A stretch of DNA of 64,000 bases from an uncultured Bacteriovoracaceae bacterium (lineage in GTDB: Bacteria > Bdellovibrionota > Bacteriovoracia > Bacteriovoracales > Bacteriovoracaceae), in the NCBI GenBank assembly GCA_937931205.1, contig CALHBF010000015.1, positions 186,001-250,000 of the forward strand, given 5' to 3'. The translations under genes were made by a program, and so were the position numbers. Shown in pieces: positions 1-64,000 of this stretch (the stretch's first letter is position 1; each line of letters begins with the position of its first letter). The notes under the pieces are model-generated. The model did no database searches, was not told the origin of the DNA, and worked only from the letters and a program-made list of their open reading frames with translations.

Positions 1-1
1 G

Positions 2-277
2 GGTTATAGGACTAATGGAAGCACTGATGTAGAACCACTTGGGGTCTACACTGTTGGAGTTAACAGTTGCTCACCAGCAATTGATCTTTCACCTCTCAAA
101 TCAATGTATCCAGGAGGAGTTTATATCATCCTAACATCTGTCCAATCAAATCAAGATAGCTGGTGGGATAGCAATACTGGATTTACGAATAAAGATACTT
201 TCAAAATTGTACCTAGCCAAAACTGCTGGTCTGTTGAACTAGAAGTAGCTACCGACACAACAAAAACATTTAACTAA
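2..277 (+). CDS. C-terminal fragment of a probable secreted protein
   Basis: The open frame runs in from the left edge and stops at TAA 275-277, giving 91 residues with no start codon inside the window. The fragment is rich in Ser, Thr, Asn, Gly and aromatic residues and holds two cysteines (in VNSCSP and QNCWSV), a composition typical of exported or surface proteins. I do not recognise a family. It converges on the ATP-grasp gene with only 3 bp between the two stop codons. Confidence 0.6.
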   Translation, partial: GYRTNGSTDVEPLGVYTVGVNSCSPAIDLSPLKSMYPGGVYIILTSVQSNQDSWWDSNTGFTNKDTFKIVPSQNCWSVELEVATDTTKTFN

Positions 278-280
278 TCC

Positions 281-1219
281 TTACTCCAAAATCTGGTCAA
301 TAATCTTATTGGCCAGATTTTCTCCATAAGCAAAGCTCACTTCGACTAATAATCCCGGACAAGTAATATTCACTTCAGAAATCGAATCATTTAGAATATC
401 GAATGCGACCCAATCCACTCCATTCTCTTGAAGTTCGTGAACTATTTTTTCACAACGAGCTCGAGCAATATCTGAGAGATCATACTTATAGAAGCGGGCC
501 CCTTGTGCGATATTTGATAAGAATTCGCCGCTCTGAGGAACTTTCAGGATTGATCCTACTTCCTCACCCTTAAAGTAAATACTTCTCACCTCGCCCTGAT
601 AAACCTCTTTAATGAATGGCTGAAGAACCACTGGGCCGCCCAGCTCACGGACCTTCTGGATGAAGCGTGGTCTCCATTCGGCGAGCTTCTCAACACCAAT
701 CCCAGAATAGAGATCAAGTGGCTTAAGAATGTACTCATCTGCATCTTTCAGAGATGCCACAAACTCTGCGCCCAGCTCTTCGCTGGTTCCTACAAAACTA
801 GGAACAGCTCCTTCTTGGCGATAGGCATAGAGCTTTTCATTGAACTGCATAATCCCACGAGGAGCATTCATTACTCGAATGCCTTGTGAGTGGTAATGAT
901 CAAGCATCCACAGAATTCGTAGATATTTTGAATCGAATGGTGGATCTAATCTCATGTGAAGCACATCATTCATCGAAAGATCAACTACACGAGGCTCTTT
1001 TAATTCTAAGGAAGAAAGATAAACCCCATCCTCTTTAAACTCTCCATCAAAATCATAAACTTTTAGTCTAGGACGAGAGATGTTTTGAAGTGAAAAATCA
1101 TTTTCAAAAAGAAGGTAGGTTTTGATTCCACGTTTTTTCATTGAAAGTGCCAGCATTAGGCTTGAATCTTTCTTGATGTTTAGTTTTTCCAGCGGATCAA
1201 TTAAAAGAATGTGCTTCAT
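281..1219 (-). CDS. gshB: Glutathione synthase-like ATP-grasp ligase
   Basis: 312 residues, the usual length of bacterial GshB, which joins gamma-glutamylcysteine to glycine using ATP. Family landmarks occur in order: an N-terminal DPLEKLNIKKDSS segment like the GshB N-domain, RLDPPFD near residue 92, the substrate-domain NEKL near 128, the ATP-grasp lysine in ILKPLDLYSG, and the metal-binding end EVNITCP. The usual NVTSPT is NITCPG here, so the acceptor substrate may differ. Its start overlaps the stop of the upstream lipoprotein gene by 4 nt, so the two are probably translated together. No gshA lies nearby. Glutathione synthase is the best guess; another small-peptide ligase of the same fold is possible. 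Confidence 0.75.
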   Translation of the reverse strand: MKHILLIDPLEKLNIKKDSSLMLALSMKKRGIKTYLLFENDFSLQNISRPRLKVYDFDGEFKEDGVYLSSLELKEPRVVDLSMNDVLHMRLDPPFDSKYLRILWMLDHYHSQGIRVMNAPRGIMQFNEKLYAYRQEGAVPSFVGTSEELGAEFVASLKDADEYILKPLDLYSGIGVEKLAEWRPRFIQKVRELGGPVVLQPFIKEVYQGEVRSIYFKGEEVGSILKVPQSGEFLSNIAQGARFYKYDLSDIARARCEKIVHELQENGVDWVAFDILNDSISEVNITCPGLLVEVSFAYGENLANKIIDQILE

Positions 1220-2271
1220 TTTTTTACTCGTTCATTAAAATATTTGATGAAATCTAACTCTTCCTTATCTTTCTTTCTGATAAGTTCTTTTTCTTTCTCA
1301 AGCCACAAATAAAAGTCTCTCGGAGTTAATTTCAAGTGAGCTTGTATATCAGAGATTTCATCCTGCTTTTCTTCATATGTCAAAAATGCTGCAAAACGGG
1401 CCTGATTCCACTCCGTCTCGGACATACAGATTTTGGCCTCAATATGCTCCTTAATGCAAAAATCTCTCATTTGTGGAATGAAGGATCCTTCAATAAAACT
1501 TTTTGTTATCTGATCTGCCTTCTCGTCGGTCAGTTGTCCTGAAAACTTCTTAAACTCGCCTTCCAGCAACTCAATCATCGTCACTATTTTACTGGCAACC
1601 TTCTTTTCATGGCCAAGAGACTTTTCATACTCAACAAGTCTTGGATCACCTTTGAAATAAATCTTTACTAGTTCCTTGCCAAAATAATTAGCAAGGTTTT
1701 CATTCAAGTCCACATCGTCTCTGATAAAAAAGATAGTATGGAATAATTCATGAAAAATAAGTTCTGCAAGGTCTAGATCAGAATAATAAAAGAAAGAGGA
1801 AAGAATTCTATCCTCTAGATAGCCCAGAGTCGAATAGGCATATACGGGACGAATCCATGTAACGAGTCCCTTCTTCCCTAATCTCTCAGCATAATTCTCT
1901 GCACTCTGCTTACTGAAAAAACCAAGATAAGGAAAACTTCCAAAAAAAGGAAAATTAAACTCGTGGGCCGTGATAGAAGTATGAGGAGAGGCAATGAGAA
2001 GATAAGTCACGGCCTCTTGCTCTAGCACACTTGTTTTGGTGTAAATGCTTGTTTCATTTTTTGCAAAGTACGTATAAAAAAACTTTTTATACTCTTCGAT
2101 TAATTTAATCTTTCTTTTTGTTTCCTCATCGACTTTAGGATCCTTTATTAACTCACTATTCTCCACTCCACTCCACTGGAGCTTGAGTTGAGAGAAACCC
2201 TGTTCAGTCAGGTAACTGATCTGTGAGCAGGAAGAGATTAAAAAAAGGAGGAGAAAAACAAATTTAGTCAT
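1216..2271 (-). CDS. Lipoprotein zinc metallopeptidase (predicted aminopeptidase family)
   Basis: 351 residues. The N-terminus is a lipoprotein signal (hydrophobic stretch then ISSC with Cys15), so the mature protein should be lipid-anchored in the envelope. The zinc motif HELFH is at 174-178, followed by a Glu in NENLANYFG near 191, the arrangement of the COG4324 predicted aminopeptidases (PF10023). The C-terminal third is lysine- and glutamate-rich and probably helical. It overlaps gshB by 4 nt. The peptidase fold is well supported; the substrate is unknown. Confidence 0.75.
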   Translation of the reverse strand: MTKFVFLLLFLISSCSQISYLTEQGFSQLKLQWSGVENSELIKDPKVDEETKRKIKLIEEYKKFFYTYFAKNETSIYTKTSVLEQEAVTYLLIASPHTSITAHEFNFPFFGSFPYLGFFSKQSAENYAERLGKKGLVTWIRPVYAYSTLGYLEDRILSSFFYYSDLDLAELIFHELFHTIFFIRDDVDLNENLANYFGKELVKIYFKGDPRLVEYEKSLGHEKKVASKIVTMIELLEGEFKKFSGQLTDEKADQITKSFIEGSFIPQMRDFCIKEHIEAKICMSETEWNQARFAAFLTYEEKQDEISDIQAHLKLTPRDFYLWLEKEKELIRKKDKEELDFIKYFNERVKK

Positions 2272-2311
2272 TACCCATATGATAATGATCTTAATTCAAT
2301 GAACCAAGTGA

Positions 2312-2668
2312 TTATCGATTTTTTTGCAGATTAACAAAGATCATCACACCACCTAAGACTAGTGTTAAGGCCACTTTAAGAGCGACATAAACAGGCGCCT
2401 TTAGCCAAATCATGACAAGTGAGAAAATGATCATAGTTGAACAAAGAAGTTTTGCACGCGGTCTGATTACTCGGCGCTCATTCCAGTCACTCATCGCACG
2501 ACCTGCTAAAGGGAGTGAGAGAAGCCATGCATGAAAACGAGGAGAAGATTTTGAAAATAAAAAAGCTGCTAAAAGCAGGAAGGGTGTTGTCGGGAGGATT
2601 GGTAAAAAAGCTCCAATCACTCCCAAGGCAAAGAATATCCATCCAAAGATGAATAGGATCGGCTTCAC
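2312..2668 (-). CDS. DUF454 / YbaN-like small membrane protein
   Basis: 118 residues with the DUF454 signature: a first membrane span, the LPILPTTPFLLLAAFLFSKSSPRFHAWLL segment (read here as two overlapping pieces, residues 23-50), and two further spans toward the C-terminus. The family is widespread in the inner membrane and has no firm function. The start overlaps the miaB stop by 4 nt, making it the last gene of the operon. Confidence 0.8.
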   Translation of the reverse strand: MKPILFIFGWIFFALGVIGAFLPILPTTPFLLLAAFLFSKSSPRFHAWLLSLPLAGRAMSDWNERRVIRPRAKLLCSTMIIFSLVMIWLKAPVYVALKVALTLVLGGVMIFVNLQKNR

Positions 2669-4077
2669 AGTTTTTTACCGTAATCCTTCACCAGACGACC
2701 TTGAGTAGATAGGGCCGTGACCGAAATAATTTCTACATCAACCCAATGCCATTGGTAATTTGACTCTGGTGTTTCTGGTTCAAAATGTACAATACGCGAG
2801 CAGGAAGTTCTTCCTGTCCACTTGGTAACACCCTTATTTAAGCCTTTCTCTTCAACCAGCACTCGGTAAGTTTTCCCAACCATTTCCTGACGGATTTTTT
2901 CTTGAATTCCAAGTTGCTTTGCCTGAATTTCACGCAGACGACGTCCACGAATATCCTCAGTCAGAACATCATCCATACGGGCAGCCTTCGTCCCCTTACG
3001 AGATGAGTAGCTATATGAGAAAATAAAATCAAATTGTGCAAGCTCAAGAAGCTTCAAAGTTTCCTGATGCTCTTCTTCTGTTTCATTAGGAAATCCTGCG
3101 ATGATATCACTTGAGATGATCATATTCGGATTTGCTTTACGCATCTTTGCTAATAGACCTAAGTAATGCTCAATCGTGTATTCACGAAGCATACGCTGAA
3201 GAACTGTATTAGATCCAGATTGCACTGGAAGATGGAGATGGTTTGCGAGTTTTTTAGCAGTTCTATGAACATCAACTAACTCATCGGAAACATCATATGG
3301 GTGAGATGTTGTGTAACGAATAAGCTCCAGACCGTTGATCTTATCAAGTTCAGTGATCAACTGTGCCAGTGACTCTCCATGATCTTTACCAAAAGAATTT
3401 ACATTCTGACCTAGAAGTGTCACCTCTTGAATACCTGAATATTCAACCAGACGGCTGACGTCTTTGACGATCTCGTCAAGACGACGTGATTTCTCACGAC
3501 CGCGAGTGAAAGGAACGATACAGTAAGAGCAAAACTTATCACAACCTTTGATGATATTTACAAAGGCCTGAGGAGTTCCTTGAGTAATTTTCGTTTCAAT
3601 CGAATAGTTGTCTGAACGATCCCACGAAGTCACTGTGAATTTTTTTTCTCCAGCGTAAGCGCGATAAACCATCTCACCGATGTTATCAATAACATCTGTA
3701 CCGAAAGCAAAATCAAGCTGCTTATATTTTGCTACAAGCTCCTTCCCTTCAGTTTGAGCAATACACCCGCCTGCGGCCACAATCACATTTTTCTTTAACC
3801 CTGTTTGAGGATCAATATCAGTACGCTCTTTGAGATGCTTTGCTTCACCTAAATGAGAATAGAATTTTTGGTTCGCAAGATCTCTCACAGCACACGTATT
3901 AAAGATCACCAGATCTGCATCATGCTGTTCTTCTGCCAGAGTGAAATTAAGACTACCTAGATGAGAAAGAATTCTTTCGGTGTCGTGATAGTTCATCTGA
4001 CAACCGTAAGTCTTGAGCCATACTTTTCTTGGTGGGAATTCAAGATCCCCGACAGTGATGATATTTTCGTTACTCAT
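2665..4077 (-). CDS. miaB: tRNA-2-methylthio-N6-dimethylallyladenosine synthase MiaB
   Basis: Radical-SAM methylthiotransferase that converts i6A37 to ms2i6A37 in tRNA. The N-terminal UPF0004 domain starts at KTYGCQMN with its further cysteines in FNTCAVRD and AAGGCIAQ (second 4Fe-4S cluster). The radical-SAM motif is CDKFCSYC, and a TRAM domain ends the protein. Length is normal (470 residues from the ATG at 4077). The frame opens at a TTG at 4095, but the ATG fits the family better; neither has a well-spaced ribosome site. MiaA, which makes the i6A substrate, is at 62779-63717. Confidence 0.95.
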   Translation of the reverse strand: MSNENIITVGDLEFPPRKVWLKTYGCQMNYHDTERILSHLGSLNFTLAEEQHDADLVIFNTCAVRDLANQKFYSHLGEAKHLKERTDIDPQTGLKKNVIVAAGGCIAQTEGKELVAKYKQLDFAFGTDVIDNIGEMVYRAYAGEKKFTVTSWDRSDNYSIETKITQGTPQAFVNIIKGCDKFCSYCIVPFTRGREKSRRLDEIVKDVSRLVEYSGIQEVTLLGQNVNSFGKDHGESLAQLITELDKINGLELIRYTTSHPYDVSDELVDVHRTAKKLANHLHLPVQSGSNTVLQRMLREYTIEHYLGLLAKMRKANPNMIISSDIIAGFPNETEEEHQETLKLLELAQFDFIFSYSYSSRKGTKAARMDDVLTEDIRGRRLREIQAKQLGIQEKIRQEMVGKTYRVLVEEKGLNKGVTKWTGRTSCSRIVHFEPETPESNYQWHWVDVEIISVTALSTQGRLVKDYGKKL

Positions 4078-4116
4078 AGCGGCGGAATATAGCAATTTCC
4101 CCTAGAGAAGTAAAAC

Positions 4117-4719
4117 TTAAATGATCCCAAGCTGCATAGCAAAATAGAAGGTCAAATTAAATAAAAAGTGAATAAGGATAGGCCCTAAAATCGAGTGAGT
4201 TCGAAGCAGAGACTGCCCGCAAATAACTCCTAAAACGAAGGTATAAAATACCTGAAACCCGATAAAAGGAATGTATTCATCCGGCAGGACTTTAAGAGCG
4301 ATAAGGTGCGAAAAGGCGAAGATGGAGGCCACCAACATGGAAGTAACACGCTTCCCCCCCATGCGGTTAATAAGAAAACGCTGAAAAGTTTGGCGAAACA
4401 CCAACTCTTCTAACACTGGAGCAAAGAGTAAAAGATGCCATTCCAGATTCTCTACTAAGCGAAAAGGAACTGGCATTGCCCAAAACCAAGCGGCCGCAAT
4501 ACAGAAAATGGCCAACGCAAAGGCTTGAATCATGAACAGGGCGGTATTCTTCAACCCCCTCCATTTAAACTTCCAGGGAAGTCGATAAAAGAAGCAAATG
4601 ACTAACGTAAATGCGAGATCAAAAACGTAGGAAAACGAGATAGTCGATGGCAGTTCATGCCATGGAATCCCCCACGAGAAAGCAAAATATAGAGCAACAA
4701 CGAGCGTGAAACTTATCAA
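4117..4719 (-). CDS. CPBP-family intramembrane metalloprotease
   Basis: 200 residues with about six hydrophobic spans. The CPBP/CAAX-protease motifs are complete: EELVFR (E104, E105, R109), FAFSH (H138) and HFLFN (H184, N188). Family members cleave or process peptides within the inner membrane; many have no known substrate. It overlaps the preceding gene by 4 nt. Confidence 0.85.
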   Translation of the reverse strand: MISFTLVVALYFAFSWGIPWHELPSTISFSYVFDLAFTLVICFFYRLPWKFKWRGLKNTALFMIQAFALAIFCIAAAWFWAMPVPFRLVENLEWHLLLFAPVLEELVFRQTFQRFLINRMGGKRVTSMLVASIFAFSHLIALKVLPDEYIPFIGFQVFYTFVLGVICGQSLLRTHSILGPILIHFLFNLTFYFAMQLGII

Positions 4720-5402
4720 CGAACTTCTCCTACCGTAGTTAAGTGATTCAGCAATTTGGTTATTTCATCATAAAACAGCGGTTTTGTAAGCCTTATAATT
4801 TGGTTAAGATTTGCTGTTTTTTGACTGCCATGACCTAAATTCTTATCATCAAAGACCACAACTCTTAAGAGGCCGTCCTCTTGCATAAAAAAATTAATAT
4901 CTAGATTAAAACAAATAAGTCTCAAAACCTGCTGCTTAAGTTCTGGATTTACTCCAGAGAAAAAAGCCGCTGTTAAAATCAGCTCCGGATTATCCTGAAC
5001 TCTATTCAAGGCCCCTTCTAAAGTCTTAAAACTTGCCTGTAGCCATTGAAGAGTTCTCGTCTCTTCATTTAAGTCTCCTTCCATCGTCTTGCGCATAAAG
5101 CTTTGAGTAGACTCCAAGCTATGCTTCACACTCAAGTGACAGGCCAAGTTGAAGCGATCTTTAATTTCTTTTTCATTTTTAAAAGGAAAGACCTTTACTT
5201 TTTTATCTTGAACAAAAATAAGCTCTTCCTTATTGATAGCAACTTGATGGTGATGTTCGCCATTGAGTTCTAAAGTTCTTCGTCTATCACTCACTTCCTG
5301 TAAATCCCAGTTCCAAGTAAGGACTGTCCATTCGGAATTGCCCACAGGAAGTTCTTTGAAAAGATCTTCTGGATCAGTAAAAAAACGAGTTAAGAAATTC
5401 AT
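4716..5402 (-). CDS. Unrecognised soluble protein in the WYL-LOG-CPBP operon
   Basis: 228 residues, no signal peptide and no clear membrane span. The N-terminal half has beta-rich stretches and a basic patch (residues 65-80). The C-terminal half is alpha-helical. I recognise no family. It overlaps both neighbours by 4 nt, which argues for a real, coupled gene. Confidence 0.65.
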   Translation of the reverse strand: MNFLTRFFTDPEDLFKELPVGNSEWTVLTWNWDLQEVSDRRRTLELNGEHHHQVAINKEELIFVQDKKVKVFPFKNEKEIKDRFNLACHLSVKHSLESTQSFMRKTMEGDLNEETRTLQWLQASFKTLEGALNRVQDNPELILTAAFFSGVNPELKQQVLRLICFNLDINFFMQEDGLLRVVVFDDKNLGHGSQKTANLNQIIRLTKPLFYDEITKLLNHLTTVGEVR

Positions 5403-5938
5403 TTTGAAATCCCTAGATGTTCCTTAATTTCTATCCATGAATCACTCACAAACATTAATGAGCGATCCTTCTCTTTAATTAGTCCTCTACTTTGGGCGAC
5501 ATCTAAAAAAGAAATTAAGTGATCAAAATAATGATTAATGTTTAATAGCACAATAGGCTTATTATGCATTCCTAGTTGCTTCCAAGTCAGAATCTCAAAT
5601 AGCTCATCCAATGTCCCCATTCCACCAGGAAAAATGAGAAAAGCGTCAGAGAGGTCATACATCATCTTTTTCCTCTCATGCATGTCTGGCACGATGTGAA
5701 GTTCAGAGAGACCAGCATGGGCAATTTCAGACTTCATTAACCGTCTCGGAATAACCCCAGTCACTCTTCCACCAAGGTTCATTAAACGATTAGCAAGATT
5801 TCCCATGATACCAATTCCAGCACCGCCGTAGACAAGCTCAATCTGGTTCTCGTAAAAACCATCCATCACTTCGTGAACATATTTATCGACCTCTGAGTCC
5901 AAGCTCTGAGATGCTCCACAAAAAATACAAATCTTCAT
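5399..5938 (-). CDS. LOG family nucleotide 5'-monophosphate phosphoribohydrolase
   Basis: 179 residues, the standard length of LOG (lonely guy) proteins, which release a base from nucleoside 5'-monophosphates (cytokinin activation in some species). The glycine-rich VYGGAGIGIMG is at 36-46, the MHERK arginine near 89, and the catalytic PGGMGTLDE at 104-112. Bacterial members are often of unknown physiological role. It overlaps both neighbours by 4 nt. Confidence 0.9.
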   Translation of the reverse strand: MKICIFCGASQSLDSEVDKYVHEVMDGFYENQIELVYGGAGIGIMGNLANRLMNLGGRVTGVIPRRLMKSEIAHAGLSELHIVPDMHERKKMMYDLSDAFLIFPGGMGTLDELFEILTWKQLGMHNKPIVLLNINHYFDHLISFLDVAQSRGLIKEKDRSLMFVSDSWIEIKEHLGISK

Positions 5939-6489
5939 TTCCGCCTCTTAATTCCAAACATCCTAAACCAGATCACCTCAAACACCATGAAGAGGAACAT
6001 CAGAAGATAAAACCCTCCTGTTTTCCAAAACACCCATATGGAGGTCTCTGAATAGATCGTAATCACTCCCATAAACAAACTATGAAACAAAAAGAAGAAC
6101 ATCAAATGCCCTTCAAACTGATGATAAAAATCCTCTGGTAGCGGCGTCTTCTGCTTGAGATCAGAAATCATCTCATACATCAGACTTCTCTTCTTAGTCT
6201 TATAAAAACACAGAAGCCCTACCATCACCAAACTTCCTAAACTTGGCTGAAACTTAAACCAAATCCCATCGTCAGCAATAACTCCTATTCCTCCTAAAAA
6301 AAGAATGAGAAAGAAATTTAGGAGAGAGAAGCGATGAACATGTTTAGTGAAGATTTTCTCTAACCCAAGTTCCACGACGGCCAAAAGTATTCCTCCAAGA
6401 AGGGCAATCTTGGGAGGGTAATATGCTTCCAGCCCCCAATAAGCGAAGGCCGGAAGAAAAGAAAATAGAAAGAATGTTTTATTGTTCAC
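5935..6489 (-). CDS. YciB/septation-protein-A-like membrane protein
   Basis: 184 residues with five to six membrane spans. The spacing of spans and the central IWFKFQPSLG stretch resemble the YciB/IspZ family of inner-membrane proteins, which influence envelope synthesis and division. The assignment rests on overall pattern rather than an invariant motif, so a different small membrane family is possible. It overlaps the LOG gene by 4 nt. Confidence 0.55.
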   Translation of the reverse strand: MNNKTFFLFSFLPAFAYWGLEAYYPPKIALLGGILLAVVELGLEKIFTKHVHRFSLLNFFLILFLGGIGVIADDGIWFKFQPSLGSLVMVGLLCFYKTKKRSLMYEMISDLKQKTPLPEDFYHQFEGHLMFFFLFHSLFMGVITIYSETSIWVFWKTGGFYLLMFLFMVFEVIWFRMFGIKRRK

Positions 6490-6499
6490 AGTGAGGAGA

Positions 6500-7423
6500 T
6501 TAAGCGATATTTCTTAATTTTTCTTCACAATAATCGAGATAATCTTGCTTAAAACTCACAGGATCAAGAATCTCTACTCTTCGTCCGAGACCAATGAGCC
6601 ACTCGTAGAGATGAGCACATGGTTCAACATAGGCTGCCCAGATAAGATCCCCATTGGGATTTTTTACCATGCATGGCTTACCCAAAAAGTGATAATCCGG
6701 AAAAAGATTCACTGTATCCGGCTCATGGATTTTTAAAATCAGTCTTGTTTCTTGATCACCCATCGAACGGATGGCCATCACAAACTCTTCAATCTCATAA
6801 CTACTTGCCTGAGCATTTCCTCGCTTACTTCCCTCTCTGATTTCGGAAATATCAGATAAGGAAATCGCTGTAAGACAGTGGTCAACAACATCTTCGGCAA
6901 TTAAACACATCTGTCCTTCAAGGTGAATCAGACGATTAGCAAAAAGCTCCAATGATTTGTTATGATTCATTTGTAAACTGATGGATGTCTGCTCTTTAAT
7001 TGACTGCTGAATAATACTCATCACTTCATTATCTACTGATAAAAGATGAATCTCATCGACTGCAGCAAAAGAGGTTCTGTGACTTTCTCCCACTCTCGCT
7101 CCTGTCAATTTTTCTTTAAGACCGCTCAACTGCGGATCTTCAACTGTTGTAAATATACCCTTGAGGGCCTTCCACTCTTGATAATTCAGAGGAAGAATAA
7201 AATGTAATTGTTCTGGATCAAATCGAACCCAGTCATGTCCATCATCGTGAAAGAATTCAATCGAGGCATCTGATCGCCCAATATCACTTAAGTATTCCTT
7301 GAGGTCACTGATCTCAACACCTAGGATGGTTGCCAACTCCTGAGTCGGCCATTCTTTGGCCTGATGGGCCAACTCCACTAATTCGTTCCACATTTCTAGT
7401 CCCGATAACTTTTGCGAACTCAT
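6500..7423 (-). CDS. WYL-domain transcriptional regulator
   Basis: 307 residues. The first 80 form a helix-turn-helix-like region. The middle (about 145-215) has the WYL-type beta layout, with MCLIAED in place of the usual WYL residues. The end (EWLIGLGRRVEILDP) is a typical WCX extension. WYL proteins bind DNA and sense a ligand, often a nucleic acid or nucleotide. The start has AAGGA 10 nt upstream. As first gene of the operon down to the DUF454 gene it may regulate that operon. Confidence 0.8.
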   Translation of the reverse strand: MSSQKLSGLEMWNELVELAHQAKEWPTQELATILGVEISDLKEYLSDIGRSDASIEFFHDDGHDWVRFDPEQLHFILPLNYQEWKALKGIFTTVEDPQLSGLKEKLTGARVGESHRTSFAAVDEIHLLSVDNEVMSIIQQSIKEQTSISLQMNHNKSLELFANRLIHLEGQMCLIAEDVVDHCLTAISLSDISEIREGSKRGNAQASSYEIEEFVMAIRSMGDQETRLILKIHEPDTVNLFPDYHFLGKPCMVKNPNGDLIWAAYVEPCAHLYEWLIGLGRRVEILDPVSFKQDYLDYCEEKLRNIA

Positions 7424-7456
7424 GAACCAAAATCCTTTTTACTTTCTTGACTCATC

Positions 7457-7484
7457 TTATCGGGTAAAAACACAGAACTCTTTA
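7457..7484 (-). promoter_or_regulatory. Possible sigma-28 (FliA) promoter of the WYL operon
   Basis: On the minus strand, TAAAGAGT (7484-7477), a 12-nt spacer and CCCGATAA (7464-7457) match the FliA pattern TAAAGTTT-N11-GCCGATAA with one extra spacer base and 3 mismatches. It lies 34 bp upstream of the WYL start codon. Weaker than the motA and GGDEF promoters. Confidence 0.4.
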
Positions 7485-7518
7485 GTGCAAAAAGTGAAGA
7501 ATCGGCCATAATAAAAGC

Positions 7519-8004
7519 ATGATTTTAAAGAGTTTGATGCAAAAACCTATTCTTATGATTGGAATTATCCTCTTCGGCCTATTCATCCATCAGGTGGCCA
7601 AAAAAGAGAAATGGGGAATATTCCATAACGACAAACTCATCTCCTACCCCTGTCGGGCGGCCCTTGTTAAAATCGACAAGCATATTCCGGGGAATTGGAA
7701 AACAGAATGCGAAGGCAATAATCTTGCCGTCATCATCAAAGAAGAAACTCCTGCTGATGCTCAAAATATCCAGCTCGTTATGTATCGCCAACTGGCCAAT
7801 CACATGACTTACTTGGCGAAAGTTTCGCAAATTGATCTTTTAGAGAAGGTTATGTTTGTACGATTCCAATTAAAACATAAGCTGATAACTGTGAATGCAG
7901 TAACTGAAGGTCAGTACATTGTGAAGTTAGCGACGCTCGAGGATCCTGAGCTTATCCGAAGCCATTTTAAAAGCACGGTCCAAGTCCAGGAAGTCAGAAA
8001 ATAA
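7519..8004 (+). CDS. Unrecognised membrane-anchored protein
   Basis: 161 residues with one N-terminal hydrophobic span (about residues 10-25) acting as anchor or signal, followed by a mixed alpha/beta domain with two cysteines (in YPCRA and KTECEG) that could form a disulphide outside the cytoplasm. No family recognised. Its last 78 bp overlap the 3' end of the pseudouridine synthase gene on the other strand, which is unusual but leaves both frames intact. Confidence 0.65.
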   Translation: MILKSLMQKPILMIGIILFGLFIHQVAKKEKWGIFHNDKLISYPCRAALVKIDKHIPGNWKTECEGNNLAVIIKEETPADAQNIQLVMYRQLANHMTYLAKVSQIDLLEKVMFVRFQLKHKLITVNAVTEGQYIVKLATLEDPELIRSHFKSTVQVQEVRK

Positions 8005-8823
8005 CTCAGCCCTTCTGTCCTCAACTGTTATTTCCCATTCATAAAGCCATGAGTGCAGAAAAAGTCTTGGAGCCTCTGGCCCGCCATAAAGTGTATCTCC
8101 CAGAATAGGGAATCCCAGGCTGCTTAATTGAGCACGAATCTGATGCCGGATCCCAGTTTTAAGAATCACCATCACTAGACTTTGATTCGTCCCAACTTTT
8201 TCTAAGAAATAAATCTCACTCTCGGCCACTTGAGCATCAACTGAATTTGAAAGGACTTGCTTCTCCCCTTTGGCTCCGAAAGAAGCAAAATTCTGTCGAT
8301 GAAATCCCTCTTGATTAAACTCTCCATCAACAATAGCGAGATACACTTTTCTCTTCATTGAAACATTAAAGTTATCTCGCAAAGAACGAAGAAGTTCTTC
8401 TTTCTTCGCTAGTAGCAACACTCCCGAAGTTTCAAAGTCCAGACGATGGAGAAGTCCACGATCATAGTTTTCTTTATTAATATTTAATGTTTCCCATTTT
8501 TGGTGAGCGGCTAAAGAATTAAGAACCGTATTCTTATCTGAATACTGCAGCGGATGTGAATGAATAGCAGGCGGCTTATGAACGGCAAGATACTTCTCAC
8601 TCTCAAAAAGAATAAAGCATTCACTTCCTTCATAGACAGGATTAATTTCCAGATTGTTAACTAAATCAAGAGGAAGCTTAAAAATGTCTCTGGCGCGGAC
8701 TGATTTTTGGAGAAGCTTTGCTGGTAAATATTTTTTTATTTTTTGCCCTGAAAAGCCTAAGCCTTTCAGGGCATCTTTCAAAGTCGGTTCAGCATGTATG
8801 AACTGAACCTCAACGGAATCCAT
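7927..8823 (-). CDS. RluA-family RNA pseudouridine synthase
   Basis: 298 residues. An S4-like N-terminal segment (about 12-45) precedes the catalytic domain with motif HRLDFETSG, in which Asp129 is the catalytic aspartate. Later family motifs are present: KRKVYLAIV, TGIRHQIRAQL and LGDTLYGG. The enzyme isomerises specific uridines in rRNA or tRNA; which site cannot be told from sequence. It abuts motB, whose stop and this start share one base. Confidence 0.9.
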   Translation of the reverse strand: MDSVEVQFIHAEPTLKDALKGLGFSGQKIKKYLPAKLLQKSVRARDIFKLPLDLVNNLEINPVYEGSECFILFESEKYLAVHKPPAIHSHPLQYSDKNTVLNSLAAHQKWETLNINKENYDRGLLHRLDFETSGVLLLAKKEELLRSLRDNFNVSMKRKVYLAIVDGEFNQEGFHRQNFASFGAKGEKQVLSNSVDAQVAESEIYFLEKVGTNQSLVMVILKTGIRHQIRAQLSSLGFPILGDTLYGGPEAPRLFLHSWLYEWEITVEDRRAELFSDFLDLDRAFKMASDKLRILERR

Positions 8824-9605
8824 TAATGACCCTCAACCTTTCGACCTTCCATACGAAGATCGTTCTTTTTGATGAGGAATTCTACACGAGCATCGTTGAT
8901 TGTTGCATGCACTTTTTTCAGTGGACGAGAATCACCATAGAAAAGAGTTGTAATCCTTTCCGGACTGATACCTCGCTGTATAAGCGATTTAGAAATCGTT
9001 AGAGCTCGCTTGCTCGATAGCTCATAAGGATCTTTTTCTTCGCTTCCTGCATGACCTTCAACAATAATATTCCAGTTATTATCTCGTAGCATCTTCACTA
9101 CCTTATCAAAGACGTGAATGTTAATTTCCGAAATTCCTGTCGTGTTCTTATTGAAAGTAATTTTATCTTTCAATTTTACATGAATAGTCTCAGGCATCTC
9201 GTAAATGTTAACTGAATCTACCAGCGAGTTGTCTTTCAGCATTTTCTTCATACTATTGAGCTGAGTATCCGACTCTCTGTTAATTTCTAATTTATCCAGT
9301 AGTCCTTCACTTGTTAAAAACTCAATAGGAAATGGTCTTGGCGGATTATCAGAATCAATAAGAGTGGGAGCATCATGAGGAGATTTCCCCGGAGTCATTA
9401 CCGAGCCAGGCTGTAGTACGTTTCCTCCGAAAGCATTTCGAAGTGAACCAAGGGCCGCTTCATAACGAGATGTTTCCGTCTTAGCAAAAGAAAGAAGCAA
9501 TACGAAGAAGGTCAAAAGAAGCGTACATAAATCTGAGAATGTCGCTAGCCAACCAGGAGCACCTGGCTTACAAGGAGGACATTTTGGCGTCATTTCTCCG
9601 GCCAT
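8823..9605 (-). CDS. motB: Flagellar motor stator protein MotB
   Basis: 260 residues. The N-terminal plug and span GWLATFSDLCTLLLTFFVLLLS carries the proton-relay aspartate D25 (read here as residues 18-39). The C-terminal OmpA-like domain (about 130-250) has NIIVEGHAGSEE and the SSKRALTISKSL peptidoglycan-binding helix. A CPPC pair sits just before the span at 9-12, which is unusual for MotB and could be redox-active or metal-binding. MotB anchors the stator to the cell wall and conducts ions with MotA, encoded 3 bp upstream. Confidence 0.95.
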   Translation of the reverse strand: MAGEMTPKCPPCKPGAPGWLATFSDLCTLLLTFFVLLLSFAKTETSRYEAALGSLRNAFGGNVLQPGSVMTPGKSPHDAPTLIDSDNPPRPFPIEFLTSEGLLDKLEINRESDTQLNSMKKMLKDNSLVDSVNIYEMPETIHVKLKDKITFNKNTTGISEINIHVFDKVVKMLRDNNWNIIVEGHAGSEEKDPYELSSKRALTISKSLIQRGISPERITTLFYGDSRPLKKVHATINDARVEFLIKKNDLRMEGRKVEGH

Positions 9606-9608
9606 AAA

Positions 9609-10382
9609 TTACTCCTTCTCCTCTGGAGCCTTACGATCAGTTGGCGGAAGGAATGAATCAAGCTTTTCACGAATTACTCGTGGGTTTTCTCCTGCTACAA
9701 TTCCTAATACACCGGCTACAATGATATTCATCTTTGTTGATTCTTGTTTTGAACGCTGTTTTAATTTCGCGGCAACAGGAATCGTAAACACGTTGGCAAT
9801 TACTGAACCATAAAACGTTGTTAGGAGGGCAACCGCCATCGCTGGACCAATCGCTGATGGATCAGACATGTTTTGAAGCATCTGCACCAGACCAATAAGT
9901 GTTCCGATCATCCCGAAGGCCGGACCATCTGCGCCCATCCCTTCAAGCATATCAGCACCTACAGCGTGACGCTCTTCCATTGCAGAAATTTCTAAACTTA
10001 GAATTGAACTGATTACTTCAGGCGGTCTGTTATCTGCAGCAAGTGTGACAGCTTTTTTTAAGAACGAATCCTCAACAGGAACTTTCTCAAGAGCAAAAAC
10101 TGATTCTCTTCTCGCTGTTTCAGCTAAACGTTGGATTTCTTCAATCGTTGCCTTGGCATCAATGGGAGTAGCAAAAACGGACTTTAAATAAAAAGATGCA
10201 AGCATCTTTACATTCTCCATTGGCCACTTGATGAGTGTTGTTGCAATCACTCCTCCCACCACCACTACCACTGAAGGGACATCAAAGAATGTCATCAGAG
10301 GAGAACCATAAAGAATTGAGCCAATAATGGCCAATGAACCTAGTACAAGACCAACAACGGTTGCTATATCCATAACCTTCAC
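9609..10382 (-). CDS. motA: Flagellar motor stator protein MotA
   Basis: 257 residues with four membrane spans: two near the N-terminus and two at about 150-205, with the conserved GPAFGMIGTLIGLVQML segment. The cytoplasmic loop between spans 2 and 3 carries the charged residues that contact the rotor. MotA4MotB2-type complexes use ion flow to turn the flagellum. A sigma-28-type promoter lies just upstream, so motAB is probably co-expressed with late flagellar genes. Confidence 0.95.
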   Translation of the reverse strand: MKVMDIATVVGLVLGSLAIIGSILYGSPLMTFFDVPSVVVVVGGVIATTLIKWPMENVKMLASFYLKSVFATPIDAKATIEEIQRLAETARRESVFALEKVPVEDSFLKKAVTLAADNRPPEVISSILSLEISAMEERHAVGADMLEGMGADGPAFGMIGTLIGLVQMLQNMSDPSAIGPAMAVALLTTFYGSVIANVFTIPVAAKLKQRSKQESTKMNIIVAGVLGIVAGENPRVIREKLDSFLPPTDRKAPEEKE

Positions 10383-10411
10383 CTTCGTGAAAAAAACTAT
10401 CTATGGATAAA

Positions 10412-10438
10412 TTATCGGAATTGTTTAAAGAAACTTAA
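10412..10438 (-). promoter_or_regulatory. Sigma-28 (FliA) promoter of motAB
   Basis: On the minus strand, TTAAGTTT (10438-10431), an 11-nt spacer and TCCGATAA (10419-10412) match TAAAGTTT-N11-GCCGATAA at 14 of 16 positions with exact spacing. Transcription would begin near 10405, about 23 nt before the motA start. Confidence 0.75.
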
Positions 10439-10477
10439 GTAGAGAATATTACTGGAGTTTTTTGATCTGATACCATT

Positions 10478-10505
10478 AAAAAACTCCCCTAGTTTCCTAG
10501 GGGAG
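10478..10505 (-). terminator. Rho-independent terminator of the 67-residue gene
   Basis: A perfect 9-bp stem (CTCCCCTAG / CTAGGGGAG) with a 4-nt loop is followed on the minus strand by six Us. It lies 12 bp after the stop of the small gene at 10518 and insulates it from motAB. Confidence 0.9.
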
Positions 10506-10517
10506 AATGATTTTAGA

Positions 10518-10721
10518 TTAATCGTTTGATAGCATAGTGCTATCAATATAGCTGAGCATGGCAGAACGTAGTTCTTCCAGAGAAATTTCAGAATTACTTG
10601 CACCAGCGAACACTTCTTCCTGAATCATCTCAACAGGAAAACCAGTTAGCTTCGACAGCGTTTCCAAACTTATTTTGCTCTTTTCCTCAGAACCATTCAT
10701 GGTCGGGTTTTGGGCATTCAT
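10518..10721 (-). CDS. Small unrecognised acidic protein (67 residues)
   Basis: A strong ribosome site (AAGGAG 6 nt before ATG), its own promoter-like sequence and its own terminator mark this as a real monocistronic gene. The protein is acidic, soluble and mostly helical. The pattern LSKLTGFPVEMIQEEVF resembles a short helix-turn-helix-like or adaptor fold, but no family is recognised. A perfect 8-bp inverted repeat sits in its leader. Confidence 0.75.
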   Translation of the reverse strand: MNAQNPTMNGSEEKSKISLETLSKLTGFPVEMIQEEVFAGASNSEISLEELRSAMLSYIDSTMLSND

Positions 10722-10744
10722 TCTCTTCTCCTTGAATGTTTTTA

Positions 10745-10765
10745 CTATTCAAATCCATTGAATAG
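10745..10765 (-). promoter_or_regulatory. Inverted repeat in the leader of the 67-residue gene
   Basis: CTATTCAA and TTGAATAG form a perfect 8-bp inverted repeat around 5 nt, between the putative promoter and the ribosome site. It could be an operator or an mRNA hairpin. Confidence 0.5.
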
Positions 10766-10779
10766 GTGTGTGTGAGGAA

Positions 10780-10809
10780 AGCATATCTAGCGAGCAAAAG
10801 AGAAGTCAA
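10780..10809 (-). promoter_or_regulatory. Candidate sigma-70 promoter of the 67-residue gene
   Basis: TTGACT (10809-10804), an 18-nt spacer and TATGCT (10785-10780) on the minus strand, placing the start of transcription about 50 nt before the ATG. Confidence 0.5.
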
Positions 10810-10853
10810 TCGCGGGGAATCTTAATGTAAGTTTATGTTAGAGCATTCTTGAT

Positions 10854-10882
10854 AAAAACAGTCTAAATCATTAATATTAGAC
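10854..10882 (-). terminator. Terminator after pabB
   Basis: A short stem GTCTAA / TTAGAC (10861-10866 and 10877-10882) with an AT-rich loop is followed on the minus strand by UGUUUUU. It lies about 22 bp after the pabB stop and likely ends the ribosomal-replication operon. The stem is short, so strength is uncertain. Confidence 0.5.
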
Positions 10883-10904
10883 CAATTGACACTGGGCCAA
10901 TTTC

Positions 10905-12053
10905 TTAAGATAGAAGTGTTAGAAAGCTTTCAGCCTTGGATTCCATCTCGCGAAATTCGCTATGAGCTTGGCTTTGTAGAGTAATTCCGCCACCTGCGCC
11001 ATAGGTCCAGTTTCGCTCTAAAAGATTTATTTTTGCTGTGCGAATATTGATACTGCAGTCGAGGTGATTCTTCCAAAAAAGAATTGTTGAACCACAATAA
11101 GTGTTTCTTCTGAAGCGCTCTACTCGATCAAGGGTGCGAATCGCACTGATCTTAGGGGCACCAGTTATTGAACCACCAGGGAAGAGGCATGAAATAATTT
11201 GGTAAAGTGACCATTCTTTTTGAACAGGAGTTTTTAAGAGTGAGTACTGATGAATCAGATCATTGAGAACGAGGGCCTTCTTAATTCTTGGAACCTGACA
11301 TTCTCCACCTGAGAGCTTATTTAAATCATTTCTCACCAGATCAGCGATCATGATCAGCTCACTCTGCTCCTTAGGATCAGAAAACAAATCTTTAATTTGT
11401 GAGCTTAATTTCCCCTTACCTTTCTTTTTTGTCCCTTTGATCGGCATACTGTAGAGATGACCTTTCTGGATGGTAAAAAGACATTCTGGAGAATTGCTTA
11501 AAATAACCTCTTCTCCCAGATACGTCATATGAGCGAAGCTTGAGAGTTTACTGCGAGTAAAGAAGAAGTCGTGAATATCTTCCGGTGAGAAGAAATCTTC
11601 CGTGTAGAAATCAAAAGGATATGTCAGGTTATATTGGTAAGCACTGCCATTTAAAAGTGCTTCCTCGAGGTATTTAAAGGCTTCCTTGTATTCAGTCCAA
11701 CCTGGTCTTTCCAACGTCTTTAGAGGAATTTTTTTAAGCTTACTCTTAGGACGCACAAATCCTATTTTTTGATACTCAATAACAATGGCCAATGGCTCAT
11801 CATCTTTGAGCAGATGACCCGATTCCGTAAAAAGAAAACCCATTTCATACATGAGATGAATGACGATAGGATTTTTTGGGTGGGCATCTACTTTTAAACT
11901 TTGAAGCTCTTTAAAAAAAGCATCAGCATCAACACCTTGATCAAAACCAGTGATAAGGTCATGACGTCTATGACGATACTGAATAAATGCTCTCACGGGA
12001 TTTGAGAGATGAAGATTAGACTTATTTTTCCAACGAAAAGTTGAAAACAGCAC
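10905..12053 (-). CDS. pabB: Aminodeoxychorismate synthase component I (PabB-like)
   Basis: 382 residues, a compact chorismate-utilising enzyme. Motifs: PIKGT at 204-208, DLVRNDL, FPGGSITGAPK, GSTILF and YGAGGGI. Lys206 in PIKGT is the residue that distinguishes PabB from TrpE (which has Ala), so the product should be 4-amino-4-deoxychorismate for folate synthesis. The N-terminal third is shorter and more divergent than in E. coli PabB. The GTG start overlaps the last base of the dnaB stop, so translation is probably coupled. No pabA or pabC lies nearby. Confidence 0.85.
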   Translation of the reverse strand: MLFSTFRWKNKSNLHLSNPVRAFIQYRHRRHDLITGFDQGVDADAFFKELQSLKVDAHPKNPIVIHLMYEMGFLFTESGHLLKDDEPLAIVIEYQKIGFVRPKSKLKKIPLKTLERPGWTEYKEAFKYLEEALLNGSAYQYNLTYPFDFYTEDFFSPEDIHDFFFTRSKLSSFAHMTYLGEEVILSNSPECLFTIQKGHLYSMPIKGTKKKGKGKLSSQIKDLFSDPKEQSELIMIADLVRNDLNKLSGGECQVPRIKKALVLNDLIHQYSLLKTPVQKEWSLYQIISCLFPGGSITGAPKISAIRTLDRVERFRRNTYCGSTILFWKNHLDCSINIRTAKINLLERNWTYGAGGGITLQSQAHSEFREMESKAESFLTLLS

Positions 12054-13384
12054 TAGGCCTCCGGACGCTGGAATTCAAGATCAGCAAACTTCGTCTGAGA
12101 TCCAATCCAAGCAAGTTCCACTGTTCCAGGCTCACCGTTACGGTTTTTAGCGATGATGACCTCCGCAATACCTTTTTTAGGCGTTTGAGCATCATAATAC
12201 TCTTCACGGTGAATCAAACACACAATGTTCGCATCTTGCTCTAGAGATCCTGATTCTCGAAGATCCTGCAGTTGTGGACGACGATCAGTTCTGTGAGTGG
12301 CAGCACGGTTAAGCTGAGAGAGAACAACCACTGGTACTTGTAATTCGTTGGCCAGCATTTTTAGAGTACGTGAGAGATCAGCAATTTCCTGCTCACGAGA
12401 CTGTTTTTTAGCGTGAATCGGCATGAGACCAATATAATCGATGACGATCATCGCAAGGCCTGCTTCCGCTTTTAATTTACGGCAGTAGGATCTGATATCC
12501 AGAGCTGTAGTAGCACCTGAATCATTAATATGAACTTGCAGATTTGATAAACGAAGAGATGCATCGGCAATCTTTCGAAGATCAAATTCATTAAAATCTT
12601 TGGTTCTAAATTTTCTCGCATCCACACTTGATTCTGCGGCCAGAAGTCGCATGGCAAGTTCAGCGTGAAGCATCTCGTATGAGAAGATCGCAACGGGAAG
12701 CTGAGTTTGTTTGGCAGCTGCTAATGCCCAGTTAAGAGCAAGCGCTGTTTTTCCCATGGCAGGACGAGCGGCCATGATAACAAGTTGACCAGGTTGAAGA
12801 CCTAAAAGTCTTGTATCAAGAGCTTTAAAGCCAGTCGAGAGACCTGAAATCTCCCCTTTCGCACGAGCAGGTTTTTCAAGTTCTTTAAGAACCTCATGAA
12901 GAGATTCTTTTAGACTTACCATTTTATTTGTTTTTGTCTGAGCAGTTAGTTTAAAGAAACTTGTCTCTACATCTTGAAGGAAATTCTCAATATCACCTGA
13001 GAAGTTTGTTCCCGACTGCATGACCCGAGTCGCTGTTCTTACTACCTCACGAAGCACGGCCTTCTGTTTAACGAGTTTGCCGTAATGCTCAACGTTGGCA
13101 GCGGACCCAACTTCATCACAAATCGCAATCAGTGCAGATTGTCCGCCAATCTTCTCAAGCTTTCCTTGATCGTTAAGCTTAGAAGAAACAGTTACTATGT
13201 CGAAAGGCTTACCTTCAATAAAAAGATCTTTAATGGCCGCAAAAATAAAACCATACTGAGGATGATAAAAATCTTCCGGAGCAAGAACAAGATCAGAGAT
13301 ATGATCCATCGATGCGTTATCAATGATCAAACAAGCAAGGAGGGCTTTTTCAGCAACAATATCGTGAGGCAATTCTTGAGACAT
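12053..13384 (-). CDS. dnaB: Replicative DNA helicase DnaB
   Basis: 443 residues. The N-terminal collar domain (about 1-110) begins with HDIVAEKALLACLI. The RecA-like motor domain has Walker A ARPAMGKT at 206-213, Walker B IVIDYIGLM, and the late QLNRAATHR and DLRESGSLEQDA motifs. DnaB unwinds DNA at the replication fork. The linkage rpsF-rpsR-rplI-dnaB is common in bacteria. A terminator hairpin between rplI and dnaB should lower dnaB expression relative to the ribosomal genes. Confidence 0.97.
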   Translation of the reverse strand: MSQELPHDIVAEKALLACLIIDNASMDHISDLVLAPEDFYHPQYGFIFAAIKDLFIEGKPFDIVTVSSKLNDQGKLEKIGGQSALIAICDEVGSAANVEHYGKLVKQKAVLREVVRTATRVMQSGTNFSGDIENFLQDVETSFFKLTAQTKTNKMVSLKESLHEVLKELEKPARAKGEISGLSTGFKALDTRLLGLQPGQLVIMAARPAMGKTALALNWALAAAKQTQLPVAIFSYEMLHAELAMRLLAAESSVDARKFRTKDFNEFDLRKIADASLRLSNLQVHINDSGATTALDIRSYCRKLKAEAGLAMIVIDYIGLMPIHAKKQSREQEIADLSRTLKMLANELQVPVVVLSQLNRAATHRTDRRPQLQDLRESGSLEQDANIVCLIHREEYYDAQTPKKGIAEVIIAKNRNGEPGTVELAWIGSQTKFADLEFQRPEA

Positions 13385-13400
13385 AACGAGATCCTAAAAC

Positions 13401-13429
13401 AAAAAGGCCCCAAGTTTTACCTTGAGGCC
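13401..13429 (-). terminator. Terminator or attenuator between rplI and dnaB
   Basis: A 9-bp stem with one mismatch (13406-13414 with 13421-13429), 6-nt loop, followed on the minus strand by UUUUUGUUUU. It begins 17 bp after the rplI stop and ends 17 bp before dnaB, a good place to split abundant ribosomal from scarce helicase transcripts. Confidence 0.85.
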
Positions 13430-13446
13430 CTGTAAGCGAATAAAGA

Positions 13447-14016
13447 TTACTCTTCAGCAGCTGCGTTTGCAGCAGCTTCTGCTTCAGCTTTTGCAGCTTC
13501 AGCTTTAGCTTTCTTCTCAGCGTTGCGGCGCTGAGCATCTTCTTGTTGCTTCTTAAGTTCTTCGGCCATAGCTGCATCGATTGCAACTTTAACTTTGAAG
13601 TTAGCAACAACATCTTGGAAAAGACGAGCTTTAACATCGAATGTTCCAAGAGACTTGATTGAACCATCGATAAGAATCTGACGACGCTCAACGTTTAGTC
13701 CTTTCTTCTCTAGTTCAGCAGCAATTTCTTGAGTTGTAACAGCACCAAAAAGACGACCGTTAGCACCAACTTTCTTGATTAGTTCAAGAGTGATACCTTC
13801 GATTTTCTTCTTCGCATCGTTAGCAACGGCTTTTTCGCCTTCAACTTTCTTAGCTAGAGCTTTTTGTTTATCTTTAATGATGTTAGCGTTTTTCTCATCA
13901 GCAAGGATCGCTAGCTTTCTTGGGAAAAGAAAGTTACGAGCGAAACCAGCAGAAACGTTAACGATCTCACCAATCATTCCAAGAGTCTTAACCTTTTCAG
14001 TAAGGATGACTTTCAT
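13447..14016 (-). CDS. rplI: Ribosomal protein bL9 with extended alanine-rich tail
   Basis: 189 residues against about 150 in most bacteria. The N-domain begins MKVILTEKVKTLGMIGEIVNV (read as residues 1-21) with GFARNFLFPRKLA, followed by the long central helix and the C-domain with GRLFGAVT. After about residue 153 a tail of Ala, Glu and Lys is added, likely a long helix. bL9 binds 23S rRNA near the L1 stalk. A strong AGGAGA ribosome site precedes the start. Confidence 0.96.
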   Translation of the reverse strand: MKVILTEKVKTLGMIGEIVNVSAGFARNFLFPRKLAILADEKNANIIKDKQKALAKKVEGEKAVANDAKKKIEGITLELIKKVGANGRLFGAVTTQEIAAELEKKGLNVERRQILIDGSIKSLGTFDVKARLFQDVVANFKVKVAIDAAMAEELKKQQEDAQRRNAEKKAKAEAAKAEAEAAANAAAEE

Positions 14017-14030
14017 ATTGTTCTCCTAAA

Positions 14031-15005
14031 TTACTTATTACGTTTTCTAAAATACTTTCTAAAATCAAACCAATTATCAAAGAGTCCAATTCCAGCAATA
14101 AGATAGTTCGCACTGAAGATAACAAAAATCACTATGAGTGTTCTAAAAAAACCTTTTAATCCAACAAAGTTAAGTAGGTCGTTAAACACTCCAAAACCTT
14201 GGAAGAAATAAAATAATCCTAGACACTTGATAATCGTAAATCCGAGTGTTTCTAAATCCTGTCCACCAAATTGCTCACCCCAAACGGCCAGAACAAGTCC
14301 AGTAATAACCACCGGAACAAGGCCAAATGGGACTCTGAAGTAAAGAAGAGATTTCTCATTATACTTAAAATCTTCTCCTGACTGCAGCAACCTTCTGCTC
14401 TTAAGAACTAAGAAAGTATTAAACCACAACATCAGAAACGTTCCCATAAAAACTGTGTTCGGAAGTGTTTTAATCACTTCGTCGGCCAGCTGATTTGGGT
14501 TATTTAAAAGCTGCAGAACCTGAATTGATCCAGAATCTGGGCTTTTCTCGAAGATTTCTTTTTGCTTCGAAAACCACTCCTCACTTTGCTGAATTCTCTC
14601 AACAATAAAACCTCGCACCGTTTGGTTTTGAGATTTAACTGTGATCAAAAATCCACCAAGAACAAGGGACAAGAAAACTAATCCTACCGTCACCAATCCT
14701 CTTACCGGTCTCCAGTTGCGAAGACAAATCTCAGCAATAGAAACCCCAAAGATCATGACACAGACATAGAACCCAAAAAGAGTAAAATCCTTGTACACAG
14801 CGAGGGCGAATAAAAAACTTAATCCTAACCCTAGAAGTGCAGTGAGATATCCTTTTGTCCTTCCATAAAGAAGGATGGCCATTGTCAAAGGAAAAGGTGC
14901 GAATACAGACATCACAAAACTCAGACACAATACAACTGAAGCTACTCCTAAAAGAAGTAATCTTGCTGTTGAAAGTTTAGGTCTTGGCGTGAGTTCAGTA
15001 CTCAT
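14031..15005 (-). CDS. DUF2232 multi-span membrane protein (YybS-like)
   Basis: 324 residues with about eight hydrophobic spans and a soluble loop near residues 130-180. Position between the bS6-bS18 gene and rplI matches the YybS/DUF2232 proteins found in rpsR-rplI-dnaB clusters of other bacteria. Its biochemical role is unknown. It is 14 bp upstream of rplI. Confidence 0.75.
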   Translation of the reverse strand: MSTELTPRPKLSTARLLLLGVASVVLCLSFVMSVFAPFPLTMAILLYGRTKGYLTALLGLGLSFLFALAVYKDFTLFGFYVCVMIFGVSIAEICLRNWRPVRGLVTVGLVFLSLVLGGFLITVKSQNQTVRGFIVERIQQSEEWFSKQKEIFEKSPDSGSIQVLQLLNNPNQLADEVIKTLPNTVFMGTFLMLWFNTFLVLKSRRLLQSGEDFKYNEKSLLYFRVPFGLVPVVITGLVLAVWGEQFGGQDLETLGFTIIKCLGLFYFFQGFGVFNDLLNFVGLKGFFRTLIVIFVIFSANYLIAGIGLFDNWFDFRKYFRKRNK

Positions 15006-15028
15006 AGCTCTTCTCTTAAACTAACAGA

Positions 15029-15643
15029 TTAACGAGCGATGTCGTTAGACTGGTAGCTGATAAGAAGCATGTTACGACCACGCTTAATAGCATCGTTCGC
15101 TTCACGCTGATATCTTGGAGTAAGACCTGTAATACGAGCTGGAGAAATTTTTCCGAACTCGTTTACTAGCCATGAGTATGACTTTGGATCTTTCCAATCT
15201 GGAGAAGTTTTCTTAGCAGAGAACCAACAAGATTTGCGCTTAGAGTGCATTTTCTTGTCTTTATCATCGCTGAAATCTTCATCAGAAGCTTGAGCTTGAG
15301 AAGCTTGTGCGTGGTTAGGGTTTTTGTAATTTTTTACAATTGAATCTTGGTATCTGTCTTCGCCAAGTTTAACGATAATGTAACGAACTAGGTTTTCATT
15401 AATGTTAAAACGACGCTCGATCTCTTTGTTAAGAGAACCATTACCTTTGTACATGAAGTAGTGGTAAGCACCTTTTCTAAGACCTGATTCAGTAGACTGA
15501 GCGAAAGTTTTCACTCCCCATGAATCGTTAACTAATACTTCCGCACCGTTCTCTTTAAAAATCTCTGAAAGAGTATTCTTAATAGAGTTTACGATTTCCT
15601 CGGATGCGTCCGGGCGAACGACAAAAGCCGTTTCGTAGATCAT
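15029..15643 (-). CDS. rpsF-rpsR: Fused ribosomal protein bS6-bS18
   Basis: One uninterrupted frame of 204 residues encodes two ribosomal proteins. Residues 1-108 are bS6 (MIYETAFVVRPDAS, then YHYFMY and RRFNINENLVRYIIVKL). Residues 109-131 are a polar, acidic linker with the repeat QASQAQAS. Residues 132-204 are bS18 (KRKSCWF, FGKISPARITGLTPRYQRE, AIKRGRNMLL). The start at 15643 is set by a strong AGGAGG site 5 nt away, not the in-frame start at 15730. An internal ATG at 15250 (Met132) could start free bS18, but no ribosome site precedes it and no stop ends bS6. The two proteins are direct partners on the 30S platform, so a tether is plausible. I translated the junction directly and found no stop. 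Confidence 0.93.
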   Translation of the reverse strand: MIYETAFVVRPDASEEIVNSIKNTLSEIFKENGAEVLVNDSWGVKTFAQSTESGLRKGAYHYFMYKGNGSLNKEIERRFNINENLVRYIIVKLGEDRYQDSIVKNYKNPNHAQASQAQASDEDFSDDKDKKMHSKRKSCWFSAKKTSPDWKDPKSYSWLVNEFGKISPARITGLTPRYQREANDAIKRGRNMLLISYQSNDIAR

Positions 15644-15790
15644 ATTTCCTCCTGGATTATAATTAAGCCCATGAACACCATTGTCATGAGCGAGATGGAA
15701 TATGTAATAAATGTCGAGTGAATCTAACATGCCCCCTGAGCTACGTCCAGTAAAAGTCTAAGAGGGACATTTTGACACACTACTCTAAAC

Positions 15791-15819
15791 AATATTGATG
15801 CCTCCCTCTATTATTTCAA
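15791..15819 (-). promoter_or_regulatory. Candidate promoter of the bS6-bS18 operon
   Basis: TTGAAA (15819-15814), 17-nt spacer and AATATT (15796-15791) on the minus strand. It would leave a leader of about 140 nt before the bS6 start, long enough for ribosomal-protein autoregulation, but I see no CCG-bulge S6:S18 mimic in it. Confidence 0.3.
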
Positions 15820-15854
15820 TTAGTTAGAGCAAAAAGTGGGCCCACATCGATAAA

Positions 15855-15866
15855 TAAGAATTCTTA
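15855..15866. promoter_or_regulatory. 12-bp perfect palindrome in the divergent intergenic region
   Basis: TAAGAATTCTTA is a perfect palindrome that overlaps the -35 box of the candidate promoter for the plus-strand island, a typical position for a repressor site. It may be chance in AT-rich DNA. Confidence 0.4.
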
Positions 15867-15892
15867 ACTTATAGTGCTAAATTGATTAGAAT
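15864..15892 (+). promoter_or_regulatory. Candidate promoter of the AAA-MscS envelope island
   Basis: TTAACT (15864-15869), 17-nt spacer and TAGAAT (15887-15892). The -10 box matches consensus at 5 of 6 bases. Transcription would start about 20 nt before the first ATG. Confidence 0.5.
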
Positions 15893-15917
15893 CACTCTGT
15901 TAAACCTTTAATTTAAA

Positions 15918-18900
15918 ATGAGTATCAAGATGAAATGGGTTTCGTTGAAACTTTTATTGTTCTTCACCACAACTCTCTTTTCACTAACGGTCCCGGCCAG
16001 CAAAAAAAGCATCGTCGATAATGACTGCAAAAAATTTGATCAGAACCTTGAAGCCCAAATAAGCTTTCACCAATCACAACTCAAATCTCTTCTCTCTCTC
16101 ATGGGGGCCAGCGAAGATTTTTTAGTGCCTCTGAGCGATCTTTTTGAAGTTGATTTAAATAATCCTCAGCAAATTAAAAAGCGTGTTCAAGAAATTGCCA
16201 ATCTCATAAAACCTGAATCCGTTTTAGAAACTCCCGAAATCAAAAAACTAAAAAAATGCTCTGACCAAAAGCACGCTAAGGACAATCTTGAAATCCTGGC
16301 CCGATCAATTGCTCAACTCAATAAACAGAAAATTGTTTTTTTAGAAATGAACAAAAAAGACAGAGATACTTATATTGTCAATTATGGAAAAAAAAGATCT
16401 AAATCCAAAACGTCAGAGTTTATTAATGATCAACTAAACAAAACGGTTAAAGAGAGAAATATCATTCAAAAAAAACTCGATGACATACCTTCTGCCAGTG
16501 ATCCTGAAGAACAGACGACGATCTATCTCATCAATCAAGCTAAAGCCGAGCTCATGGCCTATACTATTAATGTTGCCAATGAACAGATAACCTTTCTTGA
16601 GCAGATAAAAGAAAAAAAAGAAAGCCTCTCTGATCTTCGGAAAGAACTCACGAATATTAAAAAACGAGAAAATGAGCCAGCAGAAAAACTGTTTCGCACT
16701 TCAAATAAAATTTGGGAACAGGCTGTCGATTCTGTTATCGAACTTTATTCAGGTATAAGCATTCAACTTCATACTTATCTGCCTCCCAGACTACAAGATC
16801 TTGAAAACCTCTCAAGTGAAGACAAAGAGTCCTTTCAAAAGTACCTCGAAGCCCATTTTGAAGCGAAGAAAAAAAGAAGTGATCTCATCAACCAAAGATC
16901 TGAGATCATCAAAGAGCTCAAGGAATCAAGTTTTAGAATATTAAGAGATTCAGGGAGTCTGCGGGCCAAGTATATTGGGCTGTGTGATCAACAGGACAAC
17001 TGTAAAGATCACAGAGAACTCAATGCCCAGAATGTGGCCGATCTCAACAGGGAGATCAAAGTCATACCGGTTAAGCTTAATACGGGGTGGGTGGCAAAAA
17101 CACTGGAGATAGAAGGAAAGATAAAAAATGGTCTTGATGGATGGCTTGACCTTTCAGGCCAGGCATTCAGTCTATTCTTCTTATTACTCAGCCCTATCCT
17201 CCTCTTCAAGTCTCTGACTCTGATTACAAAGGCCAGTGATAAACTCAGACACGAAATCCTCCAACATTCTCCACTCGATTATAGAAGAAGAACGGCCATC
17301 GCCTCATGGCTGATTCGCATTCGCCCTTTTATTACAGATACGGGAATGCTTTTATTAATCCTTCTGGCAGAAGAAGTCATTGGTGACACGGTATTAAAAG
17401 AGGTCTCACTCTTCCTCTTTTATACCAGGGCCTACTTCATTTACCGAATTGTCAGAACCACGATCCAAATTGCTTTGGAGATCCTCTTCTCATCCAAGAC
17501 AATTGAAAAATCTCAAGAAACGAAGACTCAGGCTGAGAGTTCTTCTAAAAAAATCTCACGATTGATCCTTATTGAAGTTATTACGTTAAAGACAGTCGCT
17601 TTCTCGACAGACAAGGCCCTTCTATATGGTATATTTGCTTCAATCTTTTTTTATATAAATGTATTTTATATCCTTTTTGAATCAAAAAAATGGCAAGAAA
17701 AGATACATGATATCGTTGAGGACAACTTCCCTCGTATCTCCCCTATACTTCCTTCCATAGAGAAGTTCAAATTTATTTCCTACCTAACAACGCCACTACT
17801 TCTACTGGTGATTTCAGTCAATGAAGTGCTCGTCTTCTCTTATTCAAAACTGATACGATTTGATATCTTTAAAAGGCTAAACTCAGAAATCTTTAAAAGA
17901 AGACTGGAAAATGACAACCAAAAAGAAAAGATTAAGGAAACCCCACCAGATGAGTATTTAAAATACTTTGACTACTATCTTAGCACTACCAGCGAATTAA
18001 TCGTTCATCGTGACCACTCGATTGAACATAAATTACTCAAGCGTATAGAGAATTGGAAAAAAGGAGCCCACCTCTACGATTGCGCACTCATTGTAGGAAA
18101 TCGAGGAATAGGAAAATCAACTGCTCTTCAACTCATCGCTCAATCAGCTCCAGCAGACTTTATCTCAAGCCGTGCTAACCCGAAAATTTTAACCGAATCT
18201 CAGTTATTGGCATGGCTGGGAGAAATCCTTCAAATGGAGATCAAGTACCCTCAAGATATTCTTTTTTATGATAAGAACTTGAATGAGAAAAAAGTCATCA
18301 TGGTCGATGATATTCAAAATCTTTTTTTAGGAGCAATTGGAGGCTTTAAGGCCTATCAGATGTTCATTGAAATCATCAGTCTCCCAACAAAAAATATCTT
18401 CTGGTGTCTGACCATTAGTACTCAATCATGGCTCTACCTTAAAGGCATTTTTGGGGCAGAACATTTTTACGGAGAAATTTTTGATATCAAAGCTTGGTCT
18501 GATCTTGAAATTCAGAGACTGATTCTTAACAGACACAATGCCAGCGGGTTTGGACGTATTTTTGACAGCTCAATCAAAGCATTTAGTGCCGATGAAAATA
18601 CCTTTGGCCAGCAGTCGGAAACCCAATTTTTCAGACTCTTGTGGGGACAGTCCCGTGGGAATCCAAGATCAGCTCTTAGTTATTGGGTATCAGCTATCAC
18701 TGATGTCAATGATAAAAAAATAGGTATTGGCGTTCCTCAATTTATCGATTCCTCCCTTGTTTCAGGCATGAGTGATAATGCACTCTTTCTACTGGCCGCA
18801 ATTGTCAGACATGACAGCTTAAACTTGGAAGAAATGCATAGGATTGTGAATATCGAAAAAACCGTCATCTTAAAATGCCTGAAAGAGGCCCTTGATAAAA

Positions 18901-19001
18901 ATTTAATTTGGTCTTCAGCAGATAACCGATTTCGAATTTCATCAAAATCTCAATATACCATCGACTACTTTTTAACAGGAAAGAATTTTATTTATGAATG
19001 A
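15918..19001 (+). CDS. Envelope coiled-coil membrane protein with cytoplasmic AAA ATPase
   Basis: 1027 residues. In order: a signal peptide (about 1-27); a large periplasmic region rich in Lys, Glu and Leu with long predicted coiled coils (about 35-250 and 300-345) and cysteines at 37, 114, 356 and 362; five hydrophobic spans (about 414-436, 472-488, 497-520, 568-586, 619-640); and a cytoplasmic ATPase. The ATPase has Walker A GNRGIGKST at 727-735, Walker B KKVIMVDDIQN at 791-801, a sensor-2-like GNPRSAL at 914-920 and a winged-helix-like end (950-1020), like ORC/ExeA-type AAA proteins. An odd number of spans places coil and ATPase on opposite sides of the membrane. The plan up to the spans recalls MscK/MscM channels, whose channel domain is instead the next gene, overlapping by 8 nt. 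The start could also be Met5 (15930). Function unknown. Confidence 0.85.
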   Translation: MSIKMKWVSLKLLLFFTTTLFSLTVPASKKSIVDNDCKKFDQNLEAQISFHQSQLKSLLSLMGASEDFLVPLSDLFEVDLNNPQQIKKRVQEIANLIKPESVLETPEIKKLKKCSDQKHAKDNLEILARSIAQLNKQKIVFLEMNKKDRDTYIVNYGKKRSKSKTSEFINDQLNKTVKERNIIQKKLDDIPSASDPEEQTTIYLINQAKAELMAYTINVANEQITFLEQIKEKKESLSDLRKELTNIKKRENEPAEKLFRTSNKIWEQAVDSVIELYSGISIQLHTYLPPRLQDLENLSSEDKESFQKYLEAHFEAKKKRSDLINQRSEIIKELKESSFRILRDSGSLRAKYIGLCDQQDNCKDHRELNAQNVADLNREIKVIPVKLNTGWVAKTLEIEGKIKNGLDGWLDLSGQAFSLFFLLLSPILLFKSLTLITKASDKLRHEILQHSPLDYRRRTAIASWLIRIRPFITDTGMLLLILLAEEVIGDTVLKEVSLFLFYTRAYFIYRIVRTTIQIALEILFSSKTIEKSQETKTQAESSSKKISRLILIEVITLKTVAFSTDKALLYGIFASIFFYINVFYILFESKKWQEKIHDIVEDNFPRISPILPSIEKFKFISYLTTPLLLLVISVNEVLVFSYSKLIRFDIFKRLNSEIFKRRLENDNQKEKIKETPPDEYLKYFDYYLSTTSELIVHRDHSIEHKLLKRIENWKKGAHLYDCALIVGNRGIGKSTALQLIAQSAPADFISSRANPKILTESQLLAWLGEILQMEIKYPQDILFYDKNLNEKKVIMVDDIQNLFLGAIGGFKAYQMFIEIISLPTKNIFWCLTISTQSWLYLKGIFGAEHFYGEIFDIKAWSDLEIQRLILNRHNASGFGRIFDSSIKAFSADENTFGQQSETQFFRLLWGQSRGNPRSALSYWVSAITDVNDKKIGIGVPQFIDSSLVSGMSDNALFLLAAIVRHDSLNLEEMHRIVNIEKTVILKCLKEALDKNLIWSSADNRFRISSKSQYTIDYFLTGKNFIYE

Positions 19002-19824
19002 AACTGATATTGAAAGTATCTCAGCATTTGCTGAAATTTTAAGTTTCACGAAACTCTCTTTACTAATCACGGGAGTCATTGTCCTGGGTTTTGCAGTGAA
19101 GGTCATTGCCAATGCAGGAGAAAGACTTCATCAAAGAGTCCCTTCTCGTAGACTGCTGATTGCTCAAATTGTGACTGTAACTTCTTTTGCCATCTATATC
19201 ATTGGAGGAGGCTACCTCTTCTATGGAGTCGTTCAACCTCCCAAGGCCCTCCTCCTTGCCGTCAGCGGGACCCTAGCTGTCGCACTTGGTTTGTCACTAA
19301 AGGACTTAATCGCTTCAGTCGTCGCTGGTGTCATTCTTCTTTTTGATCGTCCCTTTCAAGTGGGTGATCGAGTCAGCTTTGAGGGAGTCTATGGGGAAAT
19401 AACCACCATCGGATTGAGAGCAGTCAGACTCATTACTTTGGATGACTCCGTTGTCACGATCCCCAACAGTAAGTTTATCACAGATGTTGTCTCATCAGGA
19501 AACTTTGGTGCCCTTGATATGATGGTGGAAATTAACTTTCACCTTGATCTGTCGGCAGATATTGAAAGGGCAAAAAAAATACTTTATGAAACTGCAGTAA
19601 CCAGTAAGTATGTTTTTCTCAAGAAACCAGTCAGTATTGTTTTAAGTGAACTTGATTTTGCGCAAAGACCTGCTCTACAGATAAGACTCAAATGCTATGT
19701 CATCGATGTGAGATTCGAAAAGGCCTTACAAAGTGATATTATTCTAAGAGGTAATGAAGCTCTCAAAGAAGCCAAGATCCCACGTCCTTTTTTTTCTTCC
19801 CCTGAAAAGACTCATGACTTATAA
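18994..19824 (+). CDS. MscS-type mechanosensitive channel
   Basis: 276 residues: spans at about 15-39 and 53-79, the pore helix at 85-117 with the Gly/Ala-rich SGTLAVALGLSLKDLIASVV, then FDRPFQVGDRV, the beta-domain and the PN turn (TIPNSKF). MscS channels open under membrane tension and release solutes. The upstream gene overlaps by 8 nt and the barrel gene by 11 nt, so all three are probably made together. It lacks the large periplasmic domain of MscK; the partner gene may supply that part. Confidence 0.93.
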   Translation: MNETDIESISAFAEILSFTKLSLLITGVIVLGFAVKVIANAGERLHQRVPSRRLLIAQIVTVTSFAIYIIGGGYLFYGVVQPPKALLLAVSGTLAVALGLSLKDLIASVVAGVILLFDRPFQVGDRVSFEGVYGEITTIGLRAVRLITLDDSVVTIPNSKFITDVVSSGNFGALDMMVEINFHLDLSADIERAKKILYETAVTSKYVFLKKPVSIVLSELDFAQRPALQIRLKCYVIDVRFEKALQSDIILRGNEALKEAKIPRPFFSSPEKTHDL

Positions 19825-20593
19825 AATTTATCTTCCTCTCCTATTACTCCTTTGTTTTCCTTTTAGGCTATCTGCTCAAACGGCTACAGTAATTAGAACA
19901 GACAGACCTGGCCAGGCGATTGTCCCTTATACAGTGGGAAAGAATTTTTTTCAGATTCAATCAGGCATTGAAAAAAGCAGTTACTCCCATGCAGGAACTC
20001 AAAACAAAAAATTCAACCTGGATAGCACTCTTAAATGGGGATTAAGTGAGAAGTTAGAATTGAACACCTCAGTAGTCTATCAGCAACATGGACTAATACA
20101 AAATGCAACTGATTCCCATCGTGGATGGAGTGATCTCCAAGCAGGTTTTAGATATAATCTTATCTCTACCCACAAAGGCTTAGTCCCGGCCTTAGGCCTT
20201 CAGCTGCGAATTCATACCGACCTTGTTGAGTCTCTCTACCACAAGAATCGCATGACCCCTTCACTCATGATTTCTTCCCATCATGAAGTGATTTCACTGA
20301 TCTCTTGGACTAACAATCTAGGTCTCTCTTATGCTGATGGCTTCGATCATTCTCTTTCTTACTCCTATGTGAGCAATATTTCTTTTCCGATAACCGAATC
20401 ATTTGGTTCATTTGTTGAAGTTTTTGGGCAAATTCAGGATCAAAAGATTTCCTTCAATGCTGATACCGGACTTGCTTACCTTCTTACTAATAACTTTCAA
20501 TGGGATGCTTCTGTTGGTTATGGAGATAATGACCAGACCATCTTTTATTTTTTTAGCACAGGACTCTCCTATCGAGCAGACTTGTCTCATTAG
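19814..20593 (+). CDS. Outer-membrane beta-barrel 'transporter' family protein
   Basis: 259 residues with a signal peptide (cleavage likely after SA at about residue 21). The mature start, TDRPGQAIVPYTVGKNFFQIQSG (read as residues 29-51), and the alternating aromatic beta-strands to the C-terminus match the Phenol_MetA_deg/transporter outer-membrane family (PF13557). The family is assumed to form barrels; transport activity is mostly unproven. I chose the ATG at 19814 because it precedes a clean signal peptide; the frame also opens at 19754. It overlaps the MscS gene by 11 nt. Confidence 0.75.
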   Translation: MTYKIYLPLLLLLCFPFRLSAQTATVIRTDRPGQAIVPYTVGKNFFQIQSGIEKSSYSHAGTQNKKFNLDSTLKWGLSEKLELNTSVVYQQHGLIQNATDSHRGWSDLQAGFRYNLISTHKGLVPALGLQLRIHTDLVESLYHKNRMTPSLMISSHHEVISLISWTNNLGLSYADGFDHSLSYSYVSNISFPITESFGSFVEVFGQIQDQKISFNADTGLAYLLTNNFQWDASVGYGDNDQTIFYFFSTGLSYRADLSH

Positions 20594-20668
20594 AAATTAT
20601 TAAAATTTAGGCACCATTCATTTATCGCCCCTGATAAAGCTCGTTAAAATGAGAATCAGGAGTCGCTC

Positions 20669-21664
20669 ATGATGTTATTGTCGGCCCAATTTTTTTTCGC
20701 CTCAGTTCTCATCGTTGGTGCTGGAATATTTCTCACGAAAGCGGCAGATGATATTGCAGATAAGACTGGTCTTGGGAAGCTGATTATTGGTTCTCTTCTT
20801 CTAGCTGGAGCGACTTCTTTAACAGAAATTTTTGTAGGGATTAATTCTATCCGTTCTGGTATTCCTGAACTAGCCATTGGGAACCTTCTCGGGGCCTGTT
20901 TGGTGAATCTTTTTATTCTCGCTCTGGCCGATACTCTTCATCGATCACGTCAAAAAAAGTTTTCAACAATCTCTGCTGGCCATGCACTCTCTGCAAGTCT
21001 TCTTATTGTCCTAGTCGCAATTGTAGCGGTCGGAATACTGTTAACCCCTGCCAGTGGAGGAATCATTTTGTTCAATGGATCCCTACCCAGTTATCTTATT
21101 GTGATTGTTAACCTGATAAGTATGAAAATTATTTTCAACAATCAAAACTGTGTTCATCATAATAAAATTTCATTTCGTTTTCCTCTCAAACAATTACTCC
21201 CGGGCATTGCCATTTTTTCTCTAAGTGCAGCAGTCATCGCTTACGCCTGCCCTATTCTCGTTCAAGTTGCTGAAGATCTTTCTCAAAGAACAGGAATGGG
21301 AGAAACTTTTATCGGATTAACTCTCATTTCTATTACAACCTCTCTTCCTGAAATGGTGGCCACACTTCAGTCGGTAAGAATGGGAAGTTATGATATGGCA
21401 TTCGGGAATATTCTTGGTAGTAATGCTTACAATATACTAGTCATTGCGATTTTAGACTTTTTTGTAGATGGCTCTATTTTTGCCGCCATCGGCATCATCC
21501 ACATCTTTACTTGTTTATCGATTATTTTGTGTATTGCAATTGCAGTGATTGGGAATCTTTATCAGGTCGAGAGGAAAAAATCCCTGCTCGAACCTGATGC
21601 GATTTTAATAATGAGTACGATTTGCTTGTGCTACTATCTGCTCTATGAGTTTAGTCTGATTTAA
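20669..21664 (+). CDS. Na+/Ca2+ exchanger-family antiporter (CaCA, YrbG-like)
   Basis: 331 residues with about ten spans in two inverted halves. The alpha-repeats are GATSLTEIFVG with GNLLGACLVN (47-80), and TTSLPEMVA with GNILGSNAYN in the second half. Both keep the ion-binding acidic residue. Such proteins exchange Ca2+ for Na+ or H+. AGGAG lies 7 nt before the ATG. No terminator is seen in the 75 bp after the barrel gene, so it may be the fourth gene of the island. It converges on rng with a 4-nt overlap. Confidence 0.9.
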   Translation: MMLLSAQFFFASVLIVGAGIFLTKAADDIADKTGLGKLIIGSLLLAGATSLTEIFVGINSIRSGIPELAIGNLLGACLVNLFILALADTLHRSRQKKFSTISAGHALSASLLIVLVAIVAVGILLTPASGGIILFNGSLPSYLIVIVNLISMKIIFNNQNCVHHNKISFRFPLKQLLPGIAIFSLSAAVIAYACPILVQVAEDLSQRTGMGETFIGLTLISITTSLPEMVATLQSVRMGSYDMAFGNILGSNAYNILVIAILDFFVDGSIFAAIGIIHIFTCLSIILCIAIAVIGNLYQVERKKSLLEPDAILIMSTICLCYYLLYEFSLI

Positions 21665-23220
21665 TTCTCAGGAGCGTAAATCTCGTATTGCTCAGAATGA
21701 TAGTTATTATCCGCGCGAACAAGAATTGTTTTATTGAATGCCTCTTCCATTGTATCCACAATTCCAGAATCTGATAATTTTGCACACACTTCTGGATGAG
21801 CAAAAATAGTCAGTTTTCCAGCGGCCGTTCTTTTTAAAACTTTTTGAAGTTCACGAATCACTTCATAGCTTACCGTTTCAACTGACTTCACTCGTCCAAC
21901 ACCTTCGCAATATGGACAAGGTTCACACATGACTCTCACCAATGTGTCGCGTGTACGTTTGCGAGTCATCTCCACTAATCCCAGACCAGAGATCGGAAGG
22001 ACATTGGTCTTAGAGCGATCCTTCTTTAAGGCTTCAAGCAGAGCAGAATACACTTGGCTTCTGTGTTCTTCTTTTTCCATATCAATGAAATCAATAATAA
22101 TGATCCCACCACAGTTGCGAAGTCGAAGCTGATAAGCGATCTCTTTAACTGCTTCCAGATTTGTTTTAAGAATTGTTTCTTCTAACGTTTTCTTTCCAAC
22201 AAACTTACCAGTGTTCACATCAATAGATACTAGAGCTTCCGTCTGATCAATATTGATAGATCCACCTGAGCGCAGGAAAACTTGATTCGAAAGAGCACGC
22301 TCAATTTCAATATCAATCCCATAGTGTTCAAAGATAGGAAGTTCACCGTCATAAAGCTTAATCTTTGCTTTATGCTGTGGAGTAAAGCGGGCGACAAATT
22401 TTTCAATTTGCTTGATGGCAGCCTTATTATCCGCAATCAATGTATCGACATCCTCATCCATGATGTCACGAAGAGCGCGCTCAATGAATGAAAGATCCTG
22501 ATGAAGCTCCATCGGAGCTTTTGCTTTTTCCAGACGCTTTTGAACATCCTTCCAAATTTTAACAAGATTGTTGTAATCGTTTTTTAAAACTTTATAACTT
22601 TGTCCCTCTGCAACAGTTCGGGCAATAACACCCACTCCTTCCGGACGAACGGAATCAATCACATCTTTTAGACGACGTCTTTCTTCTTCAGATTCGATTC
22701 TGCGAGACACACCTGTATGCTCGATGAATGGCATATAAACGATATGACGGCCAGCGAGAGTGATATGGCGGGTAACTCTTGGTCCCTTGGTTGAGATCGG
22801 CTCTTTAGCAATCTGAACAACAATCTCATCCCCTTCCTTTAAGAAGTCTTGAATTTTTACATCAGGGCGAAACTTCATATCTACAGTTTCAGTCAATGTT
22901 GAATACTCGTCCGGAATCACTTCACCCAGACGCTTAGGATTGCTCTCAGCTCGCTGAATAAGCTCACGTTGCTCATCTAAGGTAGGAAGATAAGCATCAT
23001 CTACATAAAGGAAAGCCGCCCTCTCCTGACCGATATCAATGAAGGCCGATTGCATTCCAGGTAAAACTCTTAATACTTTTCCAAGATAGATATTTCCGAC
23101 TACGGGATGCGACTCATTCTCTGAGTGCCTTTCAATGAGGAAGTCGAGAATTTCCCCATTTTCAATAAGGGCAATACGAGACTCATGGTGAGTCTGATTG
23201 ACCACTAATTCTTTTGCCAT
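21661..23220 (-). CDS. rng: Ribonuclease E/G
   Basis: 519 residues, RNase G-like length without the long RNase E scaffold tail. The S1 RNA-binding domain (about 36-125) starts at VVGNIYLGKVLRVLPGMQ (18 residues). The catalytic DNase I-like domain has VSIDVNTGKFVG, with its Mg2+-binding aspartates, and IIIIDFIDM. The Zn-link is CEPCPYC near 435. The enzyme cuts single-stranded RNA in rRNA maturation and mRNA decay. A long hairpin occupies its leader and covers the ribosome site. Confidence 0.95.
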   Translation of the reverse strand: MAKELVVNQTHHESRIALIENGEILDFLIERHSENESHPVVGNIYLGKVLRVLPGMQSAFIDIGQERAAFLYVDDAYLPTLDEQRELIQRAESNPKRLGEVIPDEYSTLTETVDMKFRPDVKIQDFLKEGDEIVVQIAKEPISTKGPRVTRHITLAGRHIVYMPFIEHTGVSRRIESEEERRRLKDVIDSVRPEGVGVIARTVAEGQSYKVLKNDYNNLVKIWKDVQKRLEKAKAPMELHQDLSFIERALRDIMDEDVDTLIADNKAAIKQIEKFVARFTPQHKAKIKLYDGELPIFEHYGIDIEIERALSNQVFLRSGGSINIDQTEALVSIDVNTGKFVGKKTLEETILKTNLEAVKEIAYQLRLRNCGGIIIIDFIDMEKEEHRSQVYSALLEALKKDRSKTNVLPISGLGLVEMTRKRTRDTLVRVMCEPCPYCEGVGRVKSVETVSYEVIRELQKVLKRTAAGKLTIFAHPEVCAKLSDSGIVDTMEEAFNKTILVRADNNYHSEQYEIYAPEN

Positions 23221-23280
23221 TGTTTGTCCTAATTCTAATAACTTTTAAATTCAAAATTGTTACTAGAATACAGACAAACA
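23221..23280 (-). promoter_or_regulatory. Hairpin covering the rng ribosome site
   Basis: A 60-nt imperfect hairpin ends exactly at the rng ATG. It has 8 bp (TGTTTGTC with GACAAACA), a 3x3 internal loop, 6 bp (ATTCTA with TAGAAT), a 1x1 mismatch, 4 bp (TAAC with GTTA) and a 16-nt loop. The ribosome site AGGA (23230-23227) lies at the base of the 3' arm, partly paired. In E. coli, rne is autoregulated through leader hairpins cut by RNase E; the same logic is plausible here. Confidence 0.7.
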
Positions 23281-23311
23281 CATGGAATATAAAGAAGGCA
23301 ATGTTTGTAGA

Positions 23312-24526
23312 TTAAATAAATAGGCCAGCGATACAGGCCGTCATGTAACAGGCCAATGTCCCACCGAGTAGAGATTTTAGACCTAAACGGGCCAATGTCT
23401 CTCTTTTGTTAGGAGCAAGAGTCCCGATCCCACCCAGCTGAATGGCAATTGAAGAGAAGTTTGCAAATCCACACAGAGCGTAAGTAGTAAGTGTTACTGA
23501 GCGCTCAGAAATTGTTCCAATGCTTCTTGTTAAATCAAGGTAGGCCACGAACTCGTTTAGAACAAGTTTCTTACCCAGCATCGCACCAACTGTTAGACAA
23601 TCTTCCCAAGGAACCCCTAGAAGCCAAGCTACAGGAGCGTTCAGGTAGCCCATGACTAATTCAAACGAAAGATTAGGGAAACCAAGAAGGCCTCCAAACC
23701 AACCAAGCATACCGTTAAGCATCGCAATAAGAGCAATGAAAGCTAAAAGCATAGCAGCTACGTTAGCCGCTAGACGAAGACCATCTGACGCACCATCAGC
23801 AGCAGCATCAATAACGTTTTCACTTCTTTTTGGGAGATCAACTTTTACTACACCAGCAGTAGCAGACTCTTCTAGTTCAGGAACCAGAAGTTTCGCACAA
23901 ACGATAGCAGCAGGAGCACTCATTACTGATGCGGCAAGAAGATGCCCTGCATCAATCCCGAATCCTACGTAAGCGGCAAGTACACCACCTGCAACAGTCG
24001 CCATACCACCAGTCATAAGACACATGATTTCTGACTTAGTCATAGTCTGAACATAAGGCTTAATCACAAGAGGAGCCTCTGTTTGACCTACGAAGATATT
24101 AGCAGCAGCGGCAAGAGACTCAGACCCTGAAGTCTTCATCACTTTCATCATCACTTTTGCGAAAACTTCTACGATTCTTTGCATGATACCGATGTGATAA
24201 AGCACCGACATAAGAGAGCTCATGAAAATAATTGTAGGGAGAACCATTGTTGCGAAAATGAAACCAAAGTTATTGGCATCAGCAAGGTTACCAAAAAGAA
24301 ATTTCGCACCTTCGTGAGTATAGCTTAGAATGCCATCAAACATCTTTGAGGCACCGGCGAAGACATCCTTACCGACAGTCGTTTTTAAAATAATGAGTCC
24401 AAAGATAACCTGTAGAAGAATCCCAGAAATTACTGTTCTCCACTGGATCGCTTTACGCTTTTCTGAGAAAGCATACGCAATACCAATCATCACAAACAAA
24501 CCAAGAAGAGAAACTAGTCTTTCCAT
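23312..24526 (-). CDS. nupC: Concentrative nucleoside transporter NupC
   Basis: 404 residues. The CNT family motif GQTEAPLVIKPY is present, together with GGMATVAGGVLAAYVGFG and the C-terminal ALCGFANFSSIAIQLGG, and about ten spans. It imports nucleosides with Na+ or H+. I set the start at 24526, where AGGA lies 6 nt upstream, rather than the in-frame codon at 24544. It lies close to, but on the opposite strand from, the nucleoside-degrading genes deoA-punA-cdd. Confidence 0.95.
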   Translation of the reverse strand: MERLVSLLGLFVMIGIAYAFSEKRKAIQWRTVISGILLQVIFGLIILKTTVGKDVFAGASKMFDGILSYTHEGAKFLFGNLADANNFGFIFATMVLPTIIFMSSLMSVLYHIGIMQRIVEVFAKVMMKVMKTSGSESLAAAANIFVGQTEAPLVIKPYVQTMTKSEIMCLMTGGMATVAGGVLAAYVGFGIDAGHLLAASVMSAPAAIVCAKLLVPELEESATAGVVKVDLPKRSENVIDAAADGASDGLRLAANVAAMLLAFIALIAMLNGMLGWFGGLLGFPNLSFELVMGYLNAPVAWLLGVPWEDCLTVGAMLGKKLVLNEFVAYLDLTRSIGTISERSVTLTTYALCGFANFSSIAIQLGGIGTLAPNKRETLARLGLKSLLGGTLACYMTACIAGLFI

Positions 24527-24626
24527 AAGCCTTCCTAATATCAATGTTAAATTTGACTCATGGATTTATCGCAAGGCCGACTAATAATGGCAAGAAAAAC
24601 CCGACACTTTAAGACGGCCTAACTAG

Positions 24627-25016
24627 TTAAAAATCAGTGGTCCAGAGAGTACTAGAGACTTGTTTAGGGCCCTGATTAAGCAGATTTTCTTGAGAGTGGT
24701 GCCAGGCCACTCGCTCAAATGTTGAGAAAGCAGCAGAACTTTGCAGGTCTTCAGAATTTTTCTGAGCGGAATTAAAAGCAACAAAAACAACCCCAGCAAT
24801 GACTCCGATAGCTGCTCCTGTCCACACATTTGAAATATGTTTACTTGGTTCATTGGCAAAAGAGAGTGTTGAGAGACCAAGAACCGCTCCCCCAATACCA
24901 GCGCCAGCGACAATAAGAATGTCGTTTTGGGTATTTTTAACAAAATCATCCTCTGCCATCACAGGTGAAACGATGAGTTGAGACAAAATAGCGAGAGAAA
25001 ATAAAATCTTTTTCAT
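24627..25016 (-). CDS. Small exported glycine-rich protein of unknown function
   Basis: 129 residues from the ATG at 25016 (AGGA 5 nt upstream). A signal peptide ends near VMAEDD, and two glycine-rich hydrophobic stretches follow (VAGAGIGGAVLGLS and GAAIGVIAGVVFVAF), suggesting insertion in a membrane. No family recognised. It lies between nupC and deoA and shares the divergent control region with deoA. Confidence 0.65.
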   Translation of the reverse strand: MKKILFSLAILSQLIVSPVMAEDDFVKNTQNDILIVAGAGIGGAVLGLSTLSFANEPSKHISNVWTGAAIGVIAGVVFVAFNSAQKNSEDLQSSAAFSTFERVAWHHSQENLLNQGPKQVSSTLWTTDF

Positions 25017-25035
25017 AAACATCCTAGGACTTGAA

Positions 25036-25064
25036 TTGCCAACGGGAGTACCTATGAATATGAT
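25036..25064 (+). promoter_or_regulatory. Promoter of deoA-punA-cdd
   Basis: TTGCCA (25036-25041), 17-nt spacer and TATGAT (25059-25064): both boxes match consensus at 5 of 6 bases. Transcription should start near 25071, about 40 nt before deoA. Confidence 0.65.
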
Positions 25065-25068
25065 AGGT
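25050..25068. promoter_or_regulatory. Inverted repeat over the deoA -10 box
   Basis: ACCTAT and ATAGGT form a perfect 6-bp inverted repeat around 7 nt. The repeat covers the -10 box, an arrangement expected of a repressor site for a nucleoside-inducible operon. Confidence 0.5.
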
Positions 25069-25111
25069 GGCTCTCGTAAATTTTGCAAATCAGTAATCAT
25101 GTGAGTACATA

Positions 25112-26434
25112 ATGACAAAAGAAAAATTCCAAGTTTATGGCCTTCTCGACAAAAAGAAGAAAGGCGAAAAGTTAACAAAAAACGAAATCAAGTGGTTCAT
25201 CCAGTCTTTTACAGACGGAGTTATTCCTGATTATCAAATGTCGGCCATGCTAATGGCGATGTTTATCAAAGGAATGGACGTTGAAGAAACAGCGGCCCTA
25301 ACGGACGCAATGCTTGAGTCAGGTGAGCAGTTAAAGTTTCCTGGCAACAATGTGATCGATAAGCACTCAACAGGTGGAATCGGTGACAAAGCTTCTTTCA
25401 TCCTCGCCCCTATTGCTTCAGCAGCAGGTGTAAAAGTTCCCATGATCGCTGGTCGCGGTCTTGGTCACACAGGTGGAACAGTTGATAAAATTGAAGCGAT
25501 TAAAGGTTTTAATACGGCCCTTGATCTTAAAGAATTCCAGAAGAAATTAAATAAGGAAGGCCTAGTTCTGATCGGACAAACTCCAGAGATTGCTCCTGCA
25601 GATCGTCTTATCTATGCTCTTCGTGATGTAACGGCAACAGTAGATTCAATTCCTCTTATTACTGCCTCAATTATGTCTAAGAAATTAGCTGAGGGAGCAA
25701 ACGGAATCGTTTTTGATATTAAGTATGGTTCAGGCGCATTCATGAGAGATCCAAAATCTGCTCGTGCTCTTGGAACAAGTCTTATTCAAACTTCTAAGCG
25801 CTTCAAAAAGAAAGCAGTGGCCCTGATCACTGATATGAACCAGCCTCTTGGAGATGCTGTTGGGCATACTAATGAGATTATCGAGTCTATCGAAACTCTT
25901 AAAGGGAAAGGTCCAAAAGATATTACAGATCTATCTGTAGAGCTTGCTGCCCATATGATTCATATCGGTGGGATTGAGAAGACTTTTGAAAAAGCTCTAA
26001 AAAAAGCTTGGAGTGTCCTCGAAGATGGCTCAGCTCTAAATGAATTCAGAAAACTTCTTAAATCTCAAGGTGGGGATGATCGAGTTATTGATGATTACTC
26101 TCTTCTACCGCAATCAACAGAAAAGACCGTAGTTAAAGCAACTGCTGATGGTTACATCAAATCTTTTGCGAATGCTAAGATCGGTATCCTTCTGATTGAA
26201 CTTGGCGGCGGACGTAAAGAGAAAACAGATAAAATTGATTTTGCAGTTGGTTTCAATTTCCATAAAAAGATTGGAGATAAGGTGAAAAAAGGTGAAGCGA
26301 TTCTTACGATTGATCACCACCCTCACCAAGATAAAATTGCCAAAGAACTGGTGAAGAAATTTCATAAGGAAGTCATCACACTTTCTGCAAGTAAAGTTCG
26401 TGCACCAAAACTTATTATTGAGAAACTAAGCTAA
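25112..26434 (+). CDS. deoA: Pyrimidine/thymidine phosphorylase DeoA
   Basis: 440 residues. The family signature is present: VIDKHSTGGIGDKASF, then AGRGLGHTGGTVDKIEA (residues about 80-130), DVTATVDSIPLITASIMSKK and a C-terminal pyrimidine-nucleoside phosphorylase domain. The enzyme splits thymidine or uridine with phosphate to base and (deoxy)ribose-1-phosphate. First gene of the salvage operon. Choice between thymidine phosphorylase and broader pyrimidine-nucleoside phosphorylase cannot be made by eye. Confidence 0.95.
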   Translation: MTKEKFQVYGLLDKKKKGEKLTKNEIKWFIQSFTDGVIPDYQMSAMLMAMFIKGMDVEETAALTDAMLESGEQLKFPGNNVIDKHSTGGIGDKASFILAPIASAAGVKVPMIAGRGLGHTGGTVDKIEAIKGFNTALDLKEFQKKLNKEGLVLIGQTPEIAPADRLIYALRDVTATVDSIPLITASIMSKKLAEGANGIVFDIKYGSGAFMRDPKSARALGTSLIQTSKRFKKKAVALITDMNQPLGDAVGHTNEIIESIETLKGKGPKDITDLSVELAAHMIHIGGIEKTFEKALKKAWSVLEDGSALNEFRKLLKSQGGDDRVIDDYSLLPQSTEKTVVKATADGYIKSFANAKIGILLIELGGGRKEKTDKIDFAVGFNFHKKIGDKVKKGEAILTIDHHPHQDKIAKELVKKFHKEVITLSASKVRAPKLIIEKLS

Positions 26435-26443
26435 GGACCCTAT

Positions 26444-27277
26444 ATGCCTATGAATAAAATCCTGGAAGCGGCCAATTACATTCGCTCTAAAACAAATATC
26501 AAACCAAAGATCGGTATCGTTCTTGGTTCGGGATTAGGAATTTACGTAGATCAAATTCAAAATAAACAAATTATCCCTTATCAGGATATTCCTCACTTCA
26601 AACGCACAAGCGTTGAAGGACATGAAGGTCGTCTGATTCTAGGAGAGGTTCATGGTGTTCAGGTAGCGGCCCTACAAGGTCGTATCCACTCTTATGAAGG
26701 ACACCCGATGGAAGAGATCGTTCTTCCAGTAAGAGTTTTAGCTGCTCTTGGAATTGAGATGCTTTTCCTCAGCAATGCTTCTGGTGGAGTTAATCTTGAT
26801 TACCATCCGGGAGATCTTGTTGCGATCACTGATCATATTAACCTTTCTGGCCGCAACGCTCTTCTAGGTCCTAACCTCGCTGAGCTTGGTCCTCGTTTCC
26901 CAGATATGAGCCAAGCTTATAACCGCGAAATGAATAGTGTGATGATTGAGGTAGCTCGCCGTCACAAAGTGAATATGAAAGCTGGAGTTTATTGTTCAGT
27001 TTTAGGTCCAACTTATGAAACGCCAGCTGAAATTCGCATGATCCGCATTCTTGGCGGAGATATGGTAGGAATGAGTACTGTTCCTGAAGTCATTGCAGCC
27101 AACCACATGGGATTAAAAGTGGCGGGTGTTGCCTGTATCACTAACTATGCGGCCGGTATCAAAGAAGAAAAACTCAGCCATGCTGATGTAAAAGATGTGG
27201 CAGAAAAGGCCATGGTTGGATTCGCCACTATATTGACTGAAACTATTGGTGAACTAAAAAAATTAGGGAAAGTCTAA
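26444..27277 (+). CDS. punA: Purine nucleoside phosphorylase (trimeric class)
   Basis: 277 residues with PNP motifs: GSGLG, RIHSYEGHPMEEI, NASGGVN, GPTYETPAEIRM, MSTVPEV and TNYAAG, whose Asn recognises guanine or hypoxanthine in trimeric PNPs. It splits purine nucleosides with phosphate. AAGGA lies 7 nt upstream of the ATG. It is 9 bp after deoA and directly abuts cdd. Confidence 0.95.
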   Translation: MPMNKILEAANYIRSKTNIKPKIGIVLGSGLGIYVDQIQNKQIIPYQDIPHFKRTSVEGHEGRLILGEVHGVQVAALQGRIHSYEGHPMEEIVLPVRVLAALGIEMLFLSNASGGVNLDYHPGDLVAITDHINLSGRNALLGPNLAELGPRFPDMSQAYNREMNSVMIEVARRHKVNMKAGVYCSVLGPTYETPAEIRMIRILGGDMVGMSTVPEVIAANHMGLKVAGVACITNYAAGIKEEKLSHADVKDVAEKAMVGFATILTETIGELKKLGKV

Positions 27278-27664
27278 ATGAGTCAAAACCTTCATGAAGA
27301 AGCGAAGAAAGCTTCACTGAATTCACACTCACCTTACTCCAAGGCCAAGGTGGGTTCAGTTATCATCACAGAAGATGGCAGCATCTTCAGTGGCTGTAAT
27401 ATTGAAAATGCAAGCTTTGGTGGAACTGTTTGTGCTGAAAGAGTGGCGATTTTTAAAGCTGTTTCTGAAGGCCACAAGAAAATAAAAAAAGTTCAAGTTT
27501 TCACTAAAGATGGTTGGCCACCTTGTGGTTTTTGCCTACAAGTCATGACTGAGTTTGCCGACGGAGATCTTGAAATCACGTTTGGTGACGAGCATGGAAA
27601 ACAAACAACAAAAAAATTAAAAGAAATGCTAACTCATGCATTTACTCCAGAGCACTTAAAATAA
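27278..27664 (+). CDS. cdd: Cytidine deaminase
   Basis: 128 residues, the short tetrameric type. Zinc ligands and the catalytic Glu are in CAE (C52, E54) and PCGFC (C83, C86). It deaminates cytidine and deoxycytidine to feed the uridine pathway to DeoA. Its ATG follows the punA stop directly; its own stop lies inside the terminator stem. Confidence 0.95.
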   Translation: MSQNLHEEAKKASLNSHSPYSKAKVGSVIITEDGSIFSGCNIENASFGGTVCAERVAIFKAVSEGHKKIKKVQVFTKDGWPPCGFCLQVMTEFADGDLEITFGDEHGKQTTKKLKEMLTHAFTPEHLK

Positions 27665-27675
27665 GTGCTCTTTTT
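27649..27675 (+). terminator. Terminator of deoA-punA-cdd
   Basis: A perfect 10-bp stem (AGAGCACTTA / TAAGTGCTCT) with a 3-nt loop and a run of Us. The cdd stop codon is part of the 3' arm. Confidence 0.92.
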
Positions 27676-27696
27676 ATCTTAAACGAAACGAAAGGA

Positions 27697-27714
27697 AAGG
27701 AACGAATGTTCCTT
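27697..27714 (+). promoter_or_regulatory. Hairpin just upstream of the exonuclease gene
   Basis: AAGGAAC and GTTCCTT form a perfect 7-bp inverted repeat around GAAT, ending 10 nt before the ATG. The only ribosome-site-like bases (AAGGA) are locked in its 5' arm. Confidence 0.45.
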
Positions 27715-27724
27715 CACGTGTTTT

Positions 27725-29032
27725 ATGACAGACCAATCTTTTAACTCACCCGATGAGTTACTCCGCTCTCTTAATTTCTGTGTGATTGACTTAGAAACTA
27801 CCGGCGGAAATTTTGAAACAGAAAAAATTATTGAAGTAGGTATGGTTCGAGTTGAAAACCGAGTCATCACTGAAGAACGAAATTTTCTCATCAATCCTGA
27901 TAAAGAAATTCCCGACTTCGTTCAAAAATTAACAGGGATTAAAAAAGCAGACGTAAGTCACTCTCCTAAAATAGAAGAAGTCATCGATGAGATCACTCAA
28001 TTCATCGGAGACTCTATCCTTGTGGCCCACAACACTTCTTTTGATGTGCCCTTCTTGAACGGAGTTCTCAAACAACTGGGACGCCCCACTCTTGATAACA
28101 AGGTCATTTGTACCAATATCATGACCAAGTACATGATCCCTGAGATCATGAGTTCAAATCTCTCTTATATGTCTTCCATCTTTGGAATTTCTCACTCCAA
28201 TGCTCACCGAGCGGTAGAAGATGCCCGTGCAACGGCCAATCTCCTGCTCAAGTATATGGAGATTTTTGAGAAGAAGAATATTCGTAAGGTTAATCAGCTC
28301 TACTACCCTCGAAATAAGTTTGAACTTGATCGCGCTGTTTTTGATCCTGAGGATGGATTAGATGCTGTTTTTTCAACTCTAGCAATCATCGAGCGCCCAA
28401 CAGTTCTTACAGTGAAGGGAGACAATGGAGTTATTCTCTCTATTCTTCCCATTAAGAATCCAAAGGCAGAACTTGATTCGCTTAAAACTTATCTTGCTGA
28501 CTTTCGTTGGGGACAAATCAACGTAAGGCTCTGCGGGCCTTTCTTAGAAGGGTTATTCTTTCTCAATAACAATTTCATTAAGATTCCTGAAGTGTTTCGC
28601 AAGAAAACATTAGAATACCTAAAAGAGCATCACCAAATTGTAAAAGCAGAGATGGAGACCGATTTTGATTTCATCATCACTCCTCACCTCATCTCTGGCC
28701 AGTTTATGGTTTGGTCATTTTTGAACTTCAATTCCTACTCGCAATTGATCTTTAAGTACCCTGCTCACAAGAAAAAGCTTCACCAGTTTCTCTTGGGACA
28801 AATCAATCGCTATGAGAATATTCAGAAAGGGAAGCGTAAGGCCTTTATTCAAAATGACCTTCGAAATATTTTCTTGAGTGTATTTAATCAGTCTTTGAAT
28901 GAAGCGAAAGATCTTTATTTAAAAGTCTCAATGTCTGAGATTAAAGATGAGAAAAAACCTTATCAGAATCGTATTGAAGTATTGTCAGAGAAGTATCCTG
29001 ATCCTTATCAATTTCCTACAAACTTTATGTAA
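27725..29032 (+). CDS. DnaQ-like DEDDh 3'-5' exonuclease with unknown C-terminal domain
   Basis: 435 residues. Residues 17-178 form a DEDDh exonuclease with all catalytic residues visible: D22 and E24 (VIDLETTGG), D107 (HNTSFD), H161 and D166 (HRAVEDA). This fold proofreads DNA in Pol III epsilon or trims nucleic acids. Residues 180-435 are an alpha/beta region I do not recognise; in many DnaQ-like proteins a GIY-YIG nuclease follows, but I see no GIY-YIG motif here. The start lacks a free ribosome site. Confidence 0.85.
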   Translation: MTDQSFNSPDELLRSLNFCVIDLETTGGNFETEKIIEVGMVRVENRVITEERNFLINPDKEIPDFVQKLTGIKKADVSHSPKIEEVIDEITQFIGDSILVAHNTSFDVPFLNGVLKQLGRPTLDNKVICTNIMTKYMIPEIMSSNLSYMSSIFGISHSNAHRAVEDARATANLLLKYMEIFEKKNIRKVNQLYYPRNKFELDRAVFDPEDGLDAVFSTLAIIERPTVLTVKGDNGVILSILPIKNPKAELDSLKTYLADFRWGQINVRLCGPFLEGLFFLNNNFIKIPEVFRKKTLEYLKEHHQIVKAEMETDFDFIITPHLISGQFMVWSFLNFNSYSQLIFKYPAHKKKLHQFLLGQINRYENIQKGKRKAFIQNDLRNIFLSVFNQSLNEAKDLYLKVSMSEIKDEKKPYQNRIEVLSEKYPDPYQFPTNFM

Positions 29033-29033
29033 T

Positions 29034-29065
29034 AAAAAAGGGCCACTTCCGTGGCCCTTTGCTTT
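29034..29065. terminator. Bidirectional terminator
   Basis: A perfect 10-bp stem (AAAGGGCCAC / GTGGCCCTTT, 29037-29060) with a TTCC loop lies between two convergent genes. It has a U-rich tail in both directions. Confidence 0.92.
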
Positions 29066-29070
29066 TGGAA

Positions 29071-32000
29071 TTAAAGTTTGATCGACTGAAGATCTATTCC
29101 ACCTTTCCCACCATCAGCATTTGTGGGTGAGTAAAGAATGATTTCTGAACCATTCTTTGGAAGAGATACCATCTTCTTACCAAAACCTTGAACTTCGATT
29201 GATTCAGGAAGGTTGTTAGCATCTTTAATGCTTAGCTTATGCCAAGAATCACTTGTTCCTAGGTAGTCATCAGCTTCGATAGCACCTGCACCTGTATGAA
29301 GAGCAGCTACTTTCACATTCAGAGACTCAAGTGCTTCAGGAGAAACAGCTTCTAGATCAATTTCGATTACCGAAACTGAGCTCTCGTGGAATGGAGTGAA
29401 GCGACCAGCATAAAGGATTGCTTCGATATAAGATTCAACTGCTTTCGTATCGCCGTTTGTGCTGATGTGACTATCTTCAAAAGATGCTCTCAAAGTTTGA
29501 GCTTTCTTTGCATCAACTAGTACTGAAGCAAATCCACCACCAATAGCTTCTGCAAGACCTGGGATATAACTTGTGTTTGTTCCTGCCCACTCAAGATCTG
29601 CTACGCCATCTTTATCTGAATCAATTTGAACTGAGATTTCACATGCCTGCCAGTCAGAAACTGAATCAAACAGTTTCACACCAACTTGTAGGAATGACTT
29701 ATCTTTACCATTAACATTTTTGTTCATAACACGGAAACCAGCTGACTGAAGATCACAAGCAGTGTTGCGAATAAGTGCTAGTTCAGCAGCGCTCTCTTTA
29801 CGAGAATCTTCTGCAATCAGGTTGAAAGGAAGAACCTTACCTTCGATTGAAGAATTGTTTGAAAGAACAAAAGATACTTTCTTATCACTTTGAATTTTTG
29901 CAATTGTATTCAGAGCACTCGCTTGGTGAACAACTGCGAGAACCGGGAAGCTCACTACTTCAGTATTTGAAGCATCAACTAGTTTTACGAAACCTTCAAA
30001 GTTCGCTCTGTTTTTAGAAACAACATCGAGAGTGAAGTTAAGTTTTACTTCTTTTGATTCACCTTTCTTGATTGTTACAACAGAACCTTTTTCAGCAAGT
30101 GTTACTCCACCTCTGAAATCAGTTGAGATTGAAAGGTTTAAATCCTCATCAGAAATATTCTTCAGAGTAATTGTTTCTGCTACTTTATTTGAAGCAAGAA
30201 GGTTTACTAGACCAAGAGAGAAAGCTCCACGACTTGGAACCAGTTTAGAAGTCAGGGCCTTCATAATATCTACACGACCAGCACCTTGAGCTGTTACTGA
30301 ATATCTCTCACCTTTCTCATTTCCGATGATTTTAGCAGTCGCCATAAGCATGTGCTTATAATCCATTACTGATAACTCAGGGAATTTTTCTTTCATAAGG
30401 GCCATTACACCGGCCATGTGTGGAGAGGCCATTGATGTTCCGTTAAGAGCAACACCGCCATTACCTTTACCAGTAGCAGCTGAAATGATCTGCTGACCTG
30501 GAGCTACGATTTCTGGCTTAATAAGACCATCTTCAGAACGAGGACCGCGTGAAGAGAAGCTTGTGATTGTATCAGCATACTCCATACGGCTTACTTTAAT
30601 TTCATTTGAGAAGAAGAATTCGATTTCTTTCTTACCATTTAGAGCTGCCTTAATTTTTTCACCGTCAGCTTTTGAGATAGAAACAACTGGGATGCTCATT
30701 GCATTGTCAGAACCACCAGCGATTGTTGGCTCACCATCAACGTTGTTAGCGATAACAACACCGATCGCACCAGCTTTTAGAGCACGTTCAGCTTTTTCAG
30801 TGAAAGCAACCGCTCCACGATCAACCAGGGCAACTTTACCAGCAACTTTTGCAGCTTCTTCAGCAGTTAAGTCACGATCACCTAGACCGATGAAAGCAAC
30901 ATCACCTGAGATAACCTCTCCATCAGCAAGAGCTTTAGAGAAGCTTGCTAGTGGTGAGTACATATTTTCTTTCTTACCTTCGATTGAAACTTGAGAAGCA
31001 ACAGCAGTTACGTTGTGAACCATATTATCAATTCCAGCAGCAACTGAAAGAGCTTCTGTAGCTGTTGAAGGAGCACCTACGATATAAGGAGCATCTCCAG
31101 AGTTACCGGCAGCTGCTACGAAAGATACACCTGCTAGAACTGTATTTTTAACAGCTTCAGCATAGTTGATAGAAGGCTTACCGTAAGCTCCACCAAGAGA
31201 AAGGTTCACGATATCTAGACGGTCACTTGGATCAAGGTCACCGTTTGGATCTACTGAATATTCAAGAGCTGCGATTACGATTGCATCTCCTGTTGAGTTT
31301 TTACCGAATACTTTAATTCCGTGCATAGTTGCACCTGAAGCAACACCATCATAAGTGTTCACTCCGTCACCAATACCAGCAACAGTACCAGCTACGTGTG
31401 TACCGTGACCTGAACGAACATCAAGTGGGTTCATATCTGGACGAGGAATTCTAAGTGCAGTTACCGGAGAAGCTGGAGAGAACTCATCACCAACTAGATC
31501 AATACCGCCTTCAATTTTGTGCGGGTAAGAAGCAACTGGAGCAGTTGGATCGATTGATTTGAATTCTTCAATTGAACCAGAGCCACCAAACATTGTGTGA
31601 GTATAATCAATACCAGTATCGATGATACCGATGCGAAGACCTTTACCAGTAATACCTAGTTCTTCTTTAGCACGGCCTGCGCCAATGAAGTTTACAGAAG
31701 TTCTTTCAGTAAGATCTCTTACCTTCTGATTCATCTGAGCATTAATTTCTGCACGAGTTACAACATCAGGAGCTGCAAAATAGCTCATTGTGTTTGCATT
31801 ACGAACCATTGATAGGCCGTTCACTTTATTCATGATTGAAGGCTTGGCCACGATTGTTACCGCGTTCATTACGATTTTTGTGCTGTAAAGAACTTCAGCA
31901 TTTGGATCTAGTTCTTTTACTTTTTTAACAAATGCTTCCTGCTCAGCTAGAACAAGCGCTTTTTGATTTTCATCAATTGTAATTTTTTGACCTTCGATTT

Positions 32001-32187
32001 TTGCTGTCTCGATAAGTGCCGGAGTTTTAAGACGAACCATAATCGCTTCTGCATCATCCAATTGGCTTCTAATTGAAATGATATTGGCATTCACCAACTT
32101 CATATTCTTTAGATCTTTTGGAGAAGTACTCATTCCACAAGAAGTAAGCACTGAAAGAAGGGCAAGAGTAGGAGCGATTTTCTTCAT
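29071..32187 (-). CDS. Subtilisin-like (S8) serine protease lipoprotein with PA domain
   Basis: 1038 residues. Lipoprotein signal with LTSC (Cys near 17). Residues 33-135 look like an inhibitor I9-type propeptide. The catalytic triad is split by an inserted domain: Asp190 in IDTGIDYTH, His261 in GHGTHVAG, Ser585 in GTSMASPH. The insert (about 415-520) is a PA domain (VALVDRG, AGAIGVVIAN). The last 400 residues are beta-rich, Fn3-like and a probable adhesion or interaction region. Location would be cell-surface or outer-membrane anchored. The ATG at 32187 has GAGG 6 nt upstream. Its own promoter is likely at 32225-32253. Confidence 0.93.
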   Translation of the reverse strand: MKKIAPTLALLSVLTSCGMSTSPKDLKNMKLVNANIISIRSQLDDAEAIMVRLKTPALIETAKIEGQKITIDENQKALVLAEQEAFVKKVKELDPNAEVLYSTKIVMNAVTIVAKPSIMNKVNGLSMVRNANTMSYFAAPDVVTRAEINAQMNQKVRDLTERTSVNFIGAGRAKEELGITGKGLRIGIIDTGIDYTHTMFGGSGSIEEFKSIDPTAPVASYPHKIEGGIDLVGDEFSPASPVTALRIPRPDMNPLDVRSGHGTHVAGTVAGIGDGVNTYDGVASGATMHGIKVFGKNSTGDAIVIAALEYSVDPNGDLDPSDRLDIVNLSLGGAYGKPSINYAEAVKNTVLAGVSFVAAAGNSGDAPYIVGAPSTATEALSVAAGIDNMVHNVTAVASQVSIEGKKENMYSPLASFSKALADGEVISGDVAFIGLGDRDLTAEEAAKVAGKVALVDRGAVAFTEKAERALKAGAIGVVIANNVDGEPTIAGGSDNAMSIPVVSISKADGEKIKAALNGKKEIEFFFSNEIKVSRMEYADTITSFSSRGPRSEDGLIKPEIVAPGQQIISAATGKGNGGVALNGTSMASPHMAGVMALMKEKFPELSVMDYKHMLMATAKIIGNEKGERYSVTAQGAGRVDIMKALTSKLVPSRGAFSLGLVNLLASNKVAETITLKNISDEDLNLSISTDFRGGVTLAEKGSVVTIKKGESKEVKLNFTLDVVSKNRANFEGFVKLVDASNTEVVSFPVLAVVHQASALNTIAKIQSDKKVSFVLSNNSSIEGKVLPFNLIAEDSRKESAAELALIRNTACDLQSAGFRVMNKNVNGKDKSFLQVGVKLFDSVSDWQACEISVQIDSDKDGVADLEWAGTNTSYIPGLAEAIGGGFASVLVDAKKAQTLRASFEDSHISTNGDTKAVESYIEAILYAGRFTPFHESSVSVIEIDLEAVSPEALESLNVKVAALHTGAGAIEADDYLGTSDSWHKLSIKDANNLPESIEVQGFGKKMVSLPKNGSEIILYSPTNADGGKGGIDLQSIKL

Positions 32188-32224
32188 AAACAACCTCGAT
32201 TACATTGAGAAATGGTGCCCCCCA

Positions 32225-32253
32225 AATATACCTTTAGGGAGTCTTCATCTCGA
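32225..32253 (-). promoter_or_regulatory. Candidate promoter of the S8 protease gene
   Basis: TCGAGA (32253-32248), 17-nt spacer and TATATT (32230-32225) on the minus strand, 38 bp before the start codon. Confidence 0.4.
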
Positions 32254-32302
32254 GACACCAAGTAGGGATTACATAGGGGTGTCTAAAAATTGATCAGTAT
32301 AA

Positions 32303-33964
32303 TCAGGGATTGTAAATGAAGCGTAAAGAGTAATCTGAGACTTGTAAGACAAAGTTTTCTATGTTGAGTAGGTTCTGTATCAGCTTTGAGAGAGTTAGGG
32401 ACGAAATATTAAGCTCATGGAGCTGAATTTGAATTTCTTGAGCAGATTCAATCAACTCACCCTTGATAACTTTTTCAATCTGGTGTCGATTTGCCACCAG
32501 CATTTGATGAGAATATAAGGTCATCAACTCACCCATGATCAGGTAAAAAGTCATCGTTAATAGACTAAGATTTACATTGGGTCTAAATCGAGCGTGCTCT
32601 GAGAATTCCAACGAGAATCGAATGCCACTCTCAACTGTTCTAAATCTTAGAAGATTCTGGGCCTGCTCTAAACAAAGATCAACCATCGAGTGAGTAGTGT
32701 CTAAATTTTGGACAGTCAGAGGACGGGCACGCGAGAAACCGAGAAAAGTTTCAACTAACTGCTTACAGCGAGTTGAACCATTTTTCATTTCTTCAAGCAC
32801 TCCCCTTGCCTCAGCATCTAGCTCTTCATCTAATAAGAGAAAAGATAAAGCGGCCTGAATACCAGCAATAGGATTATTTAGTTCATGAGCAATACTTGAA
32901 CTAATAATTCCAAGCTCCTGACCTGTTGGAGTCAGATGTCCTTCATCTTTTAGGAAGAAACTTTCGGTAAAGAAAACAAACAGTGAACGGACATCATCCA
33001 AATGCTGAATGTCTTTACGGAAGATGTTATAGGGAATGTCATTAATAACTGTTTTTTGTCTTAAACTGAGTTTCAAGCAATCAGTGGGAGCAAAATTTAA
33101 TTTTGAGAAAAGTGAATTATGCTGATGAATTTCTCCACTGCTTCCCATTAGAACCACAGGAAAAGGAATGGCGTCTAAAGCTTCTTCCCAAAGAGTCTGA
33201 TCAAAGAAAGGATCTTTTGATTCCATCTGAGAATTAAAAAAGCGAATCAAAGTGATATAGAAAAAAAACTGTTTAATCAGTCGATCGATATTTGATTCAT
33301 CCCAGTTTAAATCTAATACAAGAAAATCTCCCTTATAAGAAGGAAGCGGCAACAACGAAGTTGATAATTTTAACTGAGAGAAATTTTTAAAATAAAAGAA
33401 AGAGAACTTCGTCTTATCCAGATGCTGCTTAATAAACTGCTTGAGGATCTTCTCAAATTTAGTCACATCGGTATGAATCAGCTCTTTCTCAAGCTCCACC
33501 AGTAGTCCTGCATATTCCAGAAGATCTTCGACGCTCAAACTGTTCTGGGCCTTAAGTCCTTCTTGGGATTTTTTGCGCACCAGAGATTCAAACTTTTTGA
33601 GATTTTTTTGCAGTTCTTTTTGTAGAAGAAAATGCTTTTCACCAAGCCAGGCCTTAAAGGCAGGAAGCACTAATGTTAGCTTGCCGCCTTCAGAAGTTTC
33701 ACCGTCTAAGATAAAATCAATATCAGCATTTTCTAAATCTTGAGAAAAACTAAAAAGTCCCTGTTGAGCAGGCTCTAAAAAGCAGAGTCTCACATGCACT
33801 TTTTTATCTTCTAATTCAAAAACAGAACTCTCACTTACAACTTCAATATGAAAGAGATTTTTTGTCCAAGCTTCTTCTGAACGCAAGAATTTAGCGTCAG
33901 GAAACTCTGACTGAAAACTCTCAAAAATGTTGGAGGCAAGCTTGGGATCAAGCTTAAGCTCCAT
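32303..33964 (-). CDS. Histidine kinase with degenerate ATPase domain
   Basis: 553 residues from the ATG at 33964 (AGGA 3 nt upstream; an ATG at 33985 without ribosome site is the alternative). No membrane span. Residues 255-300 look like a PAS domain (AIPFPVVLMGSSGEIHQHN, 19 residues). The dimerisation helix holds the phospho-acceptor His near 360 in SSIAHELNNPIAG. The following region has the length of an HATPase domain but lacks recognisable N, G1 (DxGxG) and G2 boxes, ending with a remnant-like LSKLIQNLL. It may be a pseudokinase or phosphatase. It follows the LytM lipoprotein gene closely. No response regulator is adjacent. Confidence 0.75.
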   Translation of the reverse strand: MELKLDPKLASNIFESFQSEFPDAKFLRSEEAWTKNLFHIEVVSESSVFELEDKKVHVRLCFLEPAQQGLFSFSQDLENADIDFILDGETSEGGKLTLVLPAFKAWLGEKHFLLQKELQKNLKKFESLVRKKSQEGLKAQNSLSVEDLLEYAGLLVELEKELIHTDVTKFEKILKQFIKQHLDKTKFSFFYFKNFSQLKLSTSLLPLPSYKGDFLVLDLNWDESNIDRLIKQFFFYITLIRFFNSQMESKDPFFDQTLWEEALDAIPFPVVLMGSSGEIHQHNSLFSKLNFAPTDCLKLSLRQKTVINDIPYNIFRKDIQHLDDVRSLFVFFTESFFLKDEGHLTPTGQELGIISSSIAHELNNPIAGIQAALSFLLLDEELDAEARGVLEEMKNGSTRCKQLVETFLGFSRARPLTVQNLDTTHSMVDLCLEQAQNLLRFRTVESGIRFSLEFSEHARFRPNVNLSLLTMTFYLIMGELMTLYSHQMLVANRHQIEKVIKGELIESAQEIQIQLHELNISSLTLSKLIQNLLNIENFVLQVSDYSLRFIYNP

Positions 33965-33995
33965 AAGTCCTGAAAACTCAAACATCTATTTTTTT

Positions 33996-34877
33996 CTATG
34001 GTAAAAAGAATTTCTTGCTCTCATCAACAAGAATCATGCCGTCCACATACTGTCCCTGAACTTTAACACCCCAGTGCAGATGTGGTCCAGAAGAGCGACC
34101 AGTATTACCAGATAAACCGATCAGGTCTTTCTTCTCAACAATGTCCCCTTCTTTTACCAAGGTTTTTGAGAGATGACCATAGACAGTGAAGATATCCATG
34201 CCGTGATCAAGAATAACTGTATATCCTGTATAGAAAAGATCTCGAGCAAGAACAACTTTACCACGATTAGTAGCTGGAACTTTTTCTCCGATCGGGGCCC
34301 TGAAGTCAGTTCCCAGATGTTGTCCTTTTTTCTCATTGTTATAAATTCTGCGAACTCCATAAATACTTGTCACCTTACTATTGAGCGGTTTTACAAACGG
34401 CCCTTTGAAAAACAGTGAAGGATGAGATGAAGCGTAGATTTTGTTTAAAACCAGCTGCTCTTGCCATGCACGGTCTTGATCTTTCTGCGATAGTTTAATC
34501 GTACGCGGACTTACTCTTAAAGTTTCCTCGTTAAAACGGCGCTCCATCACAGTGAAGTTATAAACGGTGGCCAGTTCATCTTTAATTTTAAATTCACAAG
34601 TAAATGGTTTGAATTCAGTAAAGTAGCTTTCCATCACCACAGCAGTTGAGTGATCTTCCCCTTCGGAAATGCGCTGTTCTTGTCCTCGACAATAAAGTTT
34701 TGCATCGGCCATTTTAGGTAGTTTTAAGAATTTAACATCACCTGGACGAATTGTTTCATCGATACTAATCACTTCTCTCTTAAGTTCTTTGCTCGATGTT
34801 TTTTGATGTTCTGTTTTCCCTTGAAAGGTAGAACAGCCGATAATCAAAACAATCAGTGCACTCATTGCCAACTTCAT
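33996..34877 (-). CDS. M23 (LytM) peptidase lipoprotein
   Basis: 293 residues. Lipoprotein signal ending LIIGC. The C-terminal LytM domain keeps both zinc motifs: HLGTDF (HxxxD) and HLHWG. GYTVILDHG and VYGHLSK are also present. It should cut peptidoglycan cross-bridges, unlike the degenerate EnvC-like protein at 37746. It overlaps xseA by 4 nt. Confidence 0.9.
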   Translation of the reverse strand: MKLAMSALIVLIIGCSTFQGKTEHQKTSSKELKREVISIDETIRPGDVKFLKLPKMADAKLYCRGQEQRISEGEDHSTAVVMESYFTEFKPFTCEFKIKDELATVYNFTVMERRFNEETLRVSPRTIKLSQKDQDRAWQEQLVLNKIYASSHPSLFFKGPFVKPLNSKVTSIYGVRRIYNNEKKGQHLGTDFRAPIGEKVPATNRGKVVLARDLFYTGYTVILDHGMDIFTVYGHLSKTLVKEGDIVEKKDLIGLSGNTGRSSGPHLHWGVKVQGQYVDGMILVDESKKFFLP

Positions 34878-36148
34878 TTTTCCGATTCCTTTCTTGCCAG
34901 ACCTATACCATCATGGAATGTGATCTCGATTAATTCATTGTTCTCAAGCTTACTATATTGTTCTTGAGAACTCAAAACACCCTTCTTGGTTTTTACAAAA
35001 CTGTAACCTCTGCCCAAGACTCCTTTCGGATTAAGAGCAGAAAGCACTTGATTAAGTCGCTTCAGATTTTCCTGATGAGCATTCATCATACTTTTTTCTG
35101 AATAGTTGAGTCTCATAAAGAGTTCATCTAAAATTTGTGAATTTTCGGTAAGACCGATCAGTTCTTCTCCCCTATTCATCAGGCGAATCTGATTGAGTCG
35201 TTGCTCATCTTTTTTCAATTTCTGCCAGATGAACTGCAACATTTGGCGCGGATGAGACCTGTGAGTCAAAATTTGAATTCTCTGTGAAATTTTAATCATC
35301 TCATTTTTTAAATGAGTGGAGGCATAAGAGAGGCGATCTTTTAGTTGGGTCTGGGGCTGAGAAATCATCTCTGCTGCGGCCGTTGGAGTTTCAGCTCGCA
35401 GATCTGCCACAAAATCACAAAGAGTAAAATCCACCTGATGTCCGACAGCACTAATTACTGGAATCTCACATCGATCAATAAAGCGCACCAGATCCTCAGA
35501 ATTAAACGCCCATAAATCTTCAATACTTCCGCCACCACGGGCAAAAACAATTAACTCGATTCCAGAAATATCCTGAGCGGCACGAAGTGCATTGATTAAA
35601 GATCTTGGAGCAGCATCTCCTTGCACTAAAGCAGGAATAATCGTCACATCAAACCAAAGGCTTCTACGTTTAATAACATTCAAAAAATCTTGTAGAGCTG
35701 CTCCTTGGGGAGCTGTAATGATTGCAATTTTTTTGGGATAAACAGGAATTGCTTTTTTACGTTCTAAATCAAAAAGACCTTCTGCAGATAACTTGGCCTT
35801 TAACTTCTCAAATTGGATTTTTAATTGTCCTTCGCCTGCTGGAAAAACTCTTTTTCCCAGAAGCTGGAAGGTTCCTCTTTTTTGATAAACACTGATAGGT
35901 CCTAAGATGGTGATCTTATCTCCATCTTTAAGGTTTCTCATCAATGGATTTCTCATAGCATCTTGTTTAAAGACTGCACATGACAGAGAGGCTTCTTCAT
36001 CTGAGAGGGTAAAATAATAATGGCCGGCAGAAGAGGAGGAGAGATTGGAAATCTCTCCTTGAACAACGACTTCCTGGAAGTCTTCTTCTAATAAACTTTT
36101 TATGGCATGGACCAGCTCTGAAACACTGGCCGCATTAAAATCCATCAT
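34874..36148 (-). CDS. xseA: Exodeoxyribonuclease VII large subunit
   Basis: 424 residues. The N-terminal OB fold (about 1-100) includes VVQGEISN and GHYYFTLSDEEASLSCAVF (19 residues); the catalytic core has ITAPQGAALQDFLNV, ARGGGSIEDLWAFNSE and VGHQVDFTLCDFVAD; and a coiled-coil C-terminus ends with LGRGYSFV. It digests single-stranded DNA to oligonucleotides together with XseB. No xseB is adjacent, so the small subunit must be elsewhere. It overlaps both neighbours by 4 nt. Confidence 0.96.
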   Translation of the reverse strand: MMDFNAASVSELVHAIKSLLEEDFQEVVVQGEISNLSSSSAGHYYFTLSDEEASLSCAVFKQDAMRNPLMRNLKDGDKITILGPISVYQKRGTFQLLGKRVFPAGEGQLKIQFEKLKAKLSAEGLFDLERKKAIPVYPKKIAIITAPQGAALQDFLNVIKRRSLWFDVTIIPALVQGDAAPRSLINALRAAQDISGIELIVFARGGGSIEDLWAFNSEDLVRFIDRCEIPVISAVGHQVDFTLCDFVADLRAETPTAAAEMISQPQTQLKDRLSYASTHLKNEMIKISQRIQILTHRSHPRQMLQFIWQKLKKDEQRLNQIRLMNRGEELIGLTENSQILDELFMRLNYSEKSMMNAHQENLKRLNQVLSALNPKGVLGRGYSFVKTKKGVLSSQEQYSKLENNELIEITFHDGIGLARKESEK

Positions 36149-37542
36149 TTCTTATTTTTAGTTTTTTCAAAAGAGTCAAAGCCCATCAGGTACTTGATCG
36201 CTGACAGAACTTGGTAATCTTCTTTAGGGTTAAAAGTTTTAAAGATATCATCCTTCTCTTTCGATCCGGCCTTCTTCTTCTCTTCTAACTCTTTAATCTT
36301 TTTAGCACGCTCTTCTTTCTCACTTTCAAGACGTGCCTTCATTTCTTCTGGAGTTTCAATTGTTGCCGTCAGGTGATTACGCAGATCCTTTTCTCTGATG
36401 TAGCGATCATCTCTCAGACTCTTATCAAAGCTTTCCTGATCAATTTCAAACAGCCCCACATCTGGAGTAATACCTACGGCCTGAATTTTTCTATCAAGCG
36501 GAGTCATATACTGAGCAATCGTTAATTTAACTCCACGGTCTTTATCAAGTTGAGCAACTGTTTGCACAGATCCTTTACCGAAAGACTGAGACCCCATAAT
36601 CACTGCACGTTTATGATCCTGAAGAGCACCTGCTACGATCTCTGAAGCCGAAGCTGATGAACCGTTAATCAAAACAACTAAGGGAGTTGTTAAATCTTTG
36701 AAGCCAGATTTTTTAACATAACGGATTTCTTTATTCTGAGGATCACGAGCTTCAGTTGATACTACCACTCCTTCACTTAAGAATAATGAAGAAATATCAA
36801 CGGCCTGATCAAGTAGTCCACCTGGATTTGAACGAAGATCAAGAATAATACCCTTGATTCCGCCACGGGCCTGTTTCTGTAATTTAGTAAGAGCTTCTAC
36901 TACAGAAGTTGTTGAATGCTTCTGGAATTGAGTCAGACGAATAAAAGCATAGTTATCTTGAACAAGATCATACTTCACTGGCTTAATTTTAATCACTTCA
37001 CGAGTCATGGTATGCTGTTTTACACCATCGGCTCCTTCACGAATAATTCCGAGAGTGATTTTCTGTCCAATCTTTCCTCTCATCTTTTCAATAACCTGAT
37101 CAAGAGACATTCCAACGATTGGCTCATGATTGATTTCAACAATTCTATCTCTTGGCTTTAGACCTGAACGAAATGCGGGAGTATCTTCAATGGGAGTAAT
37201 CACATAAATGATTCCATCTTTTTGACTTACTTCAAGTCCAAGTCCTCCAAACTCTCCCTTCGTATCATTCTGCATTTTTTCAAAATATTCTTTATTCAAA
37301 AAAGCAGAATGAGGATCAAGAGTTTCCATCATTCCTTTCAATGCTCCCTCTACTAACTTCTCTGTTGAAACAGGACGATAGTATTGAGTTTCAACTAAAT
37401 GTAGAACTTTGTTAAAAAGTTCAAGTTGCTCAAAACGTGATTTATTTTCTGTGATTTTGGGAGCAGCAGTTGTCTGTGCTAAAAGTGTTGTAGGAAGAAC
37501 TGCACTTGATAAGGCAAGTGCCACGAGGAAATGAGAAAACAT
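36145..37542 (-). CDS. ctpA: S41 C-terminal processing protease
   Basis: 465 residues. Signal peptide ending near LLAQ; a PDZ domain at about 85-165 with FGGLGLEV and RDRIVEINH; and the S41 domain with catalytic Ser in GSSASASEI and Lys in SQSFGKGSVQ. A charged Lys/Glu-rich tail follows. It trims periplasmic proteins, in many species cell-wall hydrolases. GGAG lies 8 nt before the start. Its neighbours (EnvC-like, FtsEX, LytM) fit a role in controlling murein hydrolases. Confidence 0.95.
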   Translation of the reverse strand: MFSHFLVALALSSAVLPTTLLAQTTAAPKITENKSRFEQLELFNKVLHLVETQYYRPVSTEKLVEGALKGMMETLDPHSAFLNKEYFEKMQNDTKGEFGGLGLEVSQKDGIIYVITPIEDTPAFRSGLKPRDRIVEINHEPIVGMSLDQVIEKMRGKIGQKITLGIIREGADGVKQHTMTREVIKIKPVKYDLVQDNYAFIRLTQFQKHSTTSVVEALTKLQKQARGGIKGIILDLRSNPGGLLDQAVDISSLFLSEGVVVSTEARDPQNKEIRYVKKSGFKDLTTPLVVLINGSSASASEIVAGALQDHKRAVIMGSQSFGKGSVQTVAQLDKDRGVKLTIAQYMTPLDRKIQAVGITPDVGLFEIDQESFDKSLRDDRYIREKDLRNHLTATIETPEEMKARLESEKEERAKKIKELEEKKKAGSKEKDDIFKTFNPKEDYQVLSAIKYLMGFDSFEKTKNKK

Positions 37543-37559
37543 GTAGTAGCTCCATCGTT

Positions 37560-37744
37560 AAAATGATCTGAAGTTGACTAACTCAGGGGTGGCCAACTGA
37601 AAATCAATTTAGTGAAGTTAACTAGCTGGTAGAAGGCGGCAGGAAAATCTAAATCTTGCAGGATAGCTCTCTATGAAATGAGTTATTTTACAAGTAAAGG
37701 TTTCGAGCTAGACCCCTGAGTTAGCTAATATCACAAAATGATCT
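37560..37744. repeat. 10-bp direct repeats flanking structured element copy A
   Basis: AAAATGATCT occurs at 37560-37569 and again at 37735-37744, 8 and 10 bp outside the terminal stems of copy A. The arrangement resembles a target-site duplication from insertion into the short envC-ctpA gap. No equivalent was found around copy B. Confidence 0.6.
37578..37724 (+). repeat. Structured element, copy A (147 bp)
   Basis: The ends form a perfect 13-bp stem: CTAACTCAGGGGT at 37578-37590 with ACCCCTGAGTTAG at 37712-37724. Inside, read on the plus strand, are GTGGCCAACTGAAAA, a variable hairpin, GTAGAAGGCGGCAGGAAAA, a short hairpin (GCAGG with CTTGC) and a TAGCTC...GAGCTA stem. The core is nearly identical to copy B at 45101-45248 on the opposite strand, while the outer stem differs in sequence. 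This points to a conserved RNA or single-stranded DNA fold. It lies between the envC-like gene and ctpA, antisense to both in this orientation. Confidence 0.88.
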
Positions 37745-37745
37745 A

Positions 37746-38756
37746 CTAGATTTTACTAACTACTTGATTCTCTAACCACAAAATAGTGTTCTGAGCGGTG
37801 TTTTTCTTTCTTACTTCAAAGTAGAGAGACTGAGGTGTTGAGTCTTTGTGAGTATAACCAATAATGTCTTGAGAGCTGACATTATCATTCTTTTTTACTT
37901 TGATGTTCATTCTGCCTAAGAAAACGGTACGTAGGTCATTGCCGTGATCAATCAATACCACTTGCCCGTAAGAGGCCAGATCTCCTGAATACATCACTTT
38001 TCCAGAAGCTGGGGCCTTAATTGGCTGAATCGAATCATACTTGAACGTCACCCCTTTATCAGAGGGAGTCATCGAAATGAAATGATCAACAGGGTTTGGA
38101 AATACTTTTTCTGCTTTTTTTAAATTAACAGGAGCTTCTGAAAAAGTTTTTTTGATTGCTGCAAATTTAACTTTAACTTTGTCTTCTTGTACCTTTTTCT
38201 CAAGCTCACCTTTCTTCTCTGAGGCTACCTGATATTTGGCCATCAAATTCTGTTTAGAACTTTCAAGATCTAAAATAACTTTCTCCAGTGTCGTCTCTTC
38301 TCTCTTTAGCTCTTCGAGTTTAATCTCAAAACTTGCTACTTTGTGAGCAAAGGTACTCAACTCCAGATTTTGGGCCTTCAGTTTATTCTGCGCCTGACGA
38401 AGAAGATCCAAATGAATCTTTTTTTGCCATAGCGGAGATTCCTCTGACTCGGCTTCTAAAAGATAATTGGTCACGATCTTTTTGTTATCTTTTTCAGTTT
38501 TAATTAATTTGCGCTGAAGAGTTTTTAACTCTTCCTTATAAAGACCGACATCATTCTCAAACTTTTTAATTTCTTCCAAGTTCGATTGATAGAGATTTGA
38601 TTTTTGTGAGATCTCTTTTTCCAGAGTACTCAGACGTGCTCCCATACTCGTCACTTCACTGCGATGACGAGCAAGTTCATCCTGCACACGCGGCTTCTTC
38701 TGTGCCAGAGCACTAAAAGAGAGTGTTAAGATAAGAGAAGCACTAAGTAATTTCAT
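37746..38756 (-). CDS. envC: EnvC-like murein hydrolase activator
   Basis: 336 residues from the ATG at 38756, whose ATGA overlaps the ftsX stop. Signal peptide (MKLLSASLILTLSFSALAQ), long coiled coil (about 22-200), then a LytM domain that has lost its zinc ligands: the HLHFE motif reads SLYFEV and the first HxxxD is absent. EnvC proteins of this kind do not cut peptidoglycan but activate amidases under control of FtsEX, encoded just upstream. That order (ftsE-ftsX-envC) supports the assignment. Confidence 0.9.
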   Translation of the reverse strand: MKLLSASLILTLSFSALAQKKPRVQDELARHRSEVTSMGARLSTLEKEISQKSNLYQSNLEEIKKFENDVGLYKEELKTLQRKLIKTEKDNKKIVTNYLLEAESEESPLWQKKIHLDLLRQAQNKLKAQNLELSTFAHKVASFEIKLEELKREETTLEKVILDLESSKQNLMAKYQVASEKKGELEKKVQEDKVKVKFAAIKKTFSEAPVNLKKAEKVFPNPVDHFISMTPSDKGVTFKYDSIQPIKAPASGKVMYSGDLASYGQVVLIDHGNDLRTVFLGRMNIKVKKNDNVSSQDIIGYTHKDSTPQSLYFEVRKKNTAQNTILWLENQVVSKI

Positions 38757-39553
38757 AGTGAAGGTTTCCACTTCCATTCTTGCAGAGTAAAAGTCCAAAT
38801 CACTGATAAAATCATGAACAGAACAAGTGAATCAATGATTCCCAATGTTCCATTCCAAAGTCCCATAAGAAAAAAACCAACAGCAACAGCACCGATCCCA
38901 GCGGCCAGCGATTTAGCAGCGACCATCTTCTTGCGCTGAAACTTCTCGATGAGATAAGAACGAGAACGGAAACTGTCATAAGTTAACCAGAAACTGATGA
39001 TCCAGAACAGAGCAACAACTCCAACCACTCCCCAGTCCCCAGCTGAGTTTAAAAACTCATAAAAAGGATGAGAGTTCATTACTTTCGTTACTTCCGGAAA
39101 TTTTACTTCTGTAGCCGATATATGATCATTACTTCCCAGCTTTACCACTTGGTCACGAACAAACTTTAAACTCTCATTAGAAAGAGTCGGACTAAGCATC
39201 ACACGAAGAGATTTTAATTCTAAAAACTTGGCATCAACTTCGTAATCAGTACCAAGAGTTTCAACCAGCTCGCTGATCTTTGATTTTGATTTCGTTGATT
39301 CCTGATCATCGATTGATACGACTCCAGGAAACTTCTTAATCAGTGTTACTAGTTTTCCAGCATCCACTGTGCCATCAACCACGGTAACAAAATAAGGATT
39401 CACTAATTTCTCAGGACTGATGCGTGAAATCGTCTGACCGATCCATTCTCTATGGGTCAGAGAAAAACAAAGAGCACAAGTCAGAAGGAAGAAAGCAATC
39501 CCCTTCACCAAAGACTCGTGGAGTGATTTAAAATATTCTACTAGATAAAACAC
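38753..39553 (-). CDS. ftsX: FtsX-like cell division permease
   Basis: 266 residues with the FtsX plan: one span near the N-terminus (about 18-36), a periplasmic domain of about 130 residues, then three spans (about 172-190, 208-232, 238-256). Sequence is divergent, but position between ftsE and the envC-like gene is decisive. It passes the FtsE ATPase cycle to EnvC. GTG start, overlapping ftsE by 13 nt. Confidence 0.88.
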   Translation of the reverse strand: MFYLVEYFKSLHESLVKGIAFFLLTCALCFSLTHREWIGQTISRISPEKLVNPYFVTVVDGTVDAGKLVTLIKKFPGVVSIDDQESTKSKSKISELVETLGTDYEVDAKFLELKSLRVMLSPTLSNESLKFVRDQVVKLGSNDHISATEVKFPEVTKVMNSHPFYEFLNSAGDWGVVGVVALFWIISFWLTYDSFRSRSYLIEKFQRKKMVAAKSLAAGIGAVAVGFFLMGLWNGTLGIIDSLVLFMILSVIWTFTLQEWKWKPSL

Positions 39554-40242
39554 GCATGCCCCGCATACACCAGTCTTCCAGAATCAAGATGCGCAATCTT
39601 TCCTGGAAACTGTTTAATAAGATCTTTATTATGAGTGGCCCACACTAAAGTGAGTCCTTTTTTATGATTGTAGTGATTAAGAACTTCGAAGAGACGATAA
39701 GAATTATCTTTATCCAATGAGCTTGTCGGCTCGTCGGCCAAGATTGCTGTCGGACGGGAAAGCAGAGCTCGAATCATCGCCACTTTTTGGCGAAGACCAC
39801 CATTACAATCTTCAATCTTTCGATTTAAGAAATCATTCACATAAAGCATGCGACCGAGATCTTCCATCTCTCTTTGGAAATCATTTTTTGAATTATAAAT
39901 AAGCGGATCGTAGGCCATCCACAGATTCTCTTCACAAGTTTTTTTCTGAAGCAGGCGAAGATCTTGGAAAACAGAGGCCACAAAATGTTTGCTTGAGCGC
40001 TGGTGAGGTAGTATCGCTTTGCCACTAGTTGGCTCGATATGACCGCCAAGAATATTGAGAAGTGTTGTCTTTCCGGCACCAGATGGACCTGTGACAAAAA
40101 GAATTTCTCCGGGATGAATCGTTAGTTGAACTGACTTCAATGCTCGAACGTTACCGTATTCAACGGTAAGATTATCGAGATGAAATAAGTAGTTTTGGTG
40201 ACTTAACCCAGCTTGATGGGGTAGACTTCGACCGGTTAACAT
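39541..40242 (-). CDS. ftsE: Cell division ATP-binding protein FtsE
   Basis: 233 residues, ABC ATPase. Walker A GPSGAGKTT (about 53-61), Q-loop VFQDLRLL, signature CNGGLRQKV in place of LSGGQ, Walker B AILADEPTSSLD and the switch His in WATHNKD. FtsE and FtsX form the septal complex that drives EnvC. The altered signature motif is notable but keeps GG and the following basic residue. Confidence 0.93.
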   Translation of the reverse strand: MLTGRSLPHQAGLSHQNYLFHLDNLTVEYGNVRALKSVQLTIHPGEILFVTGPSGAGKTTLLNILGGHIEPTSGKAILPHQRSSKHFVASVFQDLRLLQKKTCEENLWMAYDPLIYNSKNDFQREMEDLGRMLYVNDFLNRKIEDCNGGLRQKVAMIRALLSRPTAILADEPTSSLDKDNSYRLFEVLNHYNHKKGLTLVWATHNKDLIKQFPGKIAHLDSGRLVYAGHACFI

Positions 40243-40270
40243 CCGTGAAACCTGCCTTCTTTAGTTCACA

Positions 40271-40289
40271 AGGCCCTCATGGCCTTGCT
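40271..40289. promoter_or_regulatory. Hairpin in the ftsE leader
   Basis: CAAGGCC and GGCCTTG form a 7-bp stem about 30 nt before the ftsE start. On the plus strand it is followed by CTTTTAT, so it could stop antisense transcription; on the sense strand it has no U tail. Confidence 0.4.
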
Positions 40290-40323
40290 TTTATGTTATG
40301 CAAACATTGTACCGAAAATCGTC

Positions 40324-40366
40324 AAAAAAAGTAAAGTCCCAAGGAGATTATCCCTAAGGAATAATC
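40324..40366 (-). terminator. Probable terminator of the HD-domain gene
   Basis: A 9-bp stem with one G-U pair (40346-40354 with 40358-40366) overlaps the stop codon of the HD gene; a run of seven Us follows at 40330-40324, about 15 nt after the stem. The distance is long, so termination may be weak. Confidence 0.4.
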
Positions 40367-41781
40367 CCCTCTTTTTTCAGAATCTCAAAGGCAGATTCAG
40401 AGCAAAAAATATTCGGAACGAAGTTAAACTTGTTCTGAAGATTAGAGATAATGGAGTTTTCCATATCTCCCAGGAGCTTGACGTCTCCGTTATCAGTAAG
40501 AATCTTGGCCGGATCACGTTCAAGAAGTAAGTTTTCCCCACTTTTTGACTTCACAATCTTTCTGCGGCTTTTCACAAACACAATATGCTTCTTCGGAATA
40601 TCGACCAGTACCCAATCCTTATCCGTTCCTTTCTTTTTCAGAACTTCCTGAATCTCACGGGCCTTATCCTCTGCATGCTTGATGATCTTATCATTCACAT
40701 GATCTTCATCTTGGTTAAGGATTCTTTGTTTAAACTCTTCCATGCGGATCGTTTTCGGGGCTTTCTCAAAAAGCAGGCAGTAGGCCATGTCTTTAATACG
40801 AGCTGACTTATCAAAATGCCCTTCAAGATAGTGTCTGTGAACTTGCTGCATAAAGTACTGATCATTAAATCCGTAGAACTCCAGCGGTCTATGAGCAATC
40901 ATATCCATTAACTGCGAGTACGAATAAATCAGTCCCTTCTCCAGCATATAGTAAGTCACTTCCTCAGCAATAGCGTCAAAGCGAGCTCCACGGGCCGAAC
41001 GAATAACCTGTGAGTACCAAGCAAAGCGGGCCATTAAGAAATCTTCCACTGCATGCATGGCATTCTGGTTAATAGTCAAAATATCGTGTCCATTAACTTT
41101 GGCGATTCTGAAGTGATGAAGCAAATAATCTCTATCATAAGTGCCGTACTTCATTCCCGAATAGTGAGCATCTCGCAGGAGATAATCCATACGATCGCAG
41201 TCAATTTCTGAATGAAGAATCTGATTAGCAAGAATTGAAGGATCTATCCCTTTCACTAAATCAGAAATGTGTTGAGGACTGATACCATACTTTTTAAGAA
41301 TGAAAGTAATCCCACCTTCATAGTCGGTATTCTTGATGATGTAAGAACCTAGATGTTCATGATCATCTGGATGACCTTTACCATTCTTATCTTTAGTGGT
41401 CTCACCATAGCGAATGTAGGCCATCTCTGTGGTATGAGAGAACATGAATGTTCCCAAATCATGAAGAAGGGCCGCCAGTCTTAAGCTTTGATGATATTTC
41501 TTAGCATCTGAATGAAAAGAATTATCAAAAAGTTCCTTATCACTCACACCACGAGAACCAAGCGTCTGAAGAATTTTATGAGCATTAAACATCACTCCAA
41601 TCGAGTGACCAAAACGTGAATGCTCAGCTCCAGGGAAAGTATAAAAGGTAAAACCTAATTGCTTAATCCAGCGCAGACGTTGATAAAAAGGAGTATGAAT
41701 GATTTCCCATTCAAGACTTGTAAGATGAATAAAACCGTAAAGGGGATCAAAGACGATCTTAGGCTTATCAATAACTTCCAT
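40354..41781 (-). CDS. HD-domain phosphohydrolase (SAMHD1/YwfO-like)
   Basis: 475 residues. The metal-binding HD motifs are intact: SRFGHSIGV (His), ALLHDLGT (HD) and later SEIDCDRMDYLLRD with the final Asp. This pattern belongs to the COG1078 group, including dNTP triphosphohydrolases such as SAMHD1. The C-terminal 180 residues are less conserved. Likely a nucleotide phosphohydrolase; the substrate cannot be read from sequence. Confidence 0.88.
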   Translation of the reverse strand: MEVIDKPKIVFDPLYGFIHLTSLEWEIIHTPFYQRLRWIKQLGFTFYTFPGAEHSRFGHSIGVMFNAHKILQTLGSRGVSDKELFDNSFHSDAKKYHQSLRLAALLHDLGTFMFSHTTEMAYIRYGETTKDKNGKGHPDDHEHLGSYIIKNTDYEGGITFILKKYGISPQHISDLVKGIDPSILANQILHSEIDCDRMDYLLRDAHYSGMKYGTYDRDYLLHHFRIAKVNGHDILTINQNAMHAVEDFLMARFAWYSQVIRSARGARFDAIAEEVTYYMLEKGLIYSYSQLMDMIAHRPLEFYGFNDQYFMQQVHRHYLEGHFDKSARIKDMAYCLLFEKAPKTIRMEEFKQRILNQDEDHVNDKIIKHAEDKAREIQEVLKKKGTDKDWVLVDIPKKHIVFVKSRRKIVKSKSGENLLLERDPAKILTDNGDVKLLGDMENSIISNLQNKFNFVPNIFCSESAFEILKKEGIIP

Positions 41782-41795
41782 GTGACCTAGCTTCT

Positions 41796-41831
41796 AAAAA
41801 AAACAAAGCCCCGAGCATTCATGCTCAGGGC
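41796..41831 (-). terminator. Terminator of the 65-residue gene
   Basis: A stem of 5+4 bp with one mismatch (41808-41817 with 41822-41831) and a TTCA loop is followed on the minus strand by UUUGUUUUUUUU. It also separates this gene from the HD gene. Confidence 0.9.
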
Positions 41832-41844
41832 CTTAAGAGTAATT

Positions 41845-42042
41845 TTACTGTAGAGTTTTAGCTTTTCTTGTTTTCTTCACTTTCGCAACTTTGCTGATAG
41901 CGTATTCCATCAACATGAAAGCTTCGCGACGAAGTCCATTTTCATGAATATAGCGATAAAAGTTTTCGATATCGCTGTTACTACGGAAATTCTTAATGGT
42001 TGTCCCTTCCGTAGCTTTTTCTGTATTTTCTGACTTAGTCAT
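41845..42042 (-). CDS. Small basic protein of unknown function (65 residues)
   Basis: A clear GGGAG site 6 nt before ATG and a strong terminator 13 bp after the stop support a real gene. The middle (SDIENFYRYIHENGLRREAF) is helical and the end is Lys-rich (KVKKTRKAK), as in small nucleic-acid-binding proteins. No family recognised. Confidence 0.75.
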   Translation of the reverse strand: MTKSENTEKATEGTTIKNFRSNSDIENFYRYIHENGLRREAFMLMEYAISKVAKVKKTRKAKTLQ

Positions 42043-42098
42043 ATATTCTCCCTAATTTGTTTATTCTACTCATTCTGGCTCAACTCTTCAAGAAACTC

Positions 42099-43586
42099 TT
42101 ACATCTCACGAGCTTCAATTAGTCCGTATGAGTGAAGCTTGTTATAAAGAGTCTTCACTGTGATACCAAGGGCTTTCGCTGCACGAGTCTTGTTACCATT
42201 TAAATGATCAAGAGTGTCAATAATATGTTTCTTCTCAAGATCATAAAGTGTTGCTTCAGAGAACTTAATCGCAGCAGCAACAACTTCAGCTTTCTCCTCT
42301 CTTGGGAAATCAGGAAGCTCAGAAGCTTCGATATACTGACCTTCAGAAAGAATATAAGTACGCTCCATAACGTTTTTTAGCTCATGAGCGTTACCTGGCC
42401 AAAAGTAACCATTAAGTTTCTCGATAGCAGCTGAAGTAAGGATCTTAGCTTCAGATTTACCGTTATTAAGGAAAAACTCTGCCATAACTTTAATATCTTC
42501 AGAACGCTCTCTTAGAGTTGGAACAACTAGAGAGATAGTGTTCAAACGGTAGAAAAGCTCTTCTTTAAAGTTACCAGCTTCAACTTCACCACGAAGAGAA
42601 ATTTTTGAAGTAGCGATAATTCTAACGTTTAGAGCAACTTTTTCTTCAGTATCAACAGTTGTCATTTCACCAGAAACGATAGCACGTAGAAGCTTCGTTT
42701 GGATTAGTGTTGAACAAGAAGCAATATCGTCAATAATAAGTGTTCCACCATTAGCTTGAACCATTAGACCTTTAGAGCTAAAAAGTTCACGATCAAGTTG
42801 AGTCTCATTAAGAACTGAACAGTTAGCAACAACACATCCACCTTTACGAGCTGACCAAGCGTGAATTTTCTTAGCTAGAATTTTCTTACCAGTTCCGTGA
42901 GCACCTTCAAGAAGTACTGGGAAATCTTGAGTAGAAACTTTCTTAGCAGCTTGAACAACATCAAGGAAATTCTTAGAAACACCAACCATTTGAGACTTAT
43001 CTTCAAAGTGAGAGATTGTTTTAATTTCTACACGATTAGAAAGTTCTTTTTCTTTAGCTTCGATACGGCCAAGAAGCTCACGGTTAAGATTCTTAGTCAT
43101 AAGGAAAAGGTGCATATTCTTGATTGGAGCAGCAAGCTCTACAAGGATATTATTGATAGCAGCGATATCAGATTCAGAGAATTGACGACCAACTTCAGCA
43201 GACTGAACGTTGATTGTACCAATCACCGAAGATTCAAACATTACAGGGATACAAAGTTCAGCCTCAACATTGTTAGACTTAAGGCCTGTAGAAGCAATAG
43301 GATCTCTTTTTACAGAATTTGAATAATAAGCTCTTTTCATACGAGCTACGTAACCAGAAAGACCTTGGCCTTTGTTAAGAAGCTTAGCAGTTGAAAAAGC
43401 TTTACCGTTTTCAGCGATCAGGCGAGTAGAACCATCATTAAGAACTTCAAAACCTAAAACTTGGTGAGCTGGAAAAATCTGAGCTACGAACTCAGTCATT
43501 TTCGAGAAGAATACAACTTCATCAAGATTAGCAAGTAGAACTGAAGAAAGAGTAGCAAGTTCGTTCTGGATTGAAGCAGTTTTCAT
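42099..43586 (-). CDS. GAF-AAA-Fis regulator lacking the GAFTGA loop
   Basis: 495 residues, NtrC-like. A GAF domain spans about 10-155. The AAA domain has Walker A GAHGTGKK at 228-235, Walker B GGTLIIDDI at 280-288, FYRLN and LRERSEDI with arginine fingers, and WPGNAHELKN. A Fis-type helix-turn-helix (NKTRAAKALGI) ends it. The segment between ELF and ANGG, which normally holds GAFTGA, is cut to a few residues, and the Walker B Glu is Asp. GAFTGA contacts sigma-54, so this protein probably does not activate sigma-54 promoters and may act as a repressor or sigma-70-type regulator, like TyrR. Confidence 0.9.
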   Translation of the reverse strand: MKTASIQNELATLSSVLLANLDEVVFFSKMTEFVAQIFPAHQVLGFEVLNDGSTRLIAENGKAFSTAKLLNKGQGLSGYVARMKRAYYSNSVKRDPIASTGLKSNNVEAELCIPVMFESSVIGTINVQSAEVGRQFSESDIAAINNILVELAAPIKNMHLFLMTKNLNRELLGRIEAKEKELSNRVEIKTISHFEDKSQMVGVSKNFLDVVQAAKKVSTQDFPVLLEGAHGTGKKILAKKIHAWSARKGGCVVANCSVLNETQLDRELFSSKGLMVQANGGTLIIDDIASCSTLIQTKLLRAIVSGEMTTVDTEEKVALNVRIIATSKISLRGEVEAGNFKEELFYRLNTISLVVPTLRERSEDIKVMAEFFLNNGKSEAKILTSAAIEKLNGYFWPGNAHELKNVMERTYILSEGQYIEASELPDFPREEKAEVVAAAIKFSEATLYDLEKKHIIDTLDHLNGNKTRAAKALGITVKTLYNKLHSYGLIEAREM

Positions 43587-43653
43587 AGTCTATCCCCTTT
43601 ACACTTTTAAATCATAAACTGACTAAAAATTACTCAGTGCGTTATATGGGTAG

Positions 43654-43682
43654 ATATTACATCCTGCCTGAAAAATTTACAA
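43654..43682 (-). promoter_or_regulatory. Candidate promoter of the GAF-AAA-Fis regulator
   Basis: TTGTAA (43682-43677), 17-nt spacer and TAATAT (43659-43654) on the minus strand, with a leader of about 60 nt. Each box matches consensus at 4 of 6 bases. Confidence 0.35.
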
Positions 43683-43725
43683 GACTATTTTGCTGCGGTG
43701 TTTAAACTTTCTTCGGCTTTTGCCC

Positions 43726-45081
43726 TTAATTCAAGATGTTAGTAAACATCGGAGAGAAGCATTTACCGAAATTCTGGGTTAATTGCCCTAAAACCTCACC
43801 CTCTCTATTCATAATGTATATTTCTTGGACGGCCTTGCGAGAATTAATGACCCTTTTACTAGTAAAAACAATGAATTCGCCATCAGGGCTGAAGATCGGA
43901 TCTTCGTTAGAACCAAAGTCTTTTGTGAGTCTGACTAGGTTTTGGCCATCGGCCCCTATCTTATAGATATCAAAGCCATTATCTACCCATGAAGCAAAAA
44001 CAATCTCTTTTCCATCTGGACTAAAACGAGGGGTTGCATTGAATTTCCCTACAAAAGAGATGCGCTTAACGTCTTTCTCTGTTTGTGATGGATCCATCGT
44101 ATAGATATGAGCGCGACCTGGACGGTTCGATAGGAAAGTCATCATTGAGCCATCTGCGGTAATAGATGGGTCTACATCTTCACCATAGTGGCTTGTTACT
44201 TTTCTCATCGCACTGGTAGCAAGGTTCATTTCGTAGATATCAGCATTTCCACCGGCAGTTAGAGTCAGATAAATAATATTAGGATCTCTTGAGTAAGTTG
44301 CCCCCGAGTTCAAACCTGGCTTGCTTGAAACTGTAGTCATACTCTTTGTTTGCAGATCATACATCTTTAAGTTGATGTTCTTGATGAGCTTCTTTTTATT
44401 ACGGCTTGAGAGTGCCTGCTTATCTTCAATTACTGAGAAAAGAAGCTTTTTATTATCAGGAGAAATAGAAGGAGATAAAACGATAGAGTTGAAAGTTGTT
44501 AGCTTCTCAACACGACGTCCATCAAAGTCCATAATATAGAGTTCTTTTTCAATATCACGGGAACGAGTTGTTCTATCTGAGATGAAAACGATCTTTGATT
44601 TAAAGATAGAAGGCTTTCCTGTCATCGCTCGGTAAAACTTATCAGAGATTTCATGACCTTTAGAGCGCAGGTCATTGCTGTTCACTGTTACTGAATCAGT
44701 GAAAACCATTTTCCCGTCATGAATATTCCAAAGCTTAAACTTAGCTTCAACTCCACCGGAAGCAGGAACAATAGAAGAAGCGATAAAGAAGTTAATTCCA
44801 TCCTCTTTCCATTGAGTCAGATTTTCAGTCGTGTAAGAGTTGGCCGACTTGTTATAAAGAACAGTATTGAATTTATGCTTATAGAAAACAAAGTTGTTTC
44901 GAATAAGATCAAGTAGTTCATTGGCCAATACTTTCTGAGAGCTCGAAAGATTACTTAATTCCGAAGAATCAATGACCAGTTTATCTTTTTCCTGCTCAGC
45001 ATCCCCTACTGCAATAACTGCATCTTGAGAAAAACTTGAAACAGAGAACATAACGAAGAATAGTGATAATAAAAATTTCAT
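43726..45081 (-). CDS. tolB: Tol-Pal system protein TolB
   Basis: 451 residues. Signal peptide ending SFSQ, an N-terminal alpha/beta domain (about 25-160), then a six-bladed beta-propeller with repeated PSISPDNKKLLFS, PSITADGSMMTF, PRFSPDGKEIVFA and PIFSPDGEFIVF. It links Pal to TolA in the periplasm during outer-membrane constriction. GGAG is 5 nt before ATG. No pal follows in the window. Structured element copy B separates it from tolA. Confidence 0.95.
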   Translation of the reverse strand: MKFLLSLFFVMFSVSSFSQDAVIAVGDAEQEKDKLVIDSSELSNLSSSQKVLANELLDLIRNNFVFYKHKFNTVLYNKSANSYTTENLTQWKEDGINFFIASSIVPASGGVEAKFKLWNIHDGKMVFTDSVTVNSNDLRSKGHEISDKFYRAMTGKPSIFKSKIVFISDRTTRSRDIEKELYIMDFDGRRVEKLTTFNSIVLSPSISPDNKKLLFSVIEDKQALSSRNKKKLIKNINLKMYDLQTKSMTTVSSKPGLNSGATYSRDPNIIYLTLTAGGNADIYEMNLATSAMRKVTSHYGEDVDPSITADGSMMTFLSNRPGRAHIYTMDPSQTEKDVKRISFVGKFNATPRFSPDGKEIVFASWVDNGFDIYKIGADGQNLVRLTKDFGSNEDPIFSPDGEFIVFTSKRVINSRKAVQEIYIMNREGEVLGQLTQNFGKCFSPMFTNILN

Positions 45082-45100
45082 ATCGACTCCAATTAAGATT

Positions 45101-45248
45101 TCAATCTTGGGGGTCTAGCTCGAATCTCTCATTTGTAAGAAAACTCATCTCTAAGAGAGCTAAGGAGCAGGTTTTATTTTCCTGCCGCCTTCTACAATTT
45201 TGAAATTCAAAAAAATTATTCTTTTCAGTTGGCCACCCCCAAGATTGA
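45101..45248 (-). repeat. Structured element, copy B (148 bp)
   Basis: A perfect 14-bp terminal stem (TCAATCTTGGGGGT at 45101-45114 with ACCCCCAAGATTGA at 45235-45248) encloses a core that on the minus strand reads GTGGCCAACTGAAAA, a different AT-rich hairpin, GTAGAAGGCGGCAGGAAAA, a perfect GCAGG/CCTGC hairpin, then TAGCTC...GAGCTA. Except for the G tract, the outer stem shares almost no bases with copy A yet still pairs fully. It lies 11 bp after the tolA stop and 19 bp before tolB, sense to both. The 3' arm can also pair with the tolB leader (AAGATT with AATCTT), an alternative fold that would open the outer stem. Confidence 0.88.
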
Positions 45249-45259
45249 CCAACAATCTC

Positions 45260-46081
45260 CTATAGAGGAAACCCGAGAATAATCCCATAAGTGGCCAGGC
45301 GAACTCCTACACTCTCAGATGGAGCAGGAAAAGGAGCAGCGTCTTTGACAGCTCTTAGGGCCTTGTCATCAAACTCTGCAACTCCTGAAGATTCTACCAC
45401 CTCAGATTTCACCAACTGACCTTTATTATTTAAATAAACTTTAACTCTACATTTTAAATTTTTGTTCATGAGGTAACTTGGAAGTTTCCAATGCACTCTC
45501 ACCTTCTCAGGCATCGACTGAACATAGGCCGAGAACTCAGAGCTTGCTTCACCCGTCACGTCCCCTACTAAAGCAGTTCCGGCAGAAACTTTGTTTCCTT
45601 CCATAATAAGGGAATCAAGAACCTTGCTGCCATTGCCAGAGATGATCGTGTTAGTAGGCTTTTTACCAGGTACTTCTTTTTTCTTTTCTACTTTTTTAGA
45701 AGAATAACCTGCTAGAAGATTATTGAAGTCGCTCTTTTTTTTCTGCTCTTCAATAACAAGATCACCTTCTTTAATCACATCTTCCTTCACTTCTTCTTTA
45801 GGAGTCTCGGCTACCGTAGGTGCTGGAGCCTCTTCCGGTTTTGCCTCGGGCTCTGCAGGAGCTGCATTCTTTTGCAATTCCTTCAATTCCTGAACTGTGA
45901 ACTTAGGCATCCCCACCACATCCACACGCACCGATGAACGGATAATTTCGATTTCATTATTGCGCGAAGGGTGAAGAAGAACTTTCGTTGCAAAGAGAGC
46001 GAATAAAATGAAGAGGACGTGTGCCCCAAAGGAAATCACAAAAGATTTTTTAATATCGTCTGTAACGTTTAAACTCGTCAT
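45260..46081 (-). CDS. tolA: TolA/TonB-like energy-transducing protein
   Basis: 273 residues. A cytoplasmic N-tail, one span (about 13-35, FVISFGAHVLFILFALFATKV as residues 14-34), a Pro/Glu/Lys-rich periplasmic stalk (70-150), and a C-terminal domain like TolA/TonB (RVHWKLPSYL, CRVKVYLNNKGQLV, AEFDDKALRAVKDAAPFP). It transmits the proton motive force used by TolQR to the outer membrane. The tolQ-tolR order identifies it as TolA rather than TonB. Confidence 0.9.
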   Translation of the reverse strand: MTSLNVTDDIKKSFVISFGAHVLFILFALFATKVLLHPSRNNEIEIIRSSVRVDVVGMPKFTVQELKELQKNAAPAEPEAKPEEAPAPTVAETPKEEVKEDVIKEGDLVIEEQKKKSDFNNLLAGYSSKKVEKKKEVPGKKPTNTIISGNGSKVLDSLIMEGNKVSAGTALVGDVTGEASSEFSAYVQSMPEKVRVHWKLPSYLMNKNLKCRVKVYLNNKGQLVKSEVVESSGVAEFDDKALRAVKDAAPFPAPSESVGVRLATYGIILGFPL

Positions 46082-46082
46082 C

Positions 46083-46502
46083 TTACTTACTACTTTCCGC
46101 CTCAGTCACTAAAGCGATATTACTGATGCCGGCCTTCTTTAATGAAGCAATCAACTGGGCCACTTTTTCATACTTAAGGCCATAATCAGCTCTCAAGTAA
46201 ATGACATCAGCATTCTTTGACTTCATCTCTTGCAAAATAGCATTCAAAAGATCTTTTTTATTTACTCCCACTTTACCTAAAAAATAGTCTTCGTTTCCTG
46301 TTACAGAAAGAACAACCAGTTCCGGCTTAAGCCCCAGAGTATTTACTTTCTGAGTTTTAGGAAGCTTAAGATCGATACCACTAAAAAGCATTGGTGCAGT
46401 CACCATGAAGATAACAAGAAGAACGAGCATCACGTCCACTAACGGTGTAACGTTAATGTCGGAAACAGGTCCTTTCTTACCACCACCCATTTGCATTCCC
46501 AT
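46083..46502 (-). CDS. tolR: TolR/ExbD-family protein
   Basis: 139 residues. One N-terminal span with the conserved Asp in [16 protein letters not shown] (the D of LVDV), then a periplasmic ExbD/TolR domain ([24 protein letters not shown]). With TolQ it forms the ion-driven motor of the Tol system. A lead-in of Gly/Met residues precedes SDINVTP. Confidence 0.95.
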
Positions 46503-46507
46503 AAAAA

Positions 46508-47206
46508 TTAATCCTTCTTAATAAGAATTGATCTCTCCATGAGATTCAAAAAGTCTTGAGAGAAAGATTCCATCTGCGAATTAATACGCGTAATTTGATT
46601 GTTAAAATAGTTAAAGAACCAAACTGCTGGAATAGCTGCTGCAAGTCCTGCTGCTGTTGCAACAAGTGCTTCTGCAATACCAGGAGCAACAGCTTCAATA
46701 CTACCGCCACCTTGAGAAAGACCGGCGAAAGCATCAATGATTCCCCACACAGTTCCAAAAAGACCTACGAATGGAGTAATTGATCCGATCGAAGCAAGTG
46801 TTGCAACTCTTAGATCCATTTTTTCATTGGCCTGATTGTAACCAGTTTTAAGAGCGCGCTCTAATGATTCAAATCCATGTTCAGCAAAATGTGAAAGCAT
46901 ACTGCCCTTACCAGAAGCGGCAAGACGCTCAGAGATTCTATTTAATTCCTCATACCCGCGCTTAAACATTAAGCTCATTGAAGAATCAGAATTTTCATTG
47001 GCCTCACGGCTGATTTCTGAAAGCGGATGACCATTCTTGAAAAATTGATAAAACTTTTCATTGGCCTTTGTTAAACTTTTTAATTGTTTGTACTTCTGAA
47101 GCACGATTGTCCACGACAATACAGAAGCAAGAATAAGAAGTAATAAAACAAATTTTACAACAAAGCCTGATTCCCAAAGAATCTGCCAAATATTTAAACC
47201 CTGCAT
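46508..47206 (-). CDS. tolQ: TolQ/ExbB-family motor protein
   Basis: 232 residues with three spans (about 14-34, 130-155, 170-195). The MotA/TolQ/ExbB signature is present: [20 protein letters not shown] (20 residues near 135-155), then [29 protein letters not shown] is 7 nt before the ATG. Next gene tolR is 5 bp downstream. Confidence 0.95.
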
Positions 47207-47216
47207 TCGTTATCCC

Positions 47217-48032
47217 TTAACGTTTAAGTTTTTTAAATGAAAGAATGATTTGATTTCGAAATTTATAGTAGCAAAAAGAAATGACCCAAACTAGTGCCAT
47301 TAATGAATTATTAAACTTATCTTGAAATCTAAAATAGGAATAATCACTTCCCCAGACGGGATCAAATCCAAAAAAGGTAGCCATCGGACATATAAAGAGA
47401 ATTAAAAAGCAGACAATGTTACTCCAGTTTCTTATTTCTCTCTCGGACAAATACAATAGTGTGGCAAAACAAAAGGCACTGAAAAAGGCCATTTGATAAT
47501 AGTCTGGAATACTGACACGATAACCAACGATGAAAAGAATCAAATAAGCGACTTTGGCCAGCACCTGTTTTTTTTCATCTTTGATTGGCCCAAAAACCTC
47601 ATAGAGATAAGTCAGCAATAGAAATTCTACCCCGTAGAAAAGAAAGATTCCGCCATATGAAGCAAGATAGTGATACCAATAAAGATAATTGTGCTCGGAA
47701 GGGATAGTTCGTGCCAAGGCAATGAAACTAATCAGGGAGAAGACAGAAACCACTACCGCTTCTGGACGAGGCCAGCTAAGGAAGCGTTTTAAGAGTTCTT
47801 TAATCGTTGAAGCTTCATAAAGACGAATGCTAAACCATTTCATGATCAAGTAAAGGGCAAGAGACTTTGAAAGAACTAGCATCTCCCAGGTATTACTGTG
47901 AAGCCAGTTCTCTACCACACTAATTTCATGATCCAGTAGAAAGTGGAAGAAAGCCCCCAGAGAAGACATGAGCACAAAAAGTGAGACAAAGATCAGCTGA
48001 AAAATAAAATAATATCGAATATGCTGCTGCAT
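47217..48032 (-). CDS. Unrecognised multi-span membrane protein
   Basis: 271 residues from the ATG at 48032, which overlaps the upstream stop as TAATG; a GTG at 48062 is also in frame but less likely. About seven to eight spans with many aromatic residues. Sequences such as FFYGVEFLLLTYLYE recall CPBP or exosortase-like membrane proteins, but no catalytic motif is complete. Location directly before tolQ suggests an envelope role. Confidence 0.65.
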   Translation of the reverse strand: MQQHIRYYFIFQLIFVSLFVLMSSLGAFFHFLLDHEISVVENWLHSNTWEMLVLSKSLALYLIMKWFSIRLYEASTIKELLKRFLSWPRPEAVVVSVFSLISFIALARTIPSEHNYLYWYHYLASYGGIFLFYGVEFLLLTYLYEVFGPIKDEKKQVLAKVAYLILFIVGYRVSIPDYYQMAFFSAFCFATLLYLSEREIRNWSNIVCFLILFICPMATFFGFDPVWGSDYSYFRFQDKFNNSLMALVWVISFCYYKFRNQIILSFKKLKR

Positions 48033-48916
48033 TAAAGCACTTTTTTCTCTGGAGACAACCACTTGATTTGCATCTGTGGCGAAGGATATTGTTCAATATA
48101 CTTTTTATAAAGATTATTACCCTTGGTAAAATTATCAATTTTACCTAATAACTTAAAATAAGTATTCCAAAGATCTGGATGAGCTTTAAGGTAACTGTCC
48201 ATCTTTTTGGTCATTTCAAATTGTTCCTGAAAGCTAAAGCCTTTCTTTAGGCCCTCATCATAGGATTTGAGCATATCTTTGAGAAAATTTTGATTTTTTG
48301 TCTTATCAATCTGGCTGCCAACAATCTCATTAAAGTTTTTTGTCACGAGCCTTCTTCTAATAAGACCTGATTCCGATCGGAAAAAGTCTTCCAATAGAAG
48401 CATTGAGATTTCAAGCTTTGAGAGATCCATCGAGCGCATAAAAGGAAGAGAAATCAGAAAAACATCTTCTCCGTTAGCACCCGGTAGAATCCCGCGATAG
48501 ATTTCAGGAGTATTAAGAACGAGAACTTTAAATTTCTTCTGATAAAACCCAAGCTTCTCCAGCAACTCCTTGAAGCTATTATCAACTCCATACTCAGGCT
48601 TGCTGAAGTCCCAGTTTAAAATCTGTGCATTTTTAACCAAATAATATTCAGTCAAAAATCCCCACATATCTTCTTCAGTCGGAGTGAGATTTCTTTGAGC
48701 ACTGATTTTTGCCTGCTCTACTTTCAGCTTCTCTACTTCTTTTTTCTTATTAATGGCCCTTTGAGAAAGACCATCTTCCTGGAGCACTTTTTTAATAGAA
48801 TTAAAATTCACCAGCTCCAGCTCTTTTTCTTCTGTGAGCTTGGTAGAATTAGAGAAGGCCAGTAATGGAAAGATCAGACTAGCGAACGCGAGTTTCGACT
48901 TGAATATATTGATCAT
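48032..48916 (-). CDS. Unrecognised periplasmic protein
   Basis: 294 residues from the ATG at 48916 (GGGAAG upstream). Signal peptide ending near LAFSNS, then a Lys/Glu-rich helical segment (55-80) and a mixed alpha/beta domain. No family recognised. The start lies inside the last 38 nt of the upstream gene, and its stop overlaps the next start, so it belongs to the lapB-tol operon. Confidence 0.65.
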   Translation of the reverse strand: MINIFKSKLAFASLIFPLLAFSNSTKLTEEKELELVNFNSIKKVLQEDGLSQRAINKKKEVEKLKVEQAKISAQRNLTPTEEDMWGFLTEYYLVKNAQILNWDFSKPEYGVDNSFKELLEKLGFYQKKFKVLVLNTPEIYRGILPGANGEDVFLISLPFMRSMDLSKLEISMLLLEDFFRSESGLIRRRLVTKNFNEIVGSQIDKTKNQNFLKDMLKSYDEGLKKGFSFQEQFEMTKKMDSYLKAHPDLWNTYFKLLGKIDNFTKGNNLYKKYIEQYPSPQMQIKWLSPEKKVL

Positions 48917-49280
48917 ATAGTCTTCCCCAATAATAGAGTTCAGAGAGATCAAGATTTAATCCATCAAAGAAATGAGGATAGCGCCCTTGAAAGCAGTCTG
49001 GTCTTTTTTCGGCCAGAAATTCCTTGCGGATAAATCCACGATAGTCTGCCACTTCAACATAGGCCCACTCAGGACTCACAACTACTTTTGATGATTCAAT
49101 CACCTTTACAGGGTGTGAGCATTGGATGGCCGTCATACTTGCTGAAGTTTTTTCTGCGGACTGATGAACGTGACCAATGATTGGTTTAAAGTAAAAAAGA
49201 CCTACCACCTTCTCATCAGTAGCAATATTTTGTGCGATAACACTGCTTGAAAATAAAAGAGTGAGTAGAGCAAATTTCAT
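48879..49280 (-). CDS. Small exported SH3-like domain protein
   Basis: 133 residues from the ATG at 49280 (AAGG 8 nt upstream, 2 nt after the lapB stop). Signal peptide ending SVIAQ. The middle (VKVIESSKVVVSPEWAYVEV, then DYRGFIRKEFL) has the layout of bacterial SH3-like domains that bind peptidoglycan peptides. Two cysteines (IQCSH and PDCFQ) may pair. Function unknown. Confidence 0.65.
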   Translation of the reverse strand: MKFALLTLLFSSSVIAQNIATDEKVVGLFYFKPIIGHVHQSAEKTSASMTAIQCSHPVKVIESSKVVVSPEWAYVEVADYRGFIRKEFLAEKRPDCFQGRYPHFFDGLNLDLSELYYWGRLYDQYIQVETRVR

Positions 49281-49282
49281 GC

Positions 49283-50512
49283 TTACACCTTCCAACGAAA
49301 CTGAATCGTTTCCCAGTTATGACATTGTGGACATCTCCAGAAAATTTCATCCGAGTTATAACCACACTGTGAGCAGTAGTGACGAGTCAGTGAACTATGA
49401 AGGTTATTCAGGAGTCCTTTCGTCTGAGAAAGGGCTTCATCCACCTTGCCTACTTCAATTAGTAGCTTAATGAATTCCACTTTAAGAACTTCACTCTGAC
49501 CATGTCTCTTCATCCATTTATCAAGGAGATCAAACGCTGCATCGGTGCGGTGCTGATCCTTGAGGAGACGAATTTTTGAAAGGACAACGGAAGGAGAAGT
49601 CATCAAATCAATATCGTTAAGACCTAAGAAATAAGTTTTTAACTTATCCAGACGCTCATAATACATCTCTTTATCTGCTGACTTAGGATTGAACTCATCA
49701 AGTGAGACAAAAATGAAAGTCGTGTACATCGGATGCTCTTTTAAGAGTTCAAGTAGAAGAGCATTTGCATCTTCCATCTTTCCCAACACCAGATAAAGTC
49801 TTAGACGTAGAATTTTGGCAGACACTGAAGGAGAAAAACGAAATGCATCTTCCAACTCTTCAGCACATGCTTTGTACTCACCTCGGGCAAAGAGAGAGCG
49901 GGCCTTCTCAACCAGGATATGAGAAATCGTCTCCGATTGATTCTCCTGTCCTACTTTTGAAAGCATAATACGATAACTATAGGCCTGATCCCAATCTCCA
50001 ATATCTTCAAAGATTCGACATAGGGCCATAATCACATCTTGCTGATCACGATTGATTTTTAAAACATCTTTATAAGTTTCAATCGCCTTATCAATGAATC
50101 CGCCCTTATCAAAATCTTGAGCGAGTTCTTTTAAGGCAAGAAGTCTGGTACTTTCTGAAATGGAATCGCGAGCAATGAGAGAACGGTGAATACTAATGGC
50201 CTTCTCAATTTCTCCGTTCACTCGAAACAGTCCACCGAGAGCAAAATAGGTTTCAATCGTTTCACGATTTAGATCAACAGCATTCAAAAGCTCTTTAATC
50301 GCCAGATCTTTATTCCCTTTAATAAGGTATTGAGAGGCATTAAGGAAAATTTTTGACTGAGCTTCAAAAATAGAATTTCTATATTTTTTAGACAGCTTTA
50401 CCGCTTTATCGCGCTCGATAACATAATGGTAAATCAATACCAAAGTAATGAGAACTGAAGCCACAGTGAGCGCATGATCCCTAACCCACTCAAAAAGCTG
50501 GATATAATCCAA
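49283..50512 (-). CDS. lapB: LapB-like TPR protein with rubredoxin-type zinc knuckle
   Basis: 409 residues. One N-terminal span (about 13-30), TPR repeats through about residue 370, and the LapB C-terminal zinc motif: CSQCGY followed by WRCPQCHNW. In E. coli LapB directs FtsH to degrade LpxC and so limits lipopolysaccharide synthesis. The start is TTG with TAGGAG 6 nt upstream; this ribosome site overlaps the sppA stop codon, so the two are coupled. Confidence 0.9.
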   Translation of the reverse strand: MDYIQLFEWVRDHALTVASVLITLVLIYHYVIERDKAVKLSKKYRNSIFEAQSKIFLNASQYLIKGNKDLAIKELLNAVDLNRETIETYFALGGLFRVNGEIEKAISIHRSLIARDSISESTRLLALKELAQDFDKGGFIDKAIETYKDVLKINRDQQDVIMALCRIFEDIGDWDQAYSYRIMLSKVGQENQSETISHILVEKARSLFARGEYKACAEELEDAFRFSPSVSAKILRLRLYLVLGKMEDANALLLELLKEHPMYTTFIFVSLDEFNPKSADKEMYYERLDKLKTYFLGLNDIDLMTSPSVVLSKIRLLKDQHRTDAAFDLLDKWMKRHGQSEVLKVEFIKLLIEVGKVDEALSQTKGLLNNLHSSLTRHYCSQCGYNSDEIFWRCPQCHNWETIQFRWKV

Positions 50513-50521
50513 AACTAACTC

Positions 50522-51445
50522 CTACGGTTGATACAAATAGGCCGGACTTGCCGAAGATTTTGCTTCGATCAAAGAACGAACTGAATTCATAAAAGCACCG
50601 CTTTCTTCAAGAAAATCTGAGAAATCAAATTTCTTCTTAGCAGGCTTCATAAAACGAAGAGAAAACTCTCCTTGAAGCTCAAGCTCTTTATGAATTCTTC
50701 TACCAGCTTCCCAAAGGCCTGCAATTTCATCTACAAGACCAAACTCTTTTGCTTCTTGTCCGTGAAAAATTTGTCCTTGTGCCAGCTCAGTAATTTCACC
50801 TTTAATTTTATCTTTGCGAACATTCATAATGTCAGTGATGAATTGAGCATGTGTGCCCTTCACCATCTTTTGAAGGAAATCTCTTTCCTCATCAGTCATC
50901 GCACGTCCCGGATTTCCAATATCTTTATAACGACCGGCCTTGATTGTTTCAGTTCTATATTTTAAAAATTTATAGATTTCTGAGAGATCAGACATCTGCA
51001 TGATCACACCAATTGAACCAGTCAACGTACCAGCATTGGCGTAAATTTTTCTCGCCCCTGCTCCGATATAATATCCACCTGAAGCGGCAACGTTACCAAA
51101 GCTAGCATATACTGGTTTTGATTTATCAATACGTCTGACTTCCTCATAAATTTCCTGAGTCGGAGCAACTGCTCCTCCTGGAGAATCAATGCGAAGAATG
51201 ATGGCCTTTACCGTCTTTGATTTTTCAGCGGCCAGAAGCATTTCTACAATTTTCTTCGACTCCATGATCGGCTCTTCGATAGGAACAACAGCAATAGGAG
51301 CACTTGCACTTTCAAGCACGCCCTCACTTGAGCCTATATCTTTGATTTGAGAAATACTGAAAAAAGCGAAAAATAAAAAAACGAAAAAGAGAGCAGTTAC
51401 CACAATAAAAATGCTAACAATCCCTTTAGATCTATCTTGACTCAA
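50522..51445 (-). CDS. sppA: Signal peptide peptidase SppA (short type)
   Basis: 307 residues. One N-terminal span (about 10-30). S49 motifs: RIDSPGGAV, ASGGYYIG with the general-base Lys expected further on, and GTLTGSIGVI with the nucleophile Ser. The family degrades leftover signal peptides in the membrane. The start is TTG, supported by AAGGAG 6 nt upstream. Confidence 0.93.
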   Translation of the reverse strand: MSQDRSKGIVSIFIVVTALFFVFLFFAFFSISQIKDIGSSEGVLESASAPIAVVPIEEPIMESKKIVEMLLAAEKSKTVKAIILRIDSPGGAVAPTQEIYEEVRRIDKSKPVYASFGNVAASGGYYIGAGARKIYANAGTLTGSIGVIMQMSDLSEIYKFLKYRTETIKAGRYKDIGNPGRAMTDEERDFLQKMVKGTHAQFITDIMNVRKDKIKGEITELAQGQIFHGQEAKEFGLVDEIAGLWEAGRRIHKELELQGEFSLRFMKPAKKKFDFSDFLEESGAFMNSVRSLIEAKSSASPAYLYQP

Positions 51446-51513
51446 GCGGAACTCCTTCCCTGTAGTTTCCTAAGATCTTGATTATAGCTATTTTTCAGTG
51501 AAAAGGAAAAGAT

Positions 51514-52839
51514 CTAATACTGGCCTAAAGCGGAACAGTATTGCTCTCTTCTCTGAATTTCTTGAAGTAACCAAGGAGTGGCCCCCATCCAAGAATTTTG
51601 ACGGAGACGCTGATACTCTTGCGAATATTGAGCTGCGATCGTGGGAGATTGAACAACAATAAGTGTTTCATCGTTTGTATAATTAGCTGAATCTGACCAG
51701 TTCTGAGAGCCGAAAACAACTGTCTTTTGGTCAACCACTGCGAATTTATGGTGTAGCATATCCCCTGCCACTAGACGAGGAACTCCCCCTTCTCTGATCG
51801 GTGTCTGCCAAGGATTGTTGTTATCCTCGTACACGCACTTCTTCTCATCAAGCATTTGAAGCCCAAGCATATCCAGAAGCTCTGAGTAACCGCGGAAAGC
51901 AAAGTTATTTTCGATTAAAACACCGATCCCAACACCACGCTCATAAGCTCTCTTCATCACGTCCCCCAGTTTCTGATCAGAGAAAACAAAGAGTGCCGCC
52001 TGAATACTGCTTTGAGAAGCACCGAGGTATTTAGCTGCAAGACCATTTACGCTGTAGTTCCAGTGCATACGACGAGAAGTCGGAGAAAATTGAATCACTA
52101 CTTTTTGACCACCAACCGTTACCGTTTGCGGACCACGGTAAGTTTTGTTTTGTCCGAAGTTTCCACCCCAAAGTTGATCAAACTCTTGAGTGAAAACACG
52201 AGCGACACCTGGAGATTCAACAACCATGAGAGAGTTGGCATTCCCTCTGGTATTGGGAGCAAGGATATCACCATGGATACAGCTCATTGTGAAATTCGCT
52301 GAGCTGATAATTGTTCTTTTTCCATCAACCACCACAAACTTGTGGTGCATAAGACCTGAACCAGCAGAACCATCAGATGTATCATCGATCAGAGGAACTC
52401 TGGCCAGACGAAGCATATAAATAGCATCACGTGACTCAAGTTCACTTTGCTCTAGAATTCCATTGCGATTAACGTCCACCATGGCCGCAAGAGAAGTCAT
52501 CGAAGACTCTCCTGTTTCTTCAAGAGCGTCACGTTGTTCAATGGCCGTAAAATTATATGAGTTCTCAATAACAATACGAACATCTACACCTTGGCGATGT
52601 TTCGCAATAAGGGCCTTGGCAATTTCTGGAAGTCTGATTTCTTGAACGGCGATGTAGATAGATGAGCGGGCCGTTTGGATTTGATTGATGATAGCTGCTT
52701 CTAAATTATCACCATAACGGTAAGTGCCACGAGGATCAGTGTAGGCCTGATACTGGTTGTAGTTAAAATACGACTGAATTTGGGCCCAGCTGGAAAAGCT
52801 AATTAGTATTAGAAGTAAGCTAAGCGACCAATTTTTCAT
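51514..52839 (-). CDS. Secreted phospholipase D-like enzyme
   Basis: 441 residues. Signal peptide ending SSWAQ. Two complete HKD motifs: HHKFVVVDGKRTIISSANF (first half) and HHKFAVVDQKTVVFGSQNW (second half), each with the following Ser-x-N. The two halves form one active site that cleaves phosphodiesters, in lipids or nucleic acids. An EF-hand-like DVNRNGILEQSE loop near residue 125 could bind Ca2+. It heads the operon that continues with sppA and lapB. Confidence 0.93.
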   Translation of the reverse strand: MKNWSLSLLLILISFSSWAQIQSYFNYNQYQAYTDPRGTYRYGDNLEAAIINQIQTARSSIYIAVQEIRLPEIAKALIAKHRQGVDVRIVIENSYNFTAIEQRDALEETGESSMTSLAAMVDVNRNGILEQSELESRDAIYMLRLARVPLIDDTSDGSAGSGLMHHKFVVVDGKRTIISSANFTMSCIHGDILAPNTRGNANSLMVVESPGVARVFTQEFDQLWGGNFGQNKTYRGPQTVTVGGQKVVIQFSPTSRRMHWNYSVNGLAAKYLGASQSSIQAALFVFSDQKLGDVMKRAYERGVGIGVLIENNFAFRGYSELLDMLGLQMLDEKKCVYEDNNNPWQTPIREGGVPRLVAGDMLHHKFAVVDQKTVVFGSQNWSDSANYTNDETLIVVQSPTIAAQYSQEYQRLRQNSWMGATPWLLQEIQRREQYCSALGQY

Positions 52840-52986
52840 AAAAACCTTTGGTGATTACCTGACTAGCATGCTCTCCATTATTGTTCATAAAGTCATCCAA
52901 AATAATCTGACATTGACTTAAATTAAACTAAATTTATGTACATTCGGGTAGAAACTTTAGTTCTTTTCGAAATCTTCCGAAGAGCC

Positions 52987-53003
52987 CTCTAGGAGTCCTA
53001 GAG
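52987..53003. promoter_or_regulatory. Perfect 8-bp inverted repeat before the small secreted gene
   Basis: CTCTAGGA and TCCTAGAG flank a single G. It lies just before the AAGGA ribosome site of the gene at 53019 and could be an operator. A second imperfect inverted repeat (CTTTTCG with CGAAGAG) precedes it at about 52963-52984. Confidence 0.5.
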
Positions 53004-53018
53004 ACAAGGATAAAGAAT

Positions 53019-53279
53019 ATGATTAAGAATTTTTTTGTTTTATTAGTTTTTGCTTTTATTACTTCAGCCTATGCCAAACATCCAGTAGTACAAGAAACAC
53101 TGAGTGACGCTGAAAGCTTCAAGCTTCAGAAAGCAGAGCCTGAGAAAAAAGAAGGACGTGACATTGCTGGTGATGGATACAAACCTCGCCACCGTGTACA
53201 AAGAGACCTTTCAGCCCCTGAAGCAGCACCTAGCGAGTCGTCTGATTCTGAACTACGTTATTGGCAATACTCGGAATAA
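53019..53279 (+). CDS. Small exported protein (86 residues)
   Basis: AAGGA 7 nt before ATG, and a clean signal peptide (IKNFFVLLVFAFITSAYA). The mature part is about 67 charged, probably disordered residues. No cysteine and no family. A weak promoter TTGACT-16-TATGTA lies at 52913-52940. The last 50 bp overlap the 3' end of rlmN on the other strand. Confidence 0.65.
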   Translation: MIKNFFVLLVFAFITSAYAKHPVVQETLSDAESFKLQKAEPEKKEGRDIAGDGYKPRHRVQRDLSAPEAAPSESSDSELRYWQYSE

Positions 53280-54354
53280 CAACTGGACCCTCGTCCTTAT
53301 TCCAAAGATTGACCTTATCATATTCGCTTTTAAGCTGTCCGCATGCCGCGAGGATATCACTTCCCTTCGTCGTGCGGATAGTACAAGTAAATCCACGCTT
53401 AATCATCTGATCTAAAAACCACATAATTTTCTGTTCACTTGGACGCTTATACTTTGAGCCTGGAAACTCGTTGAATGGAATAAGGTTAATTTTTGATTCT
53501 TTTGAATTTAGTAGCTCTGCCAATGCAACAACATCTTCCATCGTATCATTCACACCATCGGCTAAAAGATACTCATAAGTAATACGACGGTGAGCTTTAA
53601 GAGGAATCTTCTTAATAGCAGCAAAGAGCCTATCAAGGTCATAGACCTTATTGATTGGCATCATCTCAGTACGTACATCGTTGCGTGCCGAGTGAAGAGA
53701 GATAGCAAGGTTAACTGGAGGGAAATCCAGAGCTAGTTTTTCAATAGCAGGCACAAGTCCTGAAGTAGAAAGAGTAATTCGACGCTGACCAAGACCTAAG
53801 CCTCTTTCGTGAAGGAAGATCTCAGTAGCACGCTTCATATTCTCATAGTTATGAAGTGGCTCACCTTGACCCATATAAACGATATTGGTGAGTTTTTCTT
53901 CCGGGCCAACGTTATCAAATAGCCACTGTTGAACACTCATATACTGTCCAACAACTTCGCCCGTTTTTAAATGTCTCTTTAATCCTTGAGTCGCTGTATG
54001 ACAGAAAGTACACCCAACAGCGCAACCAACCTGACTTGATACACATAAAGTGAGACGATCTCTTGCAGGAATAGCTACTGCTTCCACTGTTTGACCGTCA
54101 TACATTTTCACCAAAAATTTGCGGGTTCCGTCTTTAGAGAGACCATTCCAAACAATTTTATTTAACTCTGTTGAATACTGTTCTTGAATAAATTCACGAG
54201 TCTTCTTCGCAACGTTTGACCAATTTTCAGGATTAAACTCCCACTTCTTATAAAGCCAATCAAAGATTTGGGTAGCACCAAAACCTGAGACTTTATTGTC
54301 CGTAAGGATTTTTTTTAATTCATCATGAGAAAGGTCAAAAATTGAAGGTTTCAT
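53230..54354 (-). CDS. rlmN: 23S rRNA/tRNA adenine-C2 methyltransferase RlmN
   Basis: 374 residues. Radical-SAM motif CAVGCTFC in SSQVGCAVGCTFCHTATQG (19 residues), the YMGQGEPLHNY motif, and the C-terminal methyl-accepting Cys in ILAACGQL. It adds methyl to A2503 of 23S rRNA and A37 of some tRNAs. The start has no free ribosome site; an 8-bp hairpin ends at the ATG. Confidence 0.96.
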   Translation of the reverse strand: MKPSIFDLSHDELKKILTDNKVSGFGATQIFDWLYKKWEFNPENWSNVAKKTREFIQEQYSTELNKIVWNGLSKDGTRKFLVKMYDGQTVEAVAIPARDRLTLCVSSQVGCAVGCTFCHTATQGLKRHLKTGEVVGQYMSVQQWLFDNVGPEEKLTNIVYMGQGEPLHNYENMKRATEIFLHERGLGLGQRRITLSTSGLVPAIEKLALDFPPVNLAISLHSARNDVRTEMMPINKVYDLDRLFAAIKKIPLKAHRRITYEYLLADGVNDTMEDVVALAELLNSKESKINLIPFNEFPGSKYKRPSEQKIMWFLDQMIKRGFTCTIRTTKGSDILAACGQLKSEYDKVNLWNKDEGPVVIPSIANNVVQNQTTR

Positions 54355-54373
54355 AGGGCCACAAAGTAGCCCT
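54355..54373 (-). promoter_or_regulatory. Hairpin abutting the rlmN start codon
   Basis: On the minus strand AGGGCTAC, a TTT loop and GTGGCCCT form an 8-bp stem (one G-U pair) whose last base touches the ATG. No Shine-Dalgarno sequence is visible outside it. Confidence 0.55.
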
Positions 54374-54397
54374 ACACTGGGGATTTTGCAAGTTTAA

Positions 54398-54414
54398 AGG
54401 GGGAGAAGCCCCCT
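54398..54414 (-). terminator. Possible terminator upstream of rlmN
   Basis: A 6-bp G/C stem (AGGGGG / CCCCCT) with a 5-nt loop and a short U tail lies 42 bp after the stop of the gene at 54456. The poor U run makes read-through into rlmN likely. Confidence 0.45.
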
Positions 54415-54455
54415 AACTCTGAAATATTTATGGAGATAGACTGATCCGCTAACCC

Positions 54456-54842
54456 TTAGAAAAAGCGAGAAAGAAAGTTTTTTTTCCGACTAACCCCTTC
54501 TCTCTTCAAACTTTCCCCAAAACCTAAGAAGATTTGTCGAAAACTTGAGAGATCACGGGCCCCATCGATTCCCACATTCAAATCTTGAACTGAAATCAAT
54601 CTTACCTCATCCTCATCCAGGATTTCGGCCAGTTTTAATGAGAAGTTTTTTAGCTCATCCAATGTCTGAAATGTCAGATCAGTGGAAGTATTTTCACTGA
54701 TGGATTGCAGAGCTTCTTTGAGCATATTTCCCGCCACAAAGCCCATCCCGGAAAAACTATAAACGACCTGATATTGAGCAGGACTAAATTCCCCCATCTC
54801 ATCTTGGGAAGACTGAAAGTGATAGATAACAGCTAAATTCAT
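54456..54842 (-). CDS. Unrecognised small protein paired with the TIM-barrel-like gene
   Basis: 128 residues, acidic, no signal or span, mixed alpha/beta with a basic tail (VSRKKNFLSRFF). Overlaps the upstream 548-residue gene by 4 nt, so the two proteins are probably made together. No family recognised. Confidence 0.6.
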   Translation of the reverse strand: MNLAVIYHFQSSQDEMGEFSPAQYQVVYSFSGMGFVAGNMLKEALQSISENTSTDLTFQTLDELKNFSLKLAEILDEDEVRLISVQDLNVGIDGARDLSSFRQIFLGFGESLKREGVSRKKNFLSRFF

Positions 54843-56485
54843 CTCATCTCCTCAAAGTGACCAAAATCCAGAGAAATTCTTCCCTGAGGAAGAAGTTCAA
54901 CATCAATTACCTGACCTGTTGATTTGGCCTGAGCCTTTTGAGGATCAATCAAACGCATAAATGCGAACTTCCCTTGCGTATGGATTTTTACTTGTTTTTT
55001 ATAACTGGTTGGATTGAATAAACTCACTCGACGAACATCCAGATAATTGAGTTCATCATGAGCGCATTCTCTCTGTTTCCATAGGCTGAAAACATCATCA
55101 CTCAGCTCAGTATGTAAGTGATCGACTTCCATCACTTCGAAAACTTTTTTCCAAAACACCTGATAATTTTCTTTGTTCAGTTCCGTACCGTCATAAATCA
55201 GAAGTTTTCCATCCCCTAGTTGAGTAAGAGTCATCTGGCTCTGAAATTTCACACTTTCGACCTTTAAATTATTTTCATAATAAAAAAGTCCAAGCCTCTT
55301 ATCCAGCTCCGGATCGATGGAGTTTCTATCGATGATAATCTTTTTCCCAAGAAGAAAACTTTTCAAAACCAGCGTAAAATGAGTTTTATCTAAGTACTTC
55401 GCATGAACGATTTTCAAAGCATCTGATTCTTTAAAATCTTCATGATGGAAACGATAAAGCCAGCGGTAATTAGCACTCAAATGCTGATGCAGACCTTGTC
55501 CGAAAAAATCTTGTGGTTTTGGAGAATACAACTCAAACAGACATAAACCAGACCAGGTATTATCCTTAAGCCAAGCATCACCTTGTATGAAATGATCTTT
55601 CAGAACAGCATCCAAAAGCCCTTTCTTTTCTTCATGACGAAGAAGAGTTGAACTGATTTTACGAGCAAAAAGATAATGCTCGAAGAGATCAATAAAGTAG
55701 CCCAGCTCCGACTTTCCGGTGGTTAAAGAACGCTCAATTGTCTCTTTAGGAGAAGCTCCTAAAAAACAAACTTCCTCGTGTCCTTCCCAAAAGTTTTTTA
55801 ATGCAGCTTTGGCCGTTTCTTTAAACAGTCCATGTACTTCATTAATAAATTCTTCCTGAAGTTTCACTTCTCTCGTTGGATCTTCCAGATCTTCAATACC
55901 ATTCTGTTTTAAATAACGGCCAAATCCTTGCTCGAAGGCTAAAGAGCGGTCATACAAAAATGAATAAAGCACTCCGCTTTCATTGAAAAAATACTGATGT
56001 CCGATAACTGGAATATTGATATTACTTTTAATCAAAAATTCTTTAAATGATTTTAAGAATGATCCAAAGGCCATAAAAACCTTAGGCTCAAAGTAAGAAT
56101 ACATCTTCTGCAAATTACTCTGAGAATTAAAACTGCACAGGTGTACACCCTGCGGTCCAACACTGATGTGTCGGGCGGCATAAACAGGAGTTCCCCCATT
56201 AGGCATCAAGGGACAAGGAGTCAAAGGAAAGACCCACTTGAACTTAATGCGGTGTTGCGTAAAGATTTCCACTAAGCGTTTGAGGTCACGTTCCGCATGG
56301 TAATGCCCATAATCCCACTGATCTGGACCTTCTGCGTGAAAACCCCAGTAAACCGGAATATAGTGTACCTTACTGGTATCAAGTGTTCTGATACGACTCT
56401 CCCATAGAGAGGCTGAGGTTTTCCAATAACAAAACCACTGCTCACCAGGTAATACGGGGTCATCAGACAATAGCGCCTCTTTCAA
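54839..56485 (-). CDS. Unrecognised protein with glycosidase-like N-terminal region
   Basis: 548 residues. The TTG start is supported by GGAG 7 nt upstream. The N-terminal pattern (YIPVYWGFHAEGPDQWDYGHY, read as residues 42-62, then RDLKRLVEIFTQHRIKFKWVF) resembles the first beta-alpha units of GH42-type TIM barrels, which start with a Trp-x-x-x-Glu-x-x-x-Gly pattern and a helix ending in 'GI-K'. I cannot identify catalytic acids with confidence. No signal peptide, so it would be cytoplasmic. Confidence 0.55.
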   Translation of the reverse strand: MKEALLSDDPVLPGEQWFCYWKTSASLWESRIRTLDTSKVHYIPVYWGFHAEGPDQWDYGHYHAERDLKRLVEIFTQHRIKFKWVFPLTPCPLMPNGGTPVYAARHISVGPQGVHLCSFNSQSNLQKMYSYFEPKVFMAFGSFLKSFKEFLIKSNINIPVIGHQYFFNESGVLYSFLYDRSLAFEQGFGRYLKQNGIEDLEDPTREVKLQEEFINEVHGLFKETAKAALKNFWEGHEEVCFLGASPKETIERSLTTGKSELGYFIDLFEHYLFARKISSTLLRHEEKKGLLDAVLKDHFIQGDAWLKDNTWSGLCLFELYSPKPQDFFGQGLHQHLSANYRWLYRFHHEDFKESDALKIVHAKYLDKTHFTLVLKSFLLGKKIIIDRNSIDPELDKRLGLFYYENNLKVESVKFQSQMTLTQLGDGKLLIYDGTELNKENYQVFWKKVFEVMEVDHLHTELSDDVFSLWKQRECAHDELNYLDVRRVSLFNPTSYKKQVKIHTQGKFAFMRLIDPQKAQAKSTGQVIDVELLPQGRISLDFGHFEEMR

Positions 56486-56536
56486 TCTTTAGCTCCTCTC
56501 AAAACTCCTTCTAGTTTAGCGCAAGAAAGTGCAACA

Positions 56537-56564
56537 TTGGTAATTAAATAATCGACTCTAATAT
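56537..56564 (+). promoter_or_regulatory. Candidate promoter of the acyl-CoA dehydrogenase operon
   Basis: TTGGTA (56537-56542), 16-nt spacer and TAATAT (56559-56564); each box matches consensus at 4 of 6 bases. Confidence 0.3.
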
Positions 56565-56619
56565 TTCCCAAAAACTGATTTTTCCGCTACACTTTGGGCT
56601 CTTGAAAAAGGATATAGCT

Positions 56620-57765
56620 ATGTGGTTTTTTACGTCAGAAGAAAAAGAACTCCAAAACGTTTGCCGTGATTTTGCTCAGAATGAGCTGGCCCCGTTTGCT
56701 GAAAAGCATGACAACGAAGAAAGTTTTAATATCAACGCCTTTAAAAAGATGGGTGAACTAGGACTTCTCGGTATTACTGCTGACCCAGAATATGGTGGAG
56801 CAGGCCTAGGTGCCGTAGCCGCAACGATTGTGATGGAGGAGTTTGGCCGCGCTTGTGCTGGTTCTACCCTTTCATACCTTGCCCACACTATCCTTTGTGT
56901 TAACAACCTAAACAATAACGGCTCCCCTGAACAGAAAGCAAAATATCTTCCAAAACTTATTTCGGGAGAACACGTTGGTTGTATGGGTATGAGTGAGCCT
57001 GAATTTGGTTCTGATGCTGTTGGTATGCAATGTAAAGCTACAGCGGTTAATGGTGGTTACCAAATCACTGGTAATAAAATGTGGATTACGAATGCTCAGT
57101 ACGCCGATGTTACTTACCTCTATACAAGAACTGGTCCGGGTAAAAAAGATCTGACAACTTTCATCGTAGAGAAAGGCACTCCAGGTTTCACTGTTTCAAA
57201 AGAGATTCATAAAATGGGTATGCGCTCATCCCCTACTGGAGAACTTTCTTTTGATAAGTCTTTTGTCCCTATGGCCAATCGTGTAGGTGCCGAAGGTGAT
57301 TCAGTTATTCACATGATGAAAAATCTTGAGATCGAAAGAATTACCATTGCGGGAATTTCTCTTGGTATCGCACAGGCCTGTCTTGATCAGTGCGTGAAAT
57401 ATGCTGGTGAAAGAAAACAATTCGGCAAAACGCTTGCAAACTTCCAATTGATTCAAAAAATGATTGCTGAGATGTATGCTGAAACTGAAGCGATGAGACG
57501 TATGCTCTACACTGTTTGTTATGAGTACGATCACGGGCACCGCTCTAACATGCTAGCTTCAGCAGTGAAACTTCAGCTTCCAAAGATGGCGACAAAAATT
57601 GCACTCGATGCGATTCAACTCCACGGCGGATACGGTTACTCAAGAGAGTTCCCTGTTGAGCGCATGATGAGAGATAACAAGCTCAATGAAATTGGAGCTG
57701 GAACAAATGAAGTAATGATTCTTATCATTGCTAAAAATTTACTTAACGAAGCGCTTAAGCACTAA
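56620..57765 (+). CDS. Acyl-CoA dehydrogenase, isovaleryl-type active site
   Basis: 381 residues from the ATG at 56620 (AAGGA 8 nt upstream; a TTG at 56602 is in frame but lies before this ribosome site). FAD-dependent flavoprotein: MSEPEFGSDA, GNKMWITNA, LHGGYGYSREFPVERMMRD. The usual catalytic Glu near the end is replaced (IGAGTNEV instead of YEGTxxxQ). A Glu is present in LEIERITIAG near residue 245, the position used by isovaleryl-CoA dehydrogenase. A branched-chain substrate is therefore likely. Confidence 0.92.
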   Translation: MWFFTSEEKELQNVCRDFAQNELAPFAEKHDNEESFNINAFKKMGELGLLGITADPEYGGAGLGAVAATIVMEEFGRACAGSTLSYLAHTILCVNNLNNNGSPEQKAKYLPKLISGEHVGCMGMSEPEFGSDAVGMQCKATAVNGGYQITGNKMWITNAQYADVTYLYTRTGPGKKDLTTFIVEKGTPGFTVSKEIHKMGMRSSPTGELSFDKSFVPMANRVGAEGDSVIHMMKNLEIERITIAGISLGIAQACLDQCVKYAGERKQFGKTLANFQLIQKMIAEMYAETEAMRRMLYTVCYEYDHGHRSNMLASAVKLQLPKMATKIALDAIQLHGGYGYSREFPVERMMRDNKLNEIGAGTNEVMILIIAKNLLNEALKH

Positions 57766-57777
57766 GGTCCGGATCAA

Positions 57778-58917
57778 ATGAACGATTTTCAAAAAGAATT
57801 AACGTCTAGTTTAGAAAAATACTGTGAAGCGGCGATTGAACCTCATATGGAACACGATGATGCCGAAGGAACATTTCGTCTTGAAATGTTTCAAGGCTTA
57901 GGTGAATACGGCGTAACTGGAATGACTCAACCTGAAGAATATGGTGGAGCTGGCCTGTCTTATCAGGACTACTGTTACGCTCTAGAGACAATCGCAAAAA
58001 CTTCTGTTCCTTATGCTGTGACCATTTCAGTTTCATCAATGACTCAAACTATTCTTAAAGAATTTGGAAATCAAAAACAGAAAGAAACTTATCTTCCGGC
58101 ACTAACTAGTGGCCAGGAAATTGGAGCTTTTGCTCTTTCTGAATCTCATGCTGGTTCAGATGCAGCTAGCCTCAAGACAACGGCTAAAAAAGTTGATGGC
58201 GGTTATGTTCTTAATGGTACAAAAATGTGGATCACTTCTGGTGGAGTGGCCAAAACTTATATTGTCATGGCAAGAACTGGCGGAGCTGGAGCGAAGGGCG
58301 TATCTGCTTTCATCGTGACAGATGGGATGGCCGGATTCTCATATGGCAAAGCTGAAAAGAAAATGGGTTGGAAAACAAGTCCTACTCGTGAATTAGTATT
58401 TGAAAATTGTTTTGTTCCTGATGAGAATCTTCTTTTAGAAGAAGGCAAAGGTTTTAATGTTGCCATGGGCGGACTTGATCGTGGTCGCGTTGCCATTGCT
58501 TCAATTGCTGTTGGTTGCGCACAACGTGCCCTTGATGAAGCTATTCGCTACGCTCTTGGACGCCAACAATTCAATCAACCTATTTTTGATTTTCAAGGTC
58601 TTCAGTTCATGATTGCCGATATGGCACTTGAAGTTGAAGCAAGTCGTCTGATGGTTCAACAAGCAGCACTTTCACTTGATAACGGGAAGCCAAATTCAAA
58701 GCTTTGTTCTATGGCCAAACTTAAGGCGACAGACACAGCAATGAAGGTTACAACGGATGCAGTACAAATCCTTGGTGGGGTTGGTTACACTTCTGAATAT
58801 CCTGTTGAACGCTTCATGAGAGATGCAAAAGTTCTGCAAATTGTTGAGGGAACTAACCAGATTCAAAAAGTAGTTATCGCTCGCCATCTTCGAAAGGAAT
58901 ACGAAGCCCATGCTTAA
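57778..58917 (+). CDS. Acyl-CoA dehydrogenase, short/medium-chain-type active site
   Basis: 379 residues. LSESHAGSDA, GTKMWITSG, LGGVGYTSEYPVERFMRDAK and the C-terminal IVEGTNQIQ, which carries the catalytic Glu of the straight-chain enzymes. It follows the first dehydrogenase by 12 bp and overlaps pgi by 8 nt. The pair may handle different steps or chain types in fatty-acid or amino-acid breakdown; electron-transfer flavoprotein genes are not in view. Confidence 0.93.
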   Translation: MNDFQKELTSSLEKYCEAAIEPHMEHDDAEGTFRLEMFQGLGEYGVTGMTQPEEYGGAGLSYQDYCYALETIAKTSVPYAVTISVSSMTQTILKEFGNQKQKETYLPALTSGQEIGAFALSESHAGSDAASLKTTAKKVDGGYVLNGTKMWITSGGVAKTYIVMARTGGAGAKGVSAFIVTDGMAGFSYGKAEKKMGWKTSPTRELVFENCFVPDENLLLEEGKGFNVAMGGLDRGRVAIASIAVGCAQRALDEAIRYALGRQQFNQPIFDFQGLQFMIADMALEVEASRLMVQQAALSLDNGKPNSKLCSMAKLKATDTAMKVTTDAVQILGGVGYTSEYPVERFMRDAKVLQIVEGTNQIQKVVIARHLRKEYEAHA

Positions 58918-60148
58918 TTGGAATATTCGATCCCAATTCAATACAGCTCTTTCTTCTGATGAATTCAGAACTATTTCGCAAGAGTATCAACAAACGATAA
59001 ACTCTTCTGAGTTTGGCTTTTTCTATCTTCCTGAGAACAAAAATCTCATCAGTGAGGCTAAAAAAGCTTATCAGCAGTTTGCTCATAAAAAGTATTTCAT
59101 TCATATTGGAATCGGCGGATCAGCTCTTGGAGCTGAAATGCTTATCCGCGGTCTCGGAAAAAAAACGCAGACTCAATTTATTATCATCAACAATATTGAT
59201 CCTGATGATTTTCAACAAAAAATTGAAAACATTAATTTAAAAGAAGCAGTTATCTATGTTGTTTCAAAATCTGGAACAACAGCAGAAACAACCGCTGCTT
59301 TAAATATCTTCTCAAACCTTCTTAAAAAGGAAGGAGTAACAGAGAACGAATTCAAAAACTATTTTGTTTTCTGTACTGACCCGGTTGCTGGAGATCTTCG
59401 CGCACTCTCAAAAAAATGGGGTGCTTGTGCACTAGAAATTCCTTCAAACATAGGCGGAAGATTCTCTGTTCTCACGGGAGTTGGTCTATTTCCTTCTCTC
59501 TTCTTTGGTATCAACGTTGATGACCTACTCAGAGGTGCACAGGATGTCATGAAACATCTCTCGCTCCCTGAACATTCAAAAAACTTCTACCAATGCGGAG
59601 CTTTCTTTAAAGCTCTTCATGATAAAGGCTACACCCAAACAGTGATGATGCCCTACTCTTCTCTTCTAAAGGAGTACTCAGCTTGGTTTACCCAACTTTG
59701 GGCCGAGAGTCTTGGTAAGGAAGGCAAAGGCTTAACGCCTATTCCAGCATACGGGGCCACTGATCAGCATTCCCAAGTTCAGCTCTTCATGGAAGGGCCA
59801 AATGACAAGGTACTGGTCTTAATCGAAGTAGAAAAATTTCGTCATGATTTCGCCCTAAAATCGGACCTCGAAGGCTCTAGTGCTCAAAAGCTATCTGCTT
59901 TCAGTTTAGCCGAGTTAATGAAGGCCGAATTTGAAGGAACTCTGGCCGCTCTCAACGAAAATAAGCGCCCAGTGGTTCATCTAAAAATTAATCAGTTAGA
60001 CGCCTATTCCATGGGTCAACTTATCTTATTTGCCGAATGTCTGACCGTTCTTGTTGGGCAACTCCTTAAAGTTAATCCATTTAACCAGCCAGGAGTAGAA
60101 GCAGGCAAAAAATATGCCTTCCAATGGTTAAAAAGCTTGAGAGATTAG
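58910..60148 (+). CDS. pgi: Glucose-6-phosphate isomerase
   Basis: 412 residues, the shorter bacterial type. IGIGGSALGAEM, VSKSGTTAETT, GGRFSVLTGVGLFP, QLWAESLGKEG (catalytic Glu), GATDQHSQVQLFMEG (catalytic His) and NPFNQPGVEAGK with the active-site Lys. It interconverts glucose-6-phosphate and fructose-6-phosphate. Its end holds the sigma-28 promoter of the next gene. Confidence 0.96.
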   Translation: MLNWNIRSQFNTALSSDEFRTISQEYQQTINSSEFGFFYLPENKNLISEAKKAYQQFAHKKYFIHIGIGGSALGAEMLIRGLGKKTQTQFIIINNIDPDDFQQKIENINLKEAVIYVVSKSGTTAETTAALNIFSNLLKKEGVTENEFKNYFVFCTDPVAGDLRALSKKWGACALEIPSNIGGRFSVLTGVGLFPSLFFGINVDDLLRGAQDVMKHLSLPEHSKNFYQCGAFFKALHDKGYTQTVMMPYSSLLKEYSAWFTQLWAESLGKEGKGLTPIPAYGATDQHSQVQLFMEGPNDKVLVLIEVEKFRHDFALKSDLEGSSAQKLSAFSLAELMKAEFEGTLAALNENKRPVVHLKINQLDAYSMGQLILFAECLTVLVGQLLKVNPFNQPGVEAGKKYAFQWLKSLRD

Positions 60149-60155
60149 CCGATAA
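60129..60155 (+). promoter_or_regulatory. Sigma-28 (FliA) promoter of the FHA-GGDEF gene
   Basis: TAAAAAGC (60129-60136), an 11-nt spacer and GCCGATAA (60148-60155). The -10 element is a perfect match to the enterobacterial FliA consensus and the TAAA core of the -35 with exact spacing is kept. It overlaps the pgi stop codon. Transcription would start near 60162, leaving a leader of about 80 nt. A TAAAAT box at 60185-60190 could be a secondary sigma-70 site. Confidence 0.7.
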
Positions 60156-60244
60156 GCTTTTAAGTACCTTGCTCAAAATGGCCGGTACACCTAAAATACT
60201 ACTTTAAGCCATTGCAAGTGCATAAATAAGATATCGGAGAAATC

Positions 60245-61153
60245 ATGGGTAGCGATAATTCCACAATTGTCATCACAGACATTAGAAAGGCCTTAGCAGC
60301 TGCTGAAGACGAAGCTAAGCAAAAGCCTGCTTGTCTTCTTGTTGTGGGCGGAGAACTGAATGGTTCAATCTACAATCTCCTACCAGGTGATACCGTTTTA
60401 GGAAGAAATCCTGACTGTGCTATCTCTCTTGATTTCCATGGTGTTTCTCGTCGCCACTTCTCTATTCACACGAGCGAAGGCGAAGTTATTCTCGCTGACC
60501 TTGGATCTGCGAATGGTACTTATTTAAATAATCAAAAAGTTGATAAAGCAGTTACTTTGAAAAAAGGTGACGTCATAAAAATTGGGGCCATTGCTCTTAA
60601 GTATCTTCCAAAGGGTGATCCTGAAAGACTTACTTATGACAAGCTGTTAGAAGAGGCCAATACTGATGGGCTTACGAAGTGCTACAACAAGAAGTACTTC
60701 AATGAATCCATTGAGCTTGAAGTAAAAAAATGTAAAGTCACTGGTAAACCAATGACTCTTATTGTTTTTGACTTAGATCATTTTAAAAAACTAAACGATA
60801 CTTACGGACACGATGCCGGTGACTATGTTCTCAAAGAAAAAGCTCGCCTAATTCGTGAACAAGGTATTCGCCAAGGCGATACCTTCGCTCGTTATGGTGG
60901 TGAGGAATTCTGTATTCTTCTCCCTAATACTAATCTTAAACAAGGTTTTGAGATCGCTGAGCGTTTAAGAAACCTTGTCGCGAAACACGAGTTTATCTAC
61001 GATGGTAAACGTCTTCCTGTTACGGCCTCTATCGGTATTGCCGATTACCGCCAAGGTGTAAACACTGGAACAGATCTTTTCAAAAGAGCTGACTCTGCCG
61101 TTTATGCTTCTAAAGAAGGTGGCCGAAATCAAGTGAACTTTTTTAAGGCCTAG
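60245..61153 (+). CDS. FHA-GGDEF diguanylate cyclase (DgcB-like)
   Basis: 302 residues. A Ser/Thr-containing N-tail (NSTIVITD), then an FHA phosphothreonine-binding domain at about 32-112 (GRN at 53-55, SRRH at 68-71, NG at 90-91), then a GGDEF domain with GGEEF at 218-222 and an RxxD inhibitory site at 209-212, five residues before it. It should make cyclic di-GMP from GTP with product inhibition. Bdellovibrio DgcB (Bd0742) has the same plan and is required for prey invasion; orthology is inferred from architecture only. Transcribed with mutL and miaA, which follow without gap. Confidence 0.93.
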   Translation: MGSDNSTIVITDIRKALAAAEDEAKQKPACLLVVGGELNGSIYNLLPGDTVLGRNPDCAISLDFHGVSRRHFSIHTSEGEVILADLGSANGTYLNNQKVDKAVTLKKGDVIKIGAIALKYLPKGDPERLTYDKLLEEANTDGLTKCYNKKYFNESIELEVKKCKVTGKPMTLIVFDLDHFKKLNDTYGHDAGDYVLKEKARLIREQGIRQGDTFARYGGEEFCILLPNTNLKQGFEIAERLRNLVAKHEFIYDGKRLPVTASIGIADYRQGVNTGTDLFKRADSAVYASKEGGRNQVNFFKA

Positions 61154-62782
61154 ATGCTCACGACTCCTAAGATTGACCTTCTTCCCGAGCATCTCATCGA
61201 CCAGATCAAGGCCGGTGAGATTATTGAGAGACCAGGCAATCTTTTAAAGGAGATCCTTGAGAACTCTGTCGATGCAGGTTCAACCAAAATTGAGCTTATT
61301 CTCAAAAACAACGGTCTGGATTTTATCTCACTAAAAGATAATGGCCATGGAATGAACTTTGATGATCTTCCACTCGCCTTCTCTCGTCATGCTACTTCAA
61401 AGATTAGTCGCTTCGAAGATCTCTATCAGCTTCACACTTTCGGCTTTCGTGGAGAAGCACTTGCTTCAATCAGCGCCATTTCAAAACTTCAGTGTATTTC
61501 TTATACTTTGAGTGAACCTGAAGGTTCTGAAATACGTATTGAAGGCGGACAAACGGTAGGACATTCTCGTCGCATGAGCGCTAGGGAGCCTGGGACTGAA
61601 TTAATTATTCAAGACCTCTTCTTCAACACTCCTGCTCGTCTTAAATTCATTCAATCACAAAACTCAGAAAAACAATTCCTCAAACGCGTGATTTACTCTT
61701 TTGTTCTTTCGCATCCTGAAATTGAATTTCATTTAAAATTCGATGAAGCAGAAAAAGAAATTTACCTCCAAGCTCCTTCAATCCTTGAAAGGATTAAAGA
61801 TCTTGTTCCTAAAGTTAGCCTAACAAGTATTCTTCATAGTGAACGAAGCTATGATTCTAATGTCTTTTCAATTTATCTTGTTCCCGCTCAATACAAAACG
61901 CCGGTTAAATTCCAATACACTTTCATCAACGGCCGTCTTGTTACTGATAAACAGTATCCTCGTATTATCTCGAATGCTCTCATCTCCGCTTTTGGCCATG
62001 ATGAGTTTTACTATCTTAGCTTCTTTGATATTCCAACTGACCATATTGATGTCAACGTTCATCCGACTAAGACATTAATTAAGATATTCGATCAATCCAA
62101 GGTTATTTCACTAGCAACTTCCACTATTAAAGATTTAAAAAATAATGAGAAGGTGCAAGCTCCAAGAAGTGACTTTGCTCCACATCCAGAGCAATCAATA
62201 AACCAAGAAGTTCCTCAGAATTTCTTTGGACATTTAGATTTCAAACAAGATCTAGTCAGTGGACGTCAGGAATATAATATGGAGGGAATCTTCTCTCCGC
62301 ACCGTACTGCTTTAGATGAATCAGGTCTTGCTCACCTCATCTGGATCAATGGTTTCTTTATTAAGAATATTGAATCCACTTATATTGCTTTTAGTGCGCA
62401 AAAATTAATTGAACAATTTGTGCTAAAGATGATGAAGACTTCAACACCCACTCTCCCATTACTGGTCAGTGAGCCTTTTGATAAGAATGGCATTCACTTA
62501 GATTCTCTTGAAAATCTGTCACGAGCTGGGGCAGAATTCGATCTTCTTGGCGGAACAACTTATGTTCTTCGAGGTATTCCTGAATGGATGAATGGTTTTC
62601 CTCTTAAAGAAATTATCAGTACTATTATCTATAGAAAGTCTTTCAAAGATATCCTAATTAATGATCAGGATTGGTCTAGCTCTACTTGGACAGACATGAT
62701 AAATCAATTCAGCATCACTGAACTTTACGAGTTAAAAGTGGCCGCTAATCTGGAAAACTTATTGAAGGAAAAACTCTGGTGA
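61154..62782 (+). CDS. mutL: DNA mismatch repair protein MutL, endonuclease motif absent
   Basis: 542 residues. The GHKL ATPase motifs are complete: ENSVDAG, DNGHGM, RHATSKI and FGFRGEALASI. NTPARLKF and the DHIDVNVHPTK transducer motif follow. The C-terminal dimer domain is shorter than usual, and the DQHAxxExxxxE nuclease motif is replaced by FSAQKLIEQ. Such MutL proteins cannot nick DNA and normally work with MutH. The start follows the preceding stop directly; the end overlaps miaA by 4 nt. Confidence 0.95.
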   Translation: MLTTPKIDLLPEHLIDQIKAGEIIERPGNLLKEILENSVDAGSTKIELILKNNGLDFISLKDNGHGMNFDDLPLAFSRHATSKISRFEDLYQLHTFGFRGEALASISAISKLQCISYTLSEPEGSEIRIEGGQTVGHSRRMSAREPGTELIIQDLFFNTPARLKFIQSQNSEKQFLKRVIYSFVLSHPEIEFHLKFDEAEKEIYLQAPSILERIKDLVPKVSLTSILHSERSYDSNVFSIYLVPAQYKTPVKFQYTFINGRLVTDKQYPRIISNALISAFGHDEFYYLSFFDIPTDHIDVNVHPTKTLIKIFDQSKVISLATSTIKDLKNNEKVQAPRSDFAPHPEQSINQEVPQNFFGHLDFKQDLVSGRQEYNMEGIFSPHRTALDESGLAHLIWINGFFIKNIESTYIAFSAQKLIEQFVLKMMKTSTPTLPLLVSEPFDKNGIHLDSLENLSRAGAEFDLLGGTTYVLRGIPEWMNGFPLKEIISTIIYRKSFKDILINDQDWSSSTWTDMINQFSITELYELKVAANLENLLKEKLW

Positions 62783-63717
62783 AAGTTATTGTCGTCTCAG
62801 GTCCAACTGCCTGCGGTAAAACAAAAGTGGCCATAGATCTGGCAGAAAAGTTTAATGCCGAAGTTGTTAACTTTGATTCACTTCTTCTCTATCAAGAAAT
62901 CAGCATCGGTACGGCCAAACCGACTCCCCATGAAATGAGAGGAATTCCTCATCATATGGTCAGTGTGGCAAGCATTGCGCATCCGATGAATGCTTCTGAA
63001 TATGCCAAGCATGCTCTTCCCATCATCTTAGAAATCTTAGCAAGAAATAAAAATGTTATTCTCACTGGTGGATCAGGTTTTTATCTGCAAGCACTTTTAA
63101 AAGGCATGTATGACTCACCTACCACTCCTGCTTATATTCTCAAAAAATCTGAAGATCTCTATGAGCAAGAAGGGATTACTCCCTTTCTTGAAATTCTAAA
63201 GATCTCTGATCTTGCGAGTTTTAAAATGTATCATGAAAATGATCATTATCGCGTTCGACGTGCAGTCGAGCATTTCTGGACTCATGGCACTCCTTTGTCC
63301 CAGGCCCGCTCTCAAAAAGATGAAGAAAATGAGGTCCTCACCCAAGGAAATATTCATGGCTGGGATCTTCTTCATATCTATTTAAACATCCCGCGAGAAG
63401 AGCATTTCCAGATCATTCAGAGTAGAACACTGCTCATGCTACAAGATGGGCTTCTTGATGAAGTGCGCTCACTTCTTAACTCTAAGTTTACTGGCCTTGA
63501 AAAACCTTTGCAGTCAATTGGTTATAAAGAAAGTCTTGAATACATTCGGGGTGAAATTACCAGTGTTGAGGATTTAATAGAACGGATCAACATCTCTACC
63601 AGACAGCTGGCAAAATCTCAGAGGACTTGGTTTAACAGAGATAAAGAGAAGTTTGAATTTCACCCACTCTCCCAAAGAGAAGAACTCTTTAAGAAAGTGA
63701 GTGAGTTTTTAGAATAA
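62779..63717 (+). CDS. miaA: tRNA dimethylallyltransferase MiaA
   Basis: 312 residues. P-loop SGPTACGKT near residue 6, then FDSLLLYQEISIGTAKPT (18 residues; DSMQVYR in most MiaA), GGSGFYLQAL, and QSIGYKE near the end. It attaches a dimethylallyl group to A37 of tRNAs reading U-initial codons, making the substrate of MiaB. mutL-miaA adjacency is also seen in enterobacteria. Confidence 0.95.
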   Translation: MKVIVVSGPTACGKTKVAIDLAEKFNAEVVNFDSLLLYQEISIGTAKPTPHEMRGIPHHMVSVASIAHPMNASEYAKHALPIILEILARNKNVILTGGSGFYLQALLKGMYDSPTTPAYILKKSEDLYEQEGITPFLEILKISDLASFKMYHENDHYRVRRAVEHFWTHGTPLSQARSQKDEENEVLTQGNIHGWDLLHIYLNIPREEHFQIIQSRTLLMLQDGLLDEVRSLLNSKFTGLEKPLQSIGYKESLEYIRGEITSVEDLIERINISTRQLAKSQRTWFNRDKEKFEFHPLSQREELFKKVSEFLE

Positions 63718-64000
63718 TTACTCGAGATCAATTAGAGTTGTATTCGGAGTTCTTGGAAGCATTGGCATTGTTTGAACTGGGAACTCACCAGTTAGTGCAT
63801 TTAAGAATGCCACGATGTCTTCAACTTGACCTTTCTTAAGATCCAAACCAAGCTGAGCTTTTGCCATTACACGAACGGCCTCATCAAGAGTTTTTACTTT
63901 ACCATTGTGGAAGTACGGAGCTGTAAGAGCAATGTTTCTCCAAGTTGGAACACGCCAGTGGTTCTTATCTTCATCTTTCTTAGTCACATCATAACGACCA
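63718..64000 (-). CDS. Di-haem cytochrome c peroxidase, C-terminal part
   Basis: The frame continues past the right edge (the next upstream codons read GRYDV), so only the last 94 or so residues are present. WRVPTWRNIALTAPYFHNGKVKTL (split here: residues before APYFHNG and after) and the IVAFLNALTG ending are typical of CcpA/MauG-type peroxidases, which reduce H2O2 in the periplasm. The haem-binding CxxCH motifs would lie outside the window. Its stop is directly next to the miaA stop. Confidence 0.88.
   Translation of the reverse strand, partial: GRYDVTKKDEDKNHWRVPTWRNIALTAPYFHNGKVKTLDEAVRVMAKAQLGLDLKKGQVEDIVAFLNALTGEFPVQTMPMLPRTPNTTLIDLE

Follow-up and report, generated by a model that had tools for sequence, protein, structure and literature searches.

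A conserved two-gene unit, in which a membrane protein with a predicted ORC/Cdc6-like AAA+ module is encoded directly ahead of an MscS-type channel, was found in the phylum Bdellovibrionota and beyond, and we put at roughly 0.55 the probability that the pair works as one functional unit, i.e., a mechanosensitive channel with a dedicated regulatory partner. The pair lies in a stretch of 64,000 nucleotides (the window) from the 3.08-Mb draft genome of a bacterium of this phylum, whose relatives within its family group are named Bacteriovoracaceae and Halobacteriovorax, and its features are collected in Table 1. The coding regions overlap by 8 nt, and the ribosome-binding site of the channel gene (AGGAAAG before the inner ATG) lies within the last codons of the ATPase gene. 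Scans for promoters and terminators gave results at chance level.

Table 1. Positions and properties of the gene pair, the parts of the large protein and the adjoining gene, in window coordinates
Feature	Position	Strand	Properties
ORC-ATPase/sensor gene	15918..19001	+	1027 aa; uninterrupted frame; homologues in 67/368 phylum genomes; AlphaFold2 mean pLDDT 86.3
Signal peptide, residues ~1-28	15918..16001	+	Hydropathy minimum at residue 16
Periplasmic helical domain, residues ~30-398	16005..17111	+	All-helical AlphaFold2 model; Cys37/Cys114 conservation
Membrane domain, six hydrophobic helices, residues ~405-645	17130..17852	+	Hydropathy of 44 homologues, loop charges, model helices
AAA+ domain, residues ~674-944	17937..18749	+	Walker A 727-734, Walker B 792-798, GNPR 914-917
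Winged helix (~945-1015) and C-terminal tail, residues ~945-1027	18750..18998	+	Model, VIA alignment
MscS-type channel gene	18994..19824	+	276 aa; PF00924 E 2e-19; 3 membrane spans and cytoplasmic domain
Outer-membrane beta-barrel-like gene	19754..20593	+	PF13557

Conservation of the gene pair

Homologues of the large protein were detected in 67 of the 368 genomes of the phylum, and a profile of the MscS partner (genes counted at E 1e-60 or better) retrieved 64 genes in 63 genomes of this set. All but one of these channel genes (63 of 64) come immediately after the large gene, in the same orientation and within 60 nt. The exception belongs to a fragmented assembly and sits on a different contig, and the gene order was kept in every case where the contig permitted a check. 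Among the matches to the large gene without an adjacent partner, two stop at contig ends, one has its MscS gene cut by a contig end, two encode antiporter fusions and have a divergent MscS gene of their own, one is a weak match limited to residues 201-432, and the rest are fragments. The earlier note, made from the letters of this DNA, had proposed that a sensor-like membrane protein with an ORC-like AAA+ domain is tied genetically to a separate MscS pore, and the pairing at 63 of 64 genes supports this proposal.

A second collection had the MscS gene right behind the large gene at 53 of 53 loci, including Hahella, bins of Gammaproteobacteria and one Spirochaetes bin, with several of the 53 loci coming from genomes that are also in the phylum set. 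These loci were recovered by an alignment-based scan; a scan of the same collection with a single sequence returned no matches. No third conserved gene was seen apart from scattered families and the beta-barrel gene of a few close relatives, and no other neighbour was common to more than seven of the 53 loci. Metagenome bins make up many of the genomes, and misbinning is possible for some contigs (e.g., the Gallionellaceae one). Distances in the two partner families are moderately correlated (Spearman 0.53-0.59, uncorrected for shared ancestry). Chance neighbourhood was also considered, and is ruled out by the near-absolute co-occurrence in both directions.

Judged by its sequence, the downstream gene encodes a member of the MscS superfamily, recognizable by the pore-lining helix and the upper cytoplasmic (beta) domain. 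Its profile matched 3udc (E 7e-22) in an alignment over residues 8-268, the C-terminal alpha/beta domain (PF21082) scored E 0.033, which is under the curated cut-off, and hydropathy minima were found at residues 30, 68, and 93, with a weaker one at 109. MscS is the textbook pore gated directly by membrane tension with no helpers. The channel described here resembles the E. coli type in its three spans, its MscS beta-domain and its whole-length profile match, and differs from it in being part of a distinct subfamily whose genes follow an ATPase-like gene. This subfamily is sharply separate, with scores of 380-430 bits compared to less than 80 bits for other MscS proteins of the same genomes, and the three other MscS loci of the present genome are without such a partner nearby.

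The pair was absent from 25 genomes of the same genus. In about 10 of these genomes the contig shows rng near S6-S18 without these genes, and in the remainder the flank that was read contained no homologue. The pair was either gained here or lost many times, of which gain is simpler. The closest homologues, at about 41% identity, come mostly from other families of the phylum. In this genome, a four-gene block (15918-21664; ATPase, MscS, beta-barrel, and Na+/Ca2+ exchanger genes) separates S6-S18 from rng. The beta-barrel gene is likely a passenger of the pair, and its homologues lie close to the pair in few relatives only (L039/L011, L045/L006, and L068). As side observations on this region, the S6-S18/rng junction is short in several same-genus genomes, which are without the four-gene block, and ribosomal proteins S6 and S18 form a single open frame of 233 aa here (15029-15730, minus strand), a fusion that is open in many genomes of the genus and carries internal stop codons in others.

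More distant MscS genes (145-311 bits) were found in Gammaproteobacteria, Spirochaetes, and Bdellovibrionota, and nearly all of those with readable upstream sequence are preceded by an ORC-like gene with one of several front ends. The gammaproteobacterial partner (L142-L153), encoded directly upstream of MscS, is often a soluble protein of ~400 aa with a degenerate P-loop. Most of these soluble partners are pseudo-ATPases, and some match the ATPase profile weakly (E 1e-3 to 1e-9); at L147, a locus of high GC content, the scan did not call the upstream gene. The Spirochaetes set has a partner with two spans and an intact P-loop. Two Bdellovibrionota loci (L159:2345-5045 and L160:1375-4042) encode a six-span partner that has no periplasmic domain, with MscS kept, and in both the P-loop is of a non-working form (GESGSGKN and GDPGSGRN) and the Walker B Asp is lost. 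The genome of L160 (G093) also has a standard pair. A fusion of ~1400 aa (L161:1178-6164 and L162:232-5164, in genomes G221 and G222) places a Na+/H+ exchanger (PF00999) first and the ORC-like ATPase last (E 1.5e-27), with a divergent MscS gene behind it. At L161, one of the two loci, TrkH adjoins this fusion. Since front ends are swapped in this way (none, two spans, six spans, or an antiporter), the fixed element is the ORC-like module together with MscS, and it is this combination, rather than an MscK sensor and its pore, that forms the conserved unit.

Architecture of the partner protein

Residues 674-1023 are predicted to fold like ORC/Cdc6, and TnsC and RuvB are almost as similar. Foldseek matched the AAA+ module to 1fnn (E 4.9e-7), and VIA over residues 674-1023 gave its best Z score of 15.6 for 7jgr_G (5.1 A over 260 residues) and 15.4 for 2qby_A; in Pfam, AAA families were the only ones found in the 1027-aa protein, all below cut-offs. 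Walker A reads GNRGIGKS (G727-S734) and Walker B reads VIMVDD, in which D797 is invariant. Among 44 homologues, the Walker A lysine is kept in 43 and the Walker B Asp in all 44, the position after this Asp is occupied by Glu in 21, Asp in 14 (also the residue of this protein), Asn in 7, and Gln in 2, and in the sensor-2-like motif GNP is invariant and the Arg is not. An ORC-like ATPase with Walker A, Walker B, GNPR and a winged-helix end had been proposed earlier, and the motif counts, Foldseek and VIA all agree with that assignment. The best-conserved stretch of the whole protein is its C-terminal tail KNFIYE (18978-19001), whose codons overlap the ribosome-binding site and start of the MscS gene, and thus its conservation may lie partly at the DNA level.

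The protein shares with ORC/Cdc6, TnsC/TniB, and RuvB an AAA+ fold with a winged helix behind it, the Walker A and Walker B motifs and a GNPR-like sensor-2 region, but unlike them it is anchored in the membrane and associated with a channel gene rather than with DNA transactions, and neither the Walker B Glu nor the sensor-2 Arg is conserved in its family. The channel gene context speaks against a role in DNA binding or loading. ExeA/GspA is likewise a membrane protein with an AAA+ domain. It combines this domain with a peptidoglycan-binding domain and has ExeB/GspB as its partner, whereas none such is present here and the partner is MscS. Because the Walker B Glu is variable and some relatives are without Walker A or Walker B, ATP cannot matter identically everywhere, and the lost or variable catalytic residues make a nucleotide-bound clamp, a scaffold or a binding switch likelier than a power-stroke motor.

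Ahead of the ATPase module, a hydrophobic, signal-like N-terminal segment is present in nearly all full-length homologues, followed by a domain that is very probably periplasmic and differs in length among relatives. Cys37 was found in 28 of 28 and Cys114 in 29 of 29 homologues that have this domain, and a second pair (Cys356/Cys362) occurs in close relatives (9 homologues each). Such cysteine pairs suggest disulfides, as expected for the oxidizing periplasm, and the domain is probably stabilized by them. The membrane domain shows six hydrophobic minima across the family (at residues 424, 479, 517, 554, 581, and 629, from hydropathy of 44 homologues), and loop charges place segments 435-471, 524-547, and 644-668 inside and 489-497 outside, while the last two loops (L4 and L5) give no side. 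A cytoplasmic ATPase that follows a signal peptide needs an odd number of crossings, as six would leave the ATPase outside, so one of the six hydrophobic helices probably does not cross the membrane. The earlier note had predicted five spans by eye, where six hydrophobic helices are seen here, and the odd number of crossings that is required may or may not be five. Its placement of the ATPase on the cytoplasmic side agrees with the loop charges, which put the region after the last helix inside.

Relation to MscK and competing explanations

Several features of the pair recall MscK and MscM, namely a signal peptide, a large helical periplasmic domain, peripheral membrane helices and an MscS pore that is controlled by more than tension. 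In MscK, a periplasmic bundle is joined to a peripheral bundle (TM1-6) and a core (TM7-11), and opening needs external K+ (PMC9653487). The present system differs in that the pore is on a separate chain (the 1027-aa protein has no MscS domain, whereas MscK has 11 spans in one chain), in that an ORC-like AAA+ and winged helix are added, and in that the front end is not recognizably homologous. It is very unlikely, in our estimate, that we are dealing with a split MscK whose periplasmic part and outer bundle in the membrane were parted from the pore and supplemented with an ATPase, even though the parts come in the same order (signal peptide, periplasmic helices, membrane bundle, and MscS pore), the pore itself has MscK as its best NCBIfam model, Foldseek ranked 7ux1 first for the front end at a non-significant E of 0.19, and hhalign gave a weak colinear match of residues 401-629 to the first MscK spans (16%). 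The front end reached at most 17% against MscK in hhalign, compared to 4% for the reversed control, and with the transmembrane part only the probability was 0.2-0.3%, the same as for the reversed control. Neither PF12794 nor PF12795 matched the 1027-aa protein, PF12794 had no match anywhere in this genome, a PDB profile search with the front end found no MscK, and MscK was absent from the VIA top 50, which held generic helical bundles only. Moreover, relatives dispense with or exchange the front end, but never the ATPase module. The earlier description of the front end as MscK-like thus found nothing significant in Pfam, the PDB profile search, Foldseek, VIA, or hhalign judged against reversed controls, and what can be stated is a likeness of plan, with kinship not proven.

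Two further explanations concern what the partner does. An assembly or loading factor, comparable to clamp loaders, RuvB or TnsC-type AAA+ proteins, would help to build, insert or place the MscS heptamer without controlling its opening, and the nearest folds, which belong to proteins that build rings or filaments, as well as the translational overlap, which favours co-translational assembly, are consistent with such a role. We regard it as unlikely, however, as E. coli MscS is not known to have a partner of this kind and the three other MscS proteins of this genome are without one. A sensing role is suggested by the periplasmic domain and by the fusion to an antiporter, and lineages with degenerate P-loops could not use ATP-driven assembly. 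More doubtful still is an immune or abortive-infection device, in which an AAA+/STAND-like protein would sense infection and open the MscS pore to kill the cell: a PADLOC search yielded no credible match (best E 0.015-0.028 over short stretches), the neighbours at the 53 loci have no common defence-like theme, the link to a Na+/H+ exchanger and TrkH points elsewhere, and pseudo-ATPase lineages retain the pair. In favour of such a device are the patchy occurrence of the pair (present in this genome and missing from its 25 same-genus relatives) and the fact that some family members resemble STAND NTPases weakly in Pfam.

Proposed function and significance

The pairing, the gene overlap and the exchange of front ends point to the channel as the target of the ORC-like module. 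It is highly likely that the partner and MscS form a physical complex, and control of gating is slightly favoured over assembly as the task of the partner. We hypothesize that the ORC-like module would lie in the cytoplasm against the channel, at its cytoplasmic cage or at the membrane ring round the pore, and would serve as a clamp, bound to nucleotide, that determines if the channel opens or at which tension it does so. The membrane bundle and the periplasmic helical domain would anchor this module, and the periplasmic domain could report the state of the envelope, in which case a single pore could be subject both to a periplasmic signal and to the nucleotide state of the cytoplasm. The bCNG channels are cyclic-nucleotide-gated relatives of MscS that carry their cNMP domain on the pore chain. 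Our proposal shares with them an MscS-superfamily pore under nucleotide control and differs in that the AAA+ protein is on a separate chain (for bCNG channels in the context of the MscS superfamily, see PMC4560390).

The setting is rather likely osmotic or potassium homeostasis. The association with an antiporter and with TrkH points this way, as does an enrichment of mscS reported for marine Bdellovibrionota (PMC8067016), which may or may not concern the subfamily studied here. No prior description of an MscS channel with such an ATPase partner was found in a full-text literature search, which covered mainly open papers. Taking the swapped front ends into account, we give about even odds to the broader view that this is a widespread two-gene class of mechanosensitive channels, with an ORC/Cdc6-like AAA+ or pseudo-AAA+ protein as obligate cytoplasmic control subunit and with interchangeable input domains (a sensor in the periplasm, a short anchor, a Na+/H+ antiporter, or no such domain).

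If this is true, bacteria (Bdellovibrionota, Gammaproteobacteria, and a Spirochaetes bin) would also put MscS pores under a dedicated AAA+-type protein, the ORC/Cdc6 fold would gain a role at the membrane, and channel opening would depend on nucleotide or envelope state besides tension. The tuning of osmotic release by ATP or envelope state would then be directly testable, and the pseudo-ATPase lineages and swapped front ends offer natural experiments on which part of the system does what.

Follow-up and report, generated by a model that had tools for sequence, protein, structure and literature searches.

Three copies of a short sequence in the draft genome of an uncultured Bacteriovoracaceae bacterium most probably represent a new family of small, non-coding, MITE-like non-autonomous mobile elements of about 165 bp that insert by staggered cuts (probability about 0.8). 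Two copies lie in the window, the 64,000-nucleotide stretch of DNA analysed here, where the original prediction had placed them, with their motifs as quoted and their outer stems perfect. Copy 1 (positions 37570-37734, plus strand) occupies the gap between an envC-like M23 gene and ctpA and is antisense to its operon. Copy 2 (45091-45256, minus strand) lies between a tolA-like gene and tolB, in the sense orientation. A search of the genome for further copies, suggested by the original prediction, finds a third on another contig (G000:C8, L003:1441-1605), also in the sense orientation and with compensatory changes in its outer stem. It separates ispA from a gene that we take to be gspN-like, whose product has no Pfam match. 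BLAST and covariance model (CM) searches both leave the total at three, in a single draft genome that is 86% complete. With the borders set, the copies measure 165, 166, and 165 bp, a near-constant length given their internal indels; the borders reach about 7-10 nt beyond the stems on either side. These lengths fall in the 50-500 bp range of non-coding MITEs, and neither window copy contains an ORF of at least 80 aa.

The gene neighborhoods of related genomes provide the first line of evidence for insertion. The genes flanking the three sites are conserved neighbors in same-genus genomes, and every readable junction is short: 7-11 nt between tolA and tolB (e.g., CTATAGGAGCGATT-ATG), 4-12 nt between the gspN-like gene and ispA, and 15-35 nt between envC and ctpA, with the larger listed gaps extending past the ATG into the downstream gene. 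About 15-25 relatives are readable per site, a few contigs being broken at the junction or lacking a clear orthologue. Since the sites are empty in all readable relatives, the element is an insertion in the present lineage. In the envC-ctpA gap of several relatives (e.g., L063, L070, and L072), a small palindrome, GACTGATAATCAGT, sits between a conserved ATCTAA stop and a TTTAGGAG/CTAGGAG Shine-Dalgarno sequence, and is possibly a small conserved regulatory hairpin.

Target-site duplications provide the second. Perfect direct repeats flank copy 1 (AAAATGATCT, 10 bp, at 37560-37569 and 37735-37744) and copy 3 (AAGGAAAGA, 9 bp). The duplication at copy 2 has decayed to an exact 4 bp, GGAG, found upstream at 45257-45260, where it overlaps the tolA stop, and downstream at 45087-45090, at the likely tolB Shine-Dalgarno sequence; this remnant was placed by deleting the insert, which yields CTATAGGAGTCGATATG, resembling CTATAGGAGCGATTATG in relatives. 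Random pairs of 30-nt stretches from the window share a word of at least 9 bp in 0.4% of trials. Removal of the insert and one repeat restores the gaps to the likeness of those in relatives, where the AAAATGATCT repeat of copy 1 is absent as a pair. A blind scan for long inverted arms with a flanking duplication flags a single locus in the window, copy 1, and a single one in a further 400 kb, copy 3. Target-site duplications (10 bp and 9 bp, with GGAG left at copy 2) and relatives without the insert are features of a MITE.

These results bear on how the element was first described. Empty sites and target-site duplications establish the proposed element that moved, and its mixed orientation to genes, together with the empty sites, agrees with the statement that it is not a simple riboswitch: a riboswitch would keep a fixed upstream orientation and be conserved at orthologous genes, whereas copy 1 is antisense and the relatives' sites are empty. 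The description "not a normal transposon end" holds insofar as terminal sequence is not conserved, yet the 9-10 bp duplications are the footprint of a staggered cut. Conserved terminal inverted repeats shared with an autonomous transposon, a further hallmark of MITEs, were not found. Staggered-cut insertion would account for the 9-10 bp duplications, and the element persists in this genome where an operon leaves just a few bases between the stop codon of one gene and the Shine-Dalgarno sequence of the following gene. At copies 2 and 3 the target overlaps the Shine-Dalgarno sequence, and its duplication means that the downstream gene still has a ribosome site beside it.

The three copies share 75-80% identity in their cores. 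The blocks GGGGTGGCCAACTGAA, GTAGAAG-CGGCAGGAAAAT, TAGCTCTCT, and TTCGAGCTAGACCCC are invariant. In copy 1, a core block, GTAGAAGGCGGCAGGAAAAT, spans 37629-37648 on the plus strand and differs by one base in copy 3; the 3' block, TTCGAGCTAGACCCC, spans 37702-37716 on the same strand, is exact in all three copies, and occurs nowhere else in the genome at two or fewer mismatches. With up to three mismatches allowed, the core motif has an expectation of 0.02 occurrences in the window, where it is observed twice. The invariant blocks are clustered beyond chance, with a longest run of 16 (p ~0.007) and a sum of 52 over the four longest runs against 26 expected (0/5000). The invariant subterminal blocks could be binding sites for a protein.

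The duplications also suggest when the copies diverged. They match at 19/19 positions, an outcome with a probability of ~0.007 at 77% per-position identity. Had the 20-25% core differences accumulated after insertion, the duplications would be expected to have changed too; the differences therefore probably mostly predate insertion. This suggests that the copies diverged before inserting, and that pairing was kept while the element was mobile, outside its present host sites. In copy 3, one of the two repeats overlaps a Shine-Dalgarno sequence and may be under constraint, which somewhat weakens the argument, and the timing of insertion is coarse since even the relatives within the genus are distant, with TolB 60-67% identical.

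The ends of the element pair with each other. The outer stems are formed by CTAACTCAGGGG (37578-37589) and CCCCTGAGTTAG (37713-37724) on the plus strand in copy 1, by TCAATCTTGGGGG (45236-45248) and CCCCCAAGATTGA (45101-45113) on the minus strand in copy 2, and by CAATGTTGGGG and CCCCAACATTG in copy 3 (inner extent L003:1450-1595); pairing is perfect in both window copies. Between copies, the arms agree at only 3-4/8 positions on the 5' side and 2-4/8 on the 3' side. In the three-copy alignment, both sides of the outer helix have changed in 6 of 13 pairs while 97.4% of cells remain paired. Across the whole structure, seven pairs have changed on both sides, compared with 2.3 +/- 1.2 for shuffled controls (0/500 reach seven), and no more than 29-46% of cells pair when the structure is slid along the alignment. 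The three sequences used for the test also yielded the structure, and with so few of them the case for covariation is confined to the outer helix; three copies from one draft genome also make the statistics thin. Internal helices are mostly invariant or are broken in one copy. A G-U to G-C change in an internal GCAGG hairpin had been taken as evidence of maintained pairing, an argument that fails: this helix (helix 4) breaks in copy 3, pairs in 89% of cells, and contains no double-changed pair. The TAGCTC/GAGCTA pair is present as described, but it never varies and hence offers no evidence of covariation.

Arms that are complementary and otherwise free in sequence suggest a use for pairing, at the DNA or the RNA level. 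Selection for pairing, as the original prediction had it, is plausible rather than proven, since DNA polymerase can switch templates and so rewrite one arm from the other with no selection involved. On this account, which is a real possibility though short of even odds, quasipalindrome correction at a long inverted repeat maintains the arms of a plain MITE; it challenges the selective part of the explanation and leaves the mobile element intact. Every formed pair in the outer arms is Watson-Crick, without a G-U intermediate in three copies, unlike the internal stems, which contain G-U pairs and mismatches. Template switching is a documented maker and repairer of perfect stems and creates multibase compensatory changes (PMC8794818). 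It leaves the retention of the invariant core blocks unexplained, however, and an imperfect inner inverted repeat adjoining the arms has stayed uncorrected. If the lack of outer G-U pairs points to anything, it is arm copying or recognition at the DNA level over selection on RNA only. RNA-only selection is disfavored because outer G-U pairs are missing, both strands fold about equally, and copy 1 is antisense.

The arms might instead belong to the target, the core having inserted into pre-existing palindromes such as terminators or REP-like hairpins. This would account for the arm differences between copies, but it is scarcely credible given that the duplications sit outside the arms, that the 5' arms have a common GTTGRYYAA-like start, and that the relatives' tolA-tolB and gspN-like/ispA gaps, albeit in distant genomes, are too short to hold a palindrome. 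All three 5' arms open with this GTTGRYYAA-like stretch, and the 5' end of copy 3 (L003:1442-1470) is a near tandem repeat, GGGGTTGGCCAAT-GTT-GGGGTGGCCAACT; together these features are perhaps a trace of how the arms originated.

An enzyme supplied in trans would move the MITE-like element, and would recognize the invariant subterminal blocks along with a form, folded or inverted-repeat, that the outer arms close. A stronger proposal is that mobility depends on RNA or single-stranded DNA structure, with free-evolving complementary arms and fixed subterminal blocks taking the place of terminal sequence and a staggered-cut footprint being left behind; this is rather unlikely.

A SINE-like RNA intermediate is improbable. 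On this route the outer helix would close a folded transcript, and reverse transcription would then place the copy at a staggered nick. Conservation of pairing and not of terminal sequence would fit such a route, as would the varying duplication lengths (9 and 10) and the plus strand, which folds better than shuffled sequence (z -4.6, -5.6, and -2.7 in the three copies). The minus strand folds comparably, however (z -3.8, -4.8, and -4.4), and neither a poly-A nor another 3' tail is present. The sole reverse transcriptase (RT) found in the genome, 86% of which is represented, is of the UG9 defense type and not a retroelement RT, although the source of an enzyme could be elsewhere. This lone RT gene (L141:1078-2709; G000:C14, ~116660-117055) has the UG9 "small" defense RT as its best match (PADLOC E 1.7e-91) and is followed by an overlapping second ORF; judged from sequence, the locus is likely a DRT-type anti-phage system.

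It is equally doubtful that the host uses the element, in envelope and isoprenoid operons, as a functional RNA acting in cis or as a small RNA gene. Invariant blocks within a covarying closing stem resemble the conservation of a riboswitch or small RNA, and two copies lie in envelope operons. Against this, the sites are empty in all readable relatives, no other genome of the phylum that was searched shows the element, and copy 1 is antisense to its operon. The suggestion of a free-standing small RNA fares poorly, as no promoter or terminator rises above background at the element and no orthologous locus exists. Rfam yields no match at gathering score, and nothing near it even with E up to 10. 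Like the element, Rfam riboswitch and small RNA families have a conserved core within a P1-like stem that varies freely, but the element matches none of them, is mobile, and occurs in operons in both orientations.

A Rho-independent terminator can be rejected, as the outer stem has no T-tract on either strand. Read-through is probably to be expected, since a T-tract is lacking after the stem and the element itself holds no site resembling a promoter or terminator; the inserted element would be transcribed with its operon as a long hairpin. By analogy with YPAL and NEMIS, effects on message regulation are possible, as are effects on mRNA stability or processing.

The CM search of the genome and its relatives, another proposal of the original prediction, adds only copy 3: no convincing copy beyond the three was found in the element's own genome, 129 family genomes, or 369 phylum genomes, in large searches that used fast filters, scored part of the first-look candidates, and could miss strongly diverged relatives. 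No further locus in the element's own genome carries its ends, and distant blastn searches of phages, plasmids, and E. coli genomes return nothing. Several candidates were set aside. Weak CM matches on contigs C5 (24 bits) and C7 (22 bits) of the same genome contain none of the core motifs. GTAG core matches in two contig records are unrelated, the Desulfobulbaceae record giving no model match at E<=10 and the Ruminococcus record 14.2 bits. A Planococcus match from a search of short ends against plasmids falls within transposase-coding sequence and not at an end. Among viral contigs searched with four patterns, the loci read are coincidental, and the best CM score, 21 bits, falls in a phage region without the core. 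In that phage contig (L146:12111-12286), CAATGCGGTGGCCAACTGAAAA is accompanied by a matching CCGCATTG ~150 nt away, with no core blocks; the likeness is probably due to chance. The simple-site pattern of integron attC sites is RYYYAAC/GTTRRRY. The element does not show this pattern and does not fit attC by eye.

Judged by features and not by sequence, the element is most like YPAL/RU-2 of Yersinia, its nearest known counterpart. YPAL inserts close after stop codons. YPAL/RU-2 is ~168 bp long and hairpin-forming, has duplications of 3-26 bp and no TA ends, and is known from empty and filled sites (PMC2229807); its conserved structure scored strongly (PMC2267715), and message-regulation effects have been proposed for YPAL and NEMIS (PMC2229807). 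Length, hairpin, variable-length duplications, and insertion in gene-end gaps are all shared with the new element. YPAL copies are many, however, and their targets lie near dyad symmetry, whereas here there are three copies with covarying closing arms. Homology is not indicated: local alignment to RU-2, as printed in PMC2759123, is no better than shuffled (p 0.84-0.99). Other bacterial MITEs, including ERIC/RU-1, Correia/NEMIS, and RUP, are likewise small and non-autonomous, with terminal pairing, duplications, and stable hairpin transcripts (PMC2229807; PMC10969869). Small non-autonomous form, terminal pairing, and target-site duplications link them to the new element, but most of them have terminal inverted repeats and TA ends (PMC2229807), whereas the new element has a 9-10 bp duplication and terminal sequences that are not conserved.

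The element is a clear example of a hairpin placed in operon gaps of a few bases with the ribosome site retained. It also carries a caution: in a mobile element, template switching, and not RNA function, may be the source of strong stem covariation. Conserved terminal sequence is the usual defining mark of a bacterial MITE. In this element the ends covary, so that recognition by sequence can be told apart from recognition by pairing, and structure-guided insertion becomes testable. Structure-dependent mobility, if true, would be a new, structure-guided route of insertion.
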